A stretch of DNA of 64,000 nucleotides, taken from NCBI GenBank assembly GCA_021806645.1, contig JAJZQX010000008.1, positions 124,001-188,000 of the forward strand. The letters are read 5' to 3'. This document shows, piece after piece, positions 1-64,000 of the stretch (position 1 is its first letter; the number at the start of each line of letters is the position of its first letter). The position numbers were made by a program, and so were the translations under genes. Origin of the DNA: Myxococcales bacterium. Lineage in GTDB: Bacteria; Myxococcota; Myxococcia; Myxococcales; Anaeromyxobacteraceae. The notes under the pieces are model-generated. The model ran no database searches. It had not been told where the DNA came from and saw only the letters and a program-made list of their open reading frames with translations.

Positions 1-300
1 ATCAAGAACGGCGCCGAGGCGTCCGGACCGGCCGGGACCGTCGAGGTCCGCCTGGCGCAGGCGCCCGCCGGCGGGGTGGAGATCGTGGTGTCGGACTCCG
101 GTCCCGGGCTCCCCGCCGAGGCCAGCCAGCGGCTCTTCGAGCCCTTCTTCACCACCAAGCCGGCCGGGACCGGTCTCGGGCTGGCCGTCTCGCTCGGGAT
201 CGTCCAGGCCCACGGTGGCACGCTCGAGGCCGACTCGCCGGTGGCCGGCGGCGCGCGCTTCACCATCCGCCTTCCGGCCGTGCCGCCGGGGAAGGTCTAG
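1..300 (+). CDS. Sensor histidine kinase, C-terminal part
   Basis: The gene starts before the window; reading is open from base 1. The 99 visible residues are the ATP-binding half of a two-component histidine kinase: an N-box remnant (NGAEA) at the edge, the G1 box DSGPG at residue 32 and the F/G2 boxes (PFFTTK, then GTGLGLAV). It should autophosphorylate a His upstream and pass the phosphate to the regulator that follows after an 11-base gap, so the pair is very probably cotranscribed. The sensory domain, and therefore the signal, cannot be seen. Confidence 0.93.
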   Translation: MKNGAEASGPAGTVEVRLAQAPAGGVEIVVSDSGPGLPAEASQRLFEPFFTTKPAGTGLGLAVSLGIVQAHGGTLEADSPVAGGARFTIRLPAVPPGKV

Positions 301-311
301 GAGCAGCAGCC

Positions 312-1692
<1,381 letters not shown>

Positions 1693-1706
<14 letters not shown>

Positions 1707-1830
1707 CCGGGGACCCGCCCAGGTCGGCGACGGCCTGCCGGACGCGGAGCGCTGCCATCCCTCCGCCGCCCACCACCGCCGCTCCGTGGCCGGCGAGCTC
1801 GGCGAAGAGCGGCAGGAGCGCAGCCGTCAC
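1693..1830 (-). pseudogene. Truncated siroheme-synthase N-terminus (precorrin-2 dehydrogenase-like), 45 residues
   Basis: A short frame begins with GTG at 1830, sharing GTGA with the stop of the gene before it, and ends with TGA at 1693. It reads LLPLFAEL, then a Rossmann-type glycine-rich turn AAVVGGGGMAALRV. That is the opening of the CysG N-terminal/SirC family (LPLF.dL, VVGGGeVA.rK), which normally runs on for about 200 residues. Third codon positions are almost all G or C, so it was or is coding. The stop falls inside the 3' end of the response regulator, so the rest of the enzyme is missing. It may be a decaying remnant or a translated micro-protein; it cannot be a working dehydrogenase. 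Confidence 0.55.
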
Positions 1831-2072
1831 AGGAATCCCCACCGCCGGGCGTACTCCACGTGGACGCGGTACTCCTGGTCGGCGTAACCCAGGGCGCGGA
1901 GGTGGTCCTTCGCCTCCCGCGACTCCACCGTGGTCGAATCGGCGACGAGACGCCCGTGCGCCTCTCGCAGGGTGAAGCCACGCGCCACGAGCGCCTCCGC
2001 CAGGCCGGCCGCGCGGGCGCCGTCCGCGTCCACGGTGATGCGGGTGAGGTGGTCCACCACGGCGCGCCTCAC
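1827..2072 (-). CDS. Small unknown protein in the YeiH operon
   Basis: 81 residues starting with GTG that overlaps the stop of the YeiH-type gene by 4 bases (GTGA), and itself overlapping the siroheme-synthase fragment the same way, so all three are translationally coupled. The protein is soluble, mixed alpha/beta in composition, with no signal peptide, Cys pair or recognisable motif. I do not recognise the family. The setting (anion exporter plus siroheme-enzyme remnant) hints at sulfur-oxyanion metabolism, but that is only association. Confidence 0.65.
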   Translation of the reverse strand: MRRAVVDHLTRITVDADGARAAGLAEALVARGFTLREAHGRLVADSTTVESREAKDHLRALGYADQEYRVHVEYARRWGFL

Positions 2073-3454
2073 TTCACCGCCAGCCAGTAGCTCTCGAACA
2101 CGGTGGTCGAGAGCCAGTAGCCGAGCGGCACGTTGACCAGCACCCCCACCGCGAAGGCCGCGAAGGGCCGCCAGCCGAAGCGGGTGAGCTCACGGAAACG
2201 GGTGGTGAAGCCGATCGACAGGAACGTCCAGGCGAAGGCCCAGCCGCGGAGCGTCTTGAGTGGCCCGATGGCGTCGCTGGCGTACCGCGTGCCGATGGTC
2301 GAGTCCACGGAGGCGAGGATGACGGTGACGATCAGGGAGGCGGCCAGGAACCCCAGGATGAACCTCGGGAACCGGCGCCAGAGCTCGCCGAGCCCGACCC
2401 GCTCCACCGGGCCCAGGCTCCCGCGCTCCCACCGGGTGACGGCGAGGAACGCCACCACGATGGCCCAGACGCCCACGAACATGTCGCGCCCCACCACCTT
2501 CATGAGCGTGAAGGTCGTCACCGCGCGCTCGTCGCCGAGGGTGGCCGCGGCCGCGAAGCCGGCTGCATCGGCGAACTCGGAGGTGCCGATCCAGGCGCCG
2601 GCCACGCCGGGCGCGAGGCCGAGGAAGCGGCAGGCGACGGGCAGGGCGAAGATCATCGCCACCGCCCAGAGGACCACCATCGAGATGGCGATGGAGACAT
2701 GGCTCTTCTCGGCGCGGCAGGCGCCGCCGATGGCGATGGCCGCGGACACCCCGCAGATCGAGCCGCCGGCGCCGAGGGTGGCGCCGAAGCGCGGGTCGAG
2801 CCCGAACAGGCGCGTCGCCGCCAGGTAGATGGCCACGAAGGTGGTGACCGCCACGATGGTGGCCTGGGCGATGGCGAGCGGTCCCGCCTGCAGGATGATG
2901 GTGAACGGCAGCGTCGCGCCCATCAGGACGATCCCGACCTTGACGTAGAACTCGGTGCGGAGCGCCGAGCGGAACCAGTCCGGCAGCTTCACGGCGTTGC
3001 CGAGCACGATGCCGACGGCGAGGGCGAGGAGTGGCGTCTCGAGCTGCCACTGCTTGAGGGAGGCGTTCGAGCCCAGCGCCGTCACCACCAAGGAGAACGC
3101 GAAGAGGAGCGCGAACCCCGCCGCGTACCTGGCGACGTTCCACCCGAGGACCAGGGAGGCGCCCGAGAAGGCGGCCAGGAACAGGCCGAACAGCGCCAGC
3201 GGTGCGAACGGGTTCGCCGTGAGGGCGCCGACCAGCGTGGCGCCGTCGGACCAGGTCGGGATCGAGAGCGCGGTGGCCGACACGGCGCGGCCGCCTCCGA
3301 GGAAGAAGGCGAGGGTGACGCCCAGCACGAGCCCGAGCGCGATGAGGACGGCCCAGGTGTCCTCGCGCCGGTGCCAGGGGAGGATGGCGGTGGAGGGGTT
3401 CGCGCCCACGGTCCGGGTCGACGACTGGATGGCCTGCTGGATCTGATCGCTCAA
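2069..3454 (-). CDS. YeiH-type putative sulfate exporter family membrane protein
   Basis: 461 residues with about ten or more hydrophobic helices, belonging to the conserved YeiH/UPF0324 family usually annotated as putative sulfate exporter. The family glycine-rich segment is visible as GAGGSICGVSAAIAIG in the middle of the chain, and the C-terminal half carries further membrane helices (GVWAIVVAFLAV; FAAFAVGVLVNVPLG). It is longer than the roughly 340 residues common in the family, with an N-terminal cytoplasmic tail of about 30 residues. The start is TTG, supported by AGGAG five bases upstream. First gene of a three-gene coupled operon. The transported substrate is not established. Confidence 0.85.
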   Translation of the reverse strand: MSDQIQQAIQSSTRTVGANPSTAILPWHRREDTWAVLIALGLVLGVTLAFFLGGGRAVSATALSIPTWSDGATLVGALTANPFAPLALFGLFLAAFSGASLVLGWNVARYAAGFALLFAFSLVVTALGSNASLKQWQLETPLLALAVGIVLGNAVKLPDWFRSALRTEFYVKVGIVLMGATLPFTIILQAGPLAIAQATIVAVTTFVAIYLAATRLFGLDPRFGATLGAGGSICGVSAAIAIGGACRAEKSHVSIAISMVVLWAVAMIFALPVACRFLGLAPGVAGAWIGTSEFADAAGFAAAATLGDERAVTTFTLMKVVGRDMFVGVWAIVVAFLAVTRWERGSLGPVERVGLGELWRRFPRFILGFLAASLIVTVILASVDSTIGTRYASDAIGPLKTLRGWAFAWTFLSIGFTTRFRELTRFGWRPFAAFAVGVLVNVPLGYWLSTTVFESYWLAVK

Positions 3455-4055
3455 GGTGGCTCCTGTGGCTGCGTACGGGAAGCGCGACCCCGCAACCCGC
3501 GGGCCGGCGCTCTACACGTCAAGGGGAGGGGTGGGGCGGGCCGGCGGCTCAGCCGCGCGTTCGCGCGGGTGGCACCGGCCGGCGACATCGACGGGTCCCG
3601 CGACAGCCGGGGTGCGGGCCTGGGTGGCGGGGCCGGGAAGTCGAGGTGAGGTGGTTCACGGGCCGCATCCTGCATGACGGAGGAATATCCTGTCAAGCGG
3701 ACAACGGAAATTCATCCGTTAAAAAGGATGTCGGTTGCCTGGACGGTCCGCCGTCCCGGTCGGCCGCCCCGCCTCAGGCGTGCGGGGGGCCTCGACGAGG
3801 GAAGGCGTCGCGGCAGGACACGGAGCAGAAGTGGAAGTGACCGGATCGGTCACGGGCCGCGGACGTGCCGCTGGGGCGGTGTGGCGGTGTGGCGGTGGAC
3901 GGCCGGGTCGTCGTCAAGGGCAAGGACGTGAGTGGGCAGATGGAGGCGACCACCGTCGACCTTGGCGCCGCACCGAAACCGGCGCACTGACGCCAAGGCC
4001 GCGCGGTCGCCGCGCCTCGCTCCTGGATGGTTCGACCCGTGCCGGCAGGGAGGCT
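3455..4055. other. About 600 bases without a convincing gene
   Basis: Apart from the candidate promoter at 3691-3720, this stretch holds no frame with both a start and a ribosome-binding site. On the minus strand, 3849 to 3774 reads GHFHFCSVSCRDAF and then stops; this resembles the end of a YHS/TRASH metal-binding domain but lacks the expected upstream Cys and any start. On the plus strand, 3889-3990 is a 33-codon open frame without clear support. Confidence 0.5.
3691..3720 (-). promoter_or_regulatory. Possible promoter and operator upstream of the YeiH-type gene
   Basis: An A+T-richer island in otherwise GC-rich DNA. On the minus strand a perfect TTGACA box (3696-3691) is preceded by an 18-base inverted repeat, AACGGA-6-TCCGTT (3703-3720). 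The best -10 candidate, CAGGAT 18 bases on, is weak. It would leave a leader of over 200 bases before the TTG start. Confidence 0.35.
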
Positions 4056-4463
4056 TCAGCCCCCTACGCGCGACACGACCGGGATGGCGAGCATGGCCGG
4101 GGAAGCGGTGGTGGTCGCGTCGACCTGCCTCGCCACCGGGGTCCCTCGGCCCATGTAGTACGCGCCCGCCCCGACCATCATGACCACCATCACCGCGCCC
4201 ATCATGATCCACATCGGGGACATGTGGTCGGAGTGGTCACCGTCCCCGGAGCCCGTGTCGCGAAGCGGCAGCGAGGCGAGTGGGAGCGGGGCCTGCCTGG
4301 CTTGCGTGGCGGCCGGCACTCCCAGCGACGCAAGGCGAAGCGGCGGCGCAGGCTCGGCGGGGCTCGCCTCATGGAGCGAGAGCTGCGGCGGGGGCAGGTT
4401 CCAGGCCGGCGTAGAAGGGAGTGGCTGAACGGTGCAAAGGGCGCACGTCAAGGCGAGCAACAT
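4056..4463 (-). CDS. Small membrane protein with a Met/His-containing segment
   Basis: 135 residues. Start ATG has GGAGG seven bases upstream. An N-terminal hydrophobic stretch (MLLALTCALCTV) may be a signal or anchor, followed by a Pro/Ala/Leu-rich linker. Near residues 75-105 comes GDGDHSDHMSPM running straight into one membrane helix rich in Met and Val. His and Met beside a Met-rich helix suggest copper or silver contact at the membrane, which is inference. It lies opposite the Met/His-rich operon and downstream of a sigma54-type promoter, so it is likely a co-regulated partner. No family recognised. Confidence 0.75.
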   Translation of the reverse strand: MLLALTCALCTVQPLPSTPAWNLPPPQLSLHEASPAEPAPPLRLASLGVPAATQARQAPLPLASLPLRDTGSGDGDHSDHMSPMWIMMGAVMVVMMVGAGAYYMGRGTPVARQVDATTTASPAMLAIPVVSRVGG

Positions 4464-4508
4464 TTGTGACCTCCGGGTACTGCGTGGGGTGGTTCGAACC
4501 TGGGTACT

Positions 4509-4598
4509 TCACTTCGAGTTCCAAGGCGTGCTGCCGGTGGAACCTGGCGGCCCACCAGGCGCCGGCCGCCGCTTCTCGACGTCCTTCGTGTTTGTCAT
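4509..4598 (-). CDS. Possible 29-residue small protein
   Basis: A short frame starts with ATG at 4598, with GGAGAGG six bases upstream, and ends at 4509, 45 bases before the next gene on the same strand. The product would be hydrophilic and Pro/Gly-rich (MTNTKDVEKRRPAPGGPPG and ten more). It sits between the minus-strand sigma54-type promoter and the membrane protein gene, so it would be the first gene of that transcript. It could instead be a leader peptide or chance; only the ribosome-binding site and position support it. Confidence 0.45.
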   Translation of the reverse strand: MTNTKDVEKRRPAPGGPPGSTGSTPWNSK

Positions 4599-4651
4599 GA
4601 ACCGCCTCTCCAACCCCACGTGACGGCGAGGCTCGAGCGGGTCCAGGAGCC

Positions 4652-4667
4652 TGCATGGTGCGTGCCG
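4652..4667 (-). promoter_or_regulatory. Sigma54-type promoter (-24/-12), leftward
   Basis: Minus strand reads CGGCACGCACCATGCA, against the consensus TGGCACGNNNNTTGCW. The essential GG and GC are exactly ten bases apart; mismatches are the first T and one T in the -12 box. Predicted transcription start is near 4641, reading toward the 29-residue frame and the small membrane protein. Confidence 0.65.
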
Positions 4668-4765
4668 GACGAAGCGCGCTCACGGTGGCGGCATCTGGGC
4701 GATCCCGCGGCTTGGAGCCCGAAGGGACGGTGACACTGTGACTTCCCCCATCACGCATCGCCCTC

Positions 4766-4790
4766 CTGGCATGCCCCGACGGGATGCCAG
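4766..4790. promoter_or_regulatory. Inverted repeat between divergent sigma54 promoters, candidate enhancer
   Basis: CTGGCAT (4766-4772) and ATGCCAG (4784-4790) form perfect 7-base arms around 11 bases. The centre is about 137 bases from the leftward and 143 bases from the rightward predicted transcription start, the usual distance for an NtrC-type activator site. A second, smaller repeat (CGTAC-6-GTACG) lies at 4816-4831. The natural candidate to bind is the regulator encoded at 8830-10149. Confidence 0.55.
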
Positions 4791-4894
4791 TGAATCCCCA
4801 CGCCGCTCCGTGGCTCGTACGGTTCGGTACGTCGCCCTGTACCAGTCGGGACGGGCGGGTTCCACGGGACGGCGCAAGTGGCCTTAATGACGTG

Positions 4895-4910
4895 CGGCAC
4901 GCGCCTTGCT
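4895..4910 (+). promoter_or_regulatory. Sigma54-type promoter (-24/-12), rightward
   Basis: Reads CGGCACGCGCCTTGCT, matching TGGCACGNNNNTTGCW at every defined base except the first. GG and GC are ten bases apart. The predicted start near 4921 leaves a leader of about 36 bases with AAGGAG at 4948 before the ATG at 4957. Confidence 0.8.
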
Positions 4911-4956
4911 CTCATAAGCCTCCGACCGCATGGCGCGGCCTACCAAGGAGCAGGAC

Positions 4957-5511
4957 ATGAAGACGAGCTGGTTCCAGGCGGCAACGGTGGCGGGGTTCCT
5001 CGTGGCGAGCAACGCCGCGGCACAGGACGCCGGCGACGCGGCCCACAAGGCGATGCACGACGCGATGCACGACCAGGCGACCCTGCCGGCCAGGCCGGCG
5101 GCGATGCCCGATCAGGCGATGAAGCCCGGCATGGGCCACGACCGGATGCACGGGGCCGCGGACCCGGTCGGCCGGGCGATCCAGCACGGGGCGATGCACC
5201 AGGGCACCAAGGACGCCGCGGCGACCCACGCCGCGGCCGCCAACCGGGCCGGGATGAACGCCGCCGCGAACGCCGGCGCGATGGGAGGCCACGGCGACAT
5301 GCACGACGCGGCCAACAAGGAGAAGATGAAGGAGATGCACGGCGGGATGATGGGGAGCGGCTCGGGCGGCGGCATGATGACCACCGGTACGACCGGTGGC
5401 ATGACCCCTGGCACCGGCACCACGGGCGGCATGACGACCGGCACCGGAGGCACCACCGGCACCACCACGACCACCACCGGTACGCCCACGTCCACCGGCA
5501 TGCGCAAGTAG
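4957..5511 (+). CDS. Exported Met/His-rich protein, candidate metal-binding
   Basis: 184 residues. The start was chosen at 4957 because AAGGAG lies just upstream and a clean signal peptide follows (MKTSWFQAATVAGFLVASNAAA). The mature chain carries about 20 Met and 11 His, including six Met-His pairs (AMHD, RMHG, AMHQ, DMHD, EMHG), the pattern of periplasmic Cu(I)/Ag(I)-binding proteins. The C-terminus is a low-complexity Gly/Thr tail with GGMM and a run of six Thr. First gene of the sigma54-driven operon; 11 bases separate it from the next gene. Metal binding is inferred from composition; no named family is recognised. Confidence 0.8.
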   Translation: MKTSWFQAATVAGFLVASNAAAQDAGDAAHKAMHDAMHDQATLPARPAAMPDQAMKPGMGHDRMHGAADPVGRAIQHGAMHQGTKDAAATHAAAANRAGMNAAANAGAMGGHGDMHDAANKEKMKEMHGGMMGSGSGGGMMTTGTTGGMTPGTGTTGGMTTGTGGTTGTTTTTTGTPTSTGMRK

Positions 5512-5522
5512 CGGAGCACCCA

Positions 5523-6134
5523 TTGACCGTCCCCGCCCTGGTCGTCCTGCTCGGTCTCACCATTTCGGCCGACGCGCCCGGCGCCGACGAGCACCTGCTC
5601 GCCGGCGCCCGGGATTTTCGCGAGGCGCGCTATTCCGAGTCACTCGTGGAGTTCCGCGTCGCGCAGCGGCTCGGCGCGCCCGACGCCGCGCGCTACGCGG
5701 CCGTCGCGCTCGTGAAGCTCGGCCGGCCGGAGGAGGCCGTCGAGACCTTCGGTGGGCTGGACGGCCAGGGGGCCGACGCGCTCGTCGACTACTACCGGGC
5801 GGTGGCCGCCTTCGAGGCCCGCCTCTACGTCGCGGCCGACCGCCTGCTGGCGACCATCGCCGATCGGGCCGGGCCGCGCATCGGGGAGCAGGTCGCCAGG
5901 ATGCGTGGCGACATCGCCAAAGCACTGAAGGGAGAGCCGACCACGGCGGCCATCGACTGGTACCTGGAGCGGAGCGGCGCCGCGCGGGCCGAGGGACGAC
6001 CGGTGCTGGCGGCCGCGTACGGCCGGGAGGCCGCGGCGCTCTCCGCGCGCCGCCCGGATCGCTACCGGCACGCCGACGCGGTACCCGGCGGCGGTTCGGC
6101 CAAGACCACGCCGAACCAGGGGGGCCGGCCGTGA
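5523..6134 (+). CDS. Exported TPR-type protein
   Basis: 203 residues from a TTG start with GGAG just upstream, directly after the Met/His-rich gene. The N-terminus is a plausible signal peptide (MTVPALVVLLGLTISADAPGA). The rest is Ala/Arg/Glu-rich helical repeat (FREARYSESLVEFRVAQRLG; AALVKLGRPEEAVETFGGL) typical of tetratricopeptide repeats, so it probably scaffolds protein contacts in the periplasm. It overlaps the next gene by 4 bases, implying translational coupling to the outer-membrane protein. Specific role unknown. Confidence 0.75.
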   Translation: MTVPALVVLLGLTISADAPGADEHLLAGARDFREARYSESLVEFRVAQRLGAPDAARYAAVALVKLGRPEEAVETFGGLDGQGADALVDYYRAVAAFEARLYVAADRLLATIADRAGPRIGEQVARMRGDIAKALKGEPTTAAIDWYLERSGAARAEGRPVLAAAYGREAAALSARRPDRYRHADAVPGGGSAKTTPNQGGRP

Positions 6135-7573
6135 CGGGCGCCCTGCTCGGCCTCCTCCTGGCGGCCACGGATCCTTGCGCCCCCGTGGCGCTCGCCGCCA
6201 GGCCCGACCCGGAGGCGGCCGCCCTGTACCGGAAGACCGGAGACGAGGAGCGGGCGGCCAGCGGCGTCGAGACGGCCACGGTGGCCTACCGGGCCGCGGC
6301 GGCGCTCGATCCCGGCGACGCCGCCTCGCGCCACGCCCTGCAAGCACTCTGTGTCCAGGCCGGGACGCGGGCCGACCCGTTCCAGGACGGCCTGCGCCAG
6401 ATGGAAGCGGGCGAGTGGCGGGCCGCGGCCGCCTCCTTCGGGCAGGCGCGCCGGTCGAGCGGCGACCCCTCGGCGGCGCTCCTCGAGGGCATCTGCGACT
6501 ACCAGCTCGGCGACGACGTCGCGGCCGAACCGCCGCTGCGGCTGGCCGAGGCGCGGCCGGAGCACCGGGACCTGGCGCGCTTCTACCTGGGCCTCGTCGC
6601 GCTGCGCGCGGGGGCGGCGCAGCGAGCGTCGGCCCTCTTCGCCCAGGCCTCGGCCAATCCCGCGCTCGGCGCGCTGGCGGCCGACCTGTCGCGCCTGGCC
6701 CGCCAGGACTCCCGGCTGGTGCTGACCTTCCTCGCCGAGACGGGCTACGACTCCAACGTGACGCTGGCTCCAGGGGGCGCCACCACCCCGGTCGGCGGCA
6801 CCGGCGGGATGATGGGCGGAGGCACCATGAACGGCGCGGGGCTCTACGGCTTCGGGGCCGCGGCGCTCTTCCGGCCCTCCGGGCCGAGCGGCCCATACCT
6901 CCGCGGGAACGGCTTCCTGCGGCAGCAGCTCCAGCTCCGGGCCTATGACGTCGGTGGGGTCGAGGCGGCCGCGGGGTGGCAGCTGGAGCGCGGCGACAGC
7001 GGCCTGCTCGCCGAGTACGCCTACGCCTTCAGGACCTTCGGCGGGGCCCCGTACCTGTCGGCCCACCGGCTCTCGGGCGCCGGATGGCTGACCGCGGGCG
7101 GACTGACCTGGAGCGCGCGCTACGCCGGCCAGCTCGAGGACTACCGCGCCTCGACGCTGGGCGGCTTCTCCGGCGTCCTGCATCACGCCGAGCTGCGGGC
7201 CGCCCTGCCGGTCGGCACGGGTGGCTGGGTGGCCGTCGCCTACGGCGGGAGCCGCGACGAGGCGAAGCTCGGGATCACCTCGTACACCGAGCATGGTCCC
7301 AGGCTGGACCTGCGGCTGCTCCTCTCGGCGCGCCTCCGGCTCGGCGCCGCCGTCGGGGTCACGTTCCGCGCCTACGACGCGTACGACTCCGTGATCTCCG
7401 TGACGCGGAGCGACCGCTACCTCGACGGCTCGGTGCTGGCGGAGTACGAGGTCGCCCCGGGATGGACGGCGAGGTGCTCGCTGGATGGGCGCAAGGCGTT
7501 CTCCAACGCCGCGGCGTTCGAATATTACAAGCTCGTCCCGATGATCGGCATCGCCTGGCAGCTGGGGCTGTGA
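6131..7573 (+). CDS. Outer-membrane protein: TPR region plus C-terminal beta-barrel
   Basis: 480 residues, GTG start overlapping the previous stop. After a short hydrophobic leader come helical TPR-like repeats (about residues 30-195), then a Gly/aromatic-rich region from about 200 to the end that alternates like a beta-barrel and opens with LAETGYDSNVTLAPG. It ends in a short beta strand closing with Leu. N-terminal TPRs, the DSNV entry into a barrel and a total near 480 residues resemble the surface-lipoprotein-assembly-modifier (Slam/DUF560) layout. A Slam-like secretion pore for the Met/His-rich protein is attractive but unproven; a plain porin is the alternative. Confidence 0.75.
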   Translation: MTGALLGLLLAATDPCAPVALAARPDPEAAALYRKTGDEERAASGVETATVAYRAAAALDPGDAASRHALQALCVQAGTRADPFQDGLRQMEAGEWRAAAASFGQARRSSGDPSAALLEGICDYQLGDDVAAEPPLRLAEARPEHRDLARFYLGLVALRAGAAQRASALFAQASANPALGALAADLSRLARQDSRLVLTFLAETGYDSNVTLAPGGATTPVGGTGGMMGGGTMNGAGLYGFGAAALFRPSGPSGPYLRGNGFLRQQLQLRAYDVGGVEAAAGWQLERGDSGLLAEYAYAFRTFGGAPYLSAHRLSGAGWLTAGGLTWSARYAGQLEDYRASTLGGFSGVLHHAELRAALPVGTGGWVAVAYGGSRDEAKLGITSYTEHGPRLDLRLLLSARLRLGAAVGVTFRAYDAYDSVISVTRSDRYLDGSVLAEYEVAPGWTARCSLDGRKAFSNAAAFEYYKLVPMIGIAWQLGL

Positions 7574-8820
7574 CGGTGCGCCGAGCCCTGGCGCCGCTCC
7601 TGGCCGGACTGCTCGGCCTGATGGGTTCGCTCGGCGTGACGCTCTACCTGCACCACCAGGCTTCGAGGGCGCTCGAGCGGGTGCTCGAGGAGCGGCTGCG
7701 GGGCGCGGGCGAGACCGCGGCCGCGCTCCTGGCCGGCGAGCCGCCCCCGCGCGCCACCCTGGAGGCGCTGATGCGCTCGAACGGGCTCGAGGGCGTCTAC
7801 ATCCTCTCGAAGACCCTCGACGTCCTCGCCGACGCCACCGGCACCGCTGGGGTCAAGGCCGACCTGCTCCGCGTGGACACGCGTCGCGCCGCCGGGGCGC
7901 TGGCCGGAATCCCGTCGGTCGCCTTCGCGTACGACGTGGGAGAGCAGCCGGTCGCGACCGGCTACTTCCCGGTGCGCGGGCCCGACGGAGAGGTGCGGGC
8001 GGTCCTGGCCCTCGAGGCCGGGCAGACCTTCTCGGCGACCCGCGGCGACCTGGAGCGGGCGCTCTGGGTCGGGGTGGCGCTCTCCGCCCTGGCGGCCATG
8101 GCGCTGGCGGCGGCCGCCCTGCAGTGGGCCCGCAGCGAGGGGCGCCGGCAGGTGGCCGCGGCGAGCGCGGCCCGCGGGGAGGCGCTGGCCCGGATGGCCG
8201 CCATGGTGGCCCACGAGGTCCGCAACCCGGTCGGCGTCATCCGGGGCGCGGTCGAGCTGATCCAGGCGCGCGGCGGGGCCGGGCTGCCGGCCAGGGACCG
8301 CGAGGCGCTGGCCGACATCCTCGGGGAGGCGGAGCGGCTGCGGCGGCTGACCGAGGACTTCCTCGACCTGACCCGGGAGCCGGCGCTCTCGGTGGCCCCG
8401 GTCGACCTCGCGGAGCTGGCGGCCGAGGCGACCCGCGCGCTGGCCCGCTCCCACCCCGCCGTGGCGGTCACGCTGGCCGTCCCGGCCATGCGGGTCTCCG
8501 CCGATCCCGGACGGCTCCGCCAGGTGCTGGCCAACCTGCTGGTGAATGCCGCGCAGGCGGGAGCGCGTGAGGTGGTGCTGCGGGGCACCGTGGCCGGACC
8601 CCGCGCCCGGCTCGAGATCGCGGACGACGGCCCCGGGGTGGCTCCGGAGATGCGCGAGCGGCTCTTCGACCCGTTCGAGACCGGCCGCGCCGATGGGACC
8701 GGGCTCGGCCTGGGCATCTCGCGACGGATCGCCGAGCGACACGGCGGCGCGCTGCGCCTCCTCTCGCGCGACCGACCCGGCGCGGTCTTCGAGCTCACGC
8801 TGCCGCTCGCCCCGGGCTAG
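7570..8820 (+). CDS. Membrane sensor histidine kinase
   Basis: 416 residues from GTG at 7570, which overlaps the barrel gene stop (GTGA). Topology: membrane helix near residues 7-27, a periplasmic sensor of about 125 residues, a second helix near 157-178, then the kinase core. Phospho-acceptor His is H215 in MVAHEVRNPVG. The ATPase part shows the N-box NLLVNAAQA, G1 DDGPG and GTGLGLGISRRIAE. Coupled to the metal-protein operon and followed by its sigma54 regulator, it is the probable detector of an envelope or metal signal, as ZraS is in enterobacteria. The ligand is not evident from the sensor domain. Confidence 0.93.
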   Translation: MTVRRALAPLLAGLLGLMGSLGVTLYLHHQASRALERVLEERLRGAGETAAALLAGEPPPRATLEALMRSNGLEGVYILSKTLDVLADATGTAGVKADLLRVDTRRAAGALAGIPSVAFAYDVGEQPVATGYFPVRGPDGEVRAVLALEAGQTFSATRGDLERALWVGVALSALAAMALAAAALQWARSEGRRQVAAASAARGEALARMAAMVAHEVRNPVGVIRGAVELIQARGGAGLPARDREALADILGEAERLRRLTEDFLDLTREPALSVAPVDLAELAAEATRALARSHPAVAVTLAVPAMRVSADPGRLRQVLANLLVNAAQAGAREVVLRGTVAGPRARLEIADDGPGVAPEMRERLFDPFETGRADGTGLGLGISRRIAERHGGALRLLSRDRPGAVFELTLPLAPG

Positions 8821-8829
8821 GATCGCGGC

Positions 8830-10149
8830 ATGGCACGGGTCCTGGTGGTCGACGACGAGCCGAAGCTCGGCAAGCTCACCGCCGAGATGCTGGAGCTCGA
8901 CGCCCACGAGGTGGTGCGAGCCGGGAGTGGCCGGCAAGCGCTCGTCGAGCTGGCCGCCCGGCCGTGGGATGTGGTCATCACCGACCTGCGCATGCCCGAG
9001 GTGGATGGCCTCGCCGTGCTGGGGGCGGCCCGGGCGCTCCCACGCCCGCCCGAGGTGGTCCTGATGACGGCCTACGCCACCGCCGAGAGCGCGGTGGCGG
9101 CCATGAAGGCCGGCGCCGCCGACTACCTCACCAAGCCGTTCTCGATGGACGAGCTGAGGATGCGGGTGCAGCGCCTGGCGGCCCAGCGCTCCACCGAGGC
9201 GAAGAGCGCCCGGCTGCTGGCGCGCCTGACGCCGGACCTGGTGGCGGAGAGCGCGGCCATGAAGGCCGCCCTGGCGATGGCGCGCCAGGTGGCGGCCACC
9301 GACGCGACCGTGCTCCTCCTCGGCGAGAGCGGGACCGGCAAGAGCCAGCTGGCGCGCTTCATCCACTACCAGGGGAAGCGCGGCGGCGCGCCGCTCGTCG
9401 AGGTCCACTGCGCCGCGCTCCCGGAGACCCTGCTCGAGGGCGAGCTGTTCGGGCACGAGCGGGGGGCGTTCACCGGCGCCAGCCAGCGCAAGGCCGGCCA
9501 CCTCGAGGCGGCCGACGGCGGGACGCTCTTCCTCGACGAGATCGGCGAGATCACGCCGGCGACGCAGGTGAAGCTCCTGCGGTTCCTGCAGGAGCGGACC
9601 TTCGTGCCGCTCGGCGCCACCGTGGCCAGCCGCGTGGACGTGCGGGTCATCTCGGCCACCAACCGGGACCTCGAAGAGGCGGTCCGGGGCGGCGCCTTCC
9701 GGGAGGACTTCTTCTACCGGCTCAACGTCTTCGCCATCCGCGTGCCGTCGCTCCGCGACCGCCAGGACGACGTGCTGCCGCTGGCCGACCGGTTCCTGGC
9801 GGCCAGGGGCCTGCCCCCGGCCAAGCTCGGCGCCGGCGCGCGCGAGCGGCTGCTCGGGCGGGCCTGGCCTGGCAACGTGCGCGAGCTCGAGAACGCCCTG
9901 GAGCGGGCCCTCATCCTGGCGGGCGAGGCGGAGATCGCGCCGGAGCACCTCGGCCCCAGCGGCGCGTCGACCCCGCCTGGACGGCACGCCGCCGAGCTGG
10001 TCGGAGAGGGCTTCAGCCTGGATGGCTTCGAGGCCGAGCTGATCCAGGCCGCGCTGGAGCGCGCCGGAGGCAACAAGACCGAGGCGGCCAGGCTGCTCGG
10101 CGTCACCCGGCGGCGGCTCTACTCCCTGCTGGCGAGCTTGACGCCTTAG
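8830..10149 (+). CDS. Sigma54-dependent response regulator of the metal-protein operon
   Basis: 439 residues: receiver with D8/D9 and phospho-acceptor D52 (VVITDLRMPE), AAA+ domain with Walker A GESGTGK near 164, intact GAFTGA loop near 212 and Walker B FLDEIGE, then a Fis-type helix-turn-helix (GGNKTEAARLLGVTRRRLYSLL). As the last gene of an operon that begins with a sigma54 promoter, it probably activates its own operon and the divergent one through the inverted repeat at 4766-4790. It also has TAGGAT six bases before its ATG and no Shine-Dalgarno, so a separate basal leaderless transcript is possible. Its 3' end overlaps the converging thioredoxin gene by 4 bases. Confidence 0.94.
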   Translation: MARVLVVDDEPKLGKLTAEMLELDAHEVVRAGSGRQALVELAARPWDVVITDLRMPEVDGLAVLGAARALPRPPEVVLMTAYATAESAVAAMKAGAADYLTKPFSMDELRMRVQRLAAQRSTEAKSARLLARLTPDLVAESAAMKAALAMARQVAATDATVLLLGESGTGKSQLARFIHYQGKRGGAPLVEVHCAALPETLLEGELFGHERGAFTGASQRKAGHLEAADGGTLFLDEIGEITPATQVKLLRFLQERTFVPLGATVASRVDVRVISATNRDLEEAVRGGAFREDFFYRLNVFAIRVPSLRDRQDDVLPLADRFLAARGLPPAKLGAGARERLLGRAWPGNVRELENALERALILAGEAEIAPEHLGPSGASTPPGRHAAELVGEGFSLDGFEAELIQAALERAGGNKTEAARLLGVTRRRLYSLLASLTP

Positions 10150-10694
10150 AACCAGAGCCGCGCCAGCAGGCCCCCGGTGGTGGTGTAGCCGGCCACCGAG
10201 CGCTTGATGCGCCCCTCCGCGTCGAGGAAGTAGACGGTGGGGAAGGCCTCGACGTGGAAGGCGCGCAGCGTCTCGTCGTCGCCGAGCAGCACCGGGTAGG
10301 CCACCTCATGCTCCTTCATGTAGGCCCGCACCTCGCTCACGTCGCCATAGGCGGCGGCCACCGAGACGACGCGGCCGCGGTCCCCGGCCCAGCGCGCCAC
10401 GCGCGAGAGGTTGCCCGACTGGGCGGCGCAGACCTGGCACCACGGAGCCCAGAAGGCCAGCGCCAGCGGCCGGCCGCGCAGCGACTCCAGCGTCACCGTG
10501 CCCCCGTCGAGCGTGCGGAAGGTGGCGGCCGGGCGCTCGCCGCCGCCGAGGTGGTGGCGCGTCTGGACCAGGCCGATGGCGAGCACGGCGCCGATCACCA
10601 CCAGCGCCTCGCCACCCCAGCGGAACCAGCGCCGCTCCTCCAGCCTGGCGAGCCGGGCCCGCCAGTTCCCCGGCTGGCCCTGCCGCTCCGTCAT
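10146..10694 (-). CDS. Membrane-anchored TlpA/ScsD-like thioredoxin
   Basis: 182 residues. A cytoplasmic Arg-rich tail precedes one membrane helix near residues 29-47 (ALVVIGAVLAIGLVQ), which anchors a periplasmic thioredoxin fold. The active site is WAPWCQVCAAQ, and the cis-Pro is present in EAFPTVYFLD. It should reduce or oxidise envelope disulfides or serve cytochrome maturation. The ATG overlaps the stop of the lgt-family gene (ATGA), so the two are coupled. Related TlpA/ResA proteins are alternatives; specificity cannot be assigned. Confidence 0.85.
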   Translation of the reverse strand: MTERQGQPGNWRARLARLEERRWFRWGGEALVVIGAVLAIGLVQTRHHLGGGERPAATFRTLDGGTVTLESLRGRPLALAFWAPWCQVCAAQSGNLSRVARWAGDRGRVVSVAAAYGDVSEVRAYMKEHEVAYPVLLGDDETLRAFHVEAFPTVYFLDAEGRIKRSVAGYTTTGGLLARLWF

Positions 10695-11467
10695 CGTGGC
10701 TCCCCGGGCGCCTTCCGCCGCGCCAGCCTGGCGATCCCCCATGCCATCAGCCCGAGCGCGAACCACTGCGCGAAGGTGAGCCCAAGCTGCCGCCCGTCGG
10801 CGTAGACGATGTCGCCGGGGCGCGCCCGCAGGAAGTCGAGCAGGAACCGGCCGGCCCCGTACAGGACCCCGAGGAGCGGCAGGAGCAGCCCCTTCAACTG
10901 CCCGCGCCGGCGCAGCGCGAAGAGCAGCGCCGCCAGCCCGAAGAGCAGGATGGCCTCGTAGAGCCCGAGGTCGTGGCGCGGCCCGCCGGGAAAGTCGACC
11001 GCCAGCCAGAAGTCGCTCCGCACCCCGGGGTGGTCGTGGACCGAGAAGCAGCCGAGCCGCGCGACCCCCCAGCCCGGGGCCAGCCCGAGGGCGTAGGCGT
11101 CGCCGTAGGGCCCGAAGCGGAGCCCGCGGCGCCGGAACCAGACGGCGGCGGCCAGGATGGCGCCGGCCAGCCCGCCCATCGACGAGAGCCCCTCCCAGAC
11201 CTTCAGGATCCGCATCGGGTCGGCCAGCTCCTCCGGGTGGTAGAAGACGAGATGGACGAAGTGGGCACCGATGATGCCTCCCGCCACCGCGATCACCGAG
11301 AAGTCGAGGACGACCCGCGGGTCGAGCCCCTCCCGCCGTGCGGCGCGCGCGGCCACCTGCATGCCGAGGAGGATGCCGGCGGCGGAGAGCAGCCCGAACG
11401 ACTGGAGCGTGAAGGGGCCGAGGGACAGGCTGGGGAACACGAACCAGGGTATGAGGGCGATGGTCAC
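10691..11467 (-). CDS. lgt: Lgt-family prolipoprotein diacylglyceryl transferase
   Basis: 258 residues from GTG, seven or so membrane helices. The family layout is clear (GIIGAHFVHLVFY, SSMGGLAGAI, then the signature region), but the signature GRxGNFxNxE is altered to ARLGCFSVHDHPG. The catalytic-region Arg remains and the next block is PRHDLGLYEA in place of the usual HPxQLYE. The end carries GRFLLDFLR. It should transfer diacylglycerol from phosphatidylglycerol to the lipobox Cys of lipoproteins; several lipoproteins lie in this window. Whether it is the only Lgt of the cell or a divergent paralogue cannot be told. Confidence 0.85.
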   Translation of the reverse strand: MTIALIPWFVFPSLSLGPFTLQSFGLLSAAGILLGMQVAARAARREGLDPRVVLDFSVIAVAGGIIGAHFVHLVFYHPEELADPMRILKVWEGLSSMGGLAGAILAAAVWFRRRGLRFGPYGDAYALGLAPGWGVARLGCFSVHDHPGVRSDFWLAVDFPGGPRHDLGLYEAILLFGLAALLFALRRRGQLKGLLLPLLGVLYGAGRFLLDFLRARPGDIVYADGRQLGLTFAQWFALGLMAWGIARLARRKAPGEPR

Positions 11468-11506
11468 GTCGAGGTTGTAGTGCGAATGGGCGCCCGTGTC
11501 CGGGAT

Positions 11507-12253
11507 TCATTTCGCCCAGGGAGGCTCCGCGCCCGGCGCAGCCGGTCTCCTCGGCTTCCGCAGCCGCAGGTTGAGCAGCTCGACCAGCAGCGAGAAGGCC
11601 ATCGCGAAGTAGATGTACCCCTTGTCGACGTGCTGACCGAACCCCTCGGCCACCAGCATCACGCCGATGAGGATGAGGAAGGAGAGTGCCAGCATCTTCA
11701 TGGTCGGGTGGCGCTCCACGAACTGCCCGACCGCCCCGGCGAAGACCAGCATGACGCCGACGGCCACCAGCATGGCGGCCACCATGACCGGCAGGTCGCG
11801 CGCCATGCCGACCGCGGTGATGACCGAGTCGAGCGAGAAGACGACGTCGATCACCGCCACCTGCGCGATCACCAGCCAGTAGCTCCCGCGACCCGCGCTG
11901 GCCGGCGCGTGGCCGCGGGTCTCCAGCTTGTCGTGGATCTCGAAGGTGGCCTTCCCTATGAGGAAGAGGCCGCCGCCGAGCAGGATGAGCTCGCGCCCGG
12001 AGACGGAGTGTCCCAGCACGGTGAGGATCGGCGCGGTCAGCCCCATCACGCTGGAGATGGCGAAGAGCAGCCCGAGCCGGGTGACCAGCGCCAGCGCGAG
12101 GCCGAGCCGCCGGGCGCCCGGTTGCCGGGCGGGCGGAAGCCGGCCGACCAGGATGGAGAGGAAGACGACGTTGTCGAGCCCCAGCACCACCTCCATGGCC
12201 GACAGCGTGGCCAGGGAGATCCAGGTCTCCGGTCGAGCGAGCAGTTCGAGCAC
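11507..12253 (-). CDS. TerC-family integral membrane protein
   Basis: 248 residues from GTG with GAGAGGA upstream. Seven to eight membrane helices with the family acidic motifs in helices: EVVLGLDNVVFLSIL near residue 21 and DVVFSLDSVITAVGM near 135. TerC-family proteins are linked to manganese export and tellurite resistance; the two conserved Asp-containing motifs are the metal-handling signature. It follows the unknown 438-residue gene by 13 bases on the same strand. Substrate not established. Confidence 0.88.
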   Translation of the reverse strand: MLELLARPETWISLATLSAMEVVLGLDNVVFLSILVGRLPPARQPGARRLGLALALVTRLGLLFAISSVMGLTAPILTVLGHSVSGRELILLGGGLFLIGKATFEIHDKLETRGHAPASAGRGSYWLVIAQVAVIDVVFSLDSVITAVGMARDLPVMVAAMLVAVGVMLVFAGAVGQFVERHPTMKMLALSFLILIGVMLVAEGFGQHVDKGYIYFAMAFSLLVELLNLRLRKPRRPAAPGAEPPWAK

Positions 12254-12266
12254 GGTTCGAGTCCTC

Positions 12267-13583
12267 TCAGTGGCGCGAGCGCCGGCCGCGCCGCGCCGCC
12301 AGCGCCAGCGCCTCGACGGGAACCCTGGCGGCCGCCGGGGTGCCGGTGACGCCGCTGGTCAGCGCCGACAGCAACGCCAGCATCCGGGCCCGCGCCGGCG
12401 CGGCCATGTCCGGCCAGGCCACGTCGATGGTAGCGCCCTGGGGGTGGAGCCAGCTCGGAGGCGGGACGGGCGTGAACCAGCGGCGACCGTGCGGCGAACG
12501 GTCGATCCGCTGGTGGACCGCCTTCAAGGTCCCGTTGGCGGCCACCAGCACGTAGAGCTCGTAGGCGACCGCGCCGGCGGCGCTGAAGTCGGCCGCCTCC
12601 TCGAAGCCGCGCGGCGCGATGACGGCGCGCCAGGCCACCTCGTCGCCCAGGTCGGCGTCCACCAGCGTGGCGCCCAGGTGGGTGGCGTCGGACGCAACCG
12701 GCTTGCCGAGGTACCGGCCGGTGGCCTGGCGCTGCTCGCTCCCATCGGCTTCGGCCAGACCCGCGGCGATCTTGCCGCGCACCGTTACCACCGGGGCCTC
12801 GGCCGCCTCCCGCGCCAGCACCGAGGCCAGCGCCTCCGGCCCGGCCAGCGCCTCCAGCCGCGAGGCGGCGGCGCCGACCAGCTGGCCCAGCGGCGGTCCA
12901 CCTCGCCCGGAGGCCATCTGGGCCTGGGCCCGGCGCAGCACGCGCGCCAGCTCGGCGGCGGTGGCGGGCTGGAACGGCTGCCGGGAGCCGAGCCAGGTGG
13001 CCTCGTGCTGGTGGGACGGGATGACGTCGGGCTGGCCGCGGCGCACGCCGGTCTGGACGGTCTGGAGCAGCCGCAGCTCGTCGCCCAGCCGCCGGGCCTC
13101 GCGCCGGTCGCCTTCGGCCCGGGCCAGGAGGAGCCGCCGGTCGGCCTCGGCTCCGGTGAGCCAGGCCCAGAGTTCGACCGCGGCGGCTCGGGCCGGAGAG
13201 GGGGGCGGCGCAACCTGGGCCTGCTTCAGCACCTGGCTGGCGCGTAGTCGGATGCAGGCGGCCGGCCGCGGCGCAGGCTCCGAGAGCCACGCCGCCAGCC
13301 GCTCGACCGAGGCGGCCGCCAACCCGCGCCCCAGCCGCGAGAAGGTCCGTCCCGTGGGCGTGTCGTGGGCGGGGATCGGCAGTTCGGAGGAGAGTCGCGA
13401 CGAGACCGACTCGAGCGCCGCCAGCTCGGCGGTCAGCTCCGCCCCGATCCCGGCGGTGCCCGGCGCGGTCCGGAGCGTCCCCAGCGCCACCTCGCGCTCG
13501 GTGAATCCGAGCCAGAGCCAGAGCCAGAAGTCCATCGCCTGCGCCGACGTCAGTCCCTCACCTGCCGCGCGCTCGATCCCCAT
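12267..13583 (-). CDS. Unknown 438-residue protein
   Basis: The ATG at 13583 was chosen because GGGGAG lies six bases upstream; longer in-frame extensions have no support. The chain is soluble, Ala/Arg/Leu-rich and helical for about the first 330 residues, with no signal peptide. The last 110 residues look more alpha/beta (AYELYVLVAANGTLKAVHQRI; GATIDVAWPDMAAPARARML). No catalytic motif or domain recognised. It lies directly upstream of the TerC-family gene, 13 bases apart, so the two are probably cotranscribed. Confidence 0.75.
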   Translation of the reverse strand: MGIERAAGEGLTSAQAMDFWLWLWLGFTEREVALGTLRTAPGTAGIGAELTAELAALESVSSRLSSELPIPAHDTPTGRTFSRLGRGLAAASVERLAAWLSEPAPRPAACIRLRASQVLKQAQVAPPPSPARAAAVELWAWLTGAEADRRLLLARAEGDRREARRLGDELRLLQTVQTGVRRGQPDVIPSHQHEATWLGSRQPFQPATAAELARVLRRAQAQMASGRGGPPLGQLVGAAASRLEALAGPEALASVLAREAAEAPVVTVRGKIAAGLAEADGSEQRQATGRYLGKPVASDATHLGATLVDADLGDEVAWRAVIAPRGFEEAADFSAAGAVAYELYVLVAANGTLKAVHQRIDRSPHGRRWFTPVPPPSWLHPQGATIDVAWPDMAAPARARMLALLSALTSGVTGTPAAARVPVEALALAARRGRRSRH

Positions 13584-13639
13584 ACACGCTCCCCGAGCGT
13601 GGACCCTAGGCTGGACCTCTGACAGCGAGCCCGCGCGGA

Positions 13640-13801
13640 TCAGCGCGGCGGCCGGCGGCGGCGGTAGCCGACCACCAGCAGCGCCCCGGCGACGAGCAGG
13701 ACCGGCATGAAGGCGCGGCTGACGAGGAGCCCGGGACGCCGCGCCAGTAACACGACCAGCGCGGTCAACAACAGGAGCGAGGGCCAGCCCAAGCGGAGCA
13801 T
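13640..13801 (-). CDS. Small membrane protein, two helices
   Basis: 53 residues starting MLRLGWPSLLLL, almost entirely two hydrophobic helices joined by ARRPG and ending in a basic tail RRRRPPR. The ATG at 13801 has TAGAGT five bases upstream, which fits a leaderless -10 element, and AGGTAGAG also gives a weak Shine-Dalgarno. It is divergent from the decaheme gene. No family recognised. Confidence 0.6.
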   Translation of the reverse strand: MLRLGWPSLLLLTALVVLLARRPGLLVSRAFMPVLLVAGALLVVGYRRRRPPR

Positions 13802-13851
13802 GTCGCACTCTACCTCCGTTCCAGTAGGGCTGTATGTGCACGTACGACTCG

Positions 13852-14030
13852 TGGGTGCGCACCTGACCATGGGTGTACTGACCCACGGGGTGGGTGCGTC
13901 AAATGAGCCAAGAAGTCCCGGATGTGTTGAGCCCCGTGAGGAACAGCATTCGCTTAGTGGCGTGGGTGTTCAATCCGCCCCGCTACTGGTTTCGGCATGC
14001 ATCGTGCTGAGGAGGCAGACGCCTCACCCA
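13852..14030 (+). repeat. Repeated TGGGTG motif upstream of the decaheme gene
   Basis: TGGGTG occurs on the plus strand at 13852, 13870, 13891 and 13963 and once inverted at 14025. Two copies share the longer core GTGGGTGCG (13851 and 13890). Four same-strand copies within 117 bases is far more than this base composition predicts. They may be operator sites for the decaheme gene or for the divergent small membrane protein. Confidence 0.4.
13993..14008 (+). promoter_or_regulatory. Possible sigma54-type promoter for the decaheme gene
   Basis: CGGCATGCATCGTGCT keeps GG and GC ten bases apart but departs from the consensus at three defined bases. The predicted start near 14019 gives a 40-base leader with AGGGAG before the ATG at 14059. 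Confidence 0.4.
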
Positions 14031-14058
14031 CCCGGTTGAACGACTCAGGGAGAACCAA

Positions 14059-16641
14059 ATGAGGATGACCGCTTTCCAGGGACGCACGGCGCTGATGGCC
14101 GCGTCCCTCGCATTCCTGCTCGCCGCCTGTTCTGGCTCGACCGGCCCCGCCGGCGCCAATGGCTCCAACGGCACGAACGGGACCGACGGCACCAACGGCA
14201 CCAACGGCACCAACGGCACTCCCGGCGTGTCGGCCAGCAGCACGGGCCTCAAGGTGACGGTCACCGGGGTCACGCTCGCCGCCGGCGTCCCGACGGTCGC
14301 CTTCACCCTGTCCGACGACCGCGGTTACCCCGTCGACGTCGCCGGCAAGTACTCCTACAACGCCGCCATGGTGACCCGCTTCGCCGCCGCCAAGGTGACG
14401 GTCGACGCCAACGGCAACGTCCTCCCCTACACGGTCCTGACCGGCACGGCGACGTCGCCCGGCGCGGTCACCGCCACGCCCACCGAGGTCGGTTCCGGCG
14501 CCGGCACGTACACCTACACCTTCCCCTCGTCCGTCGTCGTCGACGCCGCCAGCACCGACACGCACGTCATCTGGATCCAGGCGAGCCGTCAGACCAACCT
14601 GAGCCTCGCCACCGACCCCAAGACCTTCACGGCGGTCAACCAGGACTACAGCTGGATTCCGTCCGGCACAGGCACGGTGGTGACGCGGCAGATCGTCAAG
14701 ACCGACGCCTGCTCCGCCTGCCACGCCGGCTTCTTGACGGAGGGGACCATCTCGAACGTCGGCATTCACGGCGGCACCCGCGTCAACGCCCAGTTCTGCA
14801 ACGTCTGCCACAACCCGGCGCGCGCCTCCAACCCCGCGGCCAACTCGGCGGTCTTCGTCCACCGGATCCACAACGCGGACAGCCTGCAGTCGTTCACCAG
14901 CGGCAACAGGCTGGTGGGAAGCCAGGCCGACCCGTCGGCCAGGAATGGCTACCGCAGCTGCACGACCACCTCGCCCTGTGTCTGCACCGTGGCGCTCCCC
15001 TGCACCAACAGGTTCCACGACATCGCCGCCACCTACCCGCAGGACCCGCGCCGGTGCGACACCTGCCACGGCGGCGCGCTCCAGGGTGGCCAGGCCACGT
15101 CCCGCCCGAACCGGGCGGCCTGCGGTTCCTGCCATGACTACGTGGCCTTCGACGGCAGCGCCACGCCGACCTGCACCGACCCGGTGACCACCGACGCCAG
15201 CGGGATCCCGGTGCCGTGCAAGCACGTCGGGGGCGTTCAGGCCAACGACACCCTCTGCGCCGGCTGCCACTCGCCGACCGACATCGCCGGCTACCACGTC
15301 CCCGTAGCGCCGCTGGACCCGTGCAACACCTTCTCCTTCGCCGCCGACAACACGGCCTGCCTGGCCACCGGCGCCACCCGCCCCACCCCCTACACCAACG
15401 CCGGCGCCGTGCCCGCAGGCGGCATGCTCCCCGCCGGCGCCCACAGGATCACGACCGTCGTCGGCAACGTGCTGGTGGCGGGCAACGGCAACCCGTCCAT
15501 CCAGTTCAAGCTGCAGCAGGACGGGGCCGACGTGGTCTTCAACGACCCCGCCACCGCCACCGAGATGATGACCGGCTACATCGGGGCGCCCACCGCCTTC
15601 TTCGCCTTCTCGGTTCCCCAGGACGGCATCGCCGCCCCGGCCGACTTCAACGCGAGCGGCAGCGGGTACCTGAAGCGGCTCTGGAACGGCACCAGCTCCG
15701 GGGCCTCCGCCGGCACGCTCATCGGTCCCGACGCCGGCGGCTTCTACACCGCGACGCTGACCGGCATCTTCGTGCCGGCCACCGGCAGCATGGTGACGGG
15801 CGGCATCGGGTACGCATACAACCTCAGCACCTCCGCCGCCGCCACCTCCCAGCCGCTGACGCAGATCGACCTGGCGGCCTACCCGTATGACGCCGCCACC
15901 AGGGTCGGCGGGCTCGTCGTGGCCCTCCCCAACGTCTGGAAGGTGGCGACCGGCTACACCGGCCGTCGCGCCATCGTGGACAACGCCAAGTGCCAGTCCT
16001 GCCACGTCCAGCTCGGCTCCCAGCCGACCTTCCACGCCGGGCAGCGGAACGACGGCCCGACCTGCTCCTTCTGCCACACCACCAACCAGTCCAGCAGCGG
16101 CTGGGCGGCCAACGCGAAGGACGCCTTCCACTCCCTGCACGCCGGACGCGTCCGCACCACGCCGTTCATGTGGCACGCGGTGTCGGCGACCGACAGCTTC
16201 GCCGACGTGGAGTTCCCCAGCCGGCTCAACAACTGCCTGGCCTGTCACGTCGACGGGACGTACGACTTCAGCGCGCCGGCCAGCGCGGCGGCCATGGACA
16301 GCATGCTCTGGACCACCTCGGCCTCCGGCAACCTGATGGCGACCACGGTCTCCACGTCGCCGTACGTGGCGGCCCAGGATTACGGCCTCGGGTTCGCCTA
16401 CAACGCGGCCACCAACACCGAACGTGCGGCGGCGGGCACCACCCTGGTGACCTCGCCGATCACGGCGGCCTGCATCGCCTGCCACGACAGCAACGCCGCC
16501 TTCTCGCACATGGACCTCAACGGCGGCTCGTTCTACGTGCCGCGCAGCACCGTGGCGACTGGTCTCCTCGCGGTCGGTGAGTCCTGCATGGTCTGCCACG
16601 GCACCGGCGCCGTCGCCGACATCAAGGTGGTCCACCAGTAG
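14059..16641 (+). CDS. Decaheme c-type cytochrome lipoprotein, OmcA/MtrC-like
   Basis: 860 residues. A lipoprotein signal with lipobox LLAAC (C24) is followed by a collagen-like spacer of Gly-Thr-Asn triplets (about residues 35-54). Ten CXXCH heme sites are present: CSACH, CNVCH, CDTCH, CGSCH, CAGCH, CQSCH, CSFCH, CLACH, CIACH, CMVCH, split into two five-heme groups by beta-rich domains, as in the OmcA/MtrC family of outer-membrane extracellular electron conduits. It should carry electrons to metals or other acceptors at the cell surface. Unlike the Shewanella cluster, no MtrA or MtrB partner lies next to it. The start follows AGGGAGAACCAA. Confidence 0.93.
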   Translation: MRMTAFQGRTALMAASLAFLLAACSGSTGPAGANGSNGTNGTDGTNGTNGTNGTPGVSASSTGLKVTVTGVTLAAGVPTVAFTLSDDRGYPVDVAGKYSYNAAMVTRFAAAKVTVDANGNVLPYTVLTGTATSPGAVTATPTEVGSGAGTYTYTFPSSVVVDAASTDTHVIWIQASRQTNLSLATDPKTFTAVNQDYSWIPSGTGTVVTRQIVKTDACSACHAGFLTEGTISNVGIHGGTRVNAQFCNVCHNPARASNPAANSAVFVHRIHNADSLQSFTSGNRLVGSQADPSARNGYRSCTTTSPCVCTVALPCTNRFHDIAATYPQDPRRCDTCHGGALQGGQATSRPNRAACGSCHDYVAFDGSATPTCTDPVTTDASGIPVPCKHVGGVQANDTLCAGCHSPTDIAGYHVPVAPLDPCNTFSFAADNTACLATGATRPTPYTNAGAVPAGGMLPAGAHRITTVVGNVLVAGNGNPSIQFKLQQDGADVVFNDPATATEMMTGYIGAPTAFFAFSVPQDGIAAPADFNASGSGYLKRLWNGTSSGASAGTLIGPDAGGFYTATLTGIFVPATGSMVTGGIGYAYNLSTSAAATSQPLTQIDLAAYPYDAATRVGGLVVALPNVWKVATGYTGRRAIVDNAKCQSCHVQLGSQPTFHAGQRNDGPTCSFCHTTNQSSSGWAANAKDAFHSLHAGRVRTTPFMWHAVSATDSFADVEFPSRLNNCLACHVDGTYDFSAPASAAAMDSMLWTTSASGNLMATTVSTSPYVAAQDYGLGFAYNAATNTERAAAGTTLVTSPITAACIACHDSNAAFSHMDLNGGSFYVPRSTVATGLLAVGESCMVCHGTGAVADIKVVHQ

Positions 16642-16653
16642 CAGGGGCCTGAT

Positions 16654-16677
16654 GCCGGGACCCTCCGTGGTCCCGGC
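16654..16677 (+). terminator. Hairpin just after the decaheme gene
   Basis: GCCGGGACC and GGTCCCGGC form a perfect 9-base stem with a 6-base loop, 13 bases after the stop. No T-run follows; the second hairpin downstream supplies it. Confidence 0.4.
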
Positions 16678-16689
16678 CAGGAGTGAGGG

Positions 16690-16717
16690 AAGGGCGGGCC
16701 TCCGGGCTCGCCCTTTT
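16690..16717 (+). terminator. Intrinsic terminator of the decaheme gene
   Basis: AAGGGCGGGCC pairs with GGGCTCGCCCTT as an 11-12 base GC-rich stem with one G-U pair and a tight loop, then TTTT. Confidence 0.8.
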
Positions 16718-16784
16718 CCTATTGGAGGGTGCGCGAGCGGTTCCTGGAGCGGGTCTTCGTCCACGCCGCGAGGGCGGCCAGCCG

Positions 16785-17540
16785 CTAGCGACCAGCCGCC
16801 GACCCGAGGCAGGCCGGGCGGTCGCGGTAGCGCCGCTCGAACGGCACGTAGACCATGCAACTGCGCGCGGGGCCGTCGCCGATGCAGACCTCCTGGCAGG
16901 TCCGGTAGCGCGTCCTGTGGCGGCGCCGCCGGGTCCGGCCCGTCGCGGTGTCCACCAGCCGGTCATGAGGTGGCTTCCCCCGCAGGTCCTTCTCGCCGGC
17001 CGAGTGGAGGCTGGTGACGATCTCGGGCGGGACGCCCCCCGCCCAGATCCCACGCTTAGCCGACTGGGCCTCGCGCTGCAGGGCCAGCAGCGCCGGGTCG
17101 GGACGGACCTCGATGGCGTAGACCATGGCGTGGCCGGCCCGGACCACGGCCGCCGCGGCGTCGGGGCAGGCCACCAGGGGCCGCCCATAGCCGTCCCGCT
17201 TCCCCTTGGTGGCGCAGTTCCAGACCGAGCCGGCCAGCAGCGTGGCCGTCGACGTGGCGATGGCCTGCAGCGCCACCGGTCCCATGGCGCCGATCCGGTG
17301 GACCGGACCGAAGGCCTCGAGCGCGTTGTATCCCGTGAGCCGCGTGCCGAAGCCCCGGAGCGGACCCGATTCGACCGCGAAGGAGTCGCCATCGGTCCAG
17401 CGCACCTCGGTCGGCTGGCCGTCGAGCAGGACGCGGCCAGCGGCGCCATGGCGCCTGGCGCCGGCCAGCGCCCTGGGCGGCGCCAGGCCGCAGAGGGCGG
17501 CGAGCAAGACGACGGCGGGGAGGCGGTTCGCGGGGGTCAT
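16785..17540 (-). CDS. Exported staphylococcal-nuclease-like protein
   Basis: 251 residues with a signal peptide (LPAVVLLAALCGLAPPRALA). The SNase/thermonuclease fold is seen as VRWTDGDSFAV, GTRLTGYNALEAFGPVHR, KRDGYGRPLVAC and AKRGIWAGG. A Cys-rich basic tail follows (RYRTCQEVCIGDGPARSC). The classic catalytic pair Arg/Glu is not obvious: the position usually RLxGIDAPE reads RLTGYNALE, so the Asp is changed to Asn. It may bind nucleic acid or act weakly. Stands alone, divergent from the AgmX-like gene. Confidence 0.75.
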   Translation of the reverse strand: MTPANRLPAVVLLAALCGLAPPRALAGARRHGAAGRVLLDGQPTEVRWTDGDSFAVESGPLRGFGTRLTGYNALEAFGPVHRIGAMGPVALQAIATSTATLLAGSVWNCATKGKRDGYGRPLVACPDAAAAVVRAGHAMVYAIEVRPDPALLALQREAQSAKRGIWAGGVPPEIVTSLHSAGEKDLRGKPPHDRLVDTATGRTRRRRHRTRYRTCQEVCIGDGPARSCMVYVPFERRYRDRPACLGSAAGR

Positions 17541-17647
17541 CGCGCCACGGTACTCGGTGGGACGGACCTCCCGCCGGGTCGCCGGGTCGGGTGGTCGAGG
17601 GACGCAGGAAAGGTCGTGATTTCTTGCACAGGCGAGGAGCGCAACAG

Positions 17648-17653
17648 TACGCT
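17648..17653 (+). promoter_or_regulatory. Leaderless-type -10 element
   Basis: TACGCT ends six bases before the ATG at 17660, putting the transcription start at or next to the start codon. TTGCAC lies 18 bases upstream as a possible -35 box. No Shine-Dalgarno sits at a usable distance. Confidence 0.45.
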
Positions 17654-17659
17654 TCCCCG

Positions 17660-19144
17660 ATGAGATTCGTCTGTGACCGGTGCGGGAAGAAGTACGCCAC
17701 CGCGGGGGACCCGGCGCCTGGCAAGGTCTACAAGCTCAAGTGCAGGGCCTGTGGCCACCTCATCGTCGTGAAGGGTCAGGCCGGGACCGTGACCGGGATC
17801 CCGGCGGTCACCGCCGCCGAGGCCGACTCCGCCACGCAGATGCAGGAGCCGGCCCACACCCCGGTGCCGGCGGCCACCGAGGTCGAGCTGCAGATCGACC
17901 CCGAACCGGCCACCACGCCACGGCCCGGTGCCTACACCGCCGTCTCGGAGCAGCAGCCCGAGCCGATCTCCGACGGCGCCATCGAGCCGCTGCCGCCGGC
18001 GGCCGGTGGCGAACCGGCGCCGCTGCCTCCCGAGGTGGCCATGGCCGTCGACGCCGCCGCGGGCGCGCCGGAGCCGGAGCCGGAGCCTGAGCCGGAGCCC
18101 CTGGCGCCACAGCTCGGCACGGAGGAGCTGCCCGAGGCGTCGCCGATGCTGCTCGACCCGGCGCTGGCGCCCCCGTCGCCCGAGAAGGACGAGCTGGCCG
18201 ACTTCGCCGCCGCGGCCGCCGAGGTGATGGCGGCGCCGAGCCCAGTAGCCGCGGGCCAGGCCGGAGACCCGGGATTCGTCGAGCTCTTCGGCAACGACGC
18301 CGCGAGGAGCCCGGCGTCGGATCCGTTCGCAGCGGCTGCCCGTGCTTCCCTCCCCGACACCTGGGCGGGGGCGACGCCGGGCGCCGCCCAGCCCGCGCCA
18401 AGGCCCGTTCCAACGGCGCCGGCGCCGGTCAAGGCCAGGCCCCAGAAGAGCAGCCTGAGCGGCGTGCCCGTCGCCATCATCGGGGTGGGGATGCTGGCGC
18501 TCATCGGCATCACCGCCTACGCGCTGCTCGGGCGCGCCGGCTCGCCGCCACCGGTCGCGATGGCGACCAGGCCCGAGCCCCTCCCAGCACCACCGAAGGC
18601 GCCGGAGCCCGAGGCGACGCCCGCCACGCCGGAGCCGGTGGCCGACGAGCAACCCAGGCCGGCAGCCGAGCCCAGGGTGGCGGAGAAGAAGCCCGAGCCG
18701 AAGCAGGAGCCGAGAGCCAGGCAGCCAGAACGGAGGGCCGAGAGGAAGCCGCCGCCGAAGGTGGTGGAGAAGAAGCCCGAGCCGCCCAGGCCGCCGCCGG
18801 CGCCCGAGCCGCGCACCGAGACCCGCGACGTGGAACTGCCGGACGCCGGCGAGGCGCTGAGCCAGGACGTGGTGAACCGGGTGGTCGGGGCCAACCGGAA
18901 GGCCTTCGGCACCTGCATCGCCGCCGCCGGCAGCTCCGACGTCAAGCTCGATGGCCGCCGGGTGGCGCTCCGGATCACAGTCAACACCAACGGCACCGTC
19001 ACCTACCCGACGCTCGACGACCAGTCGCTCAACGCCACCGAGATGGGCCAGTGCCTGAAGAGCGCGGCGCGGCTCATGATCTTCCCCAAGTTCAAGGGCG
19101 ATCCGTTCCACTACGAGTTGCCGCTGATCCTCACCGGGAACTGA
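17660..19144 (+). CDS. AgmX/TonB-like protein with N-terminal zinc ribbon
   Basis: 494 residues. The start at 17660 begins a four-Cys zinc ribbon of the MJ0042 type (CDRCGKKY, then CRACGHLIVV). A long acidic Pro/Ala/Glu-rich cytoplasmic linker runs to one membrane helix near residue 275 (VPVAIIGVGMLALIGITAYALL). A Pro/Glu/Lys-rich periplasmic spacer follows. The last 110 residues form a TonB-like domain like that of AgmX of Myxococcus (DVVNRVVGANRKAFGTCIAA; VALRITVNTNGTVTYP). Probably spans the periplasm and transmits energy or force to an envelope partner. A paralogue of the same plan is at 42564-43715. Confidence 0.82.
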   Translation: MRFVCDRCGKKYATAGDPAPGKVYKLKCRACGHLIVVKGQAGTVTGIPAVTAAEADSATQMQEPAHTPVPAATEVELQIDPEPATTPRPGAYTAVSEQQPEPISDGAIEPLPPAAGGEPAPLPPEVAMAVDAAAGAPEPEPEPEPEPLAPQLGTEELPEASPMLLDPALAPPSPEKDELADFAAAAAEVMAAPSPVAAGQAGDPGFVELFGNDAARSPASDPFAAAARASLPDTWAGATPGAAQPAPRPVPTAPAPVKARPQKSSLSGVPVAIIGVGMLALIGITAYALLGRAGSPPPVAMATRPEPLPAPPKAPEPEATPATPEPVADEQPRPAAEPRVAEKKPEPKQEPRARQPERRAERKPPPKVVEKKPEPPRPPPAPEPRTETRDVELPDAGEALSQDVVNRVVGANRKAFGTCIAAAGSSDVKLDGRRVALRITVNTNGTVTYPTLDDQSLNATEMGQCLKSAARLMIFPKFKGDPFHYELPLILTGN

Positions 19145-19181
19145 GCGCGCACCGCCTCGCGTCGGGGCGCCGCGCGGCGAC

Positions 19182-22100
19182 TCAGAACTGGATCGCCCGC
19201 GCCCCGGCCGCCTGCCGGCGGAACCGCTCCAGCCAACCCGCGCCGGAGAGCCGCTCCGCCAGCGCCACCACCAGGTGCTGGGCCGTGACGCCGAGCGGCC
19301 GGTTGCGCCCCAGCCCCTGCACGCACGACGGGCAGTTGGTGAGGATGGTGGCCGTGCGCTGTCCGTGCATGGCCTCCGCCAGGGCCTCGCGCTTCCGGTG
19401 GAGCATGGCGTCGGTGATGTCGGGACGGGAGAGGGCGAGCGTGCCGGCCTCCGAGCAGCAGTGGCCGACCGGCTCCACCGTGGTGAAGCCGCCGAGCCTG
19501 GCGATCAGGTCGGTGGCCTTGCCGTCGAGCGAGTCGTGGCAGGGGGCGTGGTACAGGTAGTCGCCGCTCCCCTCCACCTTGAGGCCGCCCTCGGCCGCGA
19601 AGGCGGCCACGTCCACCAGCCGGCCGCCGAAGAGCGACGCCGCCCCCATCTGATCGAGCCCCTCGCGGCAGGTGCCGCAGGTGATCACGCAGGCGTCGAA
19701 CTGCAGGTAGGAGAACATCTCGCGGATCTGGCTGAAGAGGATGGTGTCGCGCAGCACCATCCGTGAGTGCTGGTGCTCCCTGGCGTTGGCGTGGTGCGGG
19801 AAGCCGCAGCAGAGGAAGGGTGGGGGCAGCACCACCCGCGTCCCGGTGGAGAGCAGGACGTGCAGCGCCGCCATGGAGATGTGGCTCTGGAGCCGCTCCG
19901 AGCCGCAGCCGGGGAAGTAGAAGACGGTCCGGGCCGCCTCGCCCTCCGGCTCCAGCAGCAGCACCTGGTCGGGCTCGCAGTGGGGGAGCACGTCGTGGAG
20001 CGTCTCGGCCGGCACCGGCGGGACCGGCGAGCGGAGCAACTGGAGCGGGTAGAAGTCCGGGGCCCGGCCGGTGGGCTGGAACGGCCTGGCCAGGGTGCAG
20101 CCGGCCCGCTGCGCCGCCCCACCCAGCCGCACCACCGTGGCGCGGAAGGCGGCGTTGAGCGCCGGCGAGCGGCTGTCGAGGTAGCGGAGCGTGGCGGCGG
20201 TGGCGCCGGCGGTCCGCCTCTGGCCGAAGGTGCCGAGGATGCCGCGCTCCAGCACCGACACCTCTCCGGAGTCGATGTCCACCGGGCAGGGCTTCAGGCA
20301 CTTGTGGCAGATGGTGCAGTGGTCGGCCACCTCCTCCAGCCAGCGCAGCAGCTCGAAGCGGGTGGAGCGCTCGCGCTGGGCGTCGTAGAGGAGCGCCTCG
20401 ATGAGCGCGCCGATGGCCAGGTTCTTGTTGCGCGGGTGGAAGAACATCCCGCGGGCCGGGTGGTAGACGCAGCAGTCGGGCTTGCACTTGCCGCAGCGGA
20501 CGCAGTGGGCGATCGACCTGGCCAGCTCCTCCAGCTGCCCGTGCTGGAGGATGCGCGCCTCCAGCTCCAGCAGGTTGAAGGAGGGCGTGAAGACCCGGTC
20601 GAGCACGTCGAGATCGTCGAGCTTGCCGGGGTTCATCAGGCCGTGGGGGTCGAGGTTCCGCCGGTGGGCGCGAAGCTCCTCGACGCGGCGGGGCTCGAGG
20701 TACTTGAGCTTGGTGATGCCGATGCCGTGCTCGCCCGAGACCACCCCGCCCAGCGCCATGACCCGGGCCATCACCGTGTCGATGACCTGGTCGCAGCGCT
20801 CCAGCATGGGCCGGTCGTTGGAGAGGACCGGCACGTTGACGTGCACGTTGCCGTCGCCGGCGTGCATGTGGGTGGCGATGACGATGCGCCGGTCGCGGAC
20901 CTCCTGGTGGATCCGGTCCAGCTCGGCGGAGAGCTTCGGGTAGCCGCGGACCAGCTCGGCGAGGTCGTGGCGCAGCTCGGCCACCACCGTCACCGCCCGC
21001 AGCGCCTTGACGTCGGCGACGGCCAGCGCGGCGCGGGCCTGCCGGCAGCGGGCCTGGGCGGCCGGGATCTTGGCCAGCAGCCACTCCGGGTCGTCCTGCC
21101 CGGCGGTGGCGGCCCGCAGCAGCGCCTCGGCGCGATCCACGAACCGCCCCTGCGCGAACCGCTCCTCCTCCACGTTGAGGGCGTCGGTGAAGCGGGCGAA
21201 CTCGGCCAGCGCGGTGAGCGGGAGCACCACGTCCTCGTTCATCTTGAAGGCGTTGGTGCGCCGGGCGATGGCGCCCAGCTTCTTGCGGTCGGCCCAGAAG
21301 GCCTTGGCCTGGGCGGCGTCGCGGGCCTCGAAGAGCAGGGTGTTGGGGTGCGGTTCGAGGATGGCGCGGACCGTGGCCACGCCCCGGGCCGCCTCCTCCG
21401 CCGAGTGGCCCACCACGTCGACCAGCAGGACCGCCCTGGGCGTCTCCGCCCGCGGGGCCTTGACCTCGTAGCCGATGGCCCGCACGTACTCGTCGTCGAA
21501 GTGCTCGAGCGCCATGAGCGCTTCCCGCCCCTGGTTGGGGAAGGGGAAGGCGCTGGAGAGCTGGAGGATGACCTGGCTGGCCTCCTCCATGTCGGGCCCG
21601 AAGAACTCCAGGCAGAGGGTCCGCTTCGCCTCGTATTCCGGGTAGAGGATGAACTCGGCCGAGGTGATGACGCCGTCGGTCCCCTCCTTCTGCAGGCCGG
21701 GGACGCCGCCCAGCGCCTTGTTGGTGATGTCCTTCCAGAGCCCCTTCTTGCGGATCTCGCCGCCGGAGAGGGCGATCCGCTTCACCGCGGCGCCGTCCTC
21801 ATCGAGCACGTCGAAGGTGACGGTGTCCTCGGGCAGGATCTTGCGGAGCTGGTGGTCGGCGCGACGCACCGTCCAGCGGCGGCCGCTCGGCATCGCCATC
21901 CGCCACGAGAGCAGGTTGTCGATGCAGGTGCCCCAGAGCACGCAGTCCTTGCCGCCGGCGTTCTCGGCGATGTTGCCGCCCACCGTGCAGGCCCAGGCGC
22001 TGGTCGGATCGGTGGCGAAGACCAGGCCGCGCTCGCCGGCGTACTCCATGGCCTTCTCGGTGACGACGCCCGCCTCCAGCTCCAGCACGTGGGCGCCGGC

Positions 22101-22814
22101 CGTGGTGCCGTCGCGCAGCGTGAGGTCGCGCCGGGAGAGGCCGCGGATCCGGTTGAGCTTCTCGGTGTTGACCACCACGCAGTCGGCCCGCAGCGGCACG
22201 GCGCCGCCGGTCAAGCCGGTGCCGGCGCCGCGCGGGATGGCCTTCAGGCCCAGGCGGGCGATGGCCGCCAGGGTCGGCGCCACCTGCGCCTCGTCGTCTG
22301 GCATCACCACCGCCACCGGGAGGTGGAGCCGCCAGTCGGTGGCGTCGGTGGCGTGGGAGACCAGCGTGAAGGGGTCGAAGAGGACGTTCTCCTTGCCGGC
22401 CACCGCCCCCAGCTCGCGCGCCATCCGCCGGCGCAGGTCGGGGAGGCCGTCCACGTCGGCGCGGAAGCGGGTCACCAGCGCCCTGCAGGCGGCCAGCACC
22501 TCCAGCACCAGCGGCTCGCCGGCGGCGCCCCGGTCGATCACGGCCAGGTCCTTCTCGATGTGCTCCATCAGCCGGCGCCGGCGGCGGGGCGAGTCCACCA
22601 GCTCCTGCAGCAGGAAGGCGTTGCGCCGGTGGACCAGGATCTCGCCCAGCACCCGCAGGAGCAGCCGCGCGGAGCGGCCGGTGACGCGCCGGGCCCGGAG
22701 CTGCTCCAGCCGGGTCCAGACCTCGCCGCCGAGCAGGAAGGCGACGGCCTGTCGGTCGTCGGCCGAGGTGTAGTTGAAGGGGATCTCGCGTGGCGTGGCG
22801 GCTGGTTCGGTCAT
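19182..22814 (-). CDS. Large FAD-linked oxidase fused to Fe-S/CCG domains
   Basis: 1210 residues, from the ATG at 22814. An N-terminal region of about 130 residues resembles DUF3683. Then comes a GlcD/Dld-type FAD-binding domain (IPRGAGTGLTGGAVPL) and the FAD-oxidase C-terminal domain with HMHAGDGNVHVNVPV. Two 4Fe-4S motifs follow (CVRCGKCKPDC near 769, CTICHKCLKPCP near 831). The HdrD/GlpC-like CCG part has GCGSERL near 965, CCGFPHH near 1000, ITCGTC near 1043 and HCCSEAG near 1115. It joins in one chain what D-lactate or glycolate oxidases split into two or three subunits, so a 2-hydroxyacid dehydrogenase feeding quinones is likely; the substrate is not fixed. TATTCT at 22855-22860 may be its -10 box. 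Confidence 0.88.
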   Translation of the reverse strand: MTEPAATPREIPFNYTSADDRQAVAFLLGGEVWTRLEQLRARRVTGRSARLLLRVLGEILVHRRNAFLLQELVDSPRRRRRLMEHIEKDLAVIDRGAAGEPLVLEVLAACRALVTRFRADVDGLPDLRRRMARELGAVAGKENVLFDPFTLVSHATDATDWRLHLPVAVVMPDDEAQVAPTLAAIARLGLKAIPRGAGTGLTGGAVPLRADCVVVNTEKLNRIRGLSRRDLTLRDGTTAGAHVLELEAGVVTEKAMEYAGERGLVFATDPTSAWACTVGGNIAENAGGKDCVLWGTCIDNLLSWRMAMPSGRRWTVRRADHQLRKILPEDTVTFDVLDEDGAAVKRIALSGGEIRKKGLWKDITNKALGGVPGLQKEGTDGVITSAEFILYPEYEAKRTLCLEFFGPDMEEASQVILQLSSAFPFPNQGREALMALEHFDDEYVRAIGYEVKAPRAETPRAVLLVDVVGHSAEEAARGVATVRAILEPHPNTLLFEARDAAQAKAFWADRKKLGAIARRTNAFKMNEDVVLPLTALAEFARFTDALNVEEERFAQGRFVDRAEALLRAATAGQDDPEWLLAKIPAAQARCRQARAALAVADVKALRAVTVVAELRHDLAELVRGYPKLSAELDRIHQEVRDRRIVIATHMHAGDGNVHVNVPVLSNDRPMLERCDQVIDTVMARVMALGGVVSGEHGIGITKLKYLEPRRVEELRAHRRNLDPHGLMNPGKLDDLDVLDRVFTPSFNLLELEARILQHGQLEELARSIAHCVRCGKCKPDCCVYHPARGMFFHPRNKNLAIGALIEALLYDAQRERSTRFELLRWLEEVADHCTICHKCLKPCPVDIDSGEVSVLERGILGTFGQRRTAGATAATLRYLDSRSPALNAAFRATVVRLGGAAQRAGCTLARPFQPTGRAPDFYPLQLLRSPVPPVPAETLHDVLPHCEPDQVLLLEPEGEAARTVFYFPGCGSERLQSHISMAALHVLLSTGTRVVLPPPFLCCGFPHHANAREHQHSRMVLRDTILFSQIREMFSYLQFDACVITCGTCREGLDQMGAASLFGGRLVDVAAFAAEGGLKVEGSGDYLYHAPCHDSLDGKATDLIARLGGFTTVEPVGHCCSEAGTLALSRPDITDAMLHRKREALAEAMHGQRTATILTNCPSCVQGLGRNRPLGVTAQHLVVALAERLSGAGWLERFRRQAAGARAIQF

Positions 22815-22989
22815 CGGGAGCGGGGCGGGTCGCCGACGGGCGCCGGGGGGTGGGAGAATACCACCGGCCCCGGTGCCTCGTGGCGCCTGTCGCGGCGCGG
22901 CGGGAGGGAAAACCCGCCTACCAGCTTCCGCCCCGACCCCGGTCTTGGCCCATGCCGCGCCCACGACCCGCCGCCGTCCTCACGGGGCC

Positions 22990-23019
22990 TTGCCATCGAA
23001 GCCGCGCCGGTGCTCTCAT
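22990..23019 (+). promoter_or_regulatory. Possible sigma70-type promoter for bacteriohemerythrin
   Basis: TTGCCA (22990-22995), an 18-base spacer and TCTCAT (23014-23019) match five and four of six consensus bases. The predicted start near 23026 would favour the ATG at 23039 over the in-frame GTG at 23021. Confidence 0.35.
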
Positions 23020-23038
23020 CGTGAACCGGGGCGTGCGC

Positions 23039-23437
23039 ATGCCGTTCGTCTGGACCGACAGCCTGGAACTCGGGATCGAGGAGGTCGACGAGCAGCACCG
23101 CGAGCTCTTTCGCCGGGGTGAGCGGCTCTACCACGCCCTGCTCCACGGACAGCCGGCCGGCGCCGAGTTGATGCTCGGGTCCTTCCGCGACTTCGTCCTC
23201 TCCCACTTCGAGTTCGAGGAGCGCTGGATGCGCCGGACGGACTTCCCGTCGCTGGCGGCGCACTGCGAAGCCCACCGCGACTTCGCCAAGCGGCTGCACC
23301 GTGTGACCGGCGAGTACCGGCGCCATGGACCGACCGCCGAGGTGGCCGAGACGCTCCGCGTCTGGCTGGAGGCCTGGCTGCGCGAGCACATCGGCGGCGC
23401 TGACCGGGCCCTGGGACACTGGGCGACGACCCACTAG
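23039..23437 (+). CDS. Bacteriohemerythrin
   Basis: 132 residues beginning MPFVWTDSLELGIEEVDEQH, a single hemerythrin domain near the usual 130. All di-iron ligands are seen in order: His in DEQH, His and Glu in SHFEFEERW, two His in HCEAHRDF, and His and Asp in REHIGGAD. It should bind O2 reversibly in the cytoplasm for oxygen storage, sensing or delivery to oxidases, which fits a facultative anaerobe with multiheme cytochromes. An in-frame GTG at 23021 is an alternative start. Divergent from the large flavin oxidoreductase. Confidence 0.93.
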   Translation: MPFVWTDSLELGIEEVDEQHRELFRRGERLYHALLHGQPAGAELMLGSFRDFVLSHFEFEERWMRRTDFPSLAAHCEAHRDFAKRLHRVTGEYRRHGPTAEVAETLRVWLEAWLREHIGGADRALGHWATTH

Positions 23438-23460
23438 TCGGGCGTTGACACCGGAATCGC

Positions 23461-23474
23461 CGCGACACGTCGCG
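23461..23474. promoter_or_regulatory. 14-base palindrome upstream of pyruvate carboxylase
   Basis: CGCGAC-AC-GTCGCG is a perfect inverted repeat about 100 bases before the pyc start and 13 bases after a TTGACA box (23448 region) that lacks a good -10. It could be an operator; the GC-rich background makes chance possible. Confidence 0.25.
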
Positions 23475-23572
23475 AAGTGCTCGACTTACCGCGCGCCGGC
23501 GTGTTCTCCTTCGTCCCCCGACGCACCCCCACTGACGGCGCCGGCTTGCCCGGCCCCACGCATGGAGTTGTC

Positions 23573-26500
23573 ATGACGGTCCCGTTTCGCCGGGTCCTGG
23601 CCGCCAATCGCGGCGAGATCGCCATCCGCATCTTCAGGGCCTGCACCGAGCTGGGCATCCAGACGGTCGCCATCTACTCGGAGGAGGACCGGCTCTCCCT
23701 CCACCGCTACAAGGCCGACGAGGCCTACCTGGTCGGCAAGGGCAAGCCCCCCGTGGACGCCTACCTCGGCATCGACGAGATCGTGGGGCTGGCCAGGAGG
23801 CTGGAGATCGACGCCATCCACCCTGGATACGGGTTCCTCTCCGAGAACGCCAACTTCGCCGAGGCCTGCGAGCAGGCCGGCATCGTCTTCATCGGCCCCA
23901 CCGCCGACATGCAGCGCAAGCTGGGCGACAAGGTGGCCGGGCGCAAGGCGGCCATCGCCGCGGGCGTGCCGGTGGTGCCGGGCACGCCCGAGCCGGTGCT
24001 CCACGACGAGGAGGCGCTGGTCTTCGCCCGCCAGCACGGCTATCCGATCATCGTCAAGGCGGCCGGCGGCGGCGGCGGGCGCGGCATGCGCGTGGCCCGG
24101 AGCCAGAAGGAGCTGCTCGACGGGTTGATCAGCGCCCGGAGCGAGGCCAAGGCCGCCTTCGGCAATGCCGCCGTCTTCCTGGAGCGGTACATCGAGCGGC
24201 CCAAGCACATCGAGGTGCAGGTGCTGGGCGACCAGCACGGCAACCTGGTCCACCTCTTCGAGCGGGACTGCTCGGTGCAGCGCCGCCACCAGAAGGTGGT
24301 CGAGTTCGCGCCCTCGCTGGCCATCACCCCGGCGCAGCGCGAGGCCATCTGCGCCGACGCCCTCAAGATCGCCCGCTCGGTCGGCTACCGGAACGCCGGC
24401 ACATGGGAGTTCCTGCTCGACCAGGAGGGGCACCACTACTTCATCGAGGTGAACCCCCGCATCCAGGTGGAGCACACCGTCACCGAGCTGATCACCGGCC
24501 GCAACCTGGTGCAGGCGCAGATCCTCGTCGCCCAGGGCAAGAAGCTCTCGGATCCGGAGATCGCCATCGGCAGCCAGGCCGACGTGCAGATGCGCGGCTT
24601 CGCCATCCAGTGCCGCATCACCACCGAGGACGCGCAGAACGGCTTCGCCCCCGACTACGGGGTGCTCAAGGCCTACCGCTCTCCGGGTGGCGCCGGGGTG
24701 CGGCTCGACGCCGGCTCGGCCTACGGCGGCGCGGTCATCACCCCCCACTACGACTCGCTGCTGGTGAAGGTCTCGACCTGGGGGCTGCGCTTCGACGCCG
24801 CCGCCAGCGTGATGCGCCGCTGCCTGGCCGAGTTCCGCATCCGCGGCGTGAAGACCAACATCCCGTTCCTGGAGAACGTGATGCGCCACCAGGTCTTCCT
24901 GGAGGGCAAGTGCGACACCTCCTTCATCGAGGCCCACCCCGAGCTCATGGTGGTGCCGCAGAAGAAGGACCGGGCCACCAAGCTGCTCAAGTTCCTCTCC
25001 GAGGTGACCGTCAACGGCTCGCCCGGCGTGGCCAGGCCGCTCCGGTCGTCCGAGCTCCACGAGGCGCGGCCGCCCCAGGTGGATCTCACCCGCCCGCCGC
25101 CGGCCGGCACCCGGCAGATCCTCGACCAGCGCGGCCCCGAGGGGCTGGCCAGGTGGGTGCTGGAGCACGAGGGGCTGCTCTTCACCGACACCACCATGCG
25201 CGACGCGCACCAGTCGCTGCTGGCGACCCGGGTGCGGACCCACGACCTGCTCAAGGTGGCCCCGGCCACGGCACGGCTCGGCGCCGGCCTCTTCTCGCTG
25301 GAGTGCTGGGGTGGCGCCACCTTCGACGTGGCCATGCGGTTCCTCAAGGAGGACCCGTGGGCGCGGCTCCACGCCCTCCGCGCCGAGATCCCCAACATCC
25401 TCTTCCAGATGCTGCTGCGCGGCTCCAACGCCGTCGGCTACACCAACTACCCGGACAACGTGGTCGAGAAGTTCGTCCACGAGGCGGCGGTGAGCGGCGT
25501 CGACGTCTTCCGCGTCTTCGACTCGCTCAACTGGACCAGGGGTATGACGGTCGCCTGCGAGGCGGTGCGCAAGGAGAACAAGGTCCTGGAGGCGGCGCTC
25601 TGCTACACCGGCGACATCACCGATCCGTCCCGCACCAAGTACCCGCTGGCCTACTACGTGAAGCTGGCCAGGGAGCTGGAGCGGATGGGCGCCCACATGC
25701 TCGCCGTCAAGGACATGGCGGGGCTGCTCAAGCCCTTCGCGGCCGGGCAGCTGGTCAAGGCGCTCAAGCAGGAGGTGGGCATCCCCATCCACCTCCACAC
25801 CCACGACACCTCCGGCGTCTCGGCGGCCAGCATCCTGGAGGCCACCCGGGCCGGCGTCGACGTGGTGGACGCGGCGCTCTCGTCGCTCTCGGGGCTCACC
25901 GCGCAGCCCAACCTCAACTCGCTGGTGGCGGTGCTGGCCGGCAGCGAGTGGGACCCGAAGCTCGACCAGGACGGACTGCAGCAGCTGGCCAACTACTGGG
26001 AGGGGGTCCGTGAGTTCTACGCGCCCTTCGAGTCGGGCCTGAAGAGCGGCACCGCCGAGGTCTACCGCCACGAGATCCCCGGCGGCCAGTACTCCAACTA
26101 CAAGCCGCAGGTGGCCGGGCTCGGCCTCCTCGACCGGTGGGAGGAGTGCAAGGACATGTACCGGAAGGTGAACCTGCTGTTCGGCGATCTCGTCAAGGTC
26201 ACGCCGTCGTCCAAGGTGGTGGGCGACATGGCGATGTTCCTGGTGAAGAACAACCTGCAGCCTTCGGACCTCTTCACCGAGAAGGGGGCCGACCTGGCCT
26301 TCCCCGAGTCGGTGATCGGGCTCGCCAAGGGGATGCTGGGCCAGCCCTACGGCGGGTTCCCGCCCGCGCTGCAGAAGGTCATCCTCAAGGGCGTGGAGCC
26401 GATCACCCACCGGCCCGGCGAGCTGATCGAGCCGGCCGACCTGGAGGCGGAGCGCAAGAAGGCCGCCGACAAGACCGGCCAGCCGGTGGACGACAAGGCG

Positions 26501-27019
26501 CTGGCCTCGTGGCTGCTCTACCCCAACGTCTACCCGGAGCTGGCGCGCCACGCCGAGGAGTTCTCCGACACCTCGGTCATCCCCACGCCGGTCTTCTTCT
26601 ACGGCCTCGAGGCCGGGCAGGAGACCAGTCTGGAGATCGAGGCCGGCAAGACGCTCATCGTGAAGCTGGTGACGGTGGGCAAGCTTCGGCCCGACGGCAC
26701 CCGCGACCTCTTCTTCGAGCTGAACGGCGAGGGGCGAACCGTCACCGTCCGCGACCAGGCGGCCTCCAGCGGCGTCGCGGTCCGGCCGAAGGCCGACAAG
26801 GGGAACGCCACCCACCTGGGCGCGCCCATGCCGGGCAAGGTCCTGAAGGTGAACGTCAAGGCCGGCGACGTGGTGAAGGCCGGCGCGGTGCTGCTGGTCA
26901 CCGAGGCGATGAAGATGGAGACCAACGTGAAGGCCAAGGCCGACTGCGCGGTGGCCGAGGTGAAGTTCAAGGAGGGTGACAAGGTCGAGAAGGATGACCT
27001 GATCATCGTCCTGGCCTAG
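23573..27019 (+). CDS. pyc: Pyruvate carboxylase, single chain
   Basis: 1148 residues, full length for the one-polypeptide enzyme that makes oxaloacetate from pyruvate, bicarbonate and ATP. Biotin carboxylase comes first (residues about 5-460: ANRGEIAIRIFRAC, AAGGGGGRGMRV, EVNPRIQVEHTVTE). The carboxyltransferase starts near 537 (LFTDTTMRDAHQSLLATRVR) with the metal-site HLHTHDTSG near 740. The biotin-carrier domain ends the chain with EAMKMET, the biotinylated Lys being K1114. The ATG at 23573 gives the conserved N-terminus; no strong Shine-Dalgarno is seen. It supplies the TCA cycle and gluconeogenesis. Confidence 0.97.
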   Translation: MTVPFRRVLAANRGEIAIRIFRACTELGIQTVAIYSEEDRLSLHRYKADEAYLVGKGKPPVDAYLGIDEIVGLARRLEIDAIHPGYGFLSENANFAEACEQAGIVFIGPTADMQRKLGDKVAGRKAAIAAGVPVVPGTPEPVLHDEEALVFARQHGYPIIVKAAGGGGGRGMRVARSQKELLDGLISARSEAKAAFGNAAVFLERYIERPKHIEVQVLGDQHGNLVHLFERDCSVQRRHQKVVEFAPSLAITPAQREAICADALKIARSVGYRNAGTWEFLLDQEGHHYFIEVNPRIQVEHTVTELITGRNLVQAQILVAQGKKLSDPEIAIGSQADVQMRGFAIQCRITTEDAQNGFAPDYGVLKAYRSPGGAGVRLDAGSAYGGAVITPHYDSLLVKVSTWGLRFDAAASVMRRCLAEFRIRGVKTNIPFLENVMRHQVFLEGKCDTSFIEAHPELMVVPQKKDRATKLLKFLSEVTVNGSPGVARPLRSSELHEARPPQVDLTRPPPAGTRQILDQRGPEGLARWVLEHEGLLFTDTTMRDAHQSLLATRVRTHDLLKVAPATARLGAGLFSLECWGGATFDVAMRFLKEDPWARLHALRAEIPNILFQMLLRGSNAVGYTNYPDNVVEKFVHEAAVSGVDVFRVFDSLNWTRGMTVACEAVRKENKVLEAALCYTGDITDPSRTKYPLAYYVKLARELERMGAHMLAVKDMAGLLKPFAAGQLVKALKQEVGIPIHLHTHDTSGVSAASILEATRAGVDVVDAALSSLSGLTAQPNLNSLVAVLAGSEWDPKLDQDGLQQLANYWEGVREFYAPFESGLKSGTAEVYRHEIPGGQYSNYKPQVAGLGLLDRWEECKDMYRKVNLLFGDLVKVTPSSKVVGDMAMFLVKNNLQPSDLFTEKGADLAFPESVIGLAKGMLGQPYGGFPPALQKVILKGVEPITHRPGELIEPADLEAERKKAADKTGQPVDDKALASWLLYPNVYPELARHAEEFSDTSVIPTPVFFYGLEAGQETSLEIEAGKTLIVKLVTVGKLRPDGTRDLFFELNGEGRTVTVRDQAASSGVAVRPKADKGNATHLGAPMPGKVLKVNVKAGDVVKAGAVLLVTEAMKMETNVKAKADCAVAEVKFKEGDKVEKDDLIIVLA

Positions 27020-27046
27020 GGGCCGGCGTCCCGGGCGAAACGGTGG

Positions 27047-27065
27047 CGCCGGGCCTGGCCCGGCG
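27047..27065. other. Hairpin between pyc and the quinone oxidoreductase
   Basis: CGCCGGGC and GCCCGGCG pair perfectly around a 3-base loop, ending five bases before the GGAGGG ribosome-binding site of the next gene. It may end transcription poorly or control access to that site; no T-run. Confidence 0.3.
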
Positions 27066-27079
27066 GCATGGAGGGAACC

Positions 27080-28048
27080 ATGTCCAAGGCGATCCGGATT
27101 CAACAGGTGGGCGGCCCGGAGGTGATGCGGGTCGAGGCGGTCGAGGTGGGGTCGCCCGGGGCGGGCGAGGCGCGGGTGCGCCACCAGGCCGTCGGCGTCA
27201 ACTTCGTCGACACCTACCACCGCAGCGGCCTCTACCCGCTGCCGCTGCCGAGCGGCCTGGGCGTCGAGGCGGCCGGCCTGGTCGAGGCGGTGGGAGCCGG
27301 CGTCGCCTCGGTGCGGCCGGGAGACCGCGTGGCCTACGCGGCCGGCCCCGGGGCCTACGCCGAGGAGCGGCTGCTGCCGGCCGACCGGCTGGTGAAGCTG
27401 CCCGCCGGAGTGAGCAGCGAGCAGGCCGCGGCGGCGTTCCTCAAGGGGCTCACCGCCCACATGCTGGTCACCAGGGTCCACGCGGTGAAGCCCGGCGAGC
27501 CGGTGGTGGTGACGGCGGCCGCCGGCGGGGTGGGGCAGGTGCTGGTCCAGTGGCTCGCCTCGATCGGCGCACGGGTCATCGGCGTGGTCGGCTCGGCGGG
27601 GAAGGCGGAGCTGGTGCGGGGACTCGGGGCCGAGGCGGTGCTGGTCCTCGGAACCGACGACGTCCCGGCCCGGGTCAAGGCGCTCACCGGCGCCGGCGTG
27701 CCGGTGGTCTACGACTCGGTCGGCGCCGCCACCTTCGAGGCCTCGCTCGACTGCCTGGCGCCCTTCGGCCTCATGGTCACCTATGGCAACGCCTCGGGGC
27801 CCGTGCCGCCCGTCGACACCGGGCTGCTCTCCCGCAAGGGGTCGCTCTCGCTCTGCCGCCCCAGCGTCTTCCACCACATCGCGGCTCGAGCCGACCTCGA
27901 GGGGGCCGCCGCGGCCCTCTTCGCGCTCCTGGCCGCCGGCACGATCGAGGTGGCGGTGGGCGGCCGCTGGCCGCTGGCCCAGGCGGCCGACGCGCACCTG
28001 GCGCTCCAGTCGCGTGCCACCACCGGATCGCTCCTGCTCCTGCCGTGA
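27080..28048 (+). CDS. qor: NADPH:quinone oxidoreductase, zinc-independent MDR family
   Basis: 322 residues. The ATG at 27080 has GGAGGG five bases upstream; the earlier ATG at 27068 does not. An MDR-superfamily quinone reductase without structural-zinc cysteines: substrate half GVNFVDTYHRSGLYPLPLPSGLGVEAAG, then the Rossmann half VVVTAAAGGVGQVLVQWLASIGARVIG. It should reduce quinones or enones with NADPH. It follows pyc by 60 bases with a hairpin between. Crotonyl-CoA-reductase-type activities are alternatives. Confidence 0.88.
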   Translation: MSKAIRIQQVGGPEVMRVEAVEVGSPGAGEARVRHQAVGVNFVDTYHRSGLYPLPLPSGLGVEAAGLVEAVGAGVASVRPGDRVAYAAGPGAYAEERLLPADRLVKLPAGVSSEQAAAAFLKGLTAHMLVTRVHAVKPGEPVVVTAAAGGVGQVLVQWLASIGARVIGVVGSAGKAELVRGLGAEAVLVLGTDDVPARVKALTGAGVPVVYDSVGAATFEASLDCLAPFGLMVTYGNASGPVPPVDTGLLSRKGSLSLCRPSVFHHIAARADLEGAAAALFALLAAGTIEVAVGGRWPLAQAADAHLALQSRATTGSLLLLP

Positions 28049-28099
28049 ACTCCGCGCGGCGCGCGGTGCCAGGGCCCGGCGTGAAGCGGGCCGGCGCTG

Positions 28100-28516
28100 T
28101 CAGCGGCCCGAGATGTAGGTGTTGAGCTGCTCGATGACGAACTGCTTCTCGTCGAGCATGAGGGCGATGATGTCGCGCATGGAGACCAGCCCGATCACCT
28201 CGCCCGACTCCTCGACCAGCAGGTGGCGCGTGCCGTGATCCCGCATCAGCGCGGCGCACTCGGTCTCGGTGGCGTCGGGCGTCACTCGCGGCAGCGACCG
28301 CGCCGCCTCGCCGACCGGCAGCGAGCCGTCGCCGCCCCTGGCCACCACCGCGGCGATCAGGTCGCGCTCGGTGACCAGGCCGGTGAGCTGTCCGTCGACG
28401 CGGATCCCGATCGAGCCGATCTTCCTCTCGGCCATTAGCCTCGCCGCCTCCCGGCACGGAACGTCGGCCGCGAGGGTGACGACCTTCCGCGCCACGTGCT
28501 TCCGGATGCTGGACAT
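28100..28516 (-). CDS. CBS-domain pair protein
   Basis: 138 residues, two tandem CBS domains and almost nothing else (first MAERKIGSIGIRVDGQLTGLVTERDLIAAV, in parts; second MRDHGTRHLLVEESGEVIGLVSMRDI). Such proteins bind adenine nucleotides and act as energy-state or redox sensors on partner proteins. GGAGCGGAGG stands just before the ATG. It stands alone, converging on the quinone reductase gene. Confidence 0.88.
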   Translation of the reverse strand: MSSIRKHVARKVVTLAADVPCREAARLMAERKIGSIGIRVDGQLTGLVTERDLIAAVVARGGDGSLPVGEAARSLPRVTPDATETECAALMRDHGTRHLLVEESGEVIGLVSMRDIIALMLDEKQFVIEQLNTYISGR

Positions 28517-28776
28517 GGGACCTCCGCTCCTGATGGGGTCACTGTCTCGTTACACCTCCCGCGCGGCGGCGCCAGCAATAGCGACGCCCCGGACGGGGTT
28601 CCCCCACGGGGCGTGTCAGCTCGCTCGCCTCAGGTCCTCGGCGATGGCCCGGGTGACCCGGTCGGCGGGGCGGTCGGCGCTGGTCGGACAGACGGTGGTG
28701 AACTGGGCCGCCTCTGGTTCGTCGCCGGCATGTGGGACTTACGTCCCGGGCGGGTCGGCAGTACCTTGCTGAAGCC

Positions 28777-29208
28777 GTGGAACGCCCCGTCCGCATCCTC
28801 GTCGTCGACGACAACCTGCCGCTCCGGCTCATGGTGGCGCAGGCGCTCGAGGAGCGCGGCTACGTCACGGTGGCGGCGGAGTCGGGCGAGGCGGCGCTGG
28901 AGGCGGCCGCCTACGAGCCGCCCGACCTCTGCGTCATCGACTTCTTGATGCCGGGGATGAGCGGGGCCGAGCTCATCCGCGCGCTGCGCGCCTCCCCGGA
29001 CGCGCGGCTGCGGCGGGTGCCGGCCATCGGACTGACGGCCTATGACAGCGGCGAGAGCGAGCTGCTGGCGGCCGGGGCGGCGCTGGTGCTGCGCAAGCCG
29101 TGGAACGAGGAGGCGGTGCTCGAGGCGGTGGAGCGGCTGCTGCCCCCGGCAGGGCCGCCCGCGCCCGCCAAGGCGCCGCTCACCCCGTGCGCTCCTCCGG
29201 GGCCTTGA
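28777..29208 (+). CDS. Single-domain response regulator (CheY-like)
   Basis: 143 residues from GTG: one receiver domain with acidic pair D11/D12, phospho-acceptor D55 (VIDFLMPG), Thr in GLTAYDSGE and Lys in LRKPWNEE, followed by a Pro/Ala tail without an output domain. It is likely a phosphorelay or chemotaxis-type switch whose kinase is elsewhere. TACCTT lies nine bases before the GTG, and a small inverted repeat GGGAC-TTAC-GTCCC is at 28734-28747. An earlier ATG at 28732 is possible. Its last 29 bases overlap the converging MFS gene. Confidence 0.85.
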   Translation: MERPVRILVVDDNLPLRLMVAQALEERGYVTVAAESGEAALEAAAYEPPDLCVIDFLMPGMSGAELIRALRASPDARLRRVPAIGLTAYDSGESELLAAGAALVLRKPWNEEAVLEAVERLLPPAGPPAPAKAPLTPCAPPGP

Positions 29209-30412
29209 CCGACGAGAAGCCGCGCCAGAGCGCCAGGTCGTAGCCGAGCTTGAGGGCGCCGCAGATCGCGAACGGGATCCACGCCAGCGCCGGCACCGCG
29301 TAGAGCGGTCCGGCCAGCATGGGCGCCAGCGAGGCGCCCACGGTGCGGGCCATCCCGGTCACGCCGGCGGCGGCGGCCCGCTCCTCGGGGGCCACCACCG
29401 CCATGGTGTAGGACTGCCGGGTCGGCACGTCGAGCTGGGAGATGGAGAAGCGCAGGAAGAGCAGCCCCGCCGCGAGCGGCAAGGTCGGCATGAGCGGCAC
29501 CGCCAGCAGCAGCAGGTTGGACGGCAGGTGCGTGAAGACCATGGTGTTGACCAGGCCGAACCGATTGGCCAGCGGGGCGGCCGCCAGCGCCGAGAGCCCG
29601 GCCAGCACGTTGGCGCCGAGGAAGATGGCGCCGATGAGCGCCTCGCCGGCGCCGAAGCGGGCGTGGAGCCAGGCGGCGAGGTAGCTCTGCACGATGAAGC
29701 CGCCGGCGAAGGCGTCGACGGCGAAGAGGCCGGAGAGCCGGAACACCACGCCGCGAGAGCGGTGGAGGCCGAAGCCGACCCAGCCGGCCGGCGGTGCGGC
29801 GGTGGCGGGTGGCTCCACCGCGGGGGAAAGGCGAGCGAAGAGGACCAGCAGCGCGAGCCCGAGCGCGGCGTAGAGCACCACCACCGCCCGGTAGGAAGCG
29901 AGCGGGCTCCACCCGGCGTGCTGCAGCCCCTCCGCCAGCGTGCCCCCGGCCAGCGCCCCCACGGCGGTGGCGAACGAGCCGGTGAGGGTGTAGCGGGCGA
30001 AGACCCGGGTCCGCTCCTGGTCGCTGACCGCGCTGCTCAGCGCCGCCTGCTCGATGGCGAGGAACGGGCCGACCTCGTTGCCCGACGGGCTGAGGATGCC
30101 GAGCGTGGCGCCGAGGAGCAGCAGCCAGAAGTCGGTGGTGGCTGCGAAGAGCAGCCCGGCCCCGACCATCAGGACCGCGCCCAGCACCAGCATGCGGCGC
30201 CGGCCGGCCCGGTCGGCGCGGGTGGTGACCACCAGCGACACGGCCGTGTCGCCGAGCAGGGTCAGGGTGAGGAGCAGGCCGACCCGCTCCGGCGTCAGCC
30301 CCGCCGCGGCGAGGTGCAGCACCAGCACCACCGAGAGCGCGCCGTAGGCGAAGAGCCGCAGGCCGCGCGTGGCGAAGAGGGTGGCGACGTCTCGACGGCT
30401 GGGGCGTGCCAC
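29180..30412 (-). CDS. MFS transporter
   Basis: 410 residues, GTG start directly abutting the rsmE stop. About twelve membrane helices with MFS features: ADRAGRRRMLVLGAVL between helices 2 and 3 (motif A) and SGNEVGPFLAIEQAALS further on. A single secondary carrier, probably an efflux permease; no substrate can be inferred. Likely cotranscribed with rsmE upstream. Confidence 0.85.
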   Translation of the reverse strand: MARPSRRDVATLFATRGLRLFAYGALSVVLVLHLAAAGLTPERVGLLLTLTLLGDTAVSLVVTTRADRAGRRRMLVLGAVLMVGAGLLFAATTDFWLLLLGATLGILSPSGNEVGPFLAIEQAALSSAVSDQERTRVFARYTLTGSFATAVGALAGGTLAEGLQHAGWSPLASYRAVVVLYAALGLALLVLFARLSPAVEPPATAAPPAGWVGFGLHRSRGVVFRLSGLFAVDAFAGGFIVQSYLAAWLHARFGAGEALIGAIFLGANVLAGLSALAAAPLANRFGLVNTMVFTHLPSNLLLLAVPLMPTLPLAAGLLFLRFSISQLDVPTRQSYTMAVVAPEERAAAAGVTGMARTVGASLAPMLAGPLYAVPALAWIPFAICGALKLGYDLALWRGFSSVKAPEERTG

Positions 30413-31159
30413 TCAGGACCTCCCGCCGTCGCGGCGCGCCAGCCAGAGCTCGGCCTGCCCGACGGCGAACGGCACCGCCTGGTCTACCCGGAGCGGCCGC
30501 GGCCCGAGGCTGACCGGCGCGAAGCCCCGCTTCGCCAGCTGGCCCGCCTCGTAGGGCGTCCAGCCGCCCTCGGGGCCTATGGCCAGGGTCACGCCGCCCG
30601 ACCGCGGCGGCGCGTGCGCGGCGAGCGGCTCGACGGCGGCGAGGTCGAGCAGCAGGCGCGCCGGGCCGAACATGGCCTCGAGCTCGTCCTCCACGAACGG
30701 CTTGAAGAAGCGGCGCAGGAGCACTTCGGGCAGGATGGTGTCGCGTCCCTGCTCGAGGCCGAGCAGCAACTCGTGGCGCAGCTCCTCCGGCGTCAGCAGC
30801 GGCGAGCCCCAGTAGGCCTTCTCGACCTTCCAGCTCCCCAGCAGCACCAGCCGCTTGACGCCCATGGCGCCGATCCCCTGCAGCACCTTGCGGAGGATCT
30901 TGGGTCGGGGGAGGGCGAGCAGCAGCGTGACCGGGGACGGCGACGGGGGCGCCCGATCGAGCGAGGCGCGCAGGGTGAGCCCGCGCTCGCCGGAGGCCAG
31001 CACCTCCGCCATCCCGACCCCGCCGCCGACCACGCCGACGGCGACGCTCTCGCCGGGCTGGCGGCGCAGCACCTCGTGCACGTGCCGGGCGCGCCTTCCG
31101 TCGAGCCGCGCCATGCCGTCGGGACCGAGCTCCGACTGCTCGAGGAGGAGGAGGTTCAC
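30413..31159 (-). CDS. rsmE: 16S rRNA m3U1498 methyltransferase RsmE
   Basis: 248 residues, the usual length, with an N-terminal PUA-like part (ARLDGRRARHVHEVLRRQPGES) and a C-terminal SPOUT knot. The SAM-site motif LAIGPEGGWTPYE is clear, followed by VSLGPRPLRVDQAVPFAV, where the common LRxETA reads LRVDQA. It methylates the 16S rRNA decoding region. The gene starts with ATG and is followed without a gap by the MFS gene. The changed tail motif lowers certainty about activity slightly. Confidence 0.9.
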   Translation of the reverse strand: MNLLLLEQSELGPDGMARLDGRRARHVHEVLRRQPGESVAVGVVGGGVGMAEVLASGERGLTLRASLDRAPPSPSPVTLLLALPRPKILRKVLQGIGAMGVKRLVLLGSWKVEKAYWGSPLLTPEELRHELLLGLEQGRDTILPEVLLRRFFKPFVEDELEAMFGPARLLLDLAAVEPLAAHAPPRSGGVTLAIGPEGGWTPYEAGQLAKRGFAPVSLGPRPLRVDQAVPFAVGQAELWLARRDGGRS

Positions 31160-31259
31160 GTGGCGGGAGGGTCGCGCGGTCGGGGGCGCGAGTCAACCGC
31201 GCTCCACGGCGCTTCCCGCCGAGGCGCGGACCGGGAGAGCGCCGCAGGCCTAGGCGCGC

Positions 31260-31265
31260 TACACT
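31260..31265 (+). promoter_or_regulatory. Leaderless-type -10 element
   Basis: TACACT ends six bases before the ATG at 31272, so transcription would begin at the start codon. No Shine-Dalgarno and no clear -35 box. Confidence 0.45.
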
Positions 31266-31271
31266 CACCCC

Positions 31272-31616
31272 ATGGCACGCGAGGCATTTCCACCGGGTGC
31301 GACGCTCATCTCGGTGCTCTTCAGCACGTTCCCGCTCGAGCCGTCGCTCGCGGCCATGCTCCACCTGGCGGCGCTCGATCTCTACCGCAGGGATCAGGGG
31401 GCCGGTCCGGTGGCCGGGGACGTGGTCTCGGGCCGCGTCGTCAACCTGAAGAAGAGCCTCGCGCTCGGCTCCATCGCCGGTCCGGCCTTCGAGGCCGAGC
31501 TCGACACCGCGCGGGGGAGCGGGAAGGTCCGCTACCTGCTGACGCGGCAGGGGCTCGACCTGATGGGCGTGTCGCCGCCGCTGGCCCGGGTCGGCAAGAA
31601 GGCCTACCTGAACTGA
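31272..31616 (+). CDS. Small unknown protein
   Basis: 114 residues, soluble, no signal peptide. The middle reads GRVVNLKKSLALGSIAG and the end ARVGKKAYLN. The pattern of helices followed by a short beta pair (GSGKVRYLLTRQGLDLMGV) could be a winged helix, but no family is recognised. The start has the TACACT element six bases upstream in place of a ribosome-binding site. It may share a transcript with the next small gene, 57 bases on. Confidence 0.65.
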   Translation: MAREAFPPGATLISVLFSTFPLEPSLAAMLHLAALDLYRRDQGAGPVAGDVVSGRVVNLKKSLALGSIAGPAFEAELDTARGSGKVRYLLTRQGLDLMGVSPPLARVGKKAYLN

Positions 31617-31673
31617 CGCCGGTGAGGCCGGCTGGGCGGTGCCACCGGCCCCGGGCCGCGGTAGAAGGGGGCC

Positions 31674-32024
31674 ATGCTCGAGACCTTCACCTGGATCGAT
31701 GGCGCGTCCGAGCGGGTGTTCCACCTCGATCCACCCGGCCCCGGGGGCGGCCGCTACCTCGCCGTCCGGAAAATCAGCGGCGACGAGGACTGGGCGGCGG
31801 CCTGCGTGCTGGTGCCCGGTGAAGCCGAGCGCGAGATCGGCGACCACCTGGCCGGCGCCTCGATCGCCGAGGACGTGATCCTGAAGTACGCCATCCAGGT
31901 GCTGGCCCGCCTTCACGGGGTCTCGCCCGCTCCGGGCCTGCCGGACCAGGACGCCGGCGAGGCGGAGCTGATCATCGCCAGGCTCTGGAAGGCGCTCGCC
32001 GACCGCTGGGCGCCGCGGCGCTAG
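31674..32024 (+). CDS. Small unknown protein
   Basis: 116 residues beginning MLETFTWIDGASERVFHLDP, with a beta-rich first half and a helical second half (AEDVILKYAIQVLARLHGV). No signal, membrane helix or known motif. GAAGGGG precedes the ATG at a slightly short distance. It ends 4 bases into the converging slyD gene. Function unknown. Confidence 0.65.
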   Translation: MLETFTWIDGASERVFHLDPPGPGGGRYLAVRKISGDEDWAAACVLVPGEAEREIGDHLAGASIAEDVILKYAIQVLARLHGVSPAPGLPDQDAGEAELIIARLWKALADRWAPRR

Positions 32025-32524
32025 TGCTCGTGGCCGTGCTCGTGCGCGTGACCCTCCGGGCCGTGGGCGTGGCCGTGCTCCAGTTCCTCGGCGGTCGCGG
32101 TCCGGACCTCGGTGACGGTCACGTCGAAATGGAGCGTGCGGCCGGCCAGCGGGTGGTTGAAGTCCACGGTCACGGTGTCGCCGATCACGGCGCGGATGGT
32201 GAATGGCAGCGGCTCGCCATCGGGCCCCTGGGCCACCAGCTCGAGCCCGACCTTCGGCTCGAAGCCGGCGGGAAAGGCGCTCTGCGGCACCTGCTGCAGG
32301 GCGGTCGGGTCCGCCTCGCCGTAGCCGTCCACCGGCGCCACCGTGGCCTGCTTGCGGACCCCGACCTCGAGCCCGTCGAGCGCGCGCTCCAGCCCGGGGA
32401 CGATCTGCCCCTGGCCGTGAAGGTAGACCAGCGGGTCGCCCGGTTCGGAGGAGTCGACGACCACTCCGTCGCCGAGGTGAAGCTTGTACTCCAGCGAGAC
32501 GACGCTGCCCTTGCCCACCTTCAT
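32021..32524 (-). CDS. slyD: SlyD-like FKBP peptidyl-prolyl isomerase
   Basis: 167 residues. The FKBP domain starts VSLEYKLHLGDGVVVDSSEPGDPLVY, interrupted after residue 70 by the insert-in-flap chaperone domain (PQSAFPAGFEPKVGLELVAQ), and ends in a His-rich tail (HGHAHGPEGHAHEHGHEH), which binds nickel in SlyD. It should fold proteins and handle Ni2+ for metalloenzymes. GGAG lies six bases before the ATG. Confidence 0.92.
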   Translation of the reverse strand: MKVGKGSVVSLEYKLHLGDGVVVDSSEPGDPLVYLHGQGQIVPGLERALDGLEVGVRKQATVAPVDGYGEADPTALQQVPQSAFPAGFEPKVGLELVAQGPDGEPLPFTIRAVIGDTVTVDFNHPLAGRTLHFDVTVTEVRTATAEELEHGHAHGPEGHAHEHGHEH

Positions 32525-32667
32525 GACGTCTCCGTGCGCTGTTCGGTCCGTCGCCCGGCCGGTTCCGGGAGCGGAGAGGCGGCGACGCGGGCGTCATACC
32601 GCGCTGCGTGCGGAGAGGCACGTGGAAAAGAGCGTCCCTTCCCGGCCCCGGTGGGACGGGAACCGGC

Positions 32668-33816
32668 CTACCCCGCCGCGGCGAGCCGGGAGGGTTCGGC
32701 CAGCGCCAGCCGCGCCTCCAGGTCCTCGAGCAGGGCCCTGGCGGTGGGGAGCTCCTCGGTCGTCAGCTCGGGGATGCGGGTGATGGAGGAGCCGGTGTAG
32801 AAGAGCCCCTTCTCCATGTCCCCCTTGACGGCCGCCGCCAGCAGCGCGTCGGTGATGCAGAAGCTCTCGCGGAACTGCGAGGCGCGGCAGAGGCAGACCT
32901 CGGCGGCCAGGCACTCGACGCAGGCCTTCTTACGGCCGTGGAACCCCTCCGGGCCGAAGTACCAGGCCTTGCTCCGAGGGGGGAAGGACTCGCCGCGCGC
33001 CAGCGCGTCTGTGAAGGTGTTGCGCACCGCCCGGGCCTTCATCCCCTTCACGCAACTGGTGATGAGCGTGATGTCGGCGTCGGTCTTGCCGAGGTGCATC
33101 TGCTTGAAGTTGGGGTGGACGTCGCCGTCGGAGCAGGCCAGGAAGCGCGAGGCCATCTGCACGCCGATCGCGCCGGCCGCGAAGTAGCGGGCCACGTCTG
33201 AGGCATCCACGCCGCCCGCCGCCACCACCGGCAGCGAGGTGGCCGCCACCACCTCGTCCACCAGCCCGGGCAGGGGATGGCCGATGTCGCCGATGTGGCC
33301 GCCCGCCTCGGCCCCCTCGGCCACGATGAAGTCGGCGCCCCACTTCTCGTACATGGCGGCGAGCCGCCCCGACGAGACGATGCCGGCGAACGGCACGTTG
33401 CCGGCGCGGCACCACTTGACGATCTCGCGAGAGATGCCGGCCCCCTGCACGATGAAGGAGACGCCCTCCTCGATGGCGACGCGCGCCGAGAGCTCGAACT
33501 CCGCCTTGTTGACGGCCGCCATCAGGTTGAGGCCGACGTAACCGCCCGGGGCCTCGGCGCGGGCGCGGCGGATCTCGCGACGGAGGTGGTCGGCGTTCTT
33601 GACCACCGCCGAGACGGTGCCGACGCCGACCAGCCGCGCCCCCCGGTGGGCGGCCACCTTGCCGGCCAGCCCATCGGAGGCGTGGATGCCCATGCCGCCC
33701 TGGACGAGGAGGCGGCGCCCGGAGGCGACGATGGCCTCGATGGCGGCTCGGTCGAGCCTGGCGAGCGGAGCCGGCTGGCGCGGCTCGACCGGTACGGTGG
33801 CGGCTTCGGTGTTCAT
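32668..33816 (-). CDS. Nitronate monooxygenase-family flavoprotein with C-terminal Cys cluster
   Basis: 382 residues. The FMN TIM-barrel of the nitronate monooxygenase/enoyl-ACP reductase-II family is clear: LVQGGMGIHASDGLAG at the start, FIVAEGAEAGGHIGD, VVAAGGVDASDVARYFAAGAIGVQMASRFL. After the barrel comes an unusual segment near residues 290-320, CVECLAAEVCLCRASQFRESFC, with five Cys that the basic family lacks; it may bind a metal or Fe-S cluster or form a disulfide. GGAG precedes the ATG. Single gene. Substrate uncertain. Confidence 0.85.
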   Translation of the reverse strand: MNTEAATVPVEPRQPAPLARLDRAAIEAIVASGRRLLVQGGMGIHASDGLAGKVAAHRGARLVGVGTVSAVVKNADHLRREIRRARAEAPGGYVGLNLMAAVNKAEFELSARVAIEEGVSFIVQGAGISREIVKWCRAGNVPFAGIVSSGRLAAMYEKWGADFIVAEGAEAGGHIGDIGHPLPGLVDEVVAATSLPVVAAGGVDASDVARYFAAGAIGVQMASRFLACSDGDVHPNFKQMHLGKTDADITLITSCVKGMKARAVRNTFTDALARGESFPPRSKAWYFGPEGFHGRKKACVECLAAEVCLCRASQFRESFCITDALLAAAVKGDMEKGLFYTGSSITRIPELTTEELPTARALLEDLEARLALAEPSRLAAAG

Positions 33817-34037
33817 GTGCTCGCTCCAGTGGCCCGCGAGTAGGGGTGCGGGCGTCGAGGGGCAAGAGCGTAGGGAGCTGGTGTCATGCCAATGTCACGA
33901 GCCGGCGAGAATCGGTGGACGCGGTGCGTCGTGATTACCGGGTCGATCCGGACGCATGGCGGCGTGCTTTGGCGGCGTGCCCGGACCGGGTAAGCTCGAC
34001 TCGCCTCCCGATGGTATCGAAAGGATCGCCCGCCCCG

Positions 34038-34592
34038 ATGCGCACCCCATATTCAGCCCAGGTCGCCGCGGCCTCGCTGGCCTCGCTGGTCGCACTGTTC
34101 GCGCTGGTCGCAAGTGGGTGCGACGAGCAGAAACCCACGGTGCCGTCGAGACCGCTCGCCTCGACACCACCGCCCGGACCACCGACACCACCACCCCCGC
34201 GACCGGAGCCGGTGCCGGAGCCGGTGCCGGTGCCGGTGCCGGTGCCGACCCAGCCCCCCCGCAAGGTGAAGGCGGTCCCCCCGCCGCTGCCGCACCCGGT
34301 GGGCAAGGTGCCCGCCGCGCCACAGCACGAGAAGCTGGGCGCCAGCCAGTGCCGAGGCTGCCACCGGCTCCAGTACGACTCCTGGGCCAAGTCGGGCCAC
34401 GCCCGCAAGGCCCTCGACTGCGAGGGGTGCCACGGCAACGGCTCGGAGTACGCCAAGGCCTCGGTGATGAAGAACCTGGCCGCGGCCAAGGCGGCCGGGC
34501 TGATCTTCCAGACCGCCGCCTTCTGCGAGAAATGCCACCCCACGGCCGACGCCTCGTTCCTTCCGCAGGCGCACGCCCACCGGAAGAAGTAG
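34038..34592 (+). CDS. Triheme c-type cytochrome lipoprotein
   Basis: 184 residues from the ATG at 34038, which starts a lipoprotein signal with lipobox VASGC (C28). A Pro-rich arm follows, with a Pro-Val/Glu repeat encoded by tandem GGTGCC/GGAGCC units (34203-34247). The heme domain has three CXXCH sites (CRGCH, CEGCH, CEKCH) plus spare His, and resembles cytochrome c554-like multiheme proteins. Probably anchored to a membrane and passing electrons in anaerobic respiration, with the Pro arm as a spacer. No Shine-Dalgarno is obvious. Confidence 0.88.
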   Translation: MRTPYSAQVAAASLASLVALFALVASGCDEQKPTVPSRPLASTPPPGPPTPPPPRPEPVPEPVPVPVPVPTQPPRKVKAVPPPLPHPVGKVPAAPQHEKLGASQCRGCHRLQYDSWAKSGHARKALDCEGCHGNGSEYAKASVMKNLAAAKAAGLIFQTAAFCEKCHPTADASFLPQAHAHRKK

Positions 34593-34610
34593 CTCCCCGG
34601 CCGCCGGCCG

Positions 34611-34628
34611 CCGGCCGCTTGCGGCCGG
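34611..34628. terminator. Possible bidirectional hairpin between converging genes
   Basis: CCGGCCGC-TT-GCGGCCGG sits between the triheme gene and the converging RND gene, within a run of GGCCGCC repeats. No T-run; a factor-assisted stop is possible. Confidence 0.3.
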
Positions 34629-34633
34629 TCAGG

Positions 34634-37762
<3,129 letters not shown>

Positions 37763-37792
37763 GGCGATTCCCTGGTCAGCGTGGGCGCGGCG

Positions 37793-38878
37793 TCAGTCGG
37801 CCAGCGGGACGACCGCGTCGCCGGGAGCCAGCGTGCCGGGATCGAGGATGACGGCGGTGGTGGCGTCCAGCCCACCCTCCACCGCGACCGTGCCGGGGTT
37901 CACCTGGACGGTCTTGATGGCCCGCTTCTCGGCCTTGCCGCCGACGATTACGAAGACCCAGCTCTCGGCACCGGCCGTCTTGACGGCGCTGGACGGCACG
38001 TAGAGCCCGTCCCTGTCACCGAAGCCGCCGAAGTCGACGTTGGCCAGCGTGCCGGGGCGGAGCGGCGCGCCCTCCACCCTGGTCACGTCCACCAGCACCT
38101 CGACGGTCCGGCTGCCCGGGTCCACCACCGCGTTCTTGACCCGCACCGCCGCCTCGAACCTCTGGCCGCCCGGGGTGGTGACGCCGGTGACCTTCTGGCC
38201 GACCTTGACGAACGGCTCCACCCCCTCGGGCACGGCCAGGCGCGCCTCGAGGTGGTCCACGTCGGCGATCGAGACGATCGGGGTGAGCGGCATGGCGGTG
38301 ACCGAGTCGCCGGCGTTCTTGAACCGTCCGGTGATCACGCCCGAGAAGGGGGCCCGGATTACCGAGTCGTTCAGCTGCTGCTCGGCCATGCGCAGGCCGG
38401 CGCGCGCCTGCTCGGCCTGCGCCGCGGCCAGCTCGGCGCCGGTCTTGACGCGGTCGAAGGCGGCGTCGGGCATCACCTGCTGGTCGCTGAGTGACTGGCC
38501 GCGCTTCAGCTCGCGCAGCGCCGAGGCGAGGTTGGCCTCGGCCACCTTGACGGTGGCCCTGGCGTTGTCGGCGCCGATGGCCTGCATGGCGTTGTCCATC
38601 TCGGCCAGCGCCTGCCCCGCCCGGACCCGGTCGCCCACCTGCACCATCACCCGCCTGATCTGGCCTGACCCCTTGGCCGCGAGCACGGCGTCCTCGCGGG
38701 CGCGGATGGGGCCGGTGGCGCGGGCCAGGCCGGTCTCCAGCCGCGTGGCCGGCCTGCCCACCTTGACGGCGCGGGCGGCGGTCCCGGTCTCGGGGAGCGC
38801 GGCCTTCTCGGGCTGGTGGCCGCAGGCGGCGAGCGCGATGGCGGCGAAGGCGACGGGGACGACGCGACGGGCGTGCAT
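37793..38878 (-). CDS. RND efflux adaptor (membrane fusion lipoprotein)
   Basis: 361 residues from the ATG at 38878, preceded by AGGAG at 8 bases. Lipobox LAAC with C19. Order is that of AcrA-type adaptors: lipoyl half (GSGQIRRVMVQVGDRVRAGQALAEMD), a helical hairpin (residues about 85-150, LKRGQSLSDQQVMPDAAFDR), the second lipoyl half (VIRAPFSGVITGRFKNAGDSV), then beta-barrel and membrane-proximal domains. It links the RND pump to an outer-membrane channel. It lies between the TetR gene (25 bases) and the pump gene. Confidence 0.94.
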   Translation of the reverse strand: MHARRVVPVAFAAIALAACGHQPEKAALPETGTAARAVKVGRPATRLETGLARATGPIRAREDAVLAAKGSGQIRRVMVQVGDRVRAGQALAEMDNAMQAIGADNARATVKVAEANLASALRELKRGQSLSDQQVMPDAAFDRVKTGAELAAAQAEQARAGLRMAEQQLNDSVIRAPFSGVITGRFKNAGDSVTAMPLTPIVSIADVDHLEARLAVPEGVEPFVKVGQKVTGVTTPGGQRFEAAVRVKNAVVDPGSRTVEVLVDVTRVEGAPLRPGTLANVDFGGFGDRDGLYVPSSAVKTAGAESWVFVIVGGKAEKRAIKTVQVNPGTVAVEGGLDATTAVILDPGTLAPGDAVVPLAD

Positions 38879-38903
38879 GTTCGTGACTCCTGGGGTTCGA
38901 CGG

Positions 38904-39545
38904 CTAGGAGCTGGACGGGCCAGCGGCCCGGAAGCCGTGGAGGGCAAGGTCAACTATCAGTCGAGCCTGTTCGGCGGCCGGGGTCTGGTCGGCGCCGTGG
39001 ACGTGACAGCCGTGGAAGGCGTGGGAGATGCCGGTCAGCGCGCGGGCCACCAGCTCGAACGGGCAGCGCAGCTCGCGGCGCGCCACGTGGCGGCGCAGCC
39101 AGGCGGTCAGGTCGGCCTCGTAGAGGGCCAGGCCGGCGCGCAGGTCGGAAACGGGTGAATTGCCGGCCAGCTGGGCCGGCCGGTTGGCCAGCAGGAGGTC
39201 GAAGAGCGCCCGCCGCTCACGCATCAGCTCGAACTGGGCCCGGAGCAGCACCTCGAGCCGACCCGGCAGCGGCTGGCCGCGATCGACCGGCAGCTCGAAG
39301 GTGGCGTGCAGCTCCCGCTTCACCAGCTCGGTGAGGTTGGAGAAGATCTCCTCCTTGCTCTTGAAGTACCGGTAGAGCGAGGGGGGCGCGTACCCGGCCG
39401 CCTCGGCCAGGTCGGCCAGCGTGGCCGCGGCGTAGCCGTGGCGGGCGAAGACCTCGGCGGCGGCCAGGAGGATCTCCCGGCGGACCCGCTCATGGGCCTT
39501 CCGCTGGCGCGACAGGGCTGGCGAGCCGGTGGTGCGAACGCTCAT
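38904..39545 (-). CDS. TetR-family repressor of the RND operon
   Basis: 213 residues. N-terminal helix-turn-helix: REILLAAAEVFARHGYAAAT, then LADLAEAAGYAPPSLYRYFKSKEEIF (in parts), followed by an all-helical ligand domain. As first gene of the operon before the efflux adaptor and pump, it most likely represses its own promoter at 39555-39583 and is relieved by a pump substrate. The ATG lies only about three bases from the predicted transcription start and has no Shine-Dalgarno. Confidence 0.92.
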   Translation of the reverse strand: MSVRTTGSPALSRQRKAHERVRREILLAAAEVFARHGYAAATLADLAEAAGYAPPSLYRYFKSKEEIFSNLTELVKRELHATFELPVDRGQPLPGRLEVLLRAQFELMRERRALFDLLLANRPAQLAGNSPVSDLRAGLALYEADLTAWLRRHVARRELRCPFELVARALTGISHAFHGCHVHGADQTPAAEQARLIVDLALHGFRAAGPSSS

Positions 39546-39554
39546 TCGCGTAGC

Positions 39555-39583
39555 GTTATTGTCTGTTCGCGTTCCGATGTCAA
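39555..39583 (-). promoter_or_regulatory. Sigma70-type promoter of the tetR-RND operon
   Basis: On the minus strand, TTGACA (39583-39578), a 17-base spacer and AATAAC (39560-39555). The -35 box overlaps the stop codon region of the methyltransferase gene. The predicted start near 39548 leaves a 2-3 base leader. Confidence 0.65.
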
Positions 39584-40242
39584 GGCAGGATCTGGAGCAC
39601 CCAGGTGCGCATCGGCGTCCGCTCCTCTATCTCCAGCGAGACCGGCACCTCGAAGCAGGCCTGGTCGGCCACGCCCACGCGCGGCGAGTAGAGCCGGCCC
39701 GGGTCTCCCACCAGCACCGTCACGCCCTGGGACGCCAGGGTACGGAACCAGGCCAGGGAGCGCTCGGCGAGCGGCTTCTCGTAGAAGACGTCACCGGCCA
39801 GCACCACCTCGACGCCGTCGATCGGCTGGCCCAGCAGGTCGACGAGCCGAGGAGTGAGCGTCAGGCGGTTGAGCGAGGCGTTCATGGGCACCACCACCTC
39901 GCAGAACGGGGCCACGTCGGTGGAGTCCACGGTGGCGGCGCCGGCCAGCAGCGCCGCGATCCCCACCAGCCCGGAGCCGGTGGCGAAGTCGAGCACCCGC
40001 CGCCCGCGCACCAGCGCCGGGTGGTCGAGCAGGTGTCGGGCCAGCGCCTGGCCGCCGGCCCAGGGGAAGGCCCAGAAGGGCGAGGCGTCGTACCGCTCCA
40101 GCTGCGCCGAGGTGGCGTGCCAGAGCGGCGTCAGCGCGGTCGCCTGGTAGAGCGAGATCTCGGGGACCAGCGCCACCGGGGCGGGCGCGGTCTGCCCCCG
40201 GACGAAGTCGCGCCAGCTGGCCAGCTGGTCTGCCGAGGTCAC
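39580..40242 (-). CDS. ETFB/protein-lysine methyltransferase-like enzyme
   Basis: 220 residues from GTG that abuts the helicase stop. Class I SAM-dependent fold with VLDFATGSGLVGIAALLAGA as motif I. The preceding ASPFWAFPWAGGQALARHLLDHP is characteristic of the ETF-beta lysine methyltransferase family (METTL20-like, with bacterial members) and LAGDVFYEKPLAE is the D-x-F/Y-Y motif of that group. It probably methylates lysines of the electron-transfer flavoprotein beta subunit; the target is inferred from family only. Likely cotranscribed after the RhlE-type helicase. Confidence 0.85.
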   Translation of the reverse strand: MTSADQLASWRDFVRGQTAPAPVALVPEISLYQATALTPLWHATSAQLERYDASPFWAFPWAGGQALARHLLDHPALVRGRRVLDFATGSGLVGIAALLAGAATVDSTDVAPFCEVVVPMNASLNRLTLTPRLVDLLGQPIDGVEVVLAGDVFYEKPLAERSLAWFRTLASQGVTVLVGDPGRLYSPRVGVADQACFEVPVSLEIEERTPMRTWVLQILP

Positions 40243-41577
40243 CTAGGTCGCCTTGACGGGGCGGCGCCTTCCCTTCCAGCCGCCTCGGCCGCCCCCGGCG
40301 TGTCCGGAACCACCGCCGCCGCCCCCGCGACCGCTTCCACCGTGCCCGGCGCCGCCGCCGCGACCGGAGCCGGCCTGGCCACCGCCGCCGCCCGGACGCC
40401 GGTGCGGCGGCACGCCCTGGTGCCGGCGTCCCTCCTCGGCGCGGGCGTGCTCGGTCTTGAAGACCTCCGCCTCGCGCGGCACCTCGGCTCGCGGCAGCAG
40501 CACGCGGGTGAGCCGCTCGATGGCGCGCAGCTGGTCGATCTCGTCCGGCGCGCAGAAGGCCGAGGCCTTGCCGCTGGCCGAGGCGCGGGCGGTCCGTCCC
40601 ACCCGGTGGACGTAGTCCTCGGGGACGTGCGGCAGGTCGAAGTTGACGACGTGGCCGATGTCGGCGACGTCGATGCCGCGCGCGGCGATGTCGGTGGCCA
40701 CCAGCACCCGGTAGCTCCCGTTCTTGAAGCCGTCGAGCGCCTGCTTGCGCTGCCCCTGGCTCCGGTCGGCGTGGATGCGCGCGACCTTGTGGCCGGCCCG
40801 CTCCACGGCCTTGGCGACGCGATCGGCGCGCCGCTTGGTCCGGGTGAAGACCAGCGTGGAGAGCTCGTCCTCGGCGAGCAGCGTGATGAGCAGCGGGGAC
40901 TTCTCCTCCTGGGCACAGAGGAAGACCCGCTGCGCGGCGCGCTCGGCGGTGGTGCCGCTACGCGCCACCTCGACCCTCACCGGCGCCTTGAGGTGGGCCT
41001 GGGCGAACTCGGCCACCTCGCCGGTGGTGGTGGCGGAGAAGAGGAGCGTCTGCCGGACCCTGGGGAGCTTCTGCAGGATCTTGGTGAGCTGGGGCTTGAA
41101 GCCCATGTCGAGCATCCGGTCGGCCTCGTCGAGCACCAGCAGCTCGATCAGATCGAGCCGCACCTTCCCCTGCTGCAGGTGGTCGACCAGGCGGCCAGGC
41201 GTGGCGATGATCACCTCGATCTTCTCGCGGAAGGCCCGCTCCTGCTGTCCCATCCCCACGCCGCCGATCACCACCGCGCCGCGTACGTGGCGCGCCTTGC
41301 CGAACCGCTCCAGCTCCTCGCCGATCTGGAGTGCCAGCTCGCGGGTCGGCGCCAGCACCAGCGCGCGCGTGCCGGGCTTTCCCGCCAGCCGCTCGATGAT
41401 GGGGAACAGGAAGGCGGCGGTCTTGCCGGTGCCGGTGGCGGCGGTGCCGATGACGTCCTTCCCCTCCAGCGCGGGCGGGATGGCGCGGGCCTGGATCGGG
41501 GTGGGGTGCTCGAAGCCGGCGCGGGTGAGCGACTGCAATGACTTCTCGGAGAGGCCCAGATCGGCGAAGGTCGACAC
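40243..41577 (-). CDS. rhlE: DEAD-box RNA helicase, RhlE type
   Basis: 444 residues from GTG with GGAG upstream. All helicase motifs are seen: Q motif FEHPTPIQARAIP, motif I ATGTGKTAAF, Ia PTRELALQI, II VLDEADRMLDMGF, III SATTTGE, V ATDIAARGIDV, VI HRVGRTARA. The C-terminal 60 residues are a Gly/Arg-rich tail (GRGGGAGHGG type) that binds RNA. Motif III reads SAT followed by Thr-Thr, a small change. Role in RNA decay, ribosome assembly or cold growth. Confidence 0.94.
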   Translation of the reverse strand: MSTFADLGLSEKSLQSLTRAGFEHPTPIQARAIPPALEGKDVIGTAATGTGKTAAFLFPIIERLAGKPGTRALVLAPTRELALQIGEELERFGKARHVRGAVVIGGVGMGQQERAFREKIEVIIATPGRLVDHLQQGKVRLDLIELLVLDEADRMLDMGFKPQLTKILQKLPRVRQTLLFSATTTGEVAEFAQAHLKAPVRVEVARSGTTAERAAQRVFLCAQEEKSPLLITLLAEDELSTLVFTRTKRRADRVAKAVERAGHKVARIHADRSQGQRKQALDGFKNGSYRVLVATDIAARGIDVADIGHVVNFDLPHVPEDYVHRVGRTARASASGKASAFCAPDEIDQLRAIERLTRVLLPRAEVPREAEVFKTEHARAEEGRRHQGVPPHRRPGGGGGQAGSGRGGGAGHGGSGRGGGGGGSGHAGGGRGGWKGRRRPVKAT

Positions 41578-41790
41578 GACGGCTCCAGGGTGGCGCTCCC
41601 GTCGCGGCGTGCGGGAAGGGGCGTGTGATGGCGCGGTACTAGCAGGTCCACCGCGCCAAGGCGAATCGCGGGGGTGGTGGGGGAGGAGCCCTGGGTGGGT
41701 GCTACGGGTCGATGCGCCGGCCGCCGGCGTGCTCCAGCTCGCCGTGGAGCGACGATCGACACCGGGCCCGCGCCGCGCTCCCCGGGACGC

Positions 41791-42435
41791 TCACTTCTTC
41801 GACCCCTTGTTGATCTCGGCCAGCGCCCGGCGCGCCTCACCGGCCTGCGGGCTGTTGGGGGCGATCGAGATCACCTTGGCGTAGGCGGCCGCCGCCCTGA
41901 CGGCGTCGTGCTTGTCGTTGGCCCAGACCACGCCCAGGTTGTAGGCGCTCTGCACGTGCTTGGGGTCCACCTTGCCGGCCTTCTCGAAGTTGGCGATGGC
42001 CTCGTCGAACCGGCCGGTGTCCCGGTACATGACGCCCTGGTCGGTCAGCACGTCGGGGTTGTTGGGGTCGAGCGCCAGCGCCTTGCCGTAGGCGTCGATC
42101 GCCTTCTGGTGCTGGCGGGAGTCGAAGTAGTCGTTGCCCAGCTGGATCCAGACGCCGACCAGCCTGGGATCCCGGGCCACCAGCTTCTGGTTCATCTCGA
42201 TGCGCTGGAAGACCTCGGGCGACGGCCCGGCCTGCGGTGGCCCGCCCGGCATGCCGGACGGCGGCTGCTGGGGCAGCTGCGGCGGCATGGCCGGCGTCGC
42301 GTCGAAGGCGGGGAGGGGGGCGGACCCGAGCAGCTTCTGGGCCTCGCTCATCCCCTTGGAGAGACCGATGATGTAGCCGACCAGGATGCCGATCAACAGG
42401 CCACCCACGGCGCCGAGCAGCAGGTTCTTGTTCAT
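41791..42435 (-). CDS. Membrane-anchored TPR protein
   Basis: 214 residues from the ATG at 42435, preceded by GGAGG. One N-terminal membrane helix with GxxxG spacing (LLLGAVGGLLIGILVGYIIGL), a Pro/Met-rich linker, then three or more TPRs from about residue 90 (GVWIQLGNDYFDSRQHQKAIDAYGKALALDP, in parts; DVLTDQGVMYRDTGRFDEAIANFEKA; HVQSAYNLGVVW). Acts as a docking protein at the membrane; partner unknown. Separated from the helicase gene by 213 bases in which I see no gene. Confidence 0.85.
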   Translation of the reverse strand: MNKNLLLGAVGGLLIGILVGYIIGLSKGMSEAQKLLGSAPLPAFDATPAMPPQLPQQPPSGMPGGPPQAGPSPEVFQRIEMNQKLVARDPRLVGVWIQLGNDYFDSRQHQKAIDAYGKALALDPNNPDVLTDQGVMYRDTGRFDEAIANFEKAGKVDPKHVQSAYNLGVVWANDKHDAVRAAAAYAKVISIAPNSPQAGEARRALAEINKGSKK

Positions 42436-42563
42436 GGTGTGGAAGCCTCCAGGGCGCCAGGAGGGCGCCACGACGGGCGCGGATATTGGCACACCTCGCG
42501 CCGGGAGTGTGACCAGTGCCCCGCCCCAGGCCACCTGGCGCGGCGTCGCCCGACGCGCGCTCG

Positions 42564-43715
42564 CTACTCGCCGAACCTGATCGGCATCGTCACCCAGAGG
42601 GTGATGGGGCGCCCCTGCGCGGTCGCGCCGGGGACCCATTCGCAGCGCTGGATCGCGGTCCAGATGGCGTTGGCGACGTGCTGGTCGTCCGGCCCCGAGA
42701 GGTAGCTGAACTGCGAGACCCGCCCGGACCCGTCCACCGCGAACTTGACCGTGGCGCTTTCACCCGCGACGTCGACGATGTCGCGGGGCAACCGGATGGA
42801 GGTGACGACGCAGTTGGGACGGGCCTGCCTGGCCTTCCGGTAACCTTCTCGCGCGTAGGCCGGACCGATGGCGAGCGGGACCGGGCTGGTCGGCGGCGCC
42901 GGGACGGGCGCGGCCACGAACTGTGGAGGGGGGAGCGGCGGCGGCGGCGGTTCGGGCTCGGCCTTCGGCGTCGGCGTCGGCGCCGGGGCTGGGGCCGGGG
43001 CCGGGCGGTTGGCGGCGGCCTTGACGTTCCGGGCGACCTTGCGGGCCTGTGCCGGGTGAGCCGGGGCCTCTCGACCGGCGGCCTTTTGCCGCTCACGCGG
43101 CGGCTCGGCCCGGTCGGCCACCGGTTCCGCCGTCACCACGGGCTGCGCCGGTTCGGGCTCGGTGACCGGCGGCGTGGTCGGCTCTGGCGGCCGGCCGATC
43201 GTCGTCACCCTCGGATCGGAGAGCATGGGCTGGGCCACTGGACGCGACGCGGGCCGGTCGCGAGTCAGGGCGAAGGCGGTGATGGCGATGATCAGCACCA
43301 CGCCCGCGCCGATGGGTACGATCGGGACTCGCCCACGGGCGCTGGCGGCCTTGAAGGTCGGCACGTTGGCCATGCGGGCCGCGGCCAGCGCCGACTCGCT
43401 CTGATGGCGGGGGACCGGACGCGCCGGGGTGGCTTTCCGGCCAGGCGGTGGAAGCGGCCGCTCCGGCGCGGCTGGTTCGGGCTCCGGATCGAGCGCCAGG
43501 TCCTCGTAGCCGTCGGCCGGGACCGGGAACTCGCTGGCCGGGATCCCGCTCTGGGCCCCCCGCGCCGGTCCGGTCGGATGGGTCGCCGTGCTCGCGCGCG
43601 CCGCCTCGCCCAGCGACCCGGCGATCGGCTTGTGGCAGGCGGGGCAGCGGGAGCCGGGGGTGGACGGAAGGGGGACGTCTCGACCGCAGTGAGGGCAGTG
43701 GACGGTGGTGGCCAT
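42564..43715 (-). CDS. TonB/AgmX-like protein with N-terminal zinc ribbon
   Basis: 383 residues from the ATG at 43715. Zinc ribbon CPHCGRDVPLP, then CPACHKPI; acidic and Pro-rich linker; one membrane helix near residues 145-162 (VPIGAGVVLIIAITAFAL); a long Pro/Ala/Glu/Lys spacer; and a TonB-like C-terminal domain (REGYRKARQARPNCVVTSIRL; ATVKFAVDGSGRVSQFSYLSG). Same architecture as 17660-19144 but shorter. TACAGT eight bases before the ATG fits a near-leaderless promoter, and no Shine-Dalgarno is present. Probably couples the inner membrane to an envelope partner. Confidence 0.8.
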   Translation of the reverse strand: MATTVHCPHCGRDVPLPSTPGSRCPACHKPIAGSLGEAARASTATHPTGPARGAQSGIPASEFPVPADGYEDLALDPEPEPAAPERPLPPPGRKATPARPVPRHQSESALAAARMANVPTFKAASARGRVPIVPIGAGVVLIIAITAFALTRDRPASRPVAQPMLSDPRVTTIGRPPEPTTPPVTEPEPAQPVVTAEPVADRAEPPRERQKAAGREAPAHPAQARKVARNVKAAANRPAPAPAPAPTPTPKAEPEPPPPPLPPPQFVAAPVPAPPTSPVPLAIGPAYAREGYRKARQARPNCVVTSIRLPRDIVDVAGESATVKFAVDGSGRVSQFSYLSGPDDQHVANAIWTAIQRCEWVPGATAQGRPITLWVTMPIRFGE

Positions 43716-43854
43716 GTGTCGCGACTGTACCCATTTGTGGCGTCGAATGCACAACGATCAGCGCCAGCATCGGCGGGCATGGGCGACGAGGCTCGCCGGC
43801 GGCGACGGCGGCGGCGAGATGGCGGGCGCGACGGAACCGGCGGAGAATCCGCGC

Positions 43855-45027
43855 GTGACCGGGGGGGGAAGCTGGAACCGTGGCGCCGCGCGGGGGAGGG
43901 CCGTTGCCGGCCTGCTCCTCTGCTGGAGCGCGCCCGCCCTGGACGCGAACCCGCCAGGGCCAGGGCCGCCGAAGACGATCGAAGTGCCGGTCGCCGCGCC
44001 AGCCCGCCCGAACGCGGAGGGCGAGGCGGTGGCGAACGCCGAGCCGGTGCCGGTGTCGAAGGCGCCGGATCCGAGAGCCTCCAGTCCAGGCTGGCTCAAC
44101 GACGGCCGGGTCGTGGTGGAGCATCGCCTCGGTGCGCTCATCCAGACGTTCGACCGCTTCTTCGGCGACGACCGGCGGCTGGACGTCGAGTCGCCTTCGT
44201 CCCGCTTCCGGCTCAAGACCTTCGTCCGGACCTCCCGGGACCGGGACTTCGCCTGGGGCGGCGCGGTCAGCGCCGCGGTCAACCTGCCGCGGCTGGAGCG
44301 CTGGCTTGGCAACGCCCGGCTGCTGGTGGTGGGTGAGCAGGCCGGCCCGGGCGCCTCCCCGCCGCCTCTCGGCACGAACCTGCTCAGCGAGGAGATCGCC
44401 CCGGTCTCGCCGGTCGAGCTGGCCGCCACCGCGCCCCCCCGCAAGAGCGCCCGCACCGAGCTGCGCTTCGACGTGGTCCGTCACGGCGTGCTGGTCTTCG
44501 ACACCAGCGCGGGCGTCAACTTCGTCTGGCCACCGGTCCCATACGCCCGCTTTCGCGCGAACCTCCGGCTCGGTCTCGGGGCCGGCTACGTGTTCAGCGC
44601 CACCGAGGTGCTCTTCGTGGAGCTGGGCGGGCGCGGGGCGGGTGCCAACACCGGCCTGCTGCTGGAGCGGTTCGTCGGCACCACGCTGCGGCTGCGCTGG
44701 GAAGGGAACGGCCTCTACGCCCAGCACACGCGCGGGATCGAGTCGAGCTCGCTCATGGGAGCCGAGTGGAAGATCCACCCACGCACCGGGCTCTTCGCCG
44801 GGGTGGGCTGCGGCGCGTTCGGGACGCCGGCGCCGGGGCTGGACGCCTGCCGGATCTGGAACGGCGTCCGGCAGGATCTCTGGTCCGGCTGGATCTTCGC
44901 CGAGCTGGAGCCCGAGGTGGCCTGGGTGCGGCTCCCCGGACAGCCGCGCCACCAGGTCCCGGCGGTCACGCTCCGGTTGGAGGTGATGATCGACGCGCGC
45001 CCGCCCGTGGTAGGAGCGTCTCGATGA
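43855..45027 (+). CDS. Exported, probably outer-membrane, protein of unknown function
   Basis: 390 residues if begun at GTG 43855, which has GGAG upstream and starts a signal peptide (GRAVAGLLLCWSAPALDA); an ATG at 43819 would add 12 residues. After a Pro-rich stretch the chain alternates in short beta strands with aromatic ends (RLKTFVRTSRDRDFAWGGAVSAAV; FRANLRLGLGAGYVFSATEVLFVEL, in parts; VTLRLEVMIDA at the end), as expected of a beta-barrel. No family recognised. Overlaps the cardiolipin synthase gene by 4 bases (ATGA). Confidence 0.75.
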   Translation: MTGGGSWNRGAARGRAVAGLLLCWSAPALDANPPGPGPPKTIEVPVAAPARPNAEGEAVANAEPVPVSKAPDPRASSPGWLNDGRVVVEHRLGALIQTFDRFFGDDRRLDVESPSSRFRLKTFVRTSRDRDFAWGGAVSAAVNLPRLERWLGNARLLVVGEQAGPGASPPPLGTNLLSEEIAPVSPVELAATAPPRKSARTELRFDVVRHGVLVFDTSAGVNFVWPPVPYARFRANLRLGLGAGYVFSATEVLFVELGGRGAGANTGLLLERFVGTTLRLRWEGNGLYAQHTRGIESSSLMGAEWKIHPRTGLFAGVGCGAFGTPAPGLDACRIWNGVRQDLWSGWIFAELEPEVAWVRLPGQPRHQVPAVTLRLEVMIDARPPVVGASR

Positions 45028-46508
45028 CCGGCGCCCGCATCCTCGAACTGCTCGGCTCACCCGGCGTGCTGGTGGGGCTGGAGGTGCTCTGGCTCTTCCT
45101 CATCACCGGCTGGATCCTGCAGGAACGCCGCCCGCCAGTCACCACGCTGGCCTGGATCCTGGGGCTGGCGCTGCTGCCGGTGGTGGGCGTGCTGGTCTAC
45201 CTCTTCATCGGGCCCCGCCGGCTGAAGCGGCGCCTGCTGCGCCGCGCCGCGGCCCGCCGGAACCTCTCGGGCCAGCCGGAGGCGTGGGCGACCCTGGAGG
45301 CGGAGGCGCCGCTCCCGGCCCGGCAGCTGCTCCTGCTGGCCCGGACCCTGACCGGCGTGCCCGCCGAGACCGCCACCTCGGCCACGCTCTACGACGACGG
45401 CGACCAGGCCATCGACGCCATCGTCGAGGCCATCGCCGCCGCCCGCGACCATGTTCACCTGGAGTACTATATCTTCTCCCCGGACCGGACCGGGACGCGG
45501 GTGCTCGACGCGCTGGTGGAGCGGGCCCGGGCCGGCGTGACGGTCCGCTTGCTGGTGGACGCCTCCGGATCGTCCCACCTCAAGCCGCGCTTCCTGGCCC
45601 CCCTGCTCGAGGCGGGCGGGCAGGTGGCCCGGTTCAACCCGGCCTTTGGCGGGAAGGCCTCGGCCCGGTTCTTCAACTTCCGCACCCACCGCAAGATCGT
45701 GGTCTGCGACGGGCTCACCGCCTTCACCGGCGGCGTCAACATAACCGACAGTCATAGCAGCCTGGCGTCGGGCGAGGCCGCCTGGCGCGACACCCACCTG
45801 CGCCTCACCGGCAACGCCGTCCACGGGCTGCAGCTGGCCTTCCTGGAGGACTGGCTCTTCTCCCGTCCGGGCGAGCCGCCACCCGAGAGCGAGGCGCGGC
45901 GGGCCCGCTACTTCCCCGAGGCCGGGCGCGGGCCCCACCTCGTGCAGATCGTGGCCTCGGGACCGGACGAACCAGGCCCGCGCCAGTCGCGCCTCGAGGA
46001 GACCGGCCACGCGGTGGAAGCGCTCTACTTCGCGGCCATCGCCGGGGCCCGCCGGCGCGTCTGGCTCACCACCCCATACCTGCTGCCGAGCGAATCGATG
46101 GCGGCGGCGCTGGAGTGCGCGGCCCTGCGTGGCGTGGACGTGCGGCTGCTGGTGCCGGTCCGCACCGACTCCCGGCTGGTGGATGCCGCCTCCAGGACCT
46201 TCCACGGCGGCTTGCTGGCGGCCGGCGCGGCCATCCACCTGTACGGCCCGCCCATGGTCCACGCCAAGACCTGCGTGGTGGACGACGATCTCGCCATCGT
46301 CGGCACCGCCAACATCGACAACCGGAGCCTTAGGCTCAACTTCGAGGTGGTGGTGGCCTTCCATGGCGGACCGGTGGTGGAGCAGCTGGCGGCGTTCTTC
46401 CTGGCCGACCTCGGGCGGGCCAGGCCGAGCGCCAGGGCGGATCGACGGGAGCGCTTCCCGCGCCGGCTCTTCTCCTCGCTGGCGCGGCTGCTCACCCCGC
46501 AACTCTGA
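45024..46508 (+). CDS. cls: Cardiolipin synthase, phospholipase D type
   Basis: 494 residues. Two N-terminal membrane helices (LEVLWLFLITGWIL; ILGLALLPVVGVLVYLFIG) and two HKD motifs: HRKIVVCDG near residue 223 and HAKTCVVDDDL near 413, each followed by the family GGVN or GTANIDNRS. Joins two phosphatidylglycerols into cardiolipin at the inner membrane. Coupled by ATGA overlap to the preceding barrel-like gene. Confidence 0.94.
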   Translation: MTGARILELLGSPGVLVGLEVLWLFLITGWILQERRPPVTTLAWILGLALLPVVGVLVYLFIGPRRLKRRLLRRAAARRNLSGQPEAWATLEAEAPLPARQLLLLARTLTGVPAETATSATLYDDGDQAIDAIVEAIAAARDHVHLEYYIFSPDRTGTRVLDALVERARAGVTVRLLVDASGSSHLKPRFLAPLLEAGGQVARFNPAFGGKASARFFNFRTHRKIVVCDGLTAFTGGVNITDSHSSLASGEAAWRDTHLRLTGNAVHGLQLAFLEDWLFSRPGEPPPESEARRARYFPEAGRGPHLVQIVASGPDEPGPRQSRLEETGHAVEALYFAAIAGARRRVWLTTPYLLPSESMAAALECAALRGVDVRLLVPVRTDSRLVDAASRTFHGGLLAAGAAIHLYGPPMVHAKTCVVDDDLAIVGTANIDNRSLRLNFEVVVAFHGGPVVEQLAAFFLADLGRARPSARADRRERFPRRLFSSLARLLTPQL

Positions 46509-46517
46509 GCGCGCCGC

Positions 46518-46523
46518 TATACT
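46518..46523 (+). promoter_or_regulatory. Leaderless-type -10 element
   Basis: TATACT ends six bases before the ATG at 46530, so the transcript would start at the AUG. No -35 match and no Shine-Dalgarno. Confidence 0.5.
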
Positions 46524-46529
46524 GCCGGG

Positions 46530-46919
46530 ATGCGCCAGGTCCAGGTCCGCGGCTGCCTCCCGGCCATCCTCATGTTGGTCGTGGTCGGGGCGCTGGTGGC
46601 GCTGGTGATCTCCGCCAGCCTGGCGGTGGTGCTTCCGGTGGCCGGGGTGCTGCTGGTGCTCGGGCTGGCCCGCTCGCTCTGGTACCGGCTGACGGGGCGG
46701 ACGCCGCCGCCGCCCTTGCGCGCGGCGAGGTTCGGGACCTTCCGGGTCGATCCAGGCTGGCCGGAGGCGGGACGCCCCGGGGCGGCCGGCGACGACGGAC
46801 CGGTGGTGGACGCCCTTCCACGGACGACGCGCGCCGGCGAGCCGGGTGGCGACGAGGTCCGCGGCACGGAGCCGGGACGGCTCCCGGCTCCGCCCGGGCC
46901 GGACGGCCCGACCCGCTGA
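46530..46919 (+). CDS. Small membrane protein, unknown
   Basis: 129 residues. Two joined hydrophobic helices (AILMLVVVGALVALVISASLAVVLPVAGVLLVLGLA, residues about 12-47, quoted in part as one hydrophobic block) are followed by a charged, Pro/Gly-rich cytoplasmic or periplasmic tail without motifs. Starts 22 bases after the cardiolipin synthase stop with its own TATACT element. No family recognised. Confidence 0.7.
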   Translation: MRQVQVRGCLPAILMLVVVGALVALVISASLAVVLPVAGVLLVLGLARSLWYRLTGRTPPPPLRAARFGTFRVDPGWPEAGRPGAAGDDGPVVDALPRTTRAGEPGGDEVRGTEPGRLPAPPGPDGPTR

Positions 46920-47026
46920 GTGCTCCGGCGCCCGCTTCCGGGAGCGGCGGGGGAGAACCCCCGGGGTCACGGGTAAGGAAGGGAAGGGAGCGAGACCGCT
47001 CCCGCCACCACCTCCGGAGGCTCCAC

Positions 47027-47206
47027 ATGCGTTCCAGCCTTGTCGCCACCACCCTCTTCACCGGCGCCCTGAAGACGGTCTCGTCCGGCAAGGAGCGGCC
47101 GCAGGCGAGCGGCCCGGGCGAGGAGGCCTGGATCCAGAACCGCCGCGCCGGGCCGAGGCGGCCGGGCCACCGGCGCCCCGACGGCCTCGAGGAGGCCAAC
47201 CCGTAG
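47027..47206 (+). CDS. Small basic protein of 59 residues
   Basis: ATG at 47027 has a perfect GGAGG six bases upstream. The product begins MRSSLVATTLFTGALKTVSS and turns hydrophilic and Arg/Pro/Gly-rich (RRAGPRRPGHRRPDGLEEANP end). The first 15 residues are mildly hydrophobic but too short for a clear signal. No family recognised; the ribosome-binding site is the main support. It converges on the sigma-like gene at 47247. Confidence 0.5.
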   Translation: MRSSLVATTLFTGALKTVSSGKERPQASGPGEEAWIQNRRAGPRRPGHRRPDGLEEANP

Positions 47207-47246
47207 TCGCGCCCGGGCGGGGTTCGGGGAGGCGAGTGTGCTGGCG

Positions 47247-47798
47247 TCACGCCGCAGCGAGTTGCAGCGCCACCCGCCGGGCCGCGGCGCGGGCATGCCC
47301 CACCTGGCCGTTCATGGCCTGGTAGCTCTTGCCCAGCCGCCGCGCCGCGTCGGCGATCCCCTCGCCGACGAGGTCGATCCGGACCAGCGCCTCGACGTGG
47401 CCGGGGCAGAGGCGGGCAAGGACGTGGCCGAGATCGCGGACCGCTTCGACCTGGCGCTGGCCGCCGGCGGTCGAGGTGAGGGTCTCGTTGGCCAGCTGGG
47501 CGCGCAGCCGGTTCCGGGTCGCGCCGTCACGGAGCTGGGTGAGGGCGCCGTTTCGGACGATGGTGCCGAGCAGGGCCTCGGGCGTGCCCAGCGAGGCGTC
47601 GAAGCGGGGCATCCCGGAGGAGAGGAAGGCTACCAGGGCGTCCTGCGCCCGGTCTTCGACGTCGGGGTGCGACCTGGGCCGGCGGAGCACCTTGGCGGCG
47701 ACCGCGCGGGCGTGGTCGAGCAGGCGCGTCCAGCGCTGGTCATCGGTGGGGTCGGGCACGGCGGTGAGCCGAGGGCTCTCGGTCTGAACGGTTGGCAT
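47247..47798 (-). CDS. Sigma-70-like (ECF-type) factor
   Basis: 183 residues from the ATG at 47798 with GGGGAG nine bases upstream. Region 2 is visible as LLDHARAVAAKVLRR, then DVEDRAQDALVAFL, and region 4 as HVEALVRIDLVGEGIADAARRLGKSYQAMNGQVGHARAA (in two parts), a helix-turn-helix. It should direct RNA polymerase to a small promoter set. No anti-sigma gene is adjacent; the divergent gene at 47991 is another sigma-like protein, separated by 192 bases. Region 2 is shorter and less conserved than in typical ECF factors. Confidence 0.75.
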   Translation of the reverse strand: MPTVQTESPRLTAVPDPTDDQRWTRLLDHARAVAAKVLRRPRSHPDVEDRAQDALVAFLSSGMPRFDASLGTPEALLGTIVRNGALTQLRDGATRNRLRAQLANETLTSTAGGQRQVEAVRDLGHVLARLCPGHVEALVRIDLVGEGIADAARRLGKSYQAMNGQVGHARAAARRVALQLAAA

Positions 47799-47990
47799 CG
47801 GAATGATCTCCCCGGGGCGACACGGCCCCTTCCAACTGCAAACGCCGCCGCTCCCGGTCCTGGCTACCTCGGGCCTGCCGACCAGGCTCCAAGCGGTCGC
47901 CACTCCGGCGGATTCAGCCCGCCGGCCGGCCTGGATCCTCGTCGCGCCCCTGCCATGAAACACCTGTCCGGGGTACCCTCCGGCCCGAGG

Positions 47991-48770
47991 ATGGTGACGG
48001 TCGAGACAACCGGTCAGGGACCGAGCACCGAACGACTGGTCGCCGAGGCCTACGACGAGCTGCGCGAGCGGGTCCGCGCCATGAGTCGCGGCGCGCCCCC
48101 GACCCTGGCGGGCACCGCGGGGTTGCACACGGCGCTGGAGCGGATCCTTCGCCACCGGACCACCTTCCGCGACGCGCGCCACTTCACCGCCTACTGCCTC
48201 TTCCTCATCCGCCGGCTCTGGATCTCCCGCTGGCGGGCCACGGCGCGGCGGCGCCGGCGCGAGGCCGCCTCGCTGCTCCCGGTGCTCACGCTGCTGCACG
48301 GCGAGCCGGTGGTGGGGACGCGCGAGGAGGCGCTGGCGGTGCTGGAGCTGCTGGCGTCGCTGCGCGCCGACCCCAACATCTCGCGCCGCCGGCGCATCGC
48401 GCGCGCGGTGGAGTGCCACCTGGTGGCCGGCTTCACGCAGGCCGAGACGGCCGACCTGCTCGGCGAGTCGAAGGGGATGGTGCAGCAGCGGATCGCCTTC
48501 TTCCTCGCCTGGGCACGGTTGGCGGTGGCCCCCGACCTCGGGCTGGTGGAGCGGGCGGTGGCCGCGGCGGCCGTCGAGCCACGGCTGGGACGGCGCGACG
48601 CGATCGGCGAGGCCGCCCGCCGGTACTACCTTCACGGTGAGTCGCGGACGGCCATCGCCGGGGCGCTCGGCTCGACGCCGGCCCGGGTGGAACAGGACCT
48701 GCGGCTCTTCGCGGCGTGGGTGGCGGCGCGCGAGGCGAAGCGCGCGGCGGGAGAGGAGACGGGCGCGTGA
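47991..48770 (+). CDS. ECF-like sigma factor with an extra C-terminal helix-turn-helix
   Basis: 259 residues from the ATG at 47991 (ATG 47955 is an alternative). The N-terminal half resembles the ECF-like group found with Ser/Thr kinases (TALERILRHRTTFRDARHFTAY, in parts). Region 4 is HLVAGFTQAETADLLGESKG. About 80 residues later a second helix-turn-helix appears, YLHGESRTAIAGALGSTPAR, which typical family members lack. It overlaps the kinase gene by 4 bases (GTGA), so kinase and sigma are coupled, and phosphorylation control is plausible. Confidence 0.75.
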   Translation: MVTVETTGQGPSTERLVAEAYDELRERVRAMSRGAPPTLAGTAGLHTALERILRHRTTFRDARHFTAYCLFLIRRLWISRWRATARRRRREAASLLPVLTLLHGEPVVGTREEALAVLELLASLRADPNISRRRRIARAVECHLVAGFTQAETADLLGESKGMVQQRIAFFLAWARLAVAPDLGLVERAVAAAAVEPRLGRRDAIGEAARRYYLHGESRTAIAGALGSTPARVEQDLRLFAAWVAAREAKRAAGEETGA

Positions 48771-50584
48771 CCAGGCTGGGAGCGGACGTGGTGGTGGAGC
48801 TGGTCCTCAAGCAGGACCGGGCCGAGTGGCCGCAGCTGATCGACGAGCTGTGCGGCGACGACCCCTCCCTGGCCGAGCTGGTCCGCGCGCTGCTGGCCCA
48901 CTACGACCGGCCGGACGGGCCGCTCCCGTCCGGGCCGTATCCGCAGGAGCTGGGGCCCTTCACGCTGGAGCGCGAGCTGGGGGCCGGCGCGCACGGCAAG
49001 GTCTACCTGGCGCGGCGCCCGCCGCTCGACGGCTACGTGGCGCTCAAGCTCCTCCGGCCCGGTCCTGGGATGAGCGAGTTCGTCGAGCAGGTGCGGCGCG
49101 AGGCCGGGCGGGCGCGGCGCATTCCCAGCGCCCACGTGGTCCCGGTCTTCGACGCCGGGCGGATCGGGAATGGGCCGTTCTACGTGGAGATGGCGGTCTG
49201 CGCCGATCCGGACGAGGCGGCGCCCGGCTCGATCCGGATCGGCCGCTCGCTGCTCGAGGCCCAGCCCGGGCTCTCGGCGCAGGAGGCGGCGCGGCTGGTG
49301 GAGGACCTGGCGGGCGCGGTCCACGCGGCCCACAGGACCGGCGTGGTCCACGGCGACGTGAAGCCGGAGAACGTGCTGCTCACGCCGGAGAGCCGGCGCG
49401 TGATGCTGGCCGACTTCGGCATCGCCACGTCGCTGGCGGCGTCGCACCCGGCCGACACGGCTCCGGCCACGGCGGTCCGGGATCCGGCCGGGGGGGGGCG
49501 CGGCCCGGCGGGGCGGGGCGGCGCGGTGACGGCGCGCGCGCTGCCCATCGGCACGGTCGCCTACATGGCACCGGAGCAGTGGCGCGACCGGCTGGCGCCC
49601 ACGCCGGCCTCGGACCTATACACGCTGGGTGGAACGCTCTACTTCCTCCTCTCCGGGTCGGCCCCGCACGCCGGCCGGATCGGCGACGCCGACCCGCCGC
49701 CGCCGCCGCTGCCCGGCGGCGTCCAGCCACGCTTGCGGGAGATCGTGGGACGGGCCCTCGCCCCCCGCCCGGAGGACCGTCCCAGCTCGGCCGGGGCGCT
49801 GGCCGAGGAGCTGCGCCGTTACCGGAAGCTCGAGCCGACCTGGCACGAGCGCCGCTCCGTCCTGCGGCGTTCCGGGCTCTTTGTCAGGCGCCACCGGAGC
49901 GAGCTGGTCGCGGTCGCCGTGGTGGTGGCGCTGGCGCTGCCGCTGGTGCTGGCCGGCTACCACCTGCTCACCGGCAAGCTCATCGAGCTGACGGCGCGCG
50001 AGGCGGCGCTGGGACAGAGGCTGCAGGACATGGAGCACTCGGCCCGGTCGCTGGAGTCGGAGATCGCGCGGCTGGAGGGTGAGGCTGACGCCAAGCAGAA
50101 GGAGCTGAAGCGGGTCGAGGCGCGGCTGGCGCAGCTGCCCAAGCTGGAGCAGGCGCTGGGCGCGGCGCGCCAGGAGGCCGAGCACGGACGGGAGGTGGCC
50201 ACGCGCGCGGAGGGGGAGGCCAAGGCGGCGGCCAGGCGGCTGGCGACGGTGGAGACGCAGCTGGCGGCGGCCCGGGAGACGGCGGCCGAGGCCGATCGGC
50301 GCGAGACGGCGGCGCTCCGGGAGGCGGGGCGCGCCGGGGGGGAGCGGGACGAGGCGCGGCGGCGGGTTGGTGACGCCGAGGGGCAGGCCCGGGCGCTGGA
50401 GGCGAGGCGGGCCACGCTGGAGAAGGAGCTGCGGGAGAACGCCGCGTCGCTGGGCGCGGCGCGGGCCCTGGCGGACCGCGAGGCGGCGCGCGCGGCGGCC
50501 GCGGAGCGGGAACGAGATGCCCTGCGCTCCCGGCTGGGCGGTGGCGCGGGTCCAGCCGGGACCGCGGGCGGGGAGGGGCGCTGA
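48767..50584 (+). CDS. Membrane Ser/Thr protein kinase with extracytoplasmic coiled coil
   Basis: 605 residues from GTG. Kinase domain about residues 65-350: G-loop ELGAGAHGKVYLAR, Lys in VALKLL, catalytic loop HGDVKPEN (HRD changed to HGD, so a non-RD kinase), DFGIA and YMAPEQW. One membrane helix near 380-402 (LVAVAVVVALALPLVLAGYHLL) leads to some 190 residues of Glu/Ala/Arg-rich coiled coil. No PASTA or other sensor fold; the coiled coil may sense or dimerise. Coupled to the sigma factor gene before it. Confidence 0.9.
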   Translation: MTRLGADVVVELVLKQDRAEWPQLIDELCGDDPSLAELVRALLAHYDRPDGPLPSGPYPQELGPFTLERELGAGAHGKVYLARRPPLDGYVALKLLRPGPGMSEFVEQVRREAGRARRIPSAHVVPVFDAGRIGNGPFYVEMAVCADPDEAAPGSIRIGRSLLEAQPGLSAQEAARLVEDLAGAVHAAHRTGVVHGDVKPENVLLTPESRRVMLADFGIATSLAASHPADTAPATAVRDPAGGGRGPAGRGGAVTARALPIGTVAYMAPEQWRDRLAPTPASDLYTLGGTLYFLLSGSAPHAGRIGDADPPPPPLPGGVQPRLREIVGRALAPRPEDRPSSAGALAEELRRYRKLEPTWHERRSVLRRSGLFVRRHRSELVAVAVVVALALPLVLAGYHLLTGKLIELTAREAALGQRLQDMEHSARSLESEIARLEGEADAKQKELKRVEARLAQLPKLEQALGAARQEAEHGREVATRAEGEAKAAARRLATVETQLAAARETAAEADRRETAALREAGRAGGERDEARRRVGDAEGQARALEARRATLEKELRENAASLGAARALADREAARAAAAERERDALRSRLGGGAGPAGTAGGEGR

Positions 50585-50649
50585 TGAGAGGTAGCGGTTG
50601 CGCGCGGGGCGCGGGCCGGGTTAACTCCCGCTGCGAGGTCAGAGAACAC

Positions 50650-50955
50650 ATGAAAGACATCGTCGCCCACGTCGTCGCCGCCTCCCTGGCCCTGTTCGTG
50701 CTCACCGGCGGACCGGCCGGCCAGTCGGCCGCGATGCCGGCCCCGAAGGCCGCGGAGCCGGTCAGGGGCGTGGCCGCCACGCCGGCGGAGCCGGGGAAGG
50801 GCGCCGCGGCGGCGAGGGCGGCGCCGGGCAAGCCAGCTGCTCCAGGGCATGCGACGGACCCGGGCAAGGCCGTGGCGCCGGTGAAGGCGGCGGAACCGTC
50901 CAGGGCGGCCGATTCCAGGCCTTGCGAGCCGATCAAGCCCTGTGCGATCGACTAG
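50650..50955 (+). CDS. Small exported Ala/Pro/Lys-rich protein
   Basis: 101 residues from the ATG at 50650: signal peptide MKDIVAHVVAASLALFVLTG, then a low-complexity chain of Pro/Ala/Glu/Lys repeats (APKAAEP, ATPAEPGKG, APGKPAAPGH, APVKAAEP) and a final CEPIKPC pair of Cys. The terminal Cys pair next to a disulfide-forming enzyme gene is suggestive. An in-frame ATG at 50584 lacks a signal peptide. No family recognised. Confidence 0.6.
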   Translation: MKDIVAHVVAASLALFVLTGGPAGQSAAMPAPKAAEPVRGVAATPAEPGKGAAAARAAPGKPAAPGHATDPGKAVAPVKAAEPSRAADSRPCEPIKPCAID

Positions 50956-50971
50956 CGCCACCACCCCGTCG

Positions 50972-52117
50972 ATGGCCCGCAAACCCGTGACCCCGCCGCC
51001 CACGCCGCGCGCCGCCTTCGCGGTTTCGCTGGCGCTCGCCCTGGCCGGGCTGGTGCTGTCCGTCATGCTGGTTCGCGTCCATCGGGACGCCGCGGCGGGG
51101 CTGACCAGCTTCTGCACCATCAGCGAGGAGATCAACTGCGACAAGGTCGCGCTGAGCAGCTGGTCGATGCTGTTCGGCGTGCCGGTGGCGGCCTGGGGCG
51201 TCGCCGGCTACGCGTTCGCCGCGGCCCTGTCCGCGTGGGGGCTCTCGACGAGGCGGCTCCACGCGCGCTGGCCGGCGGGGCTGCTGGCGGTGTTCGGTGC
51301 CTTCGCGACGGTGGGGTCGGTGGCGCTGGCGCTCGCCTCCAAGCTGGCGATCGGCGCCTGGTGCCTGCTCTGCATGGGGTCCTGGGCGGCCTCGGTCGGG
51401 CTGCTCGTCTCCGGGTGGCTGGCGTGCCGTCCGGTCGGCATGTCGGCGTCGGTGCGGGCCGACCTGAAGGCGGCGGGTCGTCAGCCGCGCCGGGCGGCGG
51501 TGATCCTGGTCGCGGGGCTGATCGGGCTGCTGGTGCTGGTCGTCGAGGCGAGGCGAGGCGAGGCGGGCCCGAAGCCCCCGGGCGCGTCGCCGGCGGCGAC
51601 CAGCCCGGCGGCGTTGCCGCGGTTGCCGGCCGCCACGGGGCCGGCGGTGCTCTTCAGCGACTACGAGTGTCCGTTCTGCGCGCTGGCCCACGACGAGCTG
51701 CGCGAGATCCTGCGACAGCGGCCGGACATCCAGGTGGTGCGGCGCAACTTCCCGCTCGACCAGGCGTGCAATCCGATCTTGAAGCGACCGATGCACCTGC
51801 GGGCGTGCCAGCTGGCCCGGGCCGCGATCTGCGCCGAGGCGCAGGGGCAGTTCGAGGCCATGGACGACGCGCTCTACGCGAGCCAGCGGGCGCCGGTGCC
51901 GGTGGAGGAACTGGCGTCACGGCTGAAGCTCGACGTGAGGCGCTTCGAGGCGTGCCTCACGGCGCCGGCGACCCAGGCCCGGCTGGCCGCCGACATCCAG
52001 GCGGGGATGGAGGCGAAGCTGCGCTCGACCCCCACCTACGTGGTGGACGGGACGCTGTATGAAGGGAAGCTGCCCCTCGGGCGGTTTCCGCCCCCACCCC
52101 CGCCCGGCCGAGAGTAG
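50972..52117 (+). CDS. VKOR-DsbA fusion, disulfide bond formation
   Basis: 381 residues from the ATG at 50972 (a GTG at 50942 is an alternative). The first half is a four-to-five-helix vitamin K epoxide reductase domain with the loop pair CTISEEINC and the active-site pair CLLC. A linker helix follows (AVILVAGLIGLLVLVVEA), then a DsbA/DsbG-type thioredoxin domain with SDYECPFCALAH and cis-Pro in RSTPTYVVDG. It should oxidise exported proteins and pass the electrons to quinone in one polypeptide, replacing DsbA plus DsbB. Confidence 0.9.
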   Translation: MARKPVTPPPTPRAAFAVSLALALAGLVLSVMLVRVHRDAAAGLTSFCTISEEINCDKVALSSWSMLFGVPVAAWGVAGYAFAAALSAWGLSTRRLHARWPAGLLAVFGAFATVGSVALALASKLAIGAWCLLCMGSWAASVGLLVSGWLACRPVGMSASVRADLKAAGRQPRRAAVILVAGLIGLLVLVVEARRGEAGPKPPGASPAATSPAALPRLPAATGPAVLFSDYECPFCALAHDELREILRQRPDIQVVRRNFPLDQACNPILKRPMHLRACQLARAAICAEAQGQFEAMDDALYASQRAPVPVEELASRLKLDVRRFEACLTAPATQARLAADIQAGMEAKLRSTPTYVVDGTLYEGKLPLGRFPPPPPPGRE

Positions 52118-52123
52118 GACCGA

Positions 52124-53731
52124 CTACTCCCGGTCGGGGCGAGGACGTCGTTCGCCCGATGGCTCCGGAAGCAACCCCTCGTCCAGCAGCTGCAGCGCGA
52201 TCGCCAGGGCCTTCCGCGCCTTGTCGCGAACCTTCTCGTCGCCCTTGATCTTCAGGTACGCCTTGACGACCCGCTCCTCGTTCTTGGCGTTGGCCGCCTC
52301 GAGCTCGGAGATGCGCAGCTTCAGGTCGGCCACCCCCTGATCGACCTCCGACCGGGCTCCGTCCAGCTCACCTCGCGTCACGATCAGCTCGGACTCGAGC
52401 CGCTCGACCTCCCGCTCCACCTCCACCAGCCGCGTGGCCGAGGCCTGGGCCGCGGCCAGCTCCACCGACCTGGCGGCGAGCGCCGCCGCCGCTTGCTCGG
52501 CGGCACGTCGCTGCGTGGCGGCCTCCTGCTCGGCGCCGCGGCACCGCCCCTCGGCGCTGGCCACCTTGGCGGCCGCCAGCGCCGCCGCCTCGCCCGCCTG
52601 CTCGCCCGCCCGCCGGGCCTCTTCGCGCGCCGTCCTGGCATCGGCTTCGGCCTTCTTGGTCTGGGCGGCCAGCGCATCCCCGCGGGCCTTCTGCGAGGCC
52701 GCCTGGGCCTCCTTCTCACCCAGGGCCGACTCCAGCACCTCGGCGCGCCTGAGCGCCGCGTCCAGCTTCGCCCTCAGCTCACCTGGATCGGCCTGCCGTG
52801 AGTCGAGCGAGTCGAGCGCGTCGAGCGCGTCGAACGCGGTCCGGGCCGGGGGACCCGGAGCGCCGTCCAGCGCTCCTAGCGCCAGGTCGGCCTCGTCCCC
52901 CAGGCCCGCCAGGTCGGCGCGAGCGCCGGTTTCATCCTCCGCGGGGAGCGAGGCCGAGGCGGCCTCGAGGTCTTCGGACGTCACCGGACGATCGACGCCC
53001 AGGGCCTTCTCCATCGCCTCGCCGGCCGCCCTGGACTCGTCATCGGCCGTGGTCGAGCCAGGGGCCGGGGATCGAGGCGAGGTCGGTGGCGCCGGCGACG
53101 CCGCGGGGGACGAAAGGCCGTCGAAGGCGTCGTCGAGCAGCTTCAGGTCTTCGTCGAGCTCGCCGCCATCGGCGGATGGCGCGGCCGGCTCATCCGGGAG
53201 GGAGTCGAGATCGAGCGCGGGCAAGTCCTGTCCCGGCTCCCCCGCGAACGGCTCGAGCCCCGATTCCTCCTCGAGGCTCACCACCTCCTCGTCCGCGCCG
53301 TCGACGGCCTCCGCGGGCCGGGACGCGGTAGGAGGCGGGTTGGCGGCGCCCCCCCCCGGCACGCCGATCAGCTCCCCCAGCTTCTCCAGCAGCGAGGCCG
53401 ACAGGTACGGCTTGATGAGGTAGTCCTCGGCGCGGACCCTCAACTTCCTGTGATCCTCGAAGACCTCCTCGGTCGCCTCGGAGCTGGTGAGGATGAGCGG
53501 GATGGCCCGGAGGGCGTCGTCCTTCTTGAGCTTGTTGCAGATGGAGTAGCCGGAGAGCCTGGGCAACTCGACGCAGAGCACGATGGCGTCCGGCTTCAGT
53601 TCCCTGGCGAGGTCGAGCCCCTCCTTGCCGTCGCCGGTGACGTGCACCTGGTAGCCCATCGCCTCGAGCGCGCCGGACATCTCCCCGGCGAAGGCCGCGT
53701 CGTTCTCGATGAGGAGGATGGTCTTCGACAT
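52124..53731 (-). CDS. FrzS-like protein: pseudo-receiver plus coiled coil
   Basis: 535 residues from the ATG at 53731. The receiver-like domain (1-125) begins MSKTILLIENDAAF and includes GYSICNKLKKDD and HRKLRVRAEDYLIKP, close to FrzS of Myxococcus, a polarity protein for type IV pili motility. The phospho-acceptor site is Cys (VLC53VELP), and the acidic pair is Glu-Asn, so it is a pseudo-receiver as in FrzS. An acidic Pro/Ser/Ala linker (about 130-330) leads to about 170 residues of coiled coil and a short basic tail. Likely works in polarity or motility by protein contacts, not phosphorylation. Confidence 0.85.
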   Translation of the reverse strand: MSKTILLIENDAAFAGEMSGALEAMGYQVHVTGDGKEGLDLARELKPDAIVLCVELPRLSGYSICNKLKKDDALRAIPLILTSSEATEEVFEDHRKLRVRAEDYLIKPYLSASLLEKLGELIGVPGGGAANPPPTASRPAEAVDGADEEVVSLEEESGLEPFAGEPGQDLPALDLDSLPDEPAAPSADGGELDEDLKLLDDAFDGLSSPAASPAPPTSPRSPAPGSTTADDESRAAGEAMEKALGVDRPVTSEDLEAASASLPAEDETGARADLAGLGDEADLALGALDGAPGPPARTAFDALDALDSLDSRQADPGELRAKLDAALRRAEVLESALGEKEAQAASQKARGDALAAQTKKAEADARTAREEARRAGEQAGEAAALAAAKVASAEGRCRGAEQEAATQRRAAEQAAAALAARSVELAAAQASATRLVEVEREVERLESELIVTRGELDGARSEVDQGVADLKLRISELEAANAKNEERVVKAYLKIKGDEKVRDKARKALAIALQLLDEGLLPEPSGERRPRPDRE

Positions 53732-53805
53732 GAGCGTCCCTGCCCGCACTTACGAGAGCCGGAGGAGCGGCGGCAAGCGCGCAGCGCTCCGGAAAGATTG
53801 GAGAA

Positions 53806-53834
53806 AGTGTACGGGCAGCCGCTGGGGGTGTCAA
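53806..53834 (-). promoter_or_regulatory. Sigma70 promoter of the FrzS-like gene
   Basis: On the minus strand TTGACA (53834-53829), a 17-base spacer and TACACT (53811-53806): a perfect -35 and a good -10. Predicted start near 53799, leader about 68 bases. Confidence 0.75.
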
Positions 53835-53919
53835 AAAGCTCCACGGCGATTGAGGTGGATCGCGGTGAGGCCGGCGGCATCGCCGCGGCGTCACCAGGTC
53901 GGGGGTCGAGGCCGCGACG

Positions 53920-54744
53920 TCAGGGTCCGGGGGAGGAGGCCTTGACCATCTTGATCAGGTCGTCTTCGTCCGAGTCGGAGACCAGCGAGTAGACGGTGTG
54001 GTCCTGGCGCCAGACCACGGTGTTGTAGCCGCGCGAGTTGATGATCCGCGCGTGGTGCGTGCCGATCTCCACGTCTCGACCGCCCGCGTCGAAGCGTCCA
54101 TCGGGGTCGTCGACGATGAAGAGACCGGCCTGGCGGCCGCGGGGCAGCTCGTACCTGATGTAGGCCGCGGGCAGCTCGCGAAGGTTGGAGATGCGGGCGC
54201 CGACCACCCTGGCCTGCTGGTCGGCGAAGTGGGGGGCGTTGGGCTTGAAGTCGAGCTTGCCCGCGAACCACGCCGGGATCTTGTCGGGCGCCACCGAGGC
54301 GGTGGTCACCTCGAGCGGCAGGTCGCGGTGGTGCTTGCGGACCGCCTCCTCGACCAGCTGGCCGCCGGGGCCATGACCGGCTACCACCACCAGCACGGCC
54401 GCGGCGGTCGCGGCGGCGGTGGCCAGCGGGAAGGGGGCGAGGAGCCTGCGCCAGAACGGGCGGCGCTCGCGCTCCAGGGCGGTCGAGACGCGGCGCCGCA
54501 GGGCCTCGGGGGCACGGCCGAACCTCGACGTCGGCCCCATCGCCTCCCGCAGGGCGGCCTTCAAGGCGCGCCGGGCCTTCCCCTGGGTCGCCGCCAGCGC
54601 CTCGCAGCGCGCGCAACCAGCGAGGTGGACCTCGGCCTCGGCACGCTCGCGCGGCTCGAACTCGTCGTCGAGGAAGGCATCCACCGAGCGCTCGAACTCG
54701 GCGCAGTCCATCATGGCGAGCGTGGTGGTGTGGGTGGTGCTCAT
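53920..54744 (-). CDS. Zinc-type anti-sigma factor with periplasmic domain
   Basis: 274 residues. The ATG overlaps the sigma stop (ATGA). The N-terminal anti-sigma domain has the zinc motif HLAGCARC (H-x3-C-x2-C), as in redox-sensing RsrA-type factors. A membrane helix near residues 112-130 ([17 protein letters not shown]) separates it from some 140 residues outside, with alternating strands ([36 protein letters not shown]). It should hold the sigma factor until a signal, perhaps thiol oxidation at the zinc site or an envelope signal, frees it. Confidence 0.88.
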
Positions 54745-55391
54745 GGCGCAGACCCCGTTCGGCTGCGACGGCGGCGGTGTTCGGCCAGGTCCTCGACGCT
54801 GGCGTCCTCGCCGGTGAAGAGACCCGACTCGGCGGCGTAGCCCGCCAGCGCCGTCTGGAGCAGCCGGCGGCCACGGAAGAGCCGGCTCATCACCGTGCCC
54901 ACCGGCACGTCGAGCACGTCGGCGATCTCGCGATAGGAGAACTCCTGCAGGTCGGCGAGTATCACCACCATGCGGAAGTCGAGGGGGAGGGCATCGACCG
55001 CCTTGAGCACGTCGTCGGAGAGGACGCGGTCGAAGTACCAACGCTCGGGATCCGCGGCGGCGTCGGCGGCGTCGCGGGACACCAGCTGCCCCTGCACCGC
55101 TTGCTGTTCGGGCCCGTCCACCAGCGTCCGCTCCTTGGTGCTCCGGCGGTAGCGGTTGATGAAGGTGTTGGTGAGGATCTTGAACAGCCACGCCTTGATG
55201 TTGGTGCCCCGCTCGAAGCGGTCGAAGAAGCGGTAGGCGCGGAGCAGGGAGTCCTGGACCAGGTCCTCGGCGTCTCGCTCGTTGCGGGTGAGCCGGACCG
55301 CCGCGCCGTACAGCGCATCGAGGTGGCGAAGCGCCAGCGCCTCGAACTCGTCGCGGGTCAGGTCGTTCTGGCGGTCGTCGAAGATGCCCAT
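54741..55391 (-). CDS. ECF sigma factor, SigR/ECF12-like
   Basis: 216 residues. Region 2 ([20 protein letters not shown], then [12 protein letters not shown]) and region 4 ([20 protein letters not shown], then LFRGRRLL) match the Streptomyces SigR (ECF12) pattern closely; [12 protein letters not shown] is diagnostic. In that family the sigma answers thiol oxidation and reads GGAAT-N18-GTT promoters, and exactly such a site lies upstream. First gene of a two-gene operon with its anti-sigma. Confidence 0.92.
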
Positions 55392-55402
55392 TCTTTCTCG
55401 TC

Positions 55403-55429
55403 AACCCGCCGCGGCCAAGGGTGATTCCC
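55403..55429 (-). promoter_or_regulatory. SigR-type promoter, probably self-recognised
   Basis: Minus strand GGGAAT (55429-55424), 18 bases, then GTT (55405-55403), the exact GGAAT-N18-GTT pattern of SigR-family sigma factors. The transcript would start only a few bases before the ATG at 55391. Confidence 0.55.
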
Positions 55430-55613
55430 ATCGACGTGCGGTGATCCCGGCCGTGGCCGGCTCCAGCCGCCGGCGGGGTCGCGGCATGGAAAGTCCAGGG
55501 AACATAGCTGGTTCGGCCGCCGCGCGCACGCCGGCCTGGATCGGTCCAGGTGGAGCCCGAGCCCGTCCACCAGGTGGGCCGCCGGGAGCAGCGTGCTATG
55601 TCTCGCCCGGCCG

Positions 55614-56915
55614 ATGCCCAACCTCCTCTTCGCCGACGAAAAGGGCGTGGTCTACGACCACCCAGGGTTGTTGGCGGCCGTCCGATCGGGTGACGACATC
55701 CTTCGCCCCCCGGAGCGCCCCCGCGCCATCCCCGCGGGCGCCTCGCTGGCCATGCTCCCCGGCCGCCGCCCGGTCGGCATCGACCCGATCACCGGCCAGC
55801 CGACCGTGCTCGACGAGGTGAAGGTGGGCCGGCGCCGCTTCGTTCCCCACGCCGTGGGCGCCACGCTCCCACCCGGCTTCACGCGCACCTACCTGCCGGC
55901 CGTCGCCAGGCCGACCCTCGCCGTCTCCGGCGCCGCCCCCATCCTCCCGCAGTGGGCCTACACCGCCGCCGCGGCGACGCCCGCCGGCTTCGTGGTCTGG
56001 GCGTTCCGCACCGACCGCCGCACCCACTGGAGCCCGGCCCGGCACTCGACGCCCGACCTCGAGGCCACGGTGGCGGCCCGTCTAGCGGCCACCCCGAACC
56101 CCGTCTACCGGCAGCTCTCCCGCTGCGCGCTCCAGTGGCGCTGCTTCACCGCCCAGAACACCTTCTACGGCCGCGACGAGGGCGCCATCCCGTCCTCCGC
56201 CCGCTGCAACGCCGCCTGCATCGGCTGCCTCAGCGAGCAGGAAGACGGCATGCCACCGGCCTCGCATGAGCGGATCACCCGCCCGCCCACCGCCGAGGAG
56301 ATGGCCGAGGTGGCCATCCACCACCTCACCACCGCCCGCGGCAGGGTGATGGTCAGCTTCGGCCAGGGCTGCGAGGGCGAGCCGCTGCTCCGCTGGAAGG
56401 AGATCGAGCGGGCCATCAGGCTGATCCGCGCCGCCACCGCCCGCGGCTCGATCCACGCCAACACCAACGGCTCGCTCCCGGAGGCGCTCGGCGCGCTCTG
56501 CGAGGCCGGCCTCGACTCGGTCCGCATCTCGCTCAACAGCGCCGCGCCGGACCTCTACGCCGCCTATTACCGGCCCACCGGCTACGGGTTAGAGGACGTG
56601 GTCCGCTCCGTCGAGACCGCCAGGAAGAAGCACGCCTACGTCGCGCTCAACCTGCTCACCTTCCCTGGCGTGACCGACCGTGAAGGTGAGATCCGGCTGC
56701 TGGCCCGCCTGGTCCGGCGCGCCCGGGTGGACCAGGTGCAGACGCGCCCGCTCGCCATCGACCCGGACGTCTACCTCGCGGTGGCGCGTGGGCGCGGCGC
56801 GGGTGGGCCGGCGCTAGGGGTGCGACGGCTGGTCGAGGCGCTCCAGGCCGCGCGGCCGGGGCTGGTGGTGGGCAATTTCTCCCGGGCCAAGCCCGAACGA
56901 CACGTGAGGCACTAG
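55614..56915 (+). CDS. Radical SAM protein
   Basis: 433 residues from the ATG at 55614. Unusually, about 190 residues precede the radical-SAM cluster motif CNAACIGC (CxxxCxxC) near residues 197-204. The barrel follows with [10 protein letters not shown] (GGE-like), IHANTNGS and [10 protein letters not shown]. The N-terminal part is beta-rich and Pro-rich with no recognised fold. It should cleave SAM to a 5'-deoxyadenosyl radical; the substrate is unknown. The stop is followed with no gap by the methyltransferase gene, so the two are probably functionally linked. Confidence 0.87.
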
Positions 56916-58115
56916 ATGGCCGGTGAACCTAGGCTGGAGCTGCAGAAGGACCTGGCGCGACACCTGCGCGCCGGCCACCCGTGGGTCTTCCGCAAGGCGC
57001 TCGCCAGGCCGGCCAAGGGGATCCCGGCCGGCACCATCGTCGACGTGGTGGAGGGGAACCGCTTCGTGGCGCGCGGCTACTACGACCCGCTCTCGCCCAT
57101 CACCGTCCGCGTGCTGACGCGCGAGGAGGGGGAGACGGTGGACGACGCCTTCTGGCGCCGCCGCGTGGCGCGGGCGCTGGCGCTGCGCAAGGAGCTGGTG
57201 CGAGGCACGACCGCCTACCGGCTGCTCCACGGCGAATCGGACGGCCTGCCGGGCGTGGTGGCCGATCGCTACGACCGCTTCGCGGTCATCAAGCTCTACT
57301 CGGCGGGGCTCACCCCGTGGCGCGCCGCCATCGTCGAGGCGCTCCGCGCCGAGTGCGGCGACCTGGCCGGCGTCTACGGCCGCGACGAGATCCCCCGAGA
57401 CGACGACGACGAGGGGGGCTCGCCGGAAGGGCGCGTCCTCTGGGGCGCCGAGCCGCCCGAGCAGCTCGCCATCGACGAGTACGGGATGAAGATCCTGGTC
57501 GACGTGAGGCGCGGCCAGAAGACCGGCCTCTTCCTCGACCAGCGCGAGAACCGGCGGCTGGTCCGCGAGCTGGCGCGAGGCCGCCCCGAGGCGCTCAACC
57601 TCTTCAGCTACACCGGCGGCTTCTCGGTGGCCGCCGCCCTGGGCGGCTCGACGCACGTGGTCTCCAACGACCTCGACGCCGGCGCGCTCCAGCTGGCCCG
57701 CGCCACCTTCAAGGCCAACGGGCTCGACCCGGCCGACCACGCCTTCGCCAACGGCGACGCCTTCGACCTGCTCGCCAGCTACAAGCGGCAGGGGCGGCGC
57801 TTCGACCTGGTGGTCTGCGATCCGCCCGCCTTCGCCAAGTCACAGAAGGCGGTCGAGGGGGCGCTGGCCGGGTACGCGTCGCTCAACCGGGCCGCGCTGG
57901 CCGTGCTCTCGCCCGGCGGCCTGCTGGTCACCTGCTCCTGCAGCGCGCGCGTCTCGGCCGACCAGTTCTTCGAGGCCGTGAAGGAGGCCGCCTTCAAGAC
58001 GCGGACCGAGCTGGCGCTGGTGGCCGAGACGCGCCAGCCCTACGATCACCCCATCTCGCTCCAGTTCAAGGAGGGGCGCTACCTCAAGGCGATGGTGCTG
58101 CGCCGGCTGTCGTAG
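56916..58115 (+). CDS. RlmI-like 23S rRNA (cytosine) methyltransferase
   Basis: 399 residues, the normal length. N-terminal PUA domain (AGHPWVFRKAL), an RlmI-type middle domain and the SAM fold: LNLFSYTGGFSVAAALGG, VVSNDLDAGALQLA, VVCDPPAFAKSQ and TCSCSARVSADQF with the catalytic Cys region. In E. coli RlmI makes m5C1962 in 23S rRNA. ATG directly abuts the radical SAM stop. Its last 32 bases overlap the converging CPBP gene. Confidence 0.9.
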   Translation: MAGEPRLELQKDLARHLRAGHPWVFRKALARPAKGIPAGTIVDVVEGNRFVARGYYDPLSPITVRVLTREEGETVDDAFWRRRVARALALRKELVRGTTAYRLLHGESDGLPGVVADRYDRFAVIKLYSAGLTPWRAAIVEALRAECGDLAGVYGRDEIPRDDDDEGGSPEGRVLWGAEPPEQLAIDEYGMKILVDVRRGQKTGLFLDQRENRRLVRELARGRPEALNLFSYTGGFSVAAALGGSTHVVSNDLDAGALQLARATFKANGLDPADHAFANGDAFDLLASYKRQGRRFDLVVCDPPAFAKSQKAVEGALAGYASLNRAALAVLSPGGLLVTCSCSARVSADQFFEAVKEAAFKTRTELALVAETRQPYDHPISLQFKEGRYLKAMVLRRLS

Positions 58116-58947
58116 CCGCCGAGCGCGGCACCAGGAAGGACGCGGCGCCCGGTGCCGGCGGGAGCCAGCGGCGGGCGGCCCGGACCAGCAGCGCGTAGAG
58201 CGCCAGCCCGACCGCCAGCAGCGCGGCCGCCTCGCCCGGCCCGACCGGTTCGGCCGGGCCCGCCGCCGCCTCCGACGCCACCAGGAGCCCGAGCATGGCC
58301 GCGCCGTTGTTGACGGCGTGGGCCACCATCGACGGCCAGATCGATCCGGTGCGCCAGGCCAGCCAGCCGAAGGCGACCCCGAGCATCAGCACGCCCGGAA
58401 ACCGGACCGGATCGAGGTGGAAGACGGCGAAGACCAGCGCCGAGAGCGCGACGGCCCGGGCCGGCGAGCGCCGCCCCAGGAACGCCGACTGCAGCCCGCC
58501 ACGGAACGCCACCTCCTCGCAGAGCGCCGGCAGCAGCGAGATCACCGCCAGCATCACCGTCCGACTCGAGCCGGAGTGCAGCAGGGTCCGGCCGATGTCG
58601 AACGTCTCCACCAGCCGCCGCGGGAGAACCGACCCGGTCAGCGTCTGGAGCCCGGACCCGGCCAGGATGCCGGCCATCCCGACCCCCGCCCCGAACGCCA
58701 GGGCGAGCGGCGCCGGCGGCGCGGCGAGCCGCAGCAGCCGCCCTGGCTGGTAGCCGGTCCGGTGCGCCCAGCCGAGCGTCGCCAGCAGCAGCCCGAGCTG
58801 CGACACCAGCGTCCCGGCCAGCAGCGACACCGCGCCGATGAACGAGAGCGGCAGGATGGCCAGCAGGACCATCACCAGCCCGGTGGCGTGCGGCGCTTCG
58901 AGCGGCTTCCCGGCGGGTGGCGAAAGGGGCTCCACGGAAGGCCACAT
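58084..58947 (-). CDS. CPBP-family intramembrane metalloprotease
   Basis: 287 residues from the ATG at 58947, about eight membrane helices. The Abi/CPBP motifs are present: ALCEEVAFRGGLQSAFLG (EExxxR), VFAVFHLDPVRFPG and SMVAHAVNNGAAM. These Glu and His residues bind the metal in Rce1-type proteases. Role and substrate unknown. Divergent from coaBC with 45 bases between starts. Confidence 0.9.
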   Translation of the reverse strand: MWPSVEPLSPPAGKPLEAPHATGLVMVLLAILPLSFIGAVSLLAGTLVSQLGLLLATLGWAHRTGYQPGRLLRLAAPPAPLALAFGAGVGMAGILAGSGLQTLTGSVLPRRLVETFDIGRTLLHSGSSRTVMLAVISLLPALCEEVAFRGGLQSAFLGRRSPARAVALSALVFAVFHLDPVRFPGVLMLGVAFGWLAWRTGSIWPSMVAHAVNNGAAMLGLLVASEAAAGPAEPVGPGEAAALLAVGLALYALLVRAARRWLPPAPGAASFLVPRSAATTAGAAPSP

Positions 58948-58992
58948 CTTAGCCCGTGGGCGGCCCGGTCCATGTCGGATACGATGCGCCGC

Positions 58993-60222
58993 ATGGATTT
59001 CGCGAACCGGACGGTGGTGCTCGGCGTCGGCGGCGGCATCGCCGCCTACAAGGCCTGCGAGGTGGCTCGGCTGGTGGTGAAGGGGCGCGGCAAGGTCCGC
59101 GTCGCCATGACGCGCGCCGCCACCCGCTTCGTCGGGCCGCTCACCTTCCAGGCCATCAGCGGCGCGCCGGTGGTGGTCGACCTGCTCGACGAGCAGACCG
59201 AGCGGAGCTACGGCCACCTGCAGCTGGCCCGCGAGGCCGACCTGTTCCTGGTGGCCCCGGCCACCGCCGATCTCATCGCGCGGCTGCGGGCCGGGATGGG
59301 GGACGACGCCGTCACCACCACCGCGCTGGCCGTCACCTGCCCGATCCTGGTCGCCCCCGCCATGAACACGAGGATGTGGAAGAACCCGGCGGTGCAGGAG
59401 AACCTCGCCGCGCTGGTGGCGCGCGGCTGGCACGTGGTCGGCCCCGGCGCCGGCGAGCTGGCCGACGGCGACGTGGGCGAGGGGCGGCTGGCGGATCCCG
59501 ACGAGATCGCCACCGCGGCGTCGAGGCTGCTCGGCAACCTCGATCTCTCGGGCCGGCGCGTGGTGGTCACCGCCGGCCCGACCCGGGAGCCGATCGACCC
59601 GGTCCGCTTCATCTCCAACCCGTCGTCCGGGAAGATGGGCTACGCGCTGGCGGCGGTGGCGGCGCGGCGCGGCGCCGAGGTGGTGCTGGTCTCCGGTCCG
59701 ACCGCGTTGCCCGATCCATCGGGCGTCAGGACCCTCCGCGTCGAGACCGCCGAGGAGATGGCGCGGGTGGTGGACGACGTCGCCCCCGGCATGGACCTCT
59801 TCATCGGCGCGGCGGCCGTCTCCGACTACCGGCCCGCCTCGTCGGCGCCGCACAAGGTGAAGAAGGGGCCGGGCGACGAGACCCTCAAGCTCACCCGCAC
59901 GCCCGACATCCTGGCCGGTCTCGGCTCGCGCCTCGCCGGCAAGCCCGACGCGCCGGTGCTGGTCGGCTTCGCCGCCGAGACCGAGGAGGTCATCACCCGC
60001 GCCCGCGAGAAGCTGAAGGGGAAGCGCTGCGACCTGGTGGTGGCCAACAAGGTCGGCGGGTCCGGCTCCGGTTTCGGGAGCGACACCAACCGCGTGGCGC
60101 TGGTCTCGTCCACCGAGCTGGCCGAGATCGAGGGGCCCAAGGAGCGGGTGGCCGAGGCCATCGTGGACTGGATCCTGCCGGTGCTCGACGCCCGGCGCCC
60201 GCGCGCCAAGCCGCTGAAGTAG
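58993..60222 (+). CDS. coaBC: Bifunctional CoaBC (PPC decarboxylase / PPC synthetase)
   Basis: 409 residues from the ATG at 58993 (58984 and 58972 are alternatives; TACGAT seven bases before supports 58993). The flavoprotein half CoaC shows [10 protein letters not shown], the catalytic His in GHLQL and PAMNTRMW. The substrate flap, normally ACGxxGxGRM, reads [11 protein letters not shown] with Asp where the reducing Cys is expected. The synthetase half CoaB has [36 protein letters not shown] and [17 protein letters not shown]. Makes 4'-phosphopantetheine for coenzyme A. Confidence 0.93.
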
Positions 60223-60239
60223 ACCGGCGGTCGAGGGCG

Positions 60240-61184
60240 CTACGCCCCGGCGATCCGCGCCATGCGCAGCGGCAGCACCAGCGTGCCGTGGATGGCCCGC
60301 CGGAAGGAGTCGCGCGACTCGCCGACCAGCTGGTGCGCCTCGATGAGCGTGAGCCGCTTCGACCGGACCTGGCTCGCCAGCATGCGCCGCAGCTTCTCCG
60401 ACATGGCCAGGTTCCGCTCGCCGGTGGCGTCGGCGCGCGCCGCCTCGCAGTGGCGACCGTCGAGCAGCAGGCCGAGGATCGCCTCGACGGCCAGCTCGTT
60501 CACCTCCTCGATCAGATCGTCCTCCAGCGGCAGCCGCCGCGAGCGGGCCAGCGCCAGGCGGGAGACGTGCTGGAACCGCTTCACCTTGGCGCTCATCACC
60601 AGGTAGCGGAAGAGGTGGCGCGAGACGCCGAACGGCAGCACCGAAGCGTGGTGCAGCGTGCGGCGCAGGAACTTGTCGTGCGAGATGGTGGTTCTGGTGG
60701 CCACCCGCCGCGCCAGCTCGGAGAGCGCCGGGTCGAGCCGCTGGTCGAAGCGGAGTTCCCAGTAGGCGTGGCCGGTGCGGGCCTTGTGGAAGGAGGAGAG
60801 GTTCTTCCACGGGACGTAGTAGTTGTGGGCGACGGTGTCGGCGGCGAGGTGGGCGAGGAAGCCCCAGGCGAAGGCCTTCTCCTCGCCCGGGCGCGCCTCG
60901 TCGAGCACGGCGAAGCCGACCTTCCAGTTGTGGGCGTGGTGGACGAAGCGGGCCAGGTTCTTGCCGACCACGATGTCGGCGGCGAGGGAGCCGTAGAGGA
61001 ACTCGTTGCCGAAGTCGCCCAGCAGGGTGCGCAACGGGCCGGCCAGCGGCCCGGTGGCGGCCAGCGCCTGCGCCGAGAAGGAGAGGTGGGCCAGCGGCCC
61101 CCAGGCCAGCGCGTCGGAGGGCCATGCGAGGATGAACAGCGCCAGGAGGGCGAAGCTGGCCGAGGCGATGGCGCGTGGAGACAT
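60240..61184 (-). CDS. Zinc-dependent phospholipase C-like exported protein
   Basis: 314 residues from the ATG at 61184. The signal peptide ends in SDALA and the mature protein would begin with Trp (WGPLAHLSF), as in zinc-dependent phospholipases C, where the N-terminal Trp amine is a zinc ligand. Further likely ligands are in [15 protein letters not shown] and [12 protein letters not shown]. The second half is helical and Arg-rich. Lipase activity is inferred from family features; a non-enzymatic member is possible. Confidence 0.8.
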
Positions 61185-61250
61185 CCAGGTGATCCTAGGG
61201 GTGGCGCGGGGCGACCGCAACGGGCCACCCGGGGCGGAGGAGAATCGAGC

Positions 61251-62087
61251 GTGAGCGACGAGCGGAAGGAAGCGGTGCGGCAGGTGGCCGGCGAGCTGGC
61301 CCGGCACCTGGCGTGGCTGCGCGACGCGGGGGTGCGCGAGGTGCCCGTGCCCGTGCCGGTGATGCGGCGAGCGCCGGTCCCGGCTCCGGCTCTTTCTCCG
61401 GCTCCGGCCCTGGAAGTGCGGCCCTTGCCGGTCGCGGCGCCCCGGCCCCTGGCTCCGATCGTCGAGCAGGGGCCCGCGGCCACCTCCGCGTCCCAGAAGG
61501 GGAGCGGCTCACCCGGGCTCCTCGCCATCCGCGCCGACCTCGGCGACTGCCGCCGCTGCAAGCTGGCCGGTGGCCGGACCACGCTGGTCTTCGGCGTCGG
61601 CGCGCCGCGTGCCGAGCTGATGTTCGTCGGCGAGGGACCGGGCGCCGACGAGGACCTCCAGGGTGAGCCGTTCGTCGGCAAGGGCGGGCAGTTGCTGACG
61701 AAGATGATCGAGGCCATGGGCTACCGGCGCGAGCAGGTCTACATCGCAAACGTGGTCAAGTGCCGGCCGCCCGGCAACCGCGACCCGGAGCCGGACGAGA
61801 TCGAGGCCTGCGAGCCGTTCCTGAGGCGGCAGATCGAGGCGGTCGGCCCAAAGGTGATCGTCGCGCTCGGAAAGTTCGCCGCCCACACGCTGCTCCGCTC
61901 CACCATCCCCATCACCAGGCTGCGCGGCCAGTGGTCCGAGTACCAGGGCGTGAAGCTGATGCCTACCTTCCACCCGGCCTACCTGCTGCGGAGCCCGGCG
62001 GAGAAGGTGAAGGCCTGGGAGGACCTGAAGCTGGTGATGGCGGCGCTGGGCCGGCAGGTCGCGCCGGGAGGCGGGCGGCCGGGCTGA
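61251..62087 (+). CDS. Type-4 (Fe-S) uracil-DNA glycosylase family protein
   Basis: 278 residues from GTG with GGAGGAG upstream. A Pro/Ala/Val-rich N-terminal arm of about 85 residues precedes the catalytic core: four Fe-S cysteines start with CRRCKL, then [52 protein letters not shown] and [11 protein letters not shown]. It removes uracil from DNA. A Pro-rich arm of this kind is seen in other bacterial members fused to polymerase-like parts, but here no second domain is present. Confidence 0.93.
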
Positions 62088-62174
62088 GCTTCGGGACCGG
62101 GGCAGGTCGTGAAATAGCCGCCCCCAGCCCGCGTAAGGCTCGAGGTCCCTCTGGGGAGAGAGACAGCGGAGGCG

Positions 62175-62200
62175 CCGGGCCAGGGGATCTCCTGGCCCGG
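62175..62200 (+). terminator. Strong hairpin between the glycosylase and DUF2807 genes
   Basis: CCGGGCCAGG and CCTGGCCCGG form a perfect 10-base stem with a GGATCT loop, 31 bases before the next ATG. No T-run, so it may stop transcription with help or lie in the leader of the next gene. Confidence 0.4.
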
Positions 62201-62230
62201 TGTCGCCCGCCCTCCCGTCAGGAGCCCTTC

Positions 62231-62959
62231 ATGCGCCGCCTCGTCCTGGTTGCCGCCGCCACCGCCGCACTCACCGTCATCCCCGCCGCCGCCCAGGCCT
62301 GGAGCTGGGGTGGGACGTGGGGTGGGACGCGCGGCGATGGCAAGAAGGTCACGGAGGCCCGCCAGGTCGGCGCCTTCACGGCCGTCCGCGTCGAGGGCTC
62401 GATCGACGTCGCCGTGAAGGTCGGCGGCGCGCAGTCGGTCGCCGTCACCATCGACCAGAACCTCCAGCCGCTGGTCACAACGGAGGTGAGCGGTACCACG
62501 CTGGTGATCAAGGCCAAGGACGCCAGCTGGCAAGGGAAGGCGATCGTCGAGATCACCGTGCCGGCGCTCCGCGCCCTGGCCATCGAGGGCTCGAGCGACG
62601 TCACCGTCGACGGCGGCCAGGGCGACCTGGCGCTGGCCATCCACGGCTCGGGCGACCTGCGCTGGAACGGCGCGGCGTCGAAGCTGGAGGCCTCCATATC
62701 CGGCTCCGGCGACATGAAGCTGAGCGGCACCGCCGACCACGCCCGGCTCTCGGTGGCCGGCTCCGGCGATGTGGCGGCGGGCGGCCTGACGGCCAAGGGG
62801 GCGGCCGTCTCGGTGGCCGGCTCGGGTGACGTCGAGCTGACCCTCGACGGCGGCCCGCTGAGCGTGAGCGTGGCCGGCTCGGGCAACGTGGTCTGGCACG
62901 GCACGGCCTCGGTAGAGCAGGCCGTCGTGAGCGGCTCGGGCGAGATCGTCCGGCGCTGA
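62231..62959 (+). CDS. Exported DUF2807 (head GIN) beta-helix protein
   Basis: 242 residues from the ATG at 62231, preceded by AGGAG. Signal peptide ends AAAQA. Adhesin-like repeated rungs follow (GSSDVTVDGG, GSGDLRWNG, GSGDMKLSG, AGSGDVAAGG, AGSGDVELT, AGSGNVVWHG), the DUF2807 right-handed beta-helix found in putative auto-transporter adhesin-head proteins. Probably a periplasmic or surface structural protein. Internal DNA repeats encode the rungs. Role unknown. Confidence 0.88.
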   Translation: MRRLVLVAAATAALTVIPAAAQAWSWGGTWGGTRGDGKKVTEARQVGAFTAVRVEGSIDVAVKVGGAQSVAVTIDQNLQPLVTTEVSGTTLVIKAKDASWQGKAIVEITVPALRALAIEGSSDVTVDGGQGDLALAIHGSGDLRWNGAASKLEASISGSGDMKLSGTADHARLSVAGSGDVAAGGLTAKGAAVSVAGSGDVELTLDGGPLSVSVAGSGNVVWHGTASVEQAVVSGSGEIVRR

Positions 62960-62988
62960 CGCTGCGGGCGGCGTAGCGCCCACTCCCT

Positions 62989-64000
62989 CTACGCCACCGC
63001 GGCACCGGCCATCCGCCCGTTCGCCGACGCGCGCACCGTTCCGGCTTCGGGCCCGACCAGCGGCCCGCCACCGGGGCGGAAGCTCCAGCGGAGCCGGTGG
63101 GGCGCCACGCCGGCGACCCGGATGTACCCCGCATGGACGCCGTGGAGGTGGTGAGCGGCGCATAGGCCGGTGAGGTTCTCCCCCACGGTGGGGCCGTCGT
63201 GGGAGCGGAAGCAGACGTGGTGGGCGTGCGCCGCGGCTCGGCTGCAGCCCGGGACCTGGCACCAGTCCTGGTCGCGAGCGAGGACCCGCTTCTGGACCGT
63301 GTTCCGCTCGGCCAGGAGCGGCTTCCAGGTGGCGATGAAGTGCTCGGCGATGAGTTCCAGCGCCTCGCCGGGGGTGAGGAAGCGCCCCGAAGCCTCCCGC
63401 GCCGCCCGGAGCGCCGGTTCGAGGAGTGAGAAGACCCTGACGGGGAGGTGCCACGAGACCTCCCCCCGCGCGCACATCTGCTCCTCCTCCTTGGCCTCGG
63501 CCTCACGGGCCAGGGCGATGCAGGTGAGGCTGGAGGCCCGGCCGATCCAGGCGTCGAGCGTCCGCTCGTCGGCATGAGCTGCAATGATGCGGGCCTTCTC
63601 GTAGGTGATCCGCCCAGCTCGCATCGCGGTGCGCAGGGCCGGCAGCTCGTGGAGCCGCCGCTCGAGCGCGACGCGCTGCGAGACGGCCCGCTCCGACAGG
63701 CCGAGCCGCTCGGTGCAGTAGTGCGAGAAGCTGACGAACTGCATGTCGCGCCAGAGCCCGAGCTGGCGCAGGAGCAGGGCGAGGTGGCCGAGGAGGTCGT
63801 CCCAGCGGGCGCGCAGGTCGCGGAGCCGGCGCAGGTCGGCGTCGAGCCGGGTGAGGTCGACGCCCGGTCCGGTCGACGTCAGCTCGCCAGCAAGCTCCAC
63901 CGCCAGCGCCGCGCCCGCCGCCTCGCCGCCAGGCCCCGGCCGCGGAGCCGGGTCGAAGCTTCGGATGAAGTCCCAGCGCTGAGTCTCCTCCTCCAGCCAG
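62989..64000 (-). CDS. HNH endonuclease, 5' end outside the window
   Basis: Reading stays open to the window edge, with protein-like sequence (WLEEETQRWDFIRSF) before the in-frame GTG at 63900, so the start lies beyond 64000. About 240 residues of helical, Arg/Leu-rich N-terminal domain (RLDADLRRLRDLRARWDDLL) lead to the HNH site: CQVPGC, AHAHHV, NLTGLCAAHH. Related HNH proteins with long N-terminal regions occur in multiple copies in some actinobacterial and myxobacterial genomes. A restriction, homing or defence role cannot be told. Confidence 0.85.
   Translation of the reverse strand, partial: WLEEETQRWDFIRSFDPAPRPGPGGEAAGAALAVELAGELTSTGPGVDLTRLDADLRRLRDLRARWDDLLGHLALLLRQLGLWRDMQFVSFSHYCTERLGLSERAVSQRVALERRLHELPALRTAMRAGRITYEKARIIAAHADERTLDAWIGRASSLTCIALAREAEAKEEEQMCARGEVSWHLPVRVFSLLEPALRAAREASGRFLTPGEALELIAEHFIATWKPLLAERNTVQKRVLARDQDWCQVPGCSRAAAHAHHVCFRSHDGPTVGENLTGLCAAHHLHGVHAGYIRVAGVAPHRLRWSFRPGGGPLVGPEAGTVRASANGRMAGAAVA

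Follow-up and report, generated by a model that had tools for sequence, protein, structure and literature searches.

The systems closest to the locus described here are SigR/RsrA (SigH/RshA) of Actinobacteria, which belongs to ECF12, RsiW/SigW of Bacillus subtilis, and sigma-E/RseA/RseB of Escherichia coli (AlgU/MucA/MucB). RsrA is a soluble anti-sigma factor, to whose sensitivity the residues E39, E40, L45, and E46 contribute, according to PMC5358783, and an N-terminal cysteine is argued in PMC4960319 to be key for redox sensing. RsiW is presented in PMC5358783 as a redox-insensitive membrane protein with a CHCC site; its ligands are disputed, being HHCC in PMC4960319 and CHCC in PMC5358783. 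A zinc motif is common on membrane anti-sigma factors: PMC7406223 reports it for about 48% of those that are membrane-bound and of class I, holds that it may be structural, and states that the anti-sigma factors of group AS12 are all from Actinobacteria. RseA is without a zinc site, and RseA and RseB are two different proteins.

The locus lies in a window of 64,000 nucleotides, the whole stretch of DNA that was analysed, which corresponds to positions 124,001-188,000 of a contig in the 4.14 Mb genome of a Myxococcales bacterium. It shares with SigR/RsrA the sigma sequence, a GGGAAT-N18-GTT-type promoter, the CHCC site, and the adjacency of the two genes, and differs from it in that the anti-sigma factor carries a predicted membrane helix and an outer domain, that the family cut-offs were missed, that trxB falls outside the inferred regulon, and that the redox-flank residues are absent. 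The CHCC zinc domain, a single membrane helix, and an outer part are shared with RsiW/SigW, the best profile match in the PDB, whereas the Gram-negative host, the outer domain, which spans about 150 residues and has a modelled RseB-C-like fold, and the SigR/SigH-like sigma factor are not. The likeness to sigma-E/RseA/RseB lies in the type of regulon inferred, with HtrA, SurA-like, cell-wall, and small-RNA members, and in the predicted fold of the outer domain, which may resemble the C-terminal domain of RseB/MucB; the zinc site, the promoter, the placement of an RseB-like domain within the anti-sigma factor itself, and the lack of sequence similarity between the outer domain and RseB set the two apart. 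We consider that the locus probably encodes an order-wide, sigma-E-like envelope-stress system that uses SigR-type promoters and lies beside a frzS-like gene. Its features are as follows.

54741..55391, minus strand: ECF sigma factor, SigR/SigH-like, 216 aa, from Pfam, NCBIfam, and PDB matches
53920..54744, minus strand: zinc-binding, membrane-anchored anti-sigma factor, 274 aa, with zf-HC2 and DUF4367 above cut-off
55403..55428, minus strand: GGAAT-N18-GTT promoter-like site 5' of the sigma gene, conserved
54604..54705, minus strand: CHCC zinc site (C14, H40, C44, C47), within the cytoplasmic part of the anti-sigma factor
54376..54432, minus strand: predicted membrane helix, anti-sigma residues 105-123
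53923..54372, minus strand: extracytoplasmic domain, anti-sigma residues 125-274, modelled with an RseB/MucB C-terminal-domain-like fold
52124..53737, minus strand: FrzS-like receiver with a long tail, the next gene 3' of the anti-sigma gene, on the same strand
50942-52114, plus strand: fusion of VKOR with a thioredoxin domain of DsbA type, close to the sigma operon
G000:C6:142733-142807 (L228), elsewhere in the host genome: variant of the C-rich RNA described below

The sigma and anti-sigma genes overlap in the sequence by an ATGA, which contains the stop of the former and the start of the latter. An anti-sigma relative was present in 24/24 genomes of the family Anaeromyxobacteraceae, the sigma gene was present in 38/38 further genomes of the order, chosen by us, and an anti-sigma relative adjoined the sigma gene in 30/30 loci of the order that were retrieved; the pair is order-wide. 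No account of the pair or of the C-rich RNA was found in the Anaeromyxobacter literature covered, which excludes most subscription journals. Some relatives (L026, L027, and L029) also had a second pair of a sigma factor and a membrane zinc anti-sigma factor, with a sigma about 42% identical. In the sigma factor of the window, Sigma70_r2 and Sigma70_r4_2 both scored above the Pfam cut-off, and the best of 93 matching NCBIfam families was TIGR02947 (SigR/SigH). The best PDB match was Mtb SigH, with 158-159 bits, as compared with 99.7 for SigE. The SigR signature motifs named in the initial annotation are thus borne out as a best-family likeness and fall short of family membership, since the score of 173.1 bits for TIGR02947 is under the cut-off of 251.55. 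A SigR/SigH-like identity of the sigma factor is supported at the level of protein sequence.

In the anti-sigma factor, Pfam zf-HC2 scored 34.8 bits against a cut-off of 22.2, and the same family was matched by 20/20 members. The segment H40-LAG-C44-AR-C47 forms the H-x3-C-x2-C motif, C14 is the fourth ligand of the CHCC site, and none of the four residues varied in the two alignments, which had 20 and 21 rows. The most hydrophobic 19 residues were 105-123 (Kyte-Doolittle maximum 2.01), the AlphaFold model placed a helix at 106-122 with low confidence, and about 150 residues after this helix are predicted to lie outside. The zinc motif and the combination of a membrane helix with about 140 outer residues, which the initial annotation had set against the soluble RsrA, were accordingly recovered, the latter with a slightly longer outer part. 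When a profile of the anti-sigma relatives was compared with the PDB, RsiW (28.5 bits) ranked above RsrA (24.3) and RslA (chain 3hug; 21.8), and a distant relative from another family, f6, also scored RsiW over RsrA; the single protein as query yielded no informative PDB relative. The RsrA family TIGR03988 was matched with 30.5 bits, below the cut-off of 62.5. The RsrA redox-flank residues E39/E40/L45/E46, with numbering based on PMC5358783, correspond to A42/G43/E48/A49 in the window; among 20 aligned anti-sigma factors, E occupied the first of these positions in 2/20, and the other three positions were unmatched in all. DdvA of M. xanthus, considered as the same anti-sigma factor, gave a weak profile match (E 0.33) and was unmatched by the f6 relative.

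The outer part was modelled by AlphaFold as an alpha-beta domain, with a mean pLDDT of 85 for residues 125-274 alone and 76 for the whole anti-sigma factor. The top VIA matches were the C-terminal domains of RseB and MucB, both for the whole-protein model (Z 9.3, rmsd 2.7, 92 aligned) and for the model of residues 125-274 (Z 8.9, rmsd 2.6, 95 aligned to RseB 218-315). In the latter, the top six rows had Z 8.7-8.9 and the next fold Z 8.0; Thermotoga TM1622 came next, with Z 8.3 and 8.0 for the two models, which leaves RseB a small margin of about one Z. Foldseek also ranked RseB first, with E 1.4e-3 for the whole protein and 4.7e-4 for residues 125-274. Homology to RseB by sequence was rejected, as hhalign against the lone sequence of E. 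coli RseB gave a probability of 0.18 on a percent scale, and no RseB or MucB Pfam family was among the matches. The models are suggestive of a fold, and a fold only, shared with the C-terminal domain of RseB/MucB.

The sigma gene is preceded by the site GGAATCACCCTTGGCCGCGGCGGGTT at 55403-55428(-), 37 nt before its ATG. In the host genome, 18 of 34 matches to GGAAT-N17-19-GTT had the spacing of 18, and the strict GGGAAT-N18-GTT had three matches, lying before the sigma gene, before one TonB/ExbB operon, and within a coding frame. A self-site in one genome alone is weak evidence, and it is conservation that makes it significant. The exact GGAAT-N18-GTT reported in the initial annotation was present within 300 nt 5' of the sigma gene in 19/24 loci of the family, that of the window included, against 0.02 expected by first-order Markov resampling. 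The other five comprised three loci with GGAAC-N18-GTT, one with GGAAG-N18-GTT (read by eye), and one whose upstream region ends at the contig end. Each of the family's six genera had the self-site, genus g5 with one base changed, and GGAAC-N18-GTT replaced it in one genus. It lay between about 35 and 134 nt from the aligned start, and the spacers varied, with the -35 and -10 letters constant. In seven further families of the order, the self-site was present in 10/10 loci. GGAAT-N18-GTT was found in 0/20 loci upstream of the sigma gene in f6; 18/20 of these loci (L243-L263) carried GGAAT-N17-GT[A/C], a pattern defined post hoc. Chance as the origin of the self-site was ruled out by this conservation and by the recurrence controls given below. 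Taken together, the letters of the site are of SigR type and conserved, and the site looks functional.

Across the 24 family genomes, GGGAAT-N18-GTT gave 172 matches, whereas spacings N14-22 totalled 736, which leaves 70.5 per other spacing (hand-summed) and shows spacing 18 to be in excess across these genomes. A reversed-pattern control was lower still, with 24 matches, a number biased by the rarity of TAA in such genomes. Recurrence of the gene following the site was compared in three genomes, using 33 of 34 N18 sites (one tandem site sharing a region was dropped) and, as the control, 60 of 62 sites of other spacing (of the two dropped, one lay where a contig begins and the other overlapped an N18 site). 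The gene recurred across genomes at 18/33 N18 sites versus 6/60 control sites (Fisher p 8.5e-6), and at 15/30 versus 6/60 when the sigma gene itself was left out (p 5e-5). N18 sites within coding-like frames, at 17/33, were above the controls, at 20/60, and recurring N18 cases also included close pairs within coding sequence. GGGAAT-N17-GTT sites likewise recurred before matching genes across genomes (L278/L328; L285/L299), perhaps as a second spacing class.

Candidate targets were read from 92 of the 172 N18 sites in 13 genomes, picked by hand among the matches listed, together with 17 sites from the window's genome; GC3, rather than a gene finder, served to call the gene starts and coding frames. 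Among the matches listed, N18 sites preceded the sigma gene itself (7), MotA/TolQ/ExbB and TonB-like operons (7, one of them in the host genome), an HtrA-like protease (5), a Slt-like TPR protein (3; Slt read by eye, with Pfam matching TPR only), a PBP1A transglycosylase (2, in two genera), and a SurA_N-DsbA fusion (2). Another 11 sites, from 9 genomes, lay at the region that holds the C-rich RNA together with a small RHH-like gene. The SurA_N-DsbA protein, a SurA-like N-terminus joined to a DsbA-like thioredoxin, was observed in genus g5 (L171 and L182) near trxB, with the N18 site upstream. For the HtrA-like trypsin gene, an N18 site near -35 was present in 8/11 loci, one locus had N19, and two had none; the gene was absent from genus g1. 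A Pfam scan of 30 downstream proteins also returned MdoG and D-Ala-D-Ala ligase, each a candidate target in single genomes, as well as GH16, HlyD, and Polysacc_synt. Fumarase, an aminotransferase, Lon, and a glycyl-tRNA synthetase fragment were non-envelope genes following N18 sites. An FKBP lipoprotein was rejected as a conserved target, the site being found in 1/30 FKBP loci, that of the window's genome. The regulon is thin in the window's own genus, and the evidence comes mostly from relatives.

The C-rich RNA consists of GGGCCTAGGGGTCCCCCCCCTCCCCCTCTGGGCCCA followed by a terminator-like hairpin. It was found in 102/195 Myxococcota genomes searched, nearly always as a single copy, and further loci are L187-L200, L225, L227, and L229-L241. 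An alignment of 19 copies showed an almost invariant first hairpin, and 5/23 predicted pairs were kept through two-sided changes, all in the second hairpin. GGAAT-N18-GTT lay 5' of the RNA in 12/14 family loci and 13/13 f6 loci (0.05 and 0.06 expected from the same resampling), the family count not being independent, as the RNA had been found there via N18 sites, and the f6 loci having been retrieved only with the RNA as query. Often there was also another N18 or N19 site 5' of the RNA. In f6, the RNA sites keep N18-GTT while the sigma self-site has drifted, and in the window's own genus, the N18 site was seen by eye in 0/3 RNA loci. Nine loci gave no match at gathering score to a known Rfam family. 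The RNA resembles Pxr, the small RNA of Myxococcus, in its C-rich first hairpin and its myxobacterial origin; the probe printed in PMC5568312 implies a different sequence after the C-run, and on this basis an identity of the two RNAs was rejected.

The initial annotation had read the pair as a thiol-stress system and had proposed a genome search for the promoter site before thioredoxin-type genes. In this search, GGAAT-N18-GTT was found within 350 nt upstream in 0/30 trxB loci of the family (trxA was outside the search), and one of the 30 carried GGAAC-N19-GTT. In a true SigR/RsrA-type system, C14 would be oxidized with C44 or C47, zinc would be ejected, and the freed sigma factor would turn on thiol-repair genes, as might be expected from a sigma factor nearest to SigR/SigH, a promoter of SigR type, four invariant ligands, and the occurrence of SurA_N-DsbA and Lon among the candidate targets; the SurA_N-DsbA gene near trxB in g5 comes closest to a connection with thiols. 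We regard such a system as very unlikely, given the trxB result, the missed cut-offs of the SigR and RsrA families, the better match to RsiW than to RsrA, the absence of the redox-flank residues, the envelope character of the candidate targets, and an anti-sigma factor with a predicted membrane helix and a conserved outer domain. The VKOR-DsbA neighbour, considered as a conserved thiol partner, recurred in 0/16 loci of relatives, some of them too short to show it. The thiol-stress reading is therefore weak. A joining of redox and envelope signals is possible, since C14, which corresponds to RsrA Cys11, does not vary: the outer domain would report envelope damage, and the CHCC domain would separately report cytoplasmic disulfide stress. 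Both modules are conserved across the order, and the key role argued for the N-terminal cysteine in PMC4960319 would fit; RsiW, however, is insensitive despite the same CHCC according to PMC5358783, the flanking residues differ as described, and no thiol-reduction genes were found among the candidate targets. Such a dual sensor is unlikely, and a redox input to the anti-sigma factor is possible but unsupported.

The sites might instead belong to another ECF sigma factor of the genome, with the sigma factor of the window having other targets. The host genome contains 19 sigma-70-family matches, the -35 elements of ECF sigma factors are alike, and the divergence between self-site and RNA sites in f6 would also be compatible with this; the presence of the site before the sigma factor's own gene in six genera of the family (with the changed base in g5) and in seven other families argues against it and makes it quite improbable. 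Another alternative arises from the gene next to the pair. A FrzS-like ORF lay 3' of the pair in 15/16 family loci and 26/30 loci of the order, and that of the window had M. xanthus FrzS (2gkg) as its best PDB match (E 7.2e-24). Given this neighbour, M. xanthus RpoE1, whose gene we take to be located near frzS, is a candidate for the counterpart of the sigma factor. As PMC6791715 describes rpoE1 as "involved in motility", the sigma factor might be mainly a regulator of motility or development, with the envelope genes as a side branch. The candidate targets are nevertheless envelope genes, and none of the 30 annotated target proteins was a motility protein, so that this role seems unlikely as well.

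In the envelope-stress mechanism that we infer, a single-pass zinc anti-sigma factor would hold the ECF sigma factor inactive at the inner membrane, with its cytoplasmic CHCC domain gripping the sigma factor. Envelope damage would be sensed by the outer RseB-C-like domain itself or by some partner of this domain, and would lead to regulated proteolysis or to conformational release. The freed sigma factor would then read the GGGAAT-N18-GTT promoters, transcribing its own operon and envelope-repair genes and, in many relatives, the C-rich small RNA. A more elaborate picture, which we hold only tentatively and which is doubtful in its entirety, would combine a SigR-like sigma factor and promoter, a zinc clamp of RsiW type with a possible role in sensing disulfide stress, an RseB-like domain fused in cis, and an undescribed two-hairpin RNA arm, occurring once per genome in much of the order behind the same, often tandem, sites, as the counterpart of the small-RNA arm of sigma-E; together these would form a myxobacterial envelope guard.

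The locus serves as a warning that thiol stress should not be deduced merely from the presence of a SigR-like sigma factor, a promoter of SigR type, and a CHCC site. If the envelope-stress reading is true, an ECF system found throughout the order would gain a function, a promoter, and a list of targets, and the C-rich RNA would become a candidate myxobacterial envelope-stress small RNA with defined promoters.
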